This document shows, one piece after another, positions 1 through 23,674 of a stretch of 23,674 nt of DNA. Origin of the DNA: a virus. The stretch spans positions 1-23,674 of the IMG/VR virus record IMGVR_UViG_3300046782_000066; one strand, given 5' to 3'. Below the pieces are notes generated by a model. It saw only the letters and a list, made by a program, of their open reading frames with translations. It was not told the DNA's origin and did no database searches. Positions within the stretch are counted from its first letter, which is position 1. Every line of letters begins with the position of its first letter. A program made the translations under genes and the position numbers.

Positions 1-1568
1 ACCGCTCCTGCTATCTGCGATACATTATAATCTGCATTCACATAAACAGATAGCCCTGCCAAGTCTTCTGGATTAATCAATGCATCTGTTTCATGTCCAT
101 ATTTTAATTGAAGTTGCAATGTGTCATTCTCTGGGTTGAATTCTGCTGAATCTACTTTTCCAACCCCCATAGCAGTCTTCACATATTTTGTCGTATCGAA
201 TTCATCTTCACAACAAATCGGTACTGTTATTTTTTGTTGCAGCTTATGTCCTTTGCTATTCTGAACATAGAAGTCTGTTGCATAAGTAGTGGTAAGGTCA
301 AATTTCTTTACATAAATATCACCCCACTTCGAGCCATTCCTGAAATTATAAGTAGCATCATCATGCTGTGGTCTGCCCCATCTATGAAATTGAAATATCA
401 AAGCTGGCATAGCAAGCTCTGCATTATCTTCTCCATAATAAATATGATACTTACTGTCTCCTGTCTCATACTCACAAGCAAGCAAAACAATTCCAGACTT
501 CACATCTAAATCCGTGAACACTGATTGAGATGGCTGTGACCATCCAAGCGCAACATAGAACATCTTTATCTCATATACAATGTCTCCGTTGTTAGTCTGG
601 TCATCTATTGCTGCACATGAATTGGCATAATTGATTACTGATTCTGCCGGAGCATGTAATGAGAATCCGCTTTCTGGTACGCTCCATGTTTCACTTGCAT
701 ATTTCGTTTCTTTTTTATAAGTGTATTTATTTGTTTTGATTAAAAATTCCTTATAGCGTACCAGTGTTAAATCAAGCCCTATTCCGAATTCGAAATAACT
801 CTCATGCTCAATCCTGATATTTCCATTCGAATCCAACGTCCACCAAACATTGAACAGATATTGCAACTCTATCATGGTCTGTGTGAATATAGCCCACTCA
901 ACTGTTGCTGGATTAGTTGCTGCTGGTTGCCATATATCACTCTTCGCTGAAACAACCATCTGTGTATATCTATTCCATGCTCCTGTGAAATAATTTATTG
1001 CAGACGTATTCTCTGGATTAATCTGGAAGAAGTCACTAACTATTCCATTTATTCTCGGACATGTTTGCGTTGCTACATAGTTTAGCATGTCTTCAAACTT
1101 TAAGCAGTGCGTATAATTCACTGCTGCTCCTCCAAGACATACCTGCCTATCCTGTATTGCATGAACTCTTGGCTCTGGACAAAGAAGAATATTTACTTGC
1201 TTTCCTGTCAGCAAGCAATTAAAATTAGTATCTGGTAACAACGGCATAGCTACTGTGCATCCATCAACGTCCCAGTCTCCATCATCTACTGTGAAAATAC
1301 CAGTATAAAAAGGTCTATAAAAGCCATCACAATATTGTTTCACTTCAAGATAGAATGTTCCGCATCTCAAAGATGCATCACTCTCTATTGAATACAAATA
1401 TTGAAAATCATCTTTGATGAATGTGACCTTACCAGAATATTCTATATTATAAAAAGCATAGGCTTCCTGCTTCTTATAAGTGAACTTACTCTGGAAGAAG
1501 TTATCGGGGAACACTTCATTAGTGTCACTTCCAAACGTAAGATAAAATCTATATTTAGGAATTGGCAT
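1..1568 (-). CDS. Distal tail / baseplate-like protein, partial (C-terminus cut)
   Basis: An open frame of 522 codons begins at the ATG at 1568 and runs off the left edge without a stop. The ATG overlaps the tape measure stop as TAATG, so the two are probably translationally coupled. The N-terminus reads MPIPKYRFYLTFGSD and the protein is rich in aromatic residues and beta-prone segments, with scattered cysteines and no signal peptide or membrane segment. The gene directly after a tape measure gene in siphophages normally encodes a distal tail or tail-tip protein, so a role at the tail tip is inferred from position and composition. I do not recognise a named domain. The true length is unknown because the 3' end is outside the window. 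Confidence 0.75.
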   Translation of the reverse strand, partial: MPIPKYRFYLTFGSDTNEVFPDNFFQSKFTYKKQEAYAFYNIEYSGKVTFIKDDFQYLYSIESDASLRCGTFYLEVKQYCDGFYRPFYTGIFTVDDGDWDVDGCTVAMPLLPDTNFNCLLTGKQVNILLCPEPRVHAIQDRQVCLGGAAVNYTHCLKFEDMLNYVATQTCPRINGIVSDFFQINPENTSAINYFTGAWNRYTQMVVSAKSDIWQPAATNPATVEWAIFTQTMIELQYLFNVWWTLDSNGNIRIEHESYFEFGIGLDLTLVRYKEFLIKTNKYTYKKETKYASETWSVPESGFSLHAPAESVINYANSCAAIDDQTNNGDIVYEIKMFYVALGWSQPSQSVFTDLDVKSGIVLLACEYETGDSKYHIYYGEDNAELAMPALIFQFHRWGRPQHDDATYNFRNGSKWGDIYVKKFDLTTTYATDFYVQNSKGHKLQQKITVPICCEDEFDTTKYVKTAMGVGKVDSAEFNPENDTLQLQLKYGHETDALINPEDLAGLSVYVNADYNVSQIAGA

Positions 1569-4500
1569 TACTTGCGAACAATTATTGTATTACCATTTTT
1601 CTTTATCACCTCCGCATTACTGCTGCTTGTTCTTTCTTCCTTGCCAAGAAGCTTACTTCCAATATCAGTAATGGTCTCATGGATTTCCGATAAAGACTTT
1701 TCAACTTTCTCAAGTCTCATGTTTGATATTTGATTCACCTGAAACTTATGCAGTGACACCGCTTCACTTGCTATGCCTTTTTCTACTCCGTCTTTCAGAA
1801 CAACTCCTGTTCCTTTAAGCAAAGGAATCAAATCAACGAACTCAAGTTTATCGAAGTTGTCTTTATTTATCGCCTCTATCAACGCCCTGTGTTTTTGCGT
1901 AGATTTTTTCTTAACAATGAACTCGCCTCTCTCAATTTCTTTTATCCTGCTTCTGCCATCCATTGATACATACTTATTACCTCCGTTGCTATGCAACTCT
2001 CCATCTACCTCTCCACCTTCTCCCAGCGTCTCTGCTGCTCGTACTTTTGCCTTGAATGCAAGGAAGCCTGCCACAAGTGACGCTGCTGCTGCAAGCCCAA
2101 GAATCAATCCTACAACTGGTATGCCTGCGAATCCTTTTATCACTTGCGCTCCTGCTGTAACAATCGCTGCCTCCTGCTCAACAAGCTCAATCGCTGCCTG
2201 CTCCTTTGCCAGCTTCTTTTTTTGCTCATGCAATGACTGCTGGTTAGCCATATCTTTATTTCTTTCTGCTATCAGCGATGCTATTTCTTTTTTCTTGCCA
2301 TCTACATTGCTTGCATAACCTTGTTTCTGTAATGCAAGCTCTTGATTCAATGCCTGCTCTTCATCGGATATTCTTTGGTTCAGGCTATCAACCAGCTTTT
2401 GATTATTGTCAATCTGAACTTGCACTGCATCCTGCTGCTCCTGAAATATGGATGACGTTATACTGTTAATTGCAGTACCTATTTGAGCTACCGCCTGACT
2501 TAATGCTGCCTCTACCCTTGCTTCGTCTTCTGGCTTTACTTCAAGACCAAGTAATTTTATCCAAGAGAACTTTCTTTCTTCTATATGCAATTCTCCAGTA
2601 GCTTTATTGATTGCATCACCAAGTTTTTTAATGTTTGCTTTGCTATCTTCTATCTGCTGCTCCAGAATAATATCGTCATCAGTTGTGATGTGAGAAATTA
2701 AAACATCAAGTCTCTTATTCTCTGCAACCAAGTCAGCCTTTAGCAAATCAATTTCTTTCTGCTTCTCGAACTCAATTTCTCTTTCTTTTCCTTTCTGACG
2801 TTCATTAATAATATCCTTTGCTATTTTATTTTCAGCATCAATTTTTGCAATTGCTATTTTTTCTGTGAGCGCATTTATTTCTCTTGCATTTTCTTCTGCT
2901 ATCTGCTGCTCCGTAGCACCTGCCTCAAGAAGAGACTGTCTTTTTTTATCCTGCTCTGCTTTTAATATGGCAACCTGTGCATCAGAAGACTTGAACTGGA
3001 TTCCAAGTAATGTAATCTGATGCTCAAGCTCAAGAGCTTCCATTTCCTTATTAAACTTTCTATTGATACCTTCCTGAATAATATTCAATTGGTCTGACTG
3101 CCCTGATGACAAATGAACTCCAGCCAACTTTGCTTTCTCTTCAAGTGTCTTTCTGAAAATTGCAAGCTCATCCTCTGCTGCTATTTTCTCCGCTTCAATT
3201 CTTTCTCTTGCAGTACCGCCAGACAACTCTGCTGCATCAGCACGTTTCTTTAAATCAAGAATCGCCTTATTAAACTCTTCTCTTTTCTTTCTCAACTCTT
3301 CATCTACTTTCGTCTGCTCTTCAATTGTGGTAGCAGATGTTTTCTTTTGAAGTGTTTCAAGAGAAGTACCAAGTACTTTTTTTGCACTTACTATATCCAC
3401 ATTATCCTGTTGAAGTTTTGTGAATTCTTTTTGCGCAGCATCATCCGCTTCTCTCTGTTGTTTCGTGCGCGATTCATTTCTTATTTTTCCAATGTCCTGA
3501 ACGAATGTCTCTGTTACCTTCACTTCATAACCCATCAGTTGAGCATCCTTAGTTACATCATTCGGGTCAAGCACTCTTATTGAGCCATCCTTCTTGATAT
3601 TTTTCAATCTCTCTTCATTTGCTTTCTGAATCTTATCAAGTCCTTCTATTTCCTTCTGAATAATATCAGCCTGTTGTACTGACGTTGACTTATTAAAGTC
3701 AATCCTTTTTTTAGTTACTTCTTCTTCTGTCGCACCTCTCTTTTTCAGTAAAGCCAAATACTCATCATTATTTGCCTTCGTCAATTCCAAGTCTGCTTCC
3801 TGCTCCTTCTTCAAATTCTCGAAGCTCTTCTTTATTGAATCTACTTTACTGGCGAACTCCTCTGCACCAAGTTTGAATTGCTCAAGAACTCCTATACCCT
3901 CCTTTGCACCTTTGCTGAATAGAAAAAACGCACCAACTAATGCTGCTATTGCAGATGCAAACAATACTGCCGGATTAGCCAGCAATGACGCTGTAAAGCC
4001 TTTTGTAGCCACTGTCGCTACCTCTGTCGCTGCTGCCTCACCTTCTTCTGCTGATGCCAGAGCCAGCGTTCCTGCTGTCTGTACTGCTAATTGTGAAGCT
4101 CTGGCTTGCCCAATGATTGACAATGCAAGCTCTTTAGCTTCTACCACTCCCTGCACTACCGCTCTTGCTGATTCAATAAGAACAAGTGCTTTCGTAGCCT
4201 TCGCAAGAGCTTCATTCTCCTTCTCTCCCTTATCACCAAGCAATCCGATTAAGTTAGTTACTCCAACAACTCCAGCCCCAAGCGATGTCACTTGTTCTAT
4301 TGTAGCTCCGAATCCTTTCCTTATTCTTTGACCTGCTTCTGTGAACCTGCCAGTCAACACCTGAACCTGTCCTTCTGCTTTATGTATCTCTGCATTCAAT
4401 GCAGTCACTTGGTCTATCGGTACAACCTCTCTCTGCGCACGTAGCTCTTCAAGTCTCTGTCTTAATCCAGCAAGAGAATTTGCACCAGCATTTATTTGTG

Positions 4501-4663
4501 TAGCGAAGCTCTTGGCATCATTACCTGCTTTAGCAAAAGTAGTCTGCATAGAATTGCCAGCATTAGTTGCAGTCTTCTGCAATGATGCTGTCGAAGTATT
4601 AAGATTCTTTATTCCAAGTTGCGCTTGGTCAAGATTCGCTATCAGGTCTAACTCTACTTGCAT
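1568..4663 (-). CDS. Tail tape measure protein
   Basis: A 1031-residue protein that should set tail length and occupy the tail tube lumen. Its opening residues (MQVELDLIANLDQAQ) and the following Thr/Ala/Gln-rich helix are typical of tape measure proteins. Long heptad-rich Lys/Glu/Gln segments span about residues 255-830. There are two hydrophobic stretches, about 225-250 and 836-870, of the sort thought to interact with the host membrane during DNA entry. After the second comes a Gly-rich stretch and an E-R-G-E-F motif near residue 910, resembling the Gly-rich C-terminal motif of other phage tape measures. At about 0.15 nm per residue the tail would be near 150 nm. It lies directly after the tail assembly chaperone, whose -1 frame extension overlaps its first 35 bases. 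Confidence 0.95.
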   Translation of the reverse strand: MQVELDLIANLDQAQLGIKNLNTSTASLQKTATNAGNSMQTTFAKAGNDAKSFATQINAGANSLAGLRQRLEELRAQREVVPIDQVTALNAEIHKAEGQVQVLTGRFTEAGQRIRKGFGATIEQVTSLGAGVVGVTNLIGLLGDKGEKENEALAKATKALVLIESARAVVQGVVEAKELALSIIGQARASQLAVQTAGTLALASAEEGEAAATEVATVATKGFTASLLANPAVLFASAIAALVGAFFLFSKGAKEGIGVLEQFKLGAEEFASKVDSIKKSFENLKKEQEADLELTKANNDEYLALLKKRGATEEEVTKKRIDFNKSTSVQQADIIQKEIEGLDKIQKANEERLKNIKKDGSIRVLDPNDVTKDAQLMGYEVKVTETFVQDIGKIRNESRTKQQREADDAAQKEFTKLQQDNVDIVSAKKVLGTSLETLQKKTSATTIEEQTKVDEELRKKREEFNKAILDLKKRADAAELSGGTARERIEAEKIAAEDELAIFRKTLEEKAKLAGVHLSSGQSDQLNIIQEGINRKFNKEMEALELEHQITLLGIQFKSSDAQVAILKAEQDKKRQSLLEAGATEQQIAEENAREINALTEKIAIAKIDAENKIAKDIINERQKGKEREIEFEKQKEIDLLKADLVAENKRLDVLISHITTDDDIILEQQIEDSKANIKKLGDAINKATGELHIEERKFSWIKLLGLEVKPEDEARVEAALSQAVAQIGTAINSITSSIFQEQQDAVQVQIDNNQKLVDSLNQRISDEEQALNQELALQKQGYASNVDGKKKEIASLIAERNKDMANQQSLHEQKKKLAKEQAAIELVEQEAAIVTAGAQVIKGFAGIPVVGLILGLAAAASLVAGFLAFKAKVRAAETLGEGGEVDGELHSNGGNKYVSMDGRSRIKEIERGEFIVKKKSTQKHRALIEAINKDNFDKLEFVDLIPLLKGTGVVLKDGVEKGIASEAVSLHKFQVNQISNMRLEKVEKSLSEIHETITDIGSKLLGKEERTSSSNAEVIKKNGNTIIVRK

Positions 4664-4868
4664 TTTCTCTATAATGTTTTAGTTTCCTTTTGTTGCTCTT
4701 CTCCCACTCCCAGACTATTCCCCAGAACTCCAGTAGCTCTGTGCCATTCAATGCATCGTATTCAGTCTTTCTTTGTCCTGCCAACATCATTAACAATTCT
4801 TTGCTGTTGGTCTCTATATTGAATTTAACTTTTGCAGTAAGCTCGAATGTCTCTTCCTGTTCTGTTAC
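4629..4868 (-). CDS. Tail assembly chaperone -1 frame extension (lambda gpT-like)
   Basis: This 79-codon open frame lies in the -1 frame relative to the tail assembly chaperone and begins where that gene slips at A-AAA-AAG. It reads on from VTEQEETFEL and ends at a TGA at 4631-4629, inside the tape measure start. The stretch contains normal-looking protein (MMLAGQRKTEYDALNG, LLEFWGIVWEWEK). The same frame has no ATG close upstream of the slip site; the first ATG codons are well inside it. Frameshifting would give a 252-residue fusion (173 + 79). In lambda, gpGT binds tape measure through the T part and gpG coats it, and this arrangement is conserved in many long-tailed phages. An independent short protein from the internal ATGs is possible but less likely. 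Confidence 0.85.
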   Translation of the reverse strand, partial: VTEQEETFELTAKVKFNIETNSKELLMMLAGQRKTEYDALNGTELLEFWGIVWEWEKSNKRKLKHYRENASRVRPDSES

Positions 4869-5386
4869 TTTTTTGTCTCCGAAGTACTTTGGATAAGTGA
4901 TTCGAAGATTGGAAGAAAGTTTGGAATCGAATTTACTGCATACATAAAAAAACTTTGCATATCTATCCCCTCCTCTCTCCAGTCATTTGCCTTTTCTTGT
5001 ATCATCGCTGGAGTAATCGTTCGCCTGTCTTCATCCACCCTGTTCATAAACAATGAACACAACTGAATCACTTCTGGTATGCGCTCATCATTGATTGCCT
5101 TTACAGAACTCATCAAGTTGTGAAGTATTATGCCTGCCTCAACCACTTCACTGTTCTTTTGATTTAGCAGTCCGTATGCTTTTTTAATGCTGGCAAATAT
5201 TTCATCCGCTCCATGCCCATACATCAATTCAACCTGAACCTTTCTCCATTCAATCCATCGGTCATAACTTATGCTTTCTTCAATCACATAGTCATGCCCA
5301 TTTGCTTTGAACTCTTTCACGAAGAGCTTCCTTCCATTCTCTTCTGTGTATAATTTTTTTAATTCTATTACGACTGTTGATTCCAT
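4865..5386 (-). CDS. Tail assembly chaperone (lambda gpG-like)
   Basis: A 173-residue acidic, mostly helical protein immediately before the tape measure gene, in the place of lambda gpG. It is expected to bind tape measure and keep it soluble until tube assembly. I see no named motif; the assignment rests on position, size, helical character and the frameshift signal at its 3' end. The frame ends in ETKK and a stop at 4867-4865; the last two codons form the slip site. The ATG at 5386 overlaps the upstream membrane-protein gene by 19 bases. A TACATTTG promoter-like core lies at 5440-5447 inside that upstream gene. Confidence 0.85.
   Translation of the reverse strand: MESTVVIELKKLYTEENGRKLFVKEFKANGHDYVIEESISYDRWIEWRKVQVELMYGHGADEIFASIKKAYGLLNQKNSEVVEAGIILHNLMSSVKAINDERIPEVIQLCSLFMNRVDEDRRTITPAMIQEKANDWREEGIDMQSFFMYAVNSIPNFLPIFESLIQSTSETKK
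4868..4874 (-). promoter_or_regulatory. Programmed -1 ribosomal frameshift site (A AAA AAG)
   Basis: The last codons of the chaperone frame read ACA-AAA-AAG-TAA, so the heptamer A-AAA-AAG fits the X-XXY-YYZ slip rule in the correct phase. It is the same heptamer used by E. coli dnaX. A zero-frame stop follows at once. A weak candidate stem, CAGGAAG pairing with CTTACTG with one mismatch and an 11-base loop, starts 8 bases after the heptamer. A GGAG lies two bases before it, although Shine-Dalgarno-like stimulation may not apply in Bacteroidota. The slip motif, phase and continuing frame are seen; efficiency is unknown. Confidence 0.85.
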
Positions 5387-5724
5387 CTGTATATTCTTTC
5401 GATTGTCATTACTGTAAATATTGTTAAGCTAATAGTGAACAAATGTAGTAATCCTGCCATCATCCAATCCTTATGATACGCTCCGTGTCGGATTAAATAA
5501 TAAAACATAAACCATAAAGCCCATTGTCCAGACACGCACTTCGCACACCCTATGATAATTTTGAATACCCACTCTCTCTTAATTTTCTTGCGAAGCCAGC
5601 CATACCATCCAGTCAGCAACATATTCGGGTCTGTTAATATTACGGAGTATGTAAAAGCAATAAATGCTATCATCACTGAATAGCATACTGCTGTGAAAAA
5701 ACTAATCATTAAGTCTATCATCAT
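5368..5724 (-). CDS. Small membrane protein with Cys-x-x-Cys, tail module
   Basis: A 118-residue protein with about three hydrophobic segments (roughly residues 8-29, 66-83 and 88-107) and a basic loop around residues 44-52, consistent with an integral inner-membrane protein. The motif GCAKCVSGQWALW near residues 59-71 supplies a Cys-x-x-Cys at the start of the second segment. Some small phage and bacterial membrane proteins (DUF1360 type) have a similar Cys-x-x-Cys followed by Gly and Trp, but I hold that likeness loosely. It sits between a connector candidate and the tail assembly chaperone and overlaps the latter, so it is expressed with tail genes. A membrane protein here is unexpected for a virion assembly gene; superinfection exclusion or membrane-associated assembly are guesses. 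Confidence 0.8.
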   Translation of the reverse strand: MMIDLMISFFTAVCYSVMIAFIAFTYSVILTDPNMLLTGWYGWLRKKIKREWVFKIIIGCAKCVSGQWALWFMFYYLIRHGAYHKDWMMAGLLHLFTISLTIFTVMTIERIYRWNQQS

Positions 5725-6348
5725 TTAGCAGTCTGGGGATTTAATTGTTAATGCATCATCCTCTATGCACTTCGAGGAAATTGCAAAGTCTGTTTCAATA
5801 TCAATTGCAAAATAATCATACGGATAAAGTAGATACTGATTAGTCTCTTGCAAATAGCTGTACGCTCCGAATATATCAGAACTCTTCGGTGCTTCTGCAA
5901 GCGAAGTAATACTGATGCGCTGATAATTGCCGGAGTTAAACTTCACATTCGGAAATTGCTTCATCAATATCATCACCATCATTGCGCTGATTGAGCAGCT
6001 TGTAGTATCGAACCTGTTCAGATTAATCCAGCCAACTAATCGTAGCCTGCTCTTGAAATAGTATAAGTCTCCTTCTCTCTTCACTGGCACAACTCCCCTG
6101 TCTTCGAAATACATTAACGTAGCATACTTATCATTTGGCACAAGGTCTAAATACCGTCCGTCTTCTTCACATTGCGCTGCTGTAACATTACAAGCAATCG
6201 GGAATACTTTGCGTACCACATAATCAACATTCTGGTCGTCCTGTGCCACATCAATCTTAATCAACGGGCGAATCAATCCAGCAAGTCTATCAATAAAGTT
6301 CAGGCCTGCAATCTTTGCTCGAAGAATTTCTGCTATATCCGTATTCAT
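5725..6348 (-). CDS. Hypothetical protein, head-tail connector or tail-terminator candidate
   Basis: A 207-residue protein I do not recognise by motif. The N-terminus (MNTDIAEILRAKIAGLN) looks helical; the rest is mixed alpha/beta with many aromatics and five cysteines, two of them near residues 53 and 60. No membrane segment or signal peptide. The ATG overlaps the end of the DUF1064 nuclease gene by four bases and the stop is adjacent to the next gene start. Genes at this place, after a Mu G/HK97 gp10-like gene and before the tail chaperone, often encode tail terminators or connectors, and the length would suit. That is inference from order only. Confidence 0.75.
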   Translation of the reverse strand: MNTDIAEILRAKIAGLNFIDRLAGLIRPLIKIDVAQDDQNVDYVVRKVFPIACNVTAAQCEEDGRYLDLVPNDKYATLMYFEDRGVVPVKREGDLYYFKSRLRLVGWINLNRFDTTSCSISAMMVMILMKQFPNVKFNSGNYQRISITSLAEAPKSSDIFGAYSYLQETNQYLLYPYDYFAIDIETDFAISSKCIEDDALTIKSPDC

Positions 6349-6758
6349 ATCTCTACTACATCAATGTTATAAATTGCCTTCATCAATTGCTTTTTCATCT
6401 TAAAGATTTTATAGGCTGCTTCTTTCTTGTACCCCTTTACATCTTCAACCACAAGCTCTCCTTTTTTATTCTTATATCGGAAGTCTGGCTTATATCCTCT
6501 TTCGCAAATCTTAACTCCATTCACAATCATGTCATACTTTGGCTGACATTCAAGCTCTGTTATTTCTCCACACTTAAACGCTGGGAACAAAACATCGGTG
6601 AATCTTTTTGATTCTTTAATTGAGTCAAACTTTTTTCCATCCACGACAACTTTTTTATTGTTGTATTTCGATTTCTTCAAAGAAGTTTTTTGAACTGCTG
6701 ACTTCTGATGCAGGCTTGCTCTCACTACTGCCTTTTCATCCCATCCTTTCATTCCCAT
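6345..6758 (-). CDS. DUF1064-family PD-(D/E)xK nuclease-like protein
   Basis: A 137-residue basic protein. From about residue 29 it follows the DUF1064 pattern: SKYNNKK, D-G-K-K-F-D-S-I-K-E-S-K-R-F (E49), G-E-I-T-E-L-E-C-Q-P-K-Y, then R-x-Y-K-P-D-F (D92), V-V-E-D-V-K-G (E105, D106, K108), and a C-terminal helix and strand. The D92 and D106-x-K108 pair matches the catalytic core of PD-(D/E)xK nucleases, a fold shared with Holliday junction resolvases and some phage nucleases. It is embedded in the head-tail module rather than with replication genes, suggesting a late role such as trimming branched DNA before packaging. The start at 6758 is two bases after the previous stop; a second ATG lies two codons in. 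Confidence 0.85.
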   Translation of the reverse strand: MGMKGWDEKAVVRASLHQKSAVQKTSLKKSKYNNKKVVVDGKKFDSIKESKRFTDVLFPAFKCGEITELECQPKYDMIVNGVKICERGYKPDFRYKNKKGELVVEDVKGYKKEAAYKIFKMKKQLMKAIYNIDVVEI

Positions 6759-6759
6759 C

Positions 6760-7383
6760 TTATCTGAATGCTTCGCTTATTATTAATGACACACCATCTT
6801 TGAAAGTCTTATTGATATTATCAAGCTCCGATTTGCTCACGCCCATAATATCACCTCTTTTCTTTGCCAATCCTTGCAGCTTTTTCTTATTCAAATCATC
6901 AACCGCTCCAACCGTAACGAATAGAATGTTACCCGTCTTTTTCTTTTCAATTATCTGAATATTTCTCCACAACCTACTCGCCTCTGGTATCGCTTTGGCT
7001 CTCCTGCTCTGCTGCTTACTCTTCACATCTTCTCTGCTTAAGGTCTTTATATTGCTCTCCAGCCCTGCTTTCCTTCTGCTGGTGCGCTTGCTTCTCTTTC
7101 TTGATTCGATAGCTGCAATGCGCTTGTTGATGCTGTAATTGCCAAGATTCAGGTCAACGAATCCCCTATAAAGCCCTACGTCCTGCTTAAACCTCAAATA
7201 AGCCTCTGTGTACGGTGCAAACGCCTGACCGTTATAATCCGTCCCCTGCTCCGTAATACGCTGCTGTATGCGCTTCTTTGTATCTGCTCCTATGCCTTCC
7301 AGCGCATCCAGTGCTTTGTCTGGGAGCTTTGCAATCAGCGCATCCATTCGCCTGTTAAATTCTGCAATCTTAATAGCTGCCAC
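6760..7383 (-). CDS. Phage virion morphogenesis / tail completion protein (Mu gpG / HK97 gp10-like)
   Basis: A 207-residue basic protein. Residues 48-66 read TDYNGQAFAPYTEAYLRFK, the pattern (D-x-x-G-x-x-F-x-P-x-T-x-x-x-x-x-x-K) of the Mu gpG / HK97 gp10 virion morphogenesis family, which acts at the head-tail junction. The N-terminal helix (EFNRRMDALIAKLP) also fits. The middle is very Lys/Arg-rich (about 86-130), suggesting an extended or DNA-contacting insert. The frame begins with GTG at 7383, overlapping the upstream gene by 14 bases; the first ATG is at residue 13 (7347). I prefer the GTG because the family usually has this N-terminal helix, but the start is not settled. Confidence 0.8.
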   Translation of the reverse strand: MAAIKIAEFNRRMDALIAKLPDKALDALEGIGADTKKRIQQRITEQGTDYNGQAFAPYTEAYLRFKQDVGLYRGFVDLNLGNYSINKRIAAIESRKRSKRTSRRKAGLESNIKTLSREDVKSKQQSRRAKAIPEASRLWRNIQIIEKKKTGNILFVTVGAVDDLNKKKLQGLAKKRGDIMGVSKSELDNINKTFKDGVSLIISEAFR

Positions 7384-8614
7384 CTTGCTGCTCTATATTT
7401 GGTTGTGGATATAATTCTGCATCCAGTTCATGATTCGGAAACCGTGTGAACGGAACTCTGCTGTCTGTTGCTCTCACATTTCCTTTTGCGAAGTCCCTAT
7501 CATCATAGCAACTCAAGCAATCACTGAACAGATTCAGTCTCTCTGGTCTGGTCAACTGGTCTCCAAGATATACAATCCTGTCTGCTGCTTCTTTCTGATA
7601 ATGATTCCGCTTTCCCCATAACCGCTCCCTGTCCAACATTGTATATCGGCTGATATTGCCGGATGCAATTATTTTTTCGATTAACTTCTCTGCTGCCTTG
7701 AATCGAATAGTATATGCCATCACCATACTAATCTCATCATTCACAAAGTCCATATTATCCTTGCAAATAATATCAGTGCTGTTGCATGTCAATTCCATAT
7801 CCACAAGCAGTCCATAATTGTATCTGTCATGCGTCCAGTTCAACCGTCTTTTTGTGATCTGCTGTCCCATGCTTCCTGCAACCACAATCCAGTCAAGCCA
7901 GTTGAACAATGCTTTAGGAGAAGCAAGGTTTCTGTACAAATCACTATTCCAGATATTCACTCTGCTGAAATCACTGCATCCGCATGTGATGGTATCATTT
8001 CTTGGATTCGGTGCAGTAGTCTTGTCATACATCAACCAATACTGCATGTTCATCGCTACATCTGTTGTCAATGGCAGCGTCAATGCAGACGGCAGCGTAA
8101 ACCATGTCAACTCTCCAGCGTTCGCTGTCACCTGCCATGCTGCTATCGGAGTATCGCTAATATTGTTATACAGATAAACCCAGAACGTCCCTGCTGTATC
8201 AAAGTGAAGACCGATTCTTTTCATCTTCATTGTTCCACTTCGAACAATCGCACATCTCCATGTAAGTGATGCAAAGTTTTCATTCACCCTCAATGGTCTG
8301 ATGCCTTCCACTTCACCAACCACTCCGTTAAAATAGTTTCTCTTTCTCTTGGTCAGCGTCCCTACATAATTCATCAGGTCTGTCTTGAACGCTTTGATTG
8401 CTTCTTCTCTCGCATTATCCATTATCTCCCACAAGTTACCCCTGTTGCAATCGGCTGCTGCTTTAATCACATTCAGGTCAAGCCCATCCTCTTCATCTAA
8501 GAATAGCGTACTCTCTGATAAATCATAATCCGATGGCTGGTTATCCTGTGCGCATGGACAAACAGTTCTTGATAGCCCTATAACATTCGTGAAACAATCC
8601 TGTGCTGCTGACAT
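7370..8614 (-). CDS. Cysteine-rich virion protein candidate, function unknown
   Basis: A 414-residue protein directly after the major capsid gene, separated from it by a terminator hairpin and a promoter core. It starts MSAAQDC, close to the MSAANFDC of the capsid protein. The N-terminus carries C-x-C (C19, C21). About residues 110-210 look like a beta-sandwich, with the motif GTMKMKRIGLHFDTAGTFWV. The C-terminal third is helical and charged (DRERLWGKRNHYQKEAADR). There are about a dozen cysteines, many near others, unusual for a cytoplasmic protein. I do not know the family by name. By position it could be a head-tail joining, head-decoration or tail tube protein; since no other tube protein is obvious, the tube role is worth testing. 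Confidence 0.75.
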   Translation of the reverse strand: MSAAQDCFTNVIGLSRTVCPCAQDNQPSDYDLSESTLFLDEEDGLDLNVIKAAADCNRGNLWEIMDNAREEAIKAFKTDLMNYVGTLTKRKRNYFNGVVGEVEGIRPLRVNENFASLTWRCAIVRSGTMKMKRIGLHFDTAGTFWVYLYNNISDTPIAAWQVTANAGELTWFTLPSALTLPLTTDVAMNMQYWLMYDKTTAPNPRNDTITCGCSDFSRVNIWNSDLYRNLASPKALFNWLDWIVVAGSMGQQITKRRLNWTHDRYNYGLLVDMELTCNSTDIICKDNMDFVNDEISMVMAYTIRFKAAEKLIEKIIASGNISRYTMLDRERLWGKRNHYQKEAADRIVYLGDQLTRPERLNLFSDCLSCYDDRDFAKGNVRATDSRVPFTRFPNHELDAELYPQPNIEQQGGSY

Positions 8615-8636
8615 TGATTTTGGATTTTAAAGTGAA

Positions 8637-8644
8637 CAAATATA
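8637..8644 (-). promoter_or_regulatory. Bacteroidota promoter -7 core (TATATTTG)
   Basis: Minus-strand TATATTTG matches the Bacteroidota consensus TAnnTTTG. It lies 22 bases before the ATG at 8614 and just after the terminator hairpin. The trinucleotide 19 bases upstream is TGG rather than TTG, so the -33 part is weak. It would restart transcription of the head-tail and tail module after the capsid gene. Confidence 0.55.
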
Positions 8645-8648
8645 AATA

Positions 8649-8679
8649 AGAAAAGGGCAGCTACCAGCCACCCTTTTCT
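8649..8679 (-). terminator. Rho-independent terminator after major capsid gene
   Basis: On the minus strand AGAAAAGGG pairs perfectly with CCCTTTTCT (9 bp). The stem continues inward with two G-T wobbles and three Watson-Crick pairs to a GGT loop. A T-rich run (TATTTATATTTG) follows. It begins 22 bases after the capsid stop. It may partly stop transcription or protect the abundant capsid mRNA end. Confidence 0.75.
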
Positions 8680-8701
8680 ATTTTCGTCAATCTGCCGAAT
8701 C

Positions 8702-9745
8702 TTACGAAATCTCTCCGCACTTAAACGAAAGCAAGCCACGCATCTCCCCACTGCATCCAACTGGATTGTCAAGCAGGTCGAATTTCACTTTCAGTTTGTA
8801 AATGTCGAAGTACTCCGTCTGTCCATTAACTTCTTCACACTTTACAGTGTGAGTAACGTCATAGTTGACGAACGGAAGATTTTTCGAGGTCTGGTAATAG
8901 ATGTCATTACCAGTACTTCCACCGATGAAGATAGGAGCAGCATTCGTATTGTAATTCTTACTCACGAATGCAAGTGCTGACGGACGGATGAGAAATGTTT
9001 TCTGTGTACCCAACACTGAATCAATGTTGAACAAATCGAAATATTTCTTAAACGTATTCATCTTATTCAGGTCTGCCTGACCTCCCTGTGCATTCGGCTG
9101 TTGCTGGGCAACCATCCATGCTTGCTGGAACAAATTCGAACCGCTCAACATGTAAGCATCACGCATCTTATTCTTAATGGCTGCTTCAACCATATAGCCC
9201 ATCAGATTCGGTGTCCAGTAAGCTGCTGGGATAGTAGTGTCTCCACCACCCTGCGCCATGTAATTCGGAACAAATTGATTCGTTGCTAACGCTGCAAATG
9301 AATCCAGTTTTGACACAACTGTTTCCACAATGTATTCATCAATCTGTTTCATCTTTGCCAAGAACGCTCTGGCTGTCACTTCCTCTGGCGACCACATTGA
9401 AGTCCTGTATTTGTATCGTCCAATCTTAAACGATATTTCTTTACAGAAATTCAAGTTATAATCTTTACAGTTGTCACCGATTTCATTACCGTCCAGTTCG
9501 CAATCTGCCGAACAGTCCTGCACTTCATCAGTTTCGCAATCTGTAAGCCAGATAACTTTCACGTCCTTATCCTTCGTTGGGTCACGAAGAACTTCAAAGT
9601 TCGCTCCACGCTGATTCGATTGCAATGTTAGCAATGCATCAACCTGCGCGATATAGTCCTGATTCACCATTGAATCTTGCCATAGCTGGTCAATCTTCAA
9701 TTTCACTTGAAGTAGCTTGGCACAATCAAAATTCGCTGCACTCAT
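8702..9745 (-). CDS. Major capsid protein
   Basis: A 347-residue protein directly after the scaffold candidate and ending at a terminator, the usual place of the major capsid gene. The N-terminal helix (LLQVKLKIDQLWQDSM) is followed by a central alpha/beta region with long helices (about 118-150) and C-terminal beta strands, compatible with an HK97 fold, though I cannot prove the fold. Five cysteines at 70, 78, 82, 93 and 101 form a tight cluster. The start at 9745 follows an A/T-rich leader without Shine-Dalgarno sequence, as expected in Bacteroidota. Alternatives such as a tail protein are less likely given scaffold upstream and size. Confidence 0.85.
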   Translation of the reverse strand: MSAANFDCAKLLQVKLKIDQLWQDSMVNQDYIAQVDALLTLQSNQRGANFEVLRDPTKDKDVKVIWLTDCETDEVQDCSADCELDGNEIGDNCKDYNLNFCKEISFKIGRYKYRTSMWSPEEVTARAFLAKMKQIDEYIVETVVSKLDSFAALATNQFVPNYMAQGGGDTTIPAAYWTPNLMGYMVEAAIKNKMRDAYMLSGSNLFQQAWMVAQQQPNAQGGQADLNKMNTFKKYFDLFNIDSVLGTQKTFLIRPSALAFVSKNYNTNAAPIFIGGSTGNDIYYQTSKNLPFVNYDVTHTVKCEEVNGQTEYFDIYKLKVKFDLLDNPVGCSGEMRGLLSFKCGEIS

Positions 9746-9778
9746 AATAGTTTTTAGGTTTTAAAAAGGTTTACAATC

Positions 9779-10753
9779 TTAAACTGCAACCTGCTTACTG
9801 CCGGAGTAGATTTCATTCAACTCCGCTTGAACTTTTATTTTCTCATCTGGCTTCAAGCTGTTGTCAGCTTCAATAGCCTCATAAGTCTTAGAAAGCTCTT
9901 CATAATTTGCAGGCTTCTTGGAGAGATACTTCTTGCCTCCTGCTGCACCACCTTTGCCTCCTGTTCCACCCTGACCACCTTTATCCTCTGGTGATGTCCT
10001 ATCGCTCGATGCCTTGAACGTATAGAGACCTTCTGCTGTCTTATTAACAAACTCTGTGAAGTCAACTGCATGTCCCATGTCGTCTTCGACAATCTTACCG
10101 TCCTTCATTAGAACGATACGGGCATTCGCTCCCTCACCTTGTATGTCATAATCATTTTGCAGAAGCTCTGCTTCGAACAACTTATCCTGCAACGCCATCT
10201 GTCTCTTTGCAATATCTTCATCATCTGACAATGGCACTGGGTTTCTGCTGTCGCGGATTTGCTTGGCTTTAGTCACAACACTTGACATTACCTTCTCCTT
10301 TTTATGCTTGGCTTCTGTTGCTGTCAACTTTTCACCCCATTCTTTATCGGCTTCCTTACGCACTTTCTTCAATGCGTCTTGAGCATCAAGGTACAGTTTT
10401 GATTTTTTAATATCATCATCTGTCACTTCTTTGCTGCCTGCCTTTTCTTGAACGGCTGCTACAATGTCTTCAACAAGTTCTACGCCTTGCTTATCTGAAT
10501 CCGTTTCAAATTTTTCCTTCACACTTTTTTCAAACTCACTTAGCACTTCACCTTTAGCCTTCTTATATCCCTCTTGGAATTTTTCAGTACTTCTGGTTTT
10601 AATTGCTTCTGCTTGTTTAGTGGTAAGGATTGACAAAGCATCTGGTTTTAATTCAGTCCCATCATCGTTATAGAGTAACGATGCAACTCCCTTTTCATCC
10701 ATGTTTAAAGTTTTGGATGCAAACCCCGTTAATATTTCTTTTTCCGTTGGCAT
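9779..10753 (-). CDS. Capsid scaffold protein
   Basis: A 324-residue, highly charged protein rich in Lys, Glu and Asp and largely predicted helical or coiled-coil (about 45-165), as scaffolds are. A mixed section follows (about 200-245), then a Gly-rich linker of repeated GG units near 265-280 and a helical C-terminal domain (about 285-320) that may bind capsid. It sits immediately upstream of the major capsid gene with a 33-base gap. No protease motif is apparent. Role inferred from composition and place. Confidence 0.8.
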   Translation of the reverse strand: MPTEKEILTGFASKTLNMDEKGVASLLYNDDGTELKPDALSILTTKQAEAIKTRSTEKFQEGYKKAKGEVLSEFEKSVKEKFETDSDKQGVELVEDIVAAVQEKAGSKEVTDDDIKKSKLYLDAQDALKKVRKEADKEWGEKLTATEAKHKKEKVMSSVVTKAKQIRDSRNPVPLSDDEDIAKRQMALQDKLFEAELLQNDYDIQGEGANARIVLMKDGKIVEDDMGHAVDFTEFVNKTAEGLYTFKASSDRTSPEDKGGQGGTGGKGGAAGGKKYLSKKPANYEELSKTYEAIEADNSLKPDEKIKVQAELNEIYSGSKQVAV

Positions 10754-10794
10754 AATTGTTTACTGATTTTGATTATTAATTGTTCCCGTTAATT

Positions 10795-11037
10795 TTATTT
10801 TGACTTCTTCTTTGACACCTTAACTTCTTCTGGCTTGAACGTAGTTGCGATTTGTGATTTGAGCGCATCCTTTTCTTTTTTATCCAGAACTTCTTTTGGA
10901 GTAGTCGGCTGCTTGCGATTGCTGTTGACCTGTTCAACTTTGTAGAGCTTCTCCAGCTTTGCATTTACAATCTGTGTCCACTCCTGTTCTGTTACGCTCT
11001 GTTCAACACCGCTTTTTTTGTTGGTGATTATCTTCAT
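10795..11037 (-). CDS. Small Lys-rich protein, second of a tandem pair
   Basis: An 80-residue basic protein of unknown function. Its N-terminus has the form of a short domain, with charged strand residues then VTEQEWTQIVNAKLE, and its tail carries TTFKPEEV followed by Lys/Ser-rich residues. The upstream neighbour has the same plan (N-terminal strand, Q-W helix, FKPAEI, Lys-rich tail), so the two look like diverged tandem copies. The ATG at 11037 overlaps the neighbour's stop as TAATG. Being next to scaffold and capsid suggests a head-related role, possibly binding DNA or capsid through the basic tail. Confidence 0.7.
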   Translation of the reverse strand: MKIITNKKSGVEQSVTEQEWTQIVNAKLEKLYKVEQVNSNRKQPTTPKEVLDKKEKDALKSQIATTFKPEEVKVSKKKSK

Positions 11038-11387
11038 TACTTCGCCTCCTTTTTCTTTGCTTTTGGTTTTGACACTTTAGCCTGCTTCACCTCTGCCTTT
11101 GCCGGAGCTTTGCCATTCGTAAGGTCTGTCATGTCCTTAAGTGCTTTTGCTTCTGCATCACCTACCTCCGCAGGTGCGGCATCCTCCTGCTTCTTTTTTT
11201 TTGCAGGTGCATTGCTTCGAATCTCTGCTGGCTTGAAAGGCTCTGAACGCAATGGGGCATCTGTTTCTTCCCATCCATCATGCACAATAACTCCATTTTC
11301 TTTTCTCGCAAGCCTTGCCCATTGCACAACTCCGAACTCTTTTACCTGACCATTCTTGATTGCTTTGATTTTTGTAGTAGCTGCCAT
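11037..11387 (-). CDS. Lys/Ala-rich protein, first of a tandem pair
   Basis: A 116-residue protein opening the scaffold-capsid transcription unit. A short N-terminal domain (KIKAIKNGQVKEFGVVQWAR) is followed by EPFKPAEI and then a low-complexity Lys/Ala/Glu tail (about 60-116), likely disordered. It shares its architecture with the 80-residue protein that follows. A well-matched promoter lies 35 bases before the ATG. Function unknown; basic disordered tails in late phage proteins may contact DNA or the capsid interior, which is only a guess. Confidence 0.75.
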   Translation of the reverse strand: MAATTKIKAIKNGQVKEFGVVQWARLARKENGVIVHDGWEETDAPLRSEPFKPAEIRSNAPAKKKKQEDAAPAEVGDAEAKALKDMTDLTNGKAPAKAEVKQAKVSKPKAKKKEAK

Positions 11388-11422
11388 AAGTTTTTTTATT
11401 ATTAGTTATAAATTGAAGGTGA

Positions 11423-11452
11423 CAAATATATATTCCTTTTAAACGCAAACAA
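11423..11452 (-). promoter_or_regulatory. Bacteroidota promoter (TTG-N19-TATATTTG)
   Basis: Minus-strand TTG (11452-11450), 19 bases, then TATATTTG (11430-11423) matches the Bacteroidota consensus TTG...TAnnTTTG with typical spacing. It lies in an 84-base gap before the ATG at 11387 and should drive the tandem small genes, scaffold and capsid. Confidence 0.7.
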
Positions 11453-11471
11453 CAATCTGACGAAATTATTT

Positions 11472-11717
11472 TTAAACAGTCACTCCTATCGGTAAAGTAA
11501 CCCAGCTACGCATTCTCTCTTCGTCTGTCAGCCCGTCATTGAGTGCTGTAAACAATGACCGATACCATATTGCTTTGTCTGTCCATCCAGAGGCTTCTTT
11601 TCTTTTGCAGATAGTGCATATCCTTCGAACTCTTCCATCTCCGCAGTCCGCATTATATCTCCAGTCATGCTGGTCTTCTCTGCACTCTACACGCTTTCCG
11701 TTATCTCCTTCTTCCAT
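11472..11717 (-). CDS. Small zinc-knuckle-like protein
   Basis: An 81-residue protein with C12, H17, C25, C34 and C37; the H-D-W-R then R-I-C-T-I-C-K-R-K-E pattern suggests a small zinc-binding unit. The rest is a short helix and tail. I do not recognise the family. The ATG at 11717 lies within the end of the 55-residue gene before it (31-base overlap), so it ends a chain of overlapping genes from the MuF-like gene. The next gene has its own promoter. A nucleic-acid or structural zinc-binding role is possible but unproven. Confidence 0.7.
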   Translation of the reverse strand: MEEGDNGKRVECREDQHDWRYNADCGDGRVRRICTICKRKEASGWTDKAIWYRSLFTALNDGLTDEERMRSWVTLPIGVTV

Positions 11718-11854
11718 CGCTTCATGGTATTAATACGATTGTAGAACTGCTGGAGCTTCGAACTTCTCAAGGCTCTGGGCTTTCTTAATTCCAATTCTGC
11801 AAGCTGCCGATACTTGCTGATTCTTTCATCAAGGTCACTTAGTAGATTTCTCAT
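11687..11854 (-). CDS. Small helical basic protein (55 aa)
   Basis: A 55-codon frame starts at ATG 11854 (MRNLLSDLDERISKYR) and ends at TAG 11689-11687. It overlaps the end of the MuF-like gene by 20 bases and the start of the zinc-knuckle gene by 31. Without it the 117 bases between those two genes would be empty, which is out of keeping with the packing here. It looks like one long amphipathic, basic helix. Function unknown; a small structural or regulatory late protein would fit. Confidence 0.6.
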   Translation of the reverse strand: MRNLLSDLDERISKYRQLAELELRKPRALRSSKLQQFYNRINTMKRWKKEITESV

Positions 11855-12764
11855 TGTCCAATATTAATTTAATTGCTGGTCTCATTTTAATTGCCTCCGC
11901 ATCCGTTACCCAATTCCAGTTATGCCTACAATTCCATCTGCCCATGTCCGTGAATGGATTGTAGCTCACCACTCCGCTATTTCGCTCCTGCTTTGTCTTC
12001 AAAAGCAATGGAGACTGTTTCAGCTTTGCAATCTCTCCTCTGCTAAGAACTGTATTGTTCAGACTTATGCATAGCTCCCTGCTCGTAGCAATGAGACCGC
12101 CTGCATACACTGCTGCATTAAGTCCTATCTTCTGTGCTACTCCATTTGCATATCCATTGTCATACTGTGCATACGTGTCATGCACGAATGTCCGATACTG
12201 GCTGCTTAATCCTCCGAGCTTATCTGGGTTGCCTACAATGACTTCTTTGACATTGTTCATCATCTGCTTTATCGTCAATCCATTTGCCATCGCTGCTCTT
12301 GTTTCCTTCTGCACTGCATTCTTCAACGTTGTATCATAAATCAAATTTGAAAGATAGCTGCCCTTTACAATCTTCCCATTCTCATCTATTCCGATTCGCT
12401 GCTGCATCATCGTTTCTACTTCCTGAACAATCGCACTCAATCTCTGCGCACGAACTCTGAACATTGAAAAGTATTGCTTGTTCAGGTCTCCGATTTCTTT
12501 CAGGTCTGCGACAATGCCATTGATTATGTCAACACTTTTGTTCTGTTGAAAATGCTTGAACACTTTTTCAATTGCTCCTGATAACTTCATCGTGCTTCCT
12601 GATTCCGAAGCGATAGCTCCACCACTCTTTCCAAGCTCATCGAATAGTGCATTATAAATCTCATCCAATAGCTGACGCTCTGCTGCTCCTGTTATTTTCA
12701 TCAGTGCAACCTGTTTGTCTCTTATGAACTGCGATTTTATTTTCGCTATCTCTTCCTTCGTCAT
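11835..12764 (-). CDS. Minor head protein, MuF / SPP1 gp7-like
   Basis: A 309-residue protein placed after the portal. The C-terminal half matches MuF-type head morphogenesis proteins: an A-x-Y-D-N-G-Y-A-N helix (about 198-207), then a strand-turn ATSRELC (C232), and near the end GRWNCRHNWNWVT (C279, H281). The N-terminal half is helical. In Mu and SPP1 this family is a minor capsid component near the portal and may enter the host with the DNA. The ATG overlaps the previous stop as ATGA. No toxin domain is fused to the C-terminus, as happens in some MuF proteins. Confidence 0.85.
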   Translation of the reverse strand: MTKEEIAKIKSQFIRDKQVALMKITGAAERQLLDEIYNALFDELGKSGGAIASESGSTMKLSGAIEKVFKHFQQNKSVDIINGIVADLKEIGDLNKQYFSMFRVRAQRLSAIVQEVETMMQQRIGIDENGKIVKGSYLSNLIYDTTLKNAVQKETRAAMANGLTIKQMMNNVKEVIVGNPDKLGGLSSQYRTFVHDTYAQYDNGYANGVAQKIGLNAAVYAGGLIATSRELCISLNNTVLSRGEIAKLKQSPLLLKTKQERNSGVVSYNPFTDMGRWNCRHNWNWVTDAEAIKMRPAIKLILDNEKSTK

Positions 12765-12958
12765 TTGCCTTCTATTGTAAAGCCAACTTTATTTTGTTCT
12801 GGCTCTGCTTTAATCGAACACTTCAAAGTGTATTCGTATCTATAAACAGTTAGTCCGAATATCTTAATCTCTCTACTGTACTTATTATTATTCAGCTTAT
12901 GCTCCAAGTTGACAACCTCAAGCTCTTCATTCGCTGTCTTCTTATAGAATACTGCCAT
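12761..12958 (-). CDS. Small hypothetical protein between portal and MuF
   Basis: A 65-residue protein without a recognised domain. It is mostly beta-prone, with alternating charged and aromatic residues (REIKIFGLTVYRYEYTLKC) and one cysteine, and has no signal or membrane segment. The start is two bases after the portal stop and its own stop overlaps the MuF ATG, so it is surely cotranscribed. It could be a small portal- or head-associated factor; the sequence gives no more. Confidence 0.7.
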   Translation of the reverse strand: MAVFYKKTANEELEVVNLEHKLNNNKYSREIKIFGLTVYRYEYTLKCSIKAEPEQNKVGFTIEGK

Positions 12959-12960
12959 GA

Positions 12961-14913
12961 TTACAATGCTGCTCCACCCTGACCACCTGCTGGTGCTACT
13001 GGTGCTGGTGCTGCTCCAACTGGAACACCAGTTGCATCGAACTGCGTAGCTACTGGCTGGTCTGCTTCTATCTGTGTTACAATCTCTGCAACCTTTTTCT
13101 GTATAGCAGTCTTCTGGTCTTTATATGGCAAATCATAGAACCATATTGCATTCGCATTCGTCACCGTCTGCTGCATACTCTCCTCTTCAAGCTCTGCAAA
13201 TATCGTAGCCGATTCACTCCACATTATTTTGTGTTCTTTCGTACAAAGGTCATTCACCAGAATGATATTTATTTCTTCAACATTCTTTCCATCGAAAGGA
13301 TTGAACTGCTGCTTCACCTGCAACTTCTTTAGGTCATTTGGTCTGTCTTGAAACATCATCGCAGCAATGTCATTGCTTATGTCACTTCGTATTGCCATAG
13401 GCGCACCACTTTTGTTTGCCTTCTCAAGTAAGTCCATCAACTCTTCAAGTCCGCGCATCTTGAAGTCTTTCGGATATGAATACTCAACAATCACTCCCTT
13501 CAAATCATTCATCCCAGCAATCAATTCTATCTGGAATATTCTGAACGCTGCATCCTGTTGCGCCAATGGGTACAACGCATCATACACATTCTGCATGTCG
13601 TATGTCTTCGCTGTTGCTGTTTTGTTTATGCTCTGCTCAATCAGTGCCTCTCCATTATACACTGCTGAAATAGCATCATCCTTTACATCTTGCAAATGCT
13701 CTTTCAGGAACTTCAATATGTCAATCGGAATATCCTGATAGTGTATCAGCTTCGTCAGGTCGAACGCATCATCTTTGTTTCGTGGTAAGCTCAAGTAGAT
13801 TGCATCCTGCGAACTCTCATGAACTACATAGCCAACTCCTTTACATACTGTGCATATCGTACCATTCGGTGCATATCCATTGTCGCATCCTATCGTATTC
13901 GATTCTCCTTTGCACTTTGGCTGGTATGCTATCTTCTGCAAGAACGTATGCAGCGTTACCGATATATCCAACTCGCTGCACAACTTAATGCTCTTCATCA
14001 GATACGGCAGTGCCGGATGCAACGGGCTTACACATGTCCTGCCATCCGTTGCTTCATCCAACTTATAGCCTATGCGCTTCGCCTGAATCTTTCCTCCTGT
14101 CTTCGCATTGTAATAACTGACCTTGAACACTCTGGTTGAATCAACCTTAAAGAAAACAACTCCTGCTCCAAGATTAATTTCAGTCATGTCTGGCAAATTG
14201 CCATAATCACTTGCATCTACCTGCGAATATTCAACCACTCCATTGTCGAAGTACTGTTGATAAACTTTTCCTTCAACCGTCCGCGTTGATATTGTAGTCT
14301 GGTCAAGATTAAATTTTTCTTGATACGTGATGTTGTTACGAACAATCAGCCAGTACAAATTATTGTCTGTAATGTCATACCATATCGCTTCTTCGCTGCT
14401 TGCTATTACTGGATATGGCTTTGCTGTTTCGAATCTGCTATCAAACTTTCCGAACAATGTCAGCACAAATGCATTCGGGTCTATATAACTCATCGGGAAG
14501 AATCTTGTCTCCTGAAATCCGCACACACCTGCTCCTCCGTTGTATGCATCTACTGCACTCTCCAGCTTCTCCGTCTTAGCCTTCAGGTCAAGCAGTATGC
14601 TGTCTCCTGTCTTCGTTGAATCACTCTCGAAGTCTATTCTGTCAACCGTTGGCTTCACCTTTGGAATCTTGTACGCTGGCGACATTATCGCACTGCATAT
14701 CGCTGGCGTTATAATATGGCTCAACTGCACCCTCTGTGTAAAGTCTGGCAGCGTCTCCCTTCGTACAAATTGCAATAGCTCCAGTTCTATGTTGTGTCCT
14801 GTCACCAGCCTTTTCATCAGCTTCGCATACTTCACAACCTTGTCATAGTCTTGATGGGTGCTATTGTCCTTTATTTTTTCTCTAAGGATTACCTCTGCAT
14901 CTAATTGCTTCAT
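12961..14913 (-). CDS. Portal protein with Cys4 insertion
   Basis: A 650-residue portal candidate, expected to form the dodecameric ring through which DNA enters the head and to which the tail attaches. It follows large terminase and precedes a MuF-like gene, the classical order. The N-terminus is helical; residues 120-300 are alpha/beta; the long helix region (about 390-500) fits the portal stem and crown. An insert at 334-357 carries C334, C343, C354 and C357, ending in C-x-x-C-K-G-x-G-Y like a zinc ribbon or DnaJ-type knuckle. The C-terminus is Ala/Pro/Gly-rich and probably disordered. A promoter core lies 23 bases before the ATG. Confidence 0.88.
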   Translation of the reverse strand: MKQLDAEVILREKIKDNSTHQDYDKVVKYAKLMKRLVTGHNIELELLQFVRRETLPDFTQRVQLSHIITPAICSAIMSPAYKIPKVKPTVDRIDFESDSTKTGDSILLDLKAKTEKLESAVDAYNGGAGVCGFQETRFFPMSYIDPNAFVLTLFGKFDSRFETAKPYPVIASSEEAIWYDITDNNLYWLIVRNNITYQEKFNLDQTTISTRTVEGKVYQQYFDNGVVEYSQVDASDYGNLPDMTEINLGAGVVFFKVDSTRVFKVSYYNAKTGGKIQAKRIGYKLDEATDGRTCVSPLHPALPYLMKSIKLCSELDISVTLHTFLQKIAYQPKCKGESNTIGCDNGYAPNGTICTVCKGVGYVVHESSQDAIYLSLPRNKDDAFDLTKLIHYQDIPIDILKFLKEHLQDVKDDAISAVYNGEALIEQSINKTATAKTYDMQNVYDALYPLAQQDAAFRIFQIELIAGMNDLKGVIVEYSYPKDFKMRGLEELMDLLEKANKSGAPMAIRSDISNDIAAMMFQDRPNDLKKLQVKQQFNPFDGKNVEEINIILVNDLCTKEHKIMWSESATIFAELEEESMQQTVTNANAIWFYDLPYKDQKTAIQKKVAEIVTQIEADQPVATQFDATGVPVGAAPAPVAPAGGQGGAAL

Positions 14914-14936
14914 AGCTGGTTTGTTTTTATTCGGGT

Positions 14937-14944
14937 CAAATATA
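14937..14944 (-). promoter_or_regulatory. Bacteroidota promoter -7 core (TATATTTG) before portal
   Basis: Minus-strand TATATTTG lies in the short gap before the portal ATG, 23 bases upstream. The trinucleotide 19 bases upstream is GTG, one mismatch from TTG. I see no terminator hairpin in this gap, so it would add to read-through from the terminase. Confidence 0.5.
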
Positions 14945-14955
14945 AATTATTCTTT

Positions 14956-15195
14956 TCAATGCTCACTCTCTTCGTTTCTGGCTCTGTCAACAAAGTACTG
15001 CCGGAGCGAAGCGTACAACTTGCATCCTATCGCATCCTGGTGTATCAATATCTGCAATTCGTCTATGCTGTAAAGCTCAAGTATCTGCATCATCTCTATC
15101 CGCGTTACGAATGATGCACTATCAATCAAGAACTGGTCTGCTGTGCTGATTGTTCCTGCAAAGAACTTGCTCTTGAATAGCCGATACATCTCCAT
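14956..15195 (-). CDS. Small helical hypothetical protein between terminase and portal
   Basis: A protein of about 79 residues, mostly helical, with alternating hydrophobic and acidic residues (RIEMMQILELYSIDELQIL) and an acidic C-terminal end. I do not recognise it. A GTG codon lies directly after the terminase stop (15198) and an ATG one codon later; I give the ATG start, with another ATG two codons on. Its place between large terminase and portal suggests a packaging or portal-linked accessory role, but that is inference. Its stop lies 12 bases before the promoter core for portal. Confidence 0.7.
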   Translation of the reverse strand: MEMYRLFKSKFFAGTISTADQFLIDSASFVTRIEMMQILELYSIDELQILIHQDAIGCKLYASLRQYFVDRARNEESEH

Positions 15196-15198
15196 CAC

Positions 15199-16533
15199 TT
15201 ATCTCCGCTCGTACTGTCTCATGATATTCTCGAACGCATAGCAAAAGAAATATTCTTCTGCATCACTGCAATGTCCGTACTTCTCGAACTTAGCTCCAGT
15301 GATTTTATTCTCTTCCTTCTCCTTGAACTTCTTACCGTCTGCTCCCTCCTTCAAATACAGATAGTCATTGATTGTGTTCTTGCACTTCGGATGAATCAAA
15401 TAGTCTATCGCTGTATTGCCTCTGAACAAATCATCCATGAAGTCTTTCCTTTTCAGTACTGGGGGATTTGCTTTGTTCACTCTGAACGAACCGTTGTTCA
15501 GTTTCCTTCTGCAAACATTTTCTACAATGTCGTAGTCATGCTTCACCTCATCCTCCGTCATTGTGTTTCCTTTCTTGCTGGTAGCATCTCCATAGTAGAA
15601 CAATCCTGCATTATGGTCTGCATAGTCTCGCATGAATCTCTCGCACACATATCGGGTCTTATTCAACGGGTGAGGTAAGCATATTTCATCAATCTGTGTC
15701 ACTCTCACTCTCTTGGTCTCTGGCATGAACCTGATCTGATTCACAAGCAGCGTCATGTATGGATTCACGTTCATATCGAACGTCAGATGAATCGCACTGT
15801 CTGGCTCGTACAATGCTTTGTCACTCACATGCACCATCGCATCGAACGCTGGGTAGAACTCCATCCCTGTTCTTAGCAGCCCCCATTTGCCTTCCTTGTA
15901 GATACGCTGATTGTGCGGAGACATTCTGTTCAGCTTCTCTTCATACTCTCGCTGGTCTATGTGCTGATTATCCTTGTACGTTGTATGCACATACTTTCCA
16001 TTCTTCAACGGCTTATCAAATAGCTCCTTCTTCACCCAATGCTCTTCATTGATTGGATTGAAGCTGGCAAACAACTGACGGGTCTCTCCTGCTTCTCCAC
16101 GCAACCTTAAATCGAACTGCTCAAAGTCTTCATAGTCGAACTCCGTTATCTCTTCCATCCAGATGTCTGTTGGCTTCTGAATAGACTTAATCTTTTCTGG
16201 GTCGTCCATTCCTGCTGCCAGCATACTGTTGCCATTCACGCACATGATGTCCATGCTCGATTCTTTCACATGGAACAATGGCTGCAACTTATAGCTCTCG
16301 ATTAAATCTTTGAACAACAAGAATTGACTATCGCGTATATCTACCGCTTGCTTTCTGCTGAACACTAATCTATATCTTCTGCTCCCCAAGCATTTGATAA
16401 GATTCTTCTGGGCGATAAAGAAGCTCTTTCCGCTTCCTCCTCCTCCCCAGTAAATTTCATAAGGATTGTTTGTATTGATGTACGGTCGGTAAACTGGGTT
16501 TACTTTCTCTTTCTTAAAAGTAATGTTTACCAT
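15199..16533 (-). CDS. terL: Terminase large subunit
   Basis: A 444-residue packaging motor with ATPase and nuclease parts. The Walker A motif GGGGSGKS is at residues 30-37, Walker B with catalytic acidics (DIWMEE) at 123-128, and the coupling motif SFNP at 157-160. The C-terminal RNase H-like nuclease has its metal-binding acidics in F-D-M-N (D253), G-D-A-T-S (D316) and S-D-A-E-E-Y (D424). The length and motif spacing fit the Terminase_3 / PBSX-type family. The protein should pump DNA into procapsids through the portal and cut concatemers. It has its own terminator-promoter junction upstream and is separated by two genes from the small subunit. Confidence 0.96.
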   Translation of the reverse strand: MVNITFKKEKVNPVYRPYINTNNPYEIYWGGGGSGKSFFIAQKNLIKCLGSRRYRLVFSRKQAVDIRDSQFLLFKDLIESYKLQPLFHVKESSMDIMCVNGNSMLAAGMDDPEKIKSIQKPTDIWMEEITEFDYEDFEQFDLRLRGEAGETRQLFASFNPINEEHWVKKELFDKPLKNGKYVHTTYKDNQHIDQREYEEKLNRMSPHNQRIYKEGKWGLLRTGMEFYPAFDAMVHVSDKALYEPDSAIHLTFDMNVNPYMTLLVNQIRFMPETKRVRVTQIDEICLPHPLNKTRYVCERFMRDYADHNAGLFYYGDATSKKGNTMTEDEVKHDYDIVENVCRRKLNNGSFRVNKANPPVLKRKDFMDDLFRGNTAIDYLIHPKCKNTINDYLYLKEGADGKKFKEKEENKITGAKFEKYGHCSDAEEYFFCYAFENIMRQYERR

Positions 16534-16563
16534 GTACGTCCACTTGTTTGATTGTCATTTCGG

Positions 16564-16571
16564 CAAACATA
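16564..16571 (-). promoter_or_regulatory. Bacteroidota promoter -7 core (TATGTTTG) before terL
   Basis: Minus-strand TATGTTTG matches TAnnTTTG and sits 30 bases before the large terminase ATG, just after a strong terminator. The trinucleotide 19 bases upstream is TTT, one off TTG. It should restart transcription for the packaging and head genes. Confidence 0.55.
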
Positions 16572-16588
16572 CAAATGATTCGGGATAT

Positions 16589-16628
16589 GAAAAAGAAAGC
16601 TGGCAATGGATATGAACCCATCACCAGC
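16589..16628 (-). terminator. Rho-independent terminator upstream of terL
   Basis: On the minus strand an 11-bp stem (GCTGGTGATGG with CCATTGCCAGC, two G-T wobbles, 8-base loop) occupies 16628-16599. A T-rich tail TTTCTTTTTC follows at 16598-16589. This is the strongest terminator in the window and ends the accessory gene unit before the terminase promoter. Confidence 0.85.
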
Positions 16629-16645
16629 CATTCTACCCCACTTAA

Positions 16646-16666
16646 TTGTCGTGACAGGCGCGACAA
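16646..16666 (-). other. Hairpin without U-tract after the 108-aa gene
   Basis: An 8-bp stem, TTGTCGCG with CGTGACAA (one G-T wobble), and a 5-base loop lies 5 bases after the stop at 16672. No T-run follows it. It could pause polymerase ahead of the next hairpin or protect the mRNA 3' end; it might also be chance. Confidence 0.45.
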
Positions 16667-16671
16667 TGCTC

Positions 16672-16998
16672 TTAATTCAATTGTGCAATTCTTCTTTCAC
16701 GAATGCATTGCATTTCATTAACCGCTTCAATCGCTCGAAGCACTTTTGCTTTGGACTGTGTATAGAACCAAATACGTTCACTCTCTCCTATCTTCTCTAC
16801 CTGCACTGCCTTGCTGTCGAACTCTTCTTTCAATATTATTTTTATCACGCTCATCAGCAACTCTGTCGTTCGTTCACTTACCGAACTATGCTCGAACGCG
16901 ATTCTATAAGCTCCATCCTCCTTCTGTCGAACATCTTCTATAAGACTTAATCTGAACTCCTTCGTTTCTTCTGGGTCTGGGTCACAATGCTCACACAT
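16672..16998 (-). CDS. Small hypothetical protein with N-terminal Cys-x-x-Cys
   Basis: A 108-residue protein starting MCEHCDPDPEE, followed by a mixed alpha/beta domain with a long helix ending in a basic segment (IEAVNEMQCIRERRIAQLN). I do not know the family. The ATG overlaps the preceding stop by eight bases, and the gene is followed by two hairpins, so it ends a transcription unit. The N-terminal C-E-H-C could bind metal, but only four possible ligands in a row make this uncertain. Confidence 0.7.
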   Translation of the reverse strand: MCEHCDPDPEETKEFRLSLIEDVRQKEDGAYRIAFEHSSVSERTTELLMSVIKIILKEEFDSKAVQVEKIGESERIWFYTQSKAKVLRAIEAVNEMQCIRERRIAQLN

Positions 16999-17302
16999 CT
17001 TTTTCTCCTTTCCTTCCCCATCCGCTTCTGTCTGTTATTATTTTTCGCTGCTCCAAGCTCAATGTTTCGTTTGCATTGTCAGCAATCTTGTAAAGCATTG
17101 TTACAAGGTCAACCTTATCTACATTTTTCTTGTCGAAGATAACACCGACTTCTCCTGTATCGGTTTTAGTTACCACTGCAACTGATAGCTCGATGTCTGG
17201 GTTTGCAAGTTCTTTCATAAGCCCCTTGAGAACAATTACATTATTCTCTGCTATCTTACCTCTTCTTTCCGTGTACTCTTCTTTTGGATTATTAAATGGC
17301 AT
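16991..17302 (-). CDS. Small hypothetical protein after terS
   Basis: A 103-residue protein with alternating helix and strand (LSVAVVTKTDTGEVGVIFD) and a helical C-terminal half with DLVTMLYKIADNANE. No named domain. It lies between the small and large terminase genes with a 24-base gap after terS and overlaps the next gene by eight bases. The place would permit a packaging accessory role. No membrane or signal segment. Confidence 0.7.
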   Translation of the reverse strand: MPFNNPKEEYTERRGKIAENNVIVLKGLMKELANPDIELSVAVVTKTDTGEVGVIFDKKNVDKVDLVTMLYKIADNANETLSLEQRKIITDRSGWGRKGEKDV

Positions 17303-17326
17303 TTTATTTTGATTGTTTAATTGTTA

Positions 17327-17857
17327 CTACTCGATTGTGATGTTCGTTTTTATCGCTCCAAGAATCGCTGTCTCACTCCGCTCAATATATCCTCTTCCTT
17401 TGCCTTGCGTCTTCAAGTAGAAGATTGTGCATGTCGCATCCCCCAGCTTTACTTTCTTCAATAGCTGGCTCTCCGCAAAATCCAACTGCATTTCCTTCAC
17501 TTGGTTCACCTGCTCTACAAAGGCTGGGTCGTCCTTCATCCACTGGTAGAACTGTGTCCTGCTCACCGCTACCCCTTTCTCCGTACAAACATTTAACGCT
17601 GTTGTAACGATACCTAATGACGCTTGCAGGGCTTCTACCATCGCCTTTTTATTACGTTCGGTCACATTCGCCATTGTTACGCTCTTATTGCCACGATTAG
17701 GATAGCTTTTTCTGACCGTTTCCTTCGCTGTGGACGACTCTGTTTGTGCTGGTGTCTGTTCCTGTGATTTTCCTTGTTTCTGATGTTTTTTGTCGGCTGG
17801 AGACACTTTTTCTGGTCTCTGCTTTGCTTTGCCTTTTGGCTGGGTATCTTTCCTCAT
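17327..17857 (-). CDS. terS: Terminase small subunit (HTH-containing)
   Basis: A 176-residue protein. Residues 1-61 are Lys/Gln/Ser-rich and probably disordered. Residues about 62-110 hold a helix-turn-helix (KKAMVEALQASLG, then VSRTQFYQWMKDDPAF) typical of small terminases that bind the packaging site. A helix (VNQVKEMQLDFAESQLLKKV) follows, then a segment with ATCTIFYLKTQGKGRGY, a pattern frequent in phage TerS and related proteins. The start at 17857 overlaps the upstream gene by 161 bases. An internal ATG at 17674 (residue 62) would remove the overlap and give 115 residues. A TTG-N19-TAGCTTTG promoter just before 17857 favours the longer form. Confidence 0.82.
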   Translation of the reverse strand: MRKDTQPKGKAKQRPEKVSPADKKHQKQGKSQEQTPAQTESSTAKETVRKSYPNRGNKSVTMANVTERNKKAMVEALQASLGIVTTALNVCTEKGVAVSRTQFYQWMKDDPAFVEQVNQVKEMQLDFAESQLLKKVKLGDATCTIFYLKTQGKGRGYIERSETAILGAIKTNITIE

Positions 17858-18284
17858 TTTTGATTTGATTTGAGGGCAAAGCTACTTTTTTTTCTTTTGC
17901 CTTCAACGAAGCCCTTCTTCTCATCACCGCTCTCACTGCCTCATCACAAACTCTGTGTAGCTTCTCTGTCCAGCATCCCCACATTCCTGTCTCAAACATC
18001 TTACGCTCCGCTTCTTTGAGTGTGTACTTTTCTGTGTACATTATCCTTCCGATGCGATAGTAGTCTTCTATTCTGGCTGTAACCTTTCTTCCATTGCTCT
18101 CATCAATCACGATGCCCTGATATTCAATCCAACAATGCACGAACGGAATATCCTTTATCTCTCCTCCTGCTCCCTTACATATTCCATGCACAAGTAATGC
18201 TCCCAGCTTACCCCATTGTCTCTCGAATAATTCTCCATTCGATTTGAAGCAATCACCTTTATCAATTCTCTCTCTGCTGCTCAT
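17697..18284 (-). CDS. Conserved-looking protein with possible Cys-His-Asp triad
   Basis: A 195-residue protein. Residues 1-125 form a compact domain: G-D-C-F at 10-13 (C12), L-V-H-G-I-C at 31-36, F-V-H-C-W-I-E at 48-54 (H50), V-I-D-E-S at 59-63 (D61) and a D-Y-Y-R-I-G segment. The order C12-H50-D61 resembles papain-like or transglutaminase-like peptidase cores, and I recall similar uncharacterised phage proteins with G-D-C, H-G and H-x-W-x-E motifs. From about 130 on it is Lys/Arg/Ser/Thr-rich and overlaps terS in another frame, so the tail may be disordered. The ATG overlaps the previous stop as ATGA. Target and activity unknown. Confidence 0.78.
   Translation of the reverse strand: MSSRERIDKGDCFKSNGELFERQWGKLGALLVHGICKGAGGEIKDIPFVHCWIEYQGIVIDESNGRKVTARIEDYYRIGRIMYTEKYTLKEAERKMFETGMWGCWTEKLHRVCDEAVRAVMRRRASLKAKEKKVALPSNQIKNEERYPAKRQSKAETRKSVSSRQKTSETRKITGTDTSTNRVVHSEGNGQKKLS
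17877..17906 (-). promoter_or_regulatory. Bacteroidota promoter (TTG-N19-TAGCTTTG) before terS
   Basis: Minus-strand TTG (17906-17904), 19 bases with an A-rich stretch, then TAGCTTTG (17884-17877) fully matches the Bacteroidota consensus. It lies inside the C-terminal coding part of the upstream gene, 19 bases before the terS ATG at 17857, giving a short leader. Confidence 0.65.
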
Positions 18285-18646
18285 TTTTGTTTCCGTTTAT
18301 AACCTCCTTCATGATGCTCTATGAAATCGAATCCTAAATAATCATTCTCCTTATGTCCTTCTCTCTCTGTCTGCTTCAATGCTTTAGCCAACGGCTGATT
18401 AAACTTTGGCAGCTTACAATGATTCAGCAAAAATATCTGACTACCCTTGCATCGGCTCATCTTATCCAACGGTTTGCTCCGTGTCTTGTGACAAGCAAAG
18501 TCTGCCTCACCCAACACCATGTCATGTGTCTGCTTTGCTGTCAACTCTCCACCAAGCCATCCCTTGAGCGAAGTCTTTCTGAACGGACATTCTTTGCACG
18601 GCTCTTTAAGATTGTCTTTCACTGCAACCTCCTTTTCTTCCTGCAC
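18281..18646 (-). CDS. DUF6283-like cysteine-rich protein
   Basis: A 121-residue protein with KEPCKECPFRKTSLKGWLG (C17, C20), ADFACHKT (C52, H53), M-S-R-C-K-G (C66) and L-N-H-C (C77). The C-x-x-C-P-F-R start, then F-x-C-H and C-x-G, matches my memory of DUF6283, a family of unknown function seen in phages and actinobacteria. The four most conserved cysteines could hold zinc or an iron-sulfur cluster. The frame starts with GTG at 18646, there being no ATG before the motif, and overlaps the gene before it by 28 bases. Its stop overlaps the next ATG. Confidence 0.75.
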   Translation of the reverse strand: MQEEKEVAVKDNLKEPCKECPFRKTSLKGWLGGELTAKQTHDMVLGEADFACHKTRSKPLDKMSRCKGSQIFLLNHCKLPKFNQPLAKALKQTEREGHKENDYLGFDFIEHHEGGYKRKQK

Positions 18647-18852
18647 AAATAAACCATTCCATACTCACTGTTGCCATCCTCCTTCTCCGTATCCAGAACC
18701 CATTTATCTTCTGCTGGCTTGCCACTACTTTCATTAATCATTCTACTTGCATCCAAGTAACTCACGAACTTTCTCTCAAGAATAATCCATGTCGGGAACA
18801 TTGAATACCAAATGATTCTTACTCCCTGCCAAAAATATCTTATCACTTCCAT
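18619..18852 (-). CDS. Small protein with hydrophobic N-terminus
   Basis: A 77-residue protein, start MEVIRYFWQGVRIIWYSMF, with an aromatic and hydrophobic N-terminal 25 residues that could anchor it to the membrane, then a polar region and a basic end (CRKKRRLQ). The ATG overlaps the preceding stop as TGATG. No family recognised. The segment looks more like an amphipathic or reentrant helix than a clear transmembrane span. Confidence 0.65.
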   Translation of the reverse strand: MEVIRYFWQGVRIIWYSMFPTWIILERKFVSYLDASRMINESSGKPAEDKWVLDTEKEDGNSEYGMVYLCRKKRRLQ

Positions 18853-19589
18853 CAGCCTATTATTTTAACATTGTTCACTGGCTCTATCGGCTCTCCTTCG
18901 CTGGTCGTTGAATACAAAATGCCATCCCCTTCAACATCTGCATATATCCGTCCGTCCTTCGCCTTATAGCACTTCCTGCTGAACTCATCCTCTCCTATGT
19001 AGAACACTTCTACCTGCTCACTGGCTGCATTCTCTATCGCCTGCAACCTGTCTATCTCTGCTGCAATCAATGCTCCTGCTACTTGAAGACGATGAATTTT
19101 ATTCTGGTCTCCAGTCAGCTTGTTTTCAAGTCCCCAAACATTTAATCCAGATTGAAAATCTCCACCATAGTCAGAGACAACTTTTGAGTTTGTTCCATTT
19201 GTCGCAAGTATTGCAGCCACTAATCGAAGCTCACCATGATGATGCCCCCAGTCATGTGCAGAGTGATAGCCATGCTTACTTATCTGCTCCTGTCTTTCCA
19301 TTGCAATCAACTCCACTCCTGTTGCCTGCCTTGTATCACGATTCTCTTCTGGCTCTTCTACTGACAATCCAACTGGAGGCATACCACTTCCAACTATCAT
19401 CAGCCTTATCCGTTTCGATTGCCGGAGCTTCTCTTCGTCTCCTGCTTCCAGTTCCCACACACTTTCAAACTGTGGGTACTTTTCAAGATACATGCTCTTC
19501 TTACTGGGCAATGCTCCGCACTCTGCATCAGTCATGTTTGCAGGTTTATGCATCACAATGTTCTGGTCTTTAAATTCTACTGGTTTCAT
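18852..19589 (-). CDS. Phage accessory protein with ERQ...HG / AGALIAAEIDRL domain
   Basis: A 245-residue protein. Residues about 92-185 carry a pattern I know from many phage proteins of unknown function: E-L-I-A-M-E-R-Q-E-Q-I-S-K-H-G, then H-D-x-x-H-H-H-G-E-L-x-x-A-A, a variable loop, and L-Q-V-A-G-A-L-I-A-A-E-I-D-R-L. The spaced acidic and His residues recall helical nucleotide pyrophosphohydrolases such as MazG-like enzymes, but I cannot claim that activity. Residues 1-90 and 190-245 flank this domain; the latter has beta-prone sequence. The start at 19589 follows a 68-base gap with no obvious promoter or hairpin. Confidence 0.72.
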   Translation of the reverse strand: MKPVEFKDQNIVMHKPANMTDAECGALPSKKSMYLEKYPQFESVWELEAGDEEKLRQSKRIRLMIVGSGMPPVGLSVEEPEENRDTRQATGVELIAMERQEQISKHGYHSAHDWGHHHGELRLVAAILATNGTNSKVVSDYGGDFQSGLNVWGLENKLTGDQNKIHRLQVAGALIAAEIDRLQAIENAASEQVEVFYIGEDEFSRKCYKAKDGRIYADVEGDGILYSTTSEGEPIEPVNNVKIIG

Positions 19590-19657
19590 TTTTATATTAA
19601 GATTTGATTGTTACTTTTTCTATTAGCTACCATGTCCGCGAGAAGAATATAAACCAT

Positions 19658-20047
19658 TTAGTTTATTCTTTTAGCTGGACACATGTGTTCATATTTCTTT
19701 TTGTACTTCGCATCAATCTGGACATTACCTCCAAGCGAATACCTCTTTCCTGTTACTCCGCATATTTCACATTGCATTCTATCAAAGCCTCCCTTCTCTG
19801 TAACAAGAGATAGCTTACCCCATTGATGTTTTAATGGCTGGTCTGCATCTGCAACTTCCCATGCCTTCACAAGCTGCCTTTCCTTTTCTGCTTCTCTTCG
19901 TGAGGAATTAAATCTTTTCAATATCCTTTCTGCATCCTGTTGTGCAGTCACGCTGTCTTCAACCCATTCAGTATTCGTCTCACTCCATGCTTTAGTATCT
20001 GGGTCTCCCTTGTACTTCACAAGCATCGTGTAACTTAATTGCTTCAT
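19658..20047 (-). CDS. Small protein with C-terminal zinc-finger motif
   Basis: A 129-residue protein. The N-terminal half is charged and helical (AERILKRFNSSRREAEKERQ). The C-terminal part has H-Q-W-G-K-L, then M-Q-C-E-I-C-G-V-T-G-K-R (C93, C96) and E-H-M-C (H121, C123), consistent with one treble-clef-like zinc site. The spacing is like that in the 81-residue protein at 11472-11717 (H-x-W followed by C-x-x-C). Function unknown; a nucleic-acid contact is plausible. A 12-base gap separates it from the gene before. Confidence 0.7.
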   Translation of the reverse strand: MKQLSYTMLVKYKGDPDTKAWSETNTEWVEDSVTAQQDAERILKRFNSSRREAEKERQLVKAWEVADADQPLKHQWGKLSLVTEKGGFDRMQCEICGVTGKRYSLGGNVQIDAKYKKKYEHMCPAKRIN

Positions 20048-20059
20048 TTTATTTTGGCT

Positions 20060-20533
20060 TTAATTATTTACAATAAAATCTATGCATGGTTTTAATGTTT
20101 CTTTATAAAATCTCATCTCCTGCTTTGGCAGCTTTTCATTCTCTGGAGTGATTATGAAATAATATCTGTCATTGAACTCAAACACCTCTGAACCTTTCGG
20201 TATCGGCAAATGATAATTATATCCGAACTCTCGATTCAGGTGTCCAACAATAACTGGTTTCGGCTCTTCTTCCTGCTCCTGCTCTTTCAGCCATACCACT
20301 GATTCATTCGGCTGGCTTTCCATTATAGTGCTACATGCTCCGTTTATTTGCAACTGCCAGCCAATACCATTATAATAAAACGTACCGTGACTTTCTTCAC
20401 TCCAAGTATAATTCGGCAATGTTCCTTCTGGCTTGGTCTCTAATCTGTGCAATGCAAAGTAGTGCTTCGTTCTGTCTGCTGGGAACGCTTCTGTCGTCTT
20501 GACTTCTGTATATGTTTTCATAATTTTTTCCAA
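20060..20533 (-). CDS. Hypothetical protein following the glycosyltransferase
   Basis: A 157-residue protein with no domain I recognise. It is acidic in the middle (EQEQEEEPKP) and beta-rich at both ends with many aromatics (FYYNGIGWQLQI, DRYYFIITPE). The ATG at 20533 overlaps the glycosyltransferase stop by 16 bases; a second ATG lies four codons in. The overlap puts it in the same operon as the modification genes, so a helper role is possible but unproven. Confidence 0.7.
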   Translation of the reverse strand: MEKIMKTYTEVKTTEAFPADRTKHYFALHRLETKPEGTLPNYTWSEESHGTFYYNGIGWQLQINGACSTIMESQPNESVVWLKEQEQEEEPKPVIVGHLNREFGYNYHLPIPKGSEVFEFNDRYYFIITPENEKLPKQEMRFYKETLKPCIDFIVNN

Positions 20534-21255
20534 TTAAATCTCACCTCTGTTTGTCCATGCTCAACAACTTTTCTCACCGCCTTATCTCCGTACTTCGCTA
20601 TAAGGTAATCGGCTGCAACTTCCATGTTCTCATTCTGCTTGTATATTTCTGCTGCACCTCCGTCTCTACTTTTCATCTTATGTGCAAACTGATAAGCATA
20701 TATGCAAGCAGTTCTGAATCCTGCCTTAATCAATCTGGCAGACATATCCCAGTCATTGAAGATTTTTAATTCTTTATCATATCCTCCTGCTTTTGACAAT
20801 TGGTATGTATTGTTTAATACCATGCACCATGCACCGATGTTTTCTTTTGTAACTCCTGTTTTGTGCATCCAATTATGTCCAGCGAAACTCACCATCACCT
20901 GTCCATAGTTGTGTTCATTCATCTGCTCCTTCGCACTCTGATAAATTTCTTCTATCGTGCATTTGCTGTTGTCTCTTCTCTTCCATCCAAGAACATCATC
21001 ATCAACAAACATATACTCACTGAACTGTTTAATCTGTGCGAACTCAAGCATTGAATTTAACATATAAGCGAACCCCATATTGTCCGCTCCAAGTCTCACA
21101 ATCTGATACTGCTTGCCGTACATCATTTTGTACTGGTCATAATCCTGTGGCTCTACAAACAAAAAAGCTCCTATCAGGAGCTTGCTCATTGGAAAGTTTA
21201 TTCTGTTCTTACTACCAATGAATATCGGCAGTACGGTCTCTTCAATCTGCTGCAT
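20518..21255 (-). CDS. GT-A glycosyltransferase, TET-associated (TAGT) type candidate
   Basis: A 245-residue protein. The N-terminal Rossmann-like half (VLPIFIGSKNRI, then YQIVRLGADNMG) leads to F-V-D-D-D-V (D85-D87), the metal- and nucleotide-sugar-binding DxD-type motif of GT-A enzymes. Further on are G-G-Y-D (157-160), F-N-D-W-D-M-S-A-R (166-174), and H-K-M-K-S-R-D-G-G (192-200), a His/Ser/Gly-Gly pattern I associate with TET-associated glycosyltransferases of phages. It would transfer a sugar to a hydroxylated base in DNA. The ATG overlaps the dioxygenase gene by 14 bases, which supports a joint role. Sugar and base are unknown; protein glycosylation remains an alternative. Confidence 0.82.
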   Translation of the reverse strand: MQQIEETVLPIFIGSKNRINFPMSKLLIGAFLFVEPQDYDQYKMMYGKQYQIVRLGADNMGFAYMLNSMLEFAQIKQFSEYMFVDDDVLGWKRRDNSKCTIEEIYQSAKEQMNEHNYGQVMVSFAGHNWMHKTGVTKENIGAWCMVLNNTYQLSKAGGYDKELKIFNDWDMSARLIKAGFRTACIYAYQFAHKMKSRDGGAAEIYKQNENMEVAADYLIAKYGDKAVRKVVEHGQTEVRFNWKKL

Positions 21256-22057
21256 GTTTCAATCTCTTTTTTTCTCTGGTTAGTTTTACTTCTCTTATTC
21301 TTTGCTTCTCCTGCTCTACTGGCAGACACTTCCACATCTGCTGCAACGTATAATACACAACGCTGTATCGGTAGCTCTGCTCACTCAAGTATTTTATCGG
21401 TGTCACTCCATGCATGATTAACTGCCCATCGAAAATCACCAGCGTATTGTTGGCAACCTCAAGTGTGATGCCGTATTCTGGAACTGCAAGATTGCCTCCT
21501 TCAACATCATGCTTCATCACAATCATATTGCTCATTACTCCTTTGAAGTTACCTGCATCATGATGATATTTCAGCACACTGTTCTTATTTACAATGCCGG
21601 ACGTAAACACTGAATTAGGAATCCTCCAAGCTGGCAGCACCTTTTCTGTTACTACCTGCTCATGTGCTACATAAGTGTCTGGAAAGTATTTTTTATAATA
21701 CTTACTTACAAGCTCTGCTTGCCTGCAAATTATAGAATGAGGTTTCGGAAACTCTCTGCTCATGCTTGTAGCTGTGCAATAGTCTCTGCGAACCGTTAGC
21801 TTCGGACTATACCCGAATATCGTACTCGTACTTTGCAACCCCAGCGTTCGCTTGCCTGTATTAAACTTCACATGCTGCACTGCCCATAATAAATCTCTTA
21901 GGTCTTCATCCAGTCTCTTATAAAGTATCACTGGCTTTCCTTCGTCTGTTATCAGACAGTCAAAGTCAATCAGGCTTTCACAATCAGAAGGCATCGCACT
22001 CCGTTTCAGAAACAGCTTATCCTCTATTGGCTTTCTTCTTAGTTCGATTCGTTTCAT
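21242..22057 (-). CDS. 2-oxoglutarate/Fe(II) dioxygenase, TET/JBP-like DNA base hydroxylase
   Basis: A 271-residue protein. The double-stranded beta-helix core shows the iron ligands H165-x-D167 (in K-Y-H-H-D-A-G-N) and H216 (in L-I-M-H-G-V), and the 2-oxoglutarate-binding R230 (in S-Y-R-Y-S-V-V). The run before the HxD (SGIVNKNSVLKYHHD) and the N-M-I-V...G-G-N-L segment resemble TET/JBP enzymes, which oxidise methyl groups of 5-methylcytosine or thymine in DNA. Phage members are known to work with glycosyltransferases. The gene overlaps the second ParB-like gene by 41 bases and the glycosyltransferase by 14. No DNA methyltransferase is visible here, so the substrate is open: thymine, or 5mC made by an enzyme outside the window. 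Confidence 0.85.
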   Translation of the reverse strand: MKRIELRRKPIEDKLFLKRSAMPSDCESLIDFDCLITDEGKPVILYKRLDEDLRDLLWAVQHVKFNTGKRTLGLQSTSTIFGYSPKLTVRRDYCTATSMSREFPKPHSIICRQAELVSKYYKKYFPDTYVAHEQVVTEKVLPAWRIPNSVFTSGIVNKNSVLKYHHDAGNFKGVMSNMIVMKHDVEGGNLAVPEYGITLEVANNTLVIFDGQLIMHGVTPIKYLSEQSYRYSVVYYTLQQMWKCLPVEQEKQRIREVKLTREKKRLKHAAD

Positions 22058-22643
22058 AATATGACAATAAACTCAATAACACTTCTGTTGCATTGCTCAC
22101 CTTCTCTCTCTTCATTATGTCGAATATTCTCTCCATCACAAAGTTGTACCTCTCCAAGTCGTAGTACATAACAATCTGCTTCCTGTTTCCTTCGATATAT
22201 GTTTCAAGCTGCGTAGTGATTAAGTTCTTATCCGTGTGAACTGTCGTATCCACAAATTCATTATCATGGAATCCCCAGCTTAACAAGTCCTTCTGTCCGA
22301 AATATTTATTCAGTTTCTCATCATCCCAGATGCCATAATCAACATTACTCAACACATTGTAACGCTTTCTTTCGTCTTCTGTCAAAGCCCTGTTAGGCAC
22401 TCTTACGTCAATCAGCGTAGCTCCTTTACTACGCTGCTTCAAATCTCTAATCCTGTCATGCCCAGCAATGATTGTATTGTCAATATCAATCACTGGTATC
22501 TCTGCCAGTCCGAATTTAATCAATGATGCACGTAGATTCTTTTTCTGTTCATCGCTGCTCTTGCGAGGATTACCTTTCATCTCTATCAACTGATTCGGCT
22601 TTCGCTTTTCAGTCAGCCAAATTAGTTTCTTCATAGAACGCAA
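22017..22643 (-). CDS. ParB/Srx-fold protein, second of tandem pair
   Basis: A 208-residue protein. The ParB/sulfiredoxin-type core is at about 15-125: G-N-P-R-K near 24, a helix, G-L-A-E-I-P-V-I-D, then the nucleotide-binding signature I-I-A-G-H-D-R at 58-64 and V-R-V-P-N-R with L-T-E-D-E-R. The C-terminal part (about 148-200; K-Q-I-V, N-A-T-E-V-L-L-S-L-L-S-Y-Y-E) is shared with the gene before it, showing that the pair arose by duplication. ParB/Srx domains bind CTP or ATP, and some have nuclease or kinase activity. Here a role in DNA modification or its site choice is inferred from the operon. It overlaps the neighbours by 35 and 41 bases. Confidence 0.83.
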   Translation of the reverse strand: MRSMKKLIWLTEKRKPNQLIEMKGNPRKSSDEQKKNLRASLIKFGLAEIPVIDIDNTIIAGHDRIRDLKQRSKGATLIDVRVPNRALTEDERKRYNVLSNVDYGIWDDEKLNKYFGQKDLLSWGFHDNEFVDTTVHTDKNLITTQLETYIEGNRKQIVMYYDLERYNFVMERIFDIMKREKVSNATEVLLSLLSYYETNRTKKKANRG

Positions 22644-23232
22644 TCAGTTTATCAAGTACCTCACTCATATTTTCACAACCTTCTTTCTTTCCTACTTCAA
22701 TCATTCTCCTCATCGCACTATCGAATGCTTCACCTTCGAAATTAAATACAATCTGCTTAATTGAATTTTGCATGAAATGTTCTTTCAGGCTCATATCATC
22801 TGCTGGCTCATATCCTTCTCCTGCTCCGTCAGCCTCCATCGGTTTGAATCCAAACTCTTGCAATGCATCCGCTCCTATAAACTCACTCATCAGCGTCATA
22901 TCAAAGTCTCCCTTATTCTTATTGCTCCGTATGTTATACTCCTTCTCTTCTTTTGGAGTAAGCTGCCTATTAGGAACTCTACAATCAATCCAAACATCAT
23001 CACCGTGTAGCTTCCTTTCTACTGTGATTCTCTGGTGTCCAGCAATAATTGTAAAATCTTTATTTACTACTGGGATTTCAACGAAGCCAAATTCTTTTAT
23101 TGAATTTTCCAGAAGCTCTGCCTTCATCGCTGATAGTCTTCTTGGATTGTACGCTGCTTCTTTCAGGTCTCCGATACGAACTTGAACTGTACGCCACTCA
23201 ATCTTTTTTTTCTTCTCTGCCTTCTGTTTCAT
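22609..23232 (-). CDS. ParB/Srx-fold protein, first of tandem pair
   Basis: A 207-residue protein. A basic N-terminal tip precedes the core V-Q-V-R-I-G-D-L-K with Y-N-P-R-R (28-32), S-I-K-E-F-G-F-V-E-I-P-V-V, I-I-A-G-H-Q-R (62-68) and C-R-V-P-N-R, followed by N-x-R-S-N-K-N-K-G. This is the ParB/Srx layout often fused to DNA methyltransferases in phages, but here there is no methyltransferase part. The C-terminal region (about 155-200; K-Q-I-V-F-N-F, N-M-S-E-V-L-D-K-L-I-A-F-Y-E) is alike in the following paralogue. Gly/Glu/Asp-rich linker near 134-146. It overlaps the small gene upstream by 35 bases. Confidence 0.83.
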   Translation of the reverse strand: MKQKAEKKKKIEWRTVQVRIGDLKEAAYNPRRLSAMKAELLENSIKEFGFVEIPVVNKDFTIIAGHQRITVERKLHGDDVWIDCRVPNRQLTPKEEKEYNIRSNKNKGDFDMTLMSEFIGADALQEFGFKPMEADGAGEGYEPADDMSLKEHFMQNSIKQIVFNFEGEAFDSAMRRMIEVGKKEGCENMSEVLDKLIAFYEETNLAD

Positions 23233-23446
23233 TGCTTCTTTGCTCTTCGAACAACTCCTTCCTCATCCTATCGAAAGTGGTTTCAAGCGAACGAACACTT
23301 TCATGCTCGATATGGAATTGTCTAAGAAAGTTTTTTATTGCTTGCTGCTTTGTTACTGATGGTAAGTTTGTAATAATTCCATAGACGAATCCGAACATCA
23401 ATTTCTCAACGCTATCTCTCTTATGGAATTTAGTACACGGCTTCAC
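23198..23446 (-). CDS. Small helical protein upstream of the ParB-like pair
   Basis: An 82-residue protein starting with GTG at 23446 (no better ATG before the conserved-looking part). It reads as a helical bundle, with F-G-F-V-Y-G-I-I-T then PSVTKQQAIKNFLRQFHIE, which could be a helix-turn-helix, and a charged C-terminal helix. I do not recognise a family. The start is seven bases after the previous stop and the end overlaps the first ParB-like gene by 35 bases, so it belongs to the modification operon. A regulator or DNA-binding partner is possible. Confidence 0.65.
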   Translation of the reverse strand: MKPCTKFHKRDSVEKLMFGFVYGIITNLPSVTKQQAIKNFLRQFHIEHESVRSLETTFDRMRKELFEEQRSNETEGREEKKD

Positions 23447-23453
23447 CGATTTC

Positions 23454-23603
23454 TTATTCTGCTATTAATCTGAAAACTAATTTCAACCACCACCATAACA
23501 GTGCTGCGAATGGCGCAAGTCCTGCAATCAATAGCATTGCAAATGTTACCCATCCTATTATGCGTCCGTAACCTTTAGCTACATCAATAAATTTTGTTTG
23601 CAT
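23454..23603 (-). CDS. Small membrane protein (49 aa)
   Basis: A 49-codon frame with ATG at 23603 and TAA at 23456-23454. It begins MQTKFIDVAKGYGRIIGW and continues with a strongly hydrophobic stretch (about residues 16-45, including A-L-L-W-W-W-L) and one or two membrane spans. The ATG overlaps the stop of the cut gene upstream as TAATG, strong evidence that it is real. Function unknown; holin-like size, but no lysis gene is near. Confidence 0.65.
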   Translation of the reverse strand: MQTKFIDVAKGYGRIIGWVTFAMLLIAGLAPFAALLWWWLKLVFRLIAE

Positions 23604-23674
23604 TAGAATTTTATTTCTGGTTGATTAAAAACTAAGTCATAATCCAGATTAGGGTTATCCAGATTTATTGGTTT
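23603..23674 (-). CDS. C-terminal end of an upstream gene, partial
   Basis: The last 72 bases hold 23 codons and a TAA stop at 23605-23603 in one open frame, overlapping the next ATG as TAATG. The residues end in V-F-N-Q-P-E-I-K-F, with two N-L-D units before. The start is outside the window and no function can be read from so short a piece. Confidence 0.55.
   Translation of the reverse strand, partial: KPINLDNPNLDYDLVFNQPEIKF

Follow-up and report, generated by a model that had tools for sequence, protein, structure and literature searches.

In the formation of kinetoplastid base J (JBP1/2 and JGT), thymine in DNA is converted to 5-hydroxymethyluracil (hmU) by a TET/JBP enzyme and then glycosylated; a 5hmdU DNA kinase also works on 5hmdU in DNA (PMC6449724). 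T-even phages glucosylate 5-hydroxymethylcytosine (hmC), and their TET-associated glycosyltransferase (TAGT) acts on glucosyl-hmC, adding glucose (PMC13216743). The gene set of the actinobacteriophage Tonitrus has been called a probable thymidine-hypermodification system (PMC11955845). ParB folds in phages are frequently fused to DNA methyltransferases (PMC12704722).

The DNA analysed here is a stretch of 23,674 nucleotides from an uncultured phage (IMG/VR record IMGVR_UViG_3300046782_000066; hereafter the window), for which a Megablast search against phages gave no match. Judging from sequence and structural models, its overlapping genes for two ParB-fold proteins, a TET/JBP dioxygenase and a TAGT make up a probable phage DNA-hypermodification operon.

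Gene organisation of the cassette

The cassette and the adjacent features relevant to it are as follows.

22609..23232, minus strand: ParB-a, 207 aa, ParB/Srx fold
22017..22643, minus strand: ParB-b, second ParB/Srx-fold protein, tandem paralogue of ParB-a; TTG start as listed
21242..22057, minus strand: TET/JBP 2-oxoglutarate/Fe(II) dioxygenase, 271 aa; predicted thymine-in-DNA hydroxylase
20518..21255, minus strand: TAGT, GT-A glycosyltransferase of the TET-associated family, 245 aa; predicted to add a sugar to the hydroxymethyl base
23198..23446, minus strand: 82-aa protein of the ORF list, function unassigned, without a Pfam or PHROG match of weight
15199..16533, minus strand: terminase large subunit (TerL; packaging), in a BLAST cluster common to the TerL of 80 relative loci; context only

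The four consecutive genes at 20518–23232, described in an earlier note as overlapping by 14–41 bases, were all found in place on the minus strand; the overlaps are 35 (ParB-a/ParB-b), 41 (ParB-b/TET) and 14 bases (TET/TAGT). Long overlaps are present at other places on the same strand, so overlap by itself is not a special feature of these genes. The co-directional 82-aa ORF overlaps ParB-a by 35 bases, and its membership of the cassette is uncertain.

TET/JBP dioxygenase and TAGT

The dioxygenase matches PF12851 with E=4.2e-17 and 62.3 bits, against a curated cut-off of 34.9. The HxD...H iron ligands and the arginine for 2-oxoglutarate of TET/JBP dioxygenases are all present; the corresponding residues H165, D167, H216 and R230, from which the enzyme had initially been recognised, show no variation among 16 aligned relatives or across 96 TET rows. 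In a Foldseek comparison of the predicted fold with the PDB, the first 26 matches were CcTet, CMD1, NgTET1 and TET2, with AlkB and PHD2 far weaker, which places the protein with TET-family DNA enzymes; a protein-hydroxylase identity was rejected. The label 'queuine tRNA-ribosyltransferase' attached to PHROG and RefSeq homologues is a misnomer; those proteins carry the TET/JBP domain and its active site. The 271-aa protein has one oxygenase domain and no further Pfam match, the J-binding domain of JBP1 being absent. One scan of uncultured phages yielded 428 matching TET loci, and a TET scan of genome contigs yielded one, on a contig of an Ignavibacteria MAG.

The glycosyltransferase exceeds the curated cut-off of PF20691 by a narrow margin (E=1.2e-6; 29.1 versus 27.5 bits) and matches phrog_842 (E=1.9e-17). 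D85/D86 of the D85-D86-D87 motif and G199/G200 are conserved, with H192 preceding the two glycines, in agreement with the earlier description of a TET-associated GT-A enzyme with an Asp motif and a His...Gly-Gly motif. As profile matches, the PF12851, PF20691 and PHROG ParB assignments of the cassette proteins are far beyond chance. TAGT is present in 38 of the 50 viral records of the TET set. Its closest relative (L111, 43%) adjoins a radical-SAM-like gene in a 35.7-kb record that has no TET; TAGT is therefore not tied to TET.

ParB-fold pair

ParB-a matches PHROG 620 (E=6.4e-24) and possesses an NPR motif, a Box-II-like G-H-x-R motif and a C-terminal KQIV helical module. ParB-b matches PHROG 498/620 (E about 1e-18 to 2e-18) and is 34% identical to ParB-a (BLASTP 2e-28); an in-frame ATG is located at 22634, nine bases inside its TTG start. 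A profile of this family found ParB structures in the PDB at 5.7e-9, and the AF2 model of ParB-a (pLDDT 83) matched ParB/Noc/KorB first and then sulfiredoxin (Srx), so that the ParB/Srx fold proposed earlier is backed by PHROG, PDB-profile and model matches. Neither protein reaches the cut-off of Pfam ParB_N (PF02195); homologues in two relative loci (L004 and L111) do exceed it. The profile match of the ~207-aa proteins to solved ParBs ends at the N-terminal domain, leaving a short C-terminal module.

The fold, together with the NPR and GHxR motifs of the NTP pocket seen in the alignment, would also suit proteins that genuinely serve the partition or copy control of a plasmid-like prophage and lie upstream of the TET gene by chance. 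This explanation is very improbable, as no HTH or ParB dimerisation domain was recognised, a ParB accompanies TET in 83/83 loci, beside the terminase, and the methyltransferase fusions of phage ParB folds mentioned above point to DNA modification. ParB is annotated next to TET-like proteins in actinophages as well. The earlier note had considered the pairing unusual and the ParBs to stand in place of a methyltransferase. Neither view is supported: with a ParB just upstream of TET in every assessable relative, this TET lineage has ParB as a constant partner, and a pair also occurs in Arthrobacter phage Ottawa.

Neighbourhood and exchange of partners

A glycosyltransferase lies within three genes of TET in 81/87 relative loci, and TerL is found close downstream, within six genes, in 76/87. 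ParB, glycosyltransferase, TET and terminase thus form a conserved module, the first three recurring as a set beside the packaging genes of many viruses.

On the 41-kb contig G001, which belongs to this phage, genes for three glycosyltransferase-like proteins, an FkbM methyltransferase and a pyruvyl-transferase lie just outside the window, upstream. Because these genes adjoin the window, the sugar on DNA may be an elaborated glycan. FkbM, pyruvyl-transferase, GT2 and GT-B genes are also typical of surface polysaccharide pathways, and many relatives have GT32 and O-methyltransferase genes upstream; the dioxygenase product might then stay unglycosylated, with the glycosyltransferase genes acting on the surface of the phage or the host through capsule or LPS changes. 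Such a role is improbable, considering that the core glycosyltransferase belongs to the TET-associated family and directly adjoins TET in nearly all relatives, that the genes overlap and that the cassette adjoins the terminase, not tail or lysis genes.

In some loci of the same TET lineage, the place of the glycosyltransferase is taken by ADDT and a kinase homologous to Ploopntkinase3 (L095, L096 and L098) or by the kinase alone (L036). The match of this kinase to PF18751 falls below the cut-off in L036 and L098; a BLAST search for it in the phage collection gave no match, and it was found by profile comparison. Phages Kozie, Tonitrus, Prince and Ottawa combine TET with ADDT and/or this kinase, Kozie having a DAO oxidase as well. 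Among the 50 records, the kinase is present in G013, G045 and G047 and ADDT in the latter two; none of the three has TAGT, and the kinase/ADDT genes and TAGT are mutually exclusive in this set. When partners are mapped on the TET tree, which has long branches and short-search support and was used solely for the number of partner swaps, at least three changes are needed, so TET stays while its partner is exchanged.

Substrate of the dioxygenase

The window contains no C5-methyltransferase, as had been noticed earlier, and the search recommended then for the rest of the genome found none above the cut-off in the 41-kb contig, which also lacks 5hmU DNA kinase (5-HMUDK) and ADDT. Nor was there one above the cut-off in the 50 viral records, which are fragments of unknown completeness (one sub-threshold fragment occurs in G038), or in 10 isolate genomes, among them Bolt007 and Prairie, which have a ParB-TET-GT-deacetylase arrangement. 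A thymidylate-synthase-type hydroxymethylase was absent from the 50 records; a match to such an enzyme occurs in Caulobacter phage Cr30.

On these gene contents, hmU is clearly favoured over hmC as the predicted dioxygenase product, because hmU-pathway kinase/ADDT genes replace the glycosyltransferase in the same TET lineage and because no C5-methyltransferase exceeds the cut-off in the 60 records. Of the original proposal of glycosylated hmC or hmU, the hydroxylation–glycosylation cassette and hmU are retained; hmC no longer ranks as an equal option.

The TET enzyme could instead act on 5-methylcytosine made by a host methyltransferase or an unseen phage one, with TAGT glycosylating the resulting hmC in the manner of T-even phages or of C5-methyltransferase/TET/GT systems. 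The acceptor of TAGT could indeed be cytosine-derived, since the T-even member of PF20691 acts on glucosyl-hmC; the structural neighbours NgTET1, TET2 and CcTet oxidise 5-methylcytosine, a host could supply this base, and a phage methyltransferase gene may lie outside the fragmentary viral records. This alternative is nevertheless unlikely, given the methyltransferase searches and the swapping of hmU-pathway genes into the same operon position. Residue 238 also speaks against it: the base-adjacent His of TET2 and NgTET1 aligns with Leu in the TET lineage of the window (92/96 rows, kinase-linked enzymes included). Enzymes with Arg at this position (Nonlabens, Cr30 and DLP6) differ and may have another substrate.

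Proposed pathway

The TET/JBP dioxygenase and TAGT probably make a base-J-like glycosyl-hmU in phage DNA. After replication, the dioxygenase would oxidise the 5-methyl group of thymine to give hmU, and TAGT would move a sugar onto its hydroxyl. More speculatively, the two ParBs might be NTP-dependent DNA-binding or clamp subunits that position the enzymes on the DNA of the phage, and the upstream glycosyltransferases, FkbM methyltransferase and pyruvyl-transferase might extend the sugar and modify it further. The modification would likely shield the DNA from host restriction or CRISPR nucleases. A prokaryotic base-J pathway with an elaborated glycan, in which the ParBs, as tandem clamps, would bring a thymine hydroxylase and TAGT to phage DNA near packaging and the additional enzymes would assemble a methylated, pyruvylated oligosaccharide on hmU, is a tentative and rather doubtful extension of this scheme.

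Should glycosyl-hmU be the product of the cassette, the base J chemistry of trypanosomes is in use among bacterial viruses too, in a module abundant among uncultured phages. Isolates of the three-gene unit are available (Bolt007 and Prairie, and Ottawa as the kinase counterpart) for the study of thymine hydroxylation in DNA, DNA glycosylation and the role of ParB in DNA modification.

Comparison with known systems

C5-methyltransferase/TET/GT systems differ in their methyltransferase, since none exceeds the cut-off in the window, its 41-kb contig or relatives. In Nonlabens phage P12024L, which gave the sole TAGT match of the phage collection, TET and TAGT are adjacent; its TET has Arg instead of Leu at position 238, an N6/N4-type methyltransferase follows and BLAST found no adjacent ParB. 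T-even glucosylation (alpha-GT, beta-GT and TAGT/beta-glucosyl-HMC-alpha-GT) shares the TAGT family PF20691/phrog_842, but T-even phages synthesise their hmC at the nucleotide stage, before replication, whereas the TET of the window is predicted to act on DNA. The predicted order of thymine hydroxylation and glycosylation is that of kinetoplastid base J; unlike JBP1, the phage enzyme has no J-binding domain, and the phage has ParB partners as well as additional genes for sugars.

Arthrobacter phages Bolt007 and Prairie have the order ParB-TET-GT with a TAGT-like glycosyltransferase (22.7 bits, below the cut-off) and, like the window, no C5-methyltransferase. They differ in having a single ParB, a PIG-L GlcNAc-type deacetylase that follows, a TET ~31% identical to that of the window and a location not beside the terminase. 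The ParB-TET-ADDT-kinase genes of Tonitrus, Prince and Ottawa, likewise without a C5-methyltransferase, place ParB upstream of a TET/JBP homologue near the terminase; Ottawa, with the order ParB-ParB-TET, is the kinase counterpart of the cassette. These phages are expected to phosphorylate the hydroxymethyl group and to couple it to an amine or amino acid, whereas the window has TAGT in place of kinase and ADDT.

The probable modification cassette

The four genes proposed in the earlier note as a DNA hypermodification operon are consecutive on the minus strand and overlap by 35, 41 and 14 bases:

22609-23232, minus strand, ParB-a
22017-22643, minus strand, ParB-b
21242-22057, minus strand, TET/JBP dioxygenase
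20518-21255, minus strand, TET-associated glycosyltransferase (TAGT)

In Pfam, the dioxygenase hits Tet_JBP (4.2e-17) and the glycosyltransferase hits TAGT (29.1 bits, cut-off 27.5). ParB-a and ParB-b share 34% identity, and both match ParB families of PHROG (6e-24 and 2e-18); neither reaches a match to Pfam ParB_N. The profile of their family matches solved ParBs at 5.7e-9, and the AlphaFold2 model of ParB-a (pLDDT 83) matches ParB, Noc and KorB, followed by sulfiredoxin.

The dioxygenase residues singled out earlier (H165-x-D167, H216 and R230) are invariant across 96 TET rows, and the first 26 PDB matches of its model (pLDDT 77) are CcTet, CMD1, NgTET1 and TET2, with AlkB and PHD2 far behind. 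Grouping with protein hydroxylases is thereby ruled out; judged by sequence and model, the protein is a TET-type DNA enzyme of predicted activity. TET/JBP homologues of many actinophages and cyanophages (phrog_6059 and RefSeq records such as NC_022061) are labelled 'queuine tRNA-ribosyltransferase', apparently a misannotation. In Caulobacter phage Cr30 and Stenotrophomonas phage DLP6, the TET/JBP domains lie within proteins annotated 'SNF2 DNA repair protein', carry Arg, not Leu, at position 238 and have sliding-clamp genes nearby.

Elsewhere in the window, the product of 18852-19589 is a 245-aa protein that weakly matches several uncharacterised phage families; by eye, its C-terminal part looks like a phage nucleotide-pyrophosphohydrolase-like domain.

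Recurrence of the module

Scanning viral contigs with the TET alignment yielded 428 relatives, the best 80 of which were kept. The 87 TET loci analysed include near-identical sequences and so are not 87 independent cases. ParB is present within seven genes upstream of TET in all 83 loci extending far enough, and a glycosyltransferase (GT) within three genes in 81 of 87; in 76 of 87, the terminase large subunit follows at most six genes downstream. Most keep the strict order ParB-GT-TET-TerS-TerL. TAGT is found in 38 of 50 viral records. The ParB-GT-TET cassette is thus a recurrent module, from whose usual order the ParB-ParB-TET-TAGT arrangement of the window's phage deviates. The ParB pair, previously considered unusual, loses that standing given the constant upstream ParB; the ParBs of Arthrobacter phage Ottawa are likewise paired, and contig L036 has additional copies. 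This constancy, together with phage proteins that fuse a ParB fold to a DNA methyltransferase (PMC12704722), suggests that the ParB-fold protein would act as a DNA-placing or NTP-switch subunit, the least certain step.

The sole genome_contigs match, Ignavibacteria MAG contig JAAFHM010000017.1, carries a ParB-TAGT-like-TET module and is probably a prophage or a binned phage. The closest TAGT relative (43%; L111:8113-10696) stands in the order ParB-radical-SAM-like-TAGT, the radical-SAM match being below cut-off; its 35.7-kb record has no TET/JBP match, and the base there may be prepared by another enzyme.

Predicted substrate

The earlier note left the product open between glycosylated hmC and hmU (5-hydroxymethyluracil). 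Three lines of sequence evidence, circumstantial given fragmentary viral records and a host that could supply 5mC, point to thymine, favouring hmU over hmC.

The first is an exchange of partners. Between ParB and TET, loci L095, L096 and L098 carry ADDT (PF18724, over cut-off), an FAD oxidase-like gene and a kinase, and L036 a kinase. This kinase matches the Ploopntkinase3 proteins of Kozie, Ottawa, Tonitrus and Prince (hhalign probability 98.4%). Tonitrus, Prince and Ottawa combine ParB-TET with such a kinase, the first two also with ADDT; Kozie has TET, ADDT, DAO and kinase, its record holding no gene upstream of TET. The Tonitrus genes have been described as a probable system for thymidine hypermodification (PMC11955845), and 5hmdU in DNA is phosphorylated by 5hmdU DNA kinase (PMC6449724). 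Among the 50 viral records, those with kinase or ADDT (G013, G045, G047) all lack TAGT, and no TAGT-bearing record has either; at least three partner changes are needed on the TET tree. Second, no C5-methyltransferase over cut-off was found in the 50 records and 10 isolate genomes, and no thymidylate-synthase-type hydroxymethylase in the 50 records. Third, 92 of 96 TET rows, kinase-linked ones included, have Leu at position 238; the aligned residue of TET2 and NgTET1 is a His, taken to contact 5mC.

Sugar genes

A 41.4-kb contig of the same phage (G001; 99.99% identity over 19.8 kb) reaches beyond the window. The 6.1 kb upstream of ParB-a on this contig hold genes for a GT2 (6e-16), a GT-B (2e-6), an FkbM methyltransferase (4e-19) and a polysaccharide pyruvyl-transferase (1e-11). 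A further gene there encodes a 294-aa protein that has no GT match in Pfam but looks glycosyltransferase-like at its start by eye. Further GT32, GT-B, GT2-like or O-methyltransferase genes lie upstream in 30 relatives; FkbM methyltransferase genes occur between ParB and TET in L008 and cyanophage MED4-117, and directly after TET in L015. In Bolt007 and Prairie, the order ParB-TET-GT-PIG-L deacetylase suggests an aminosugar. Given these neighbours, the sugar on the base may be extended and decorated, provided that they act on DNA; the upstream genes could instead work on surface glycans.

Outside the window, G001 also contains an isonitrile-synthase-like gene by sequence (L016:6309-7235; DIT1_PvcA, PF05141, 1e-60; solved isonitrile synthase, 1.6e-23); the search turned up no other viral contig with such a gene.

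Relation to known systems

TET-GT operons were reportedly predicted in phages in a 2013 study and are said to have been tested for cytosine in a 2021 study. The predicted route, T -> hmU -> glycosyl-hmU, resembles base J synthesis, although the cassette dioxygenase lacks the J-binding domain of JBP1. Actinophage thymidine hypermodification shares the predicted hydroxylation step, and T-even phages have a glycosyltransferase of the cassette's family.
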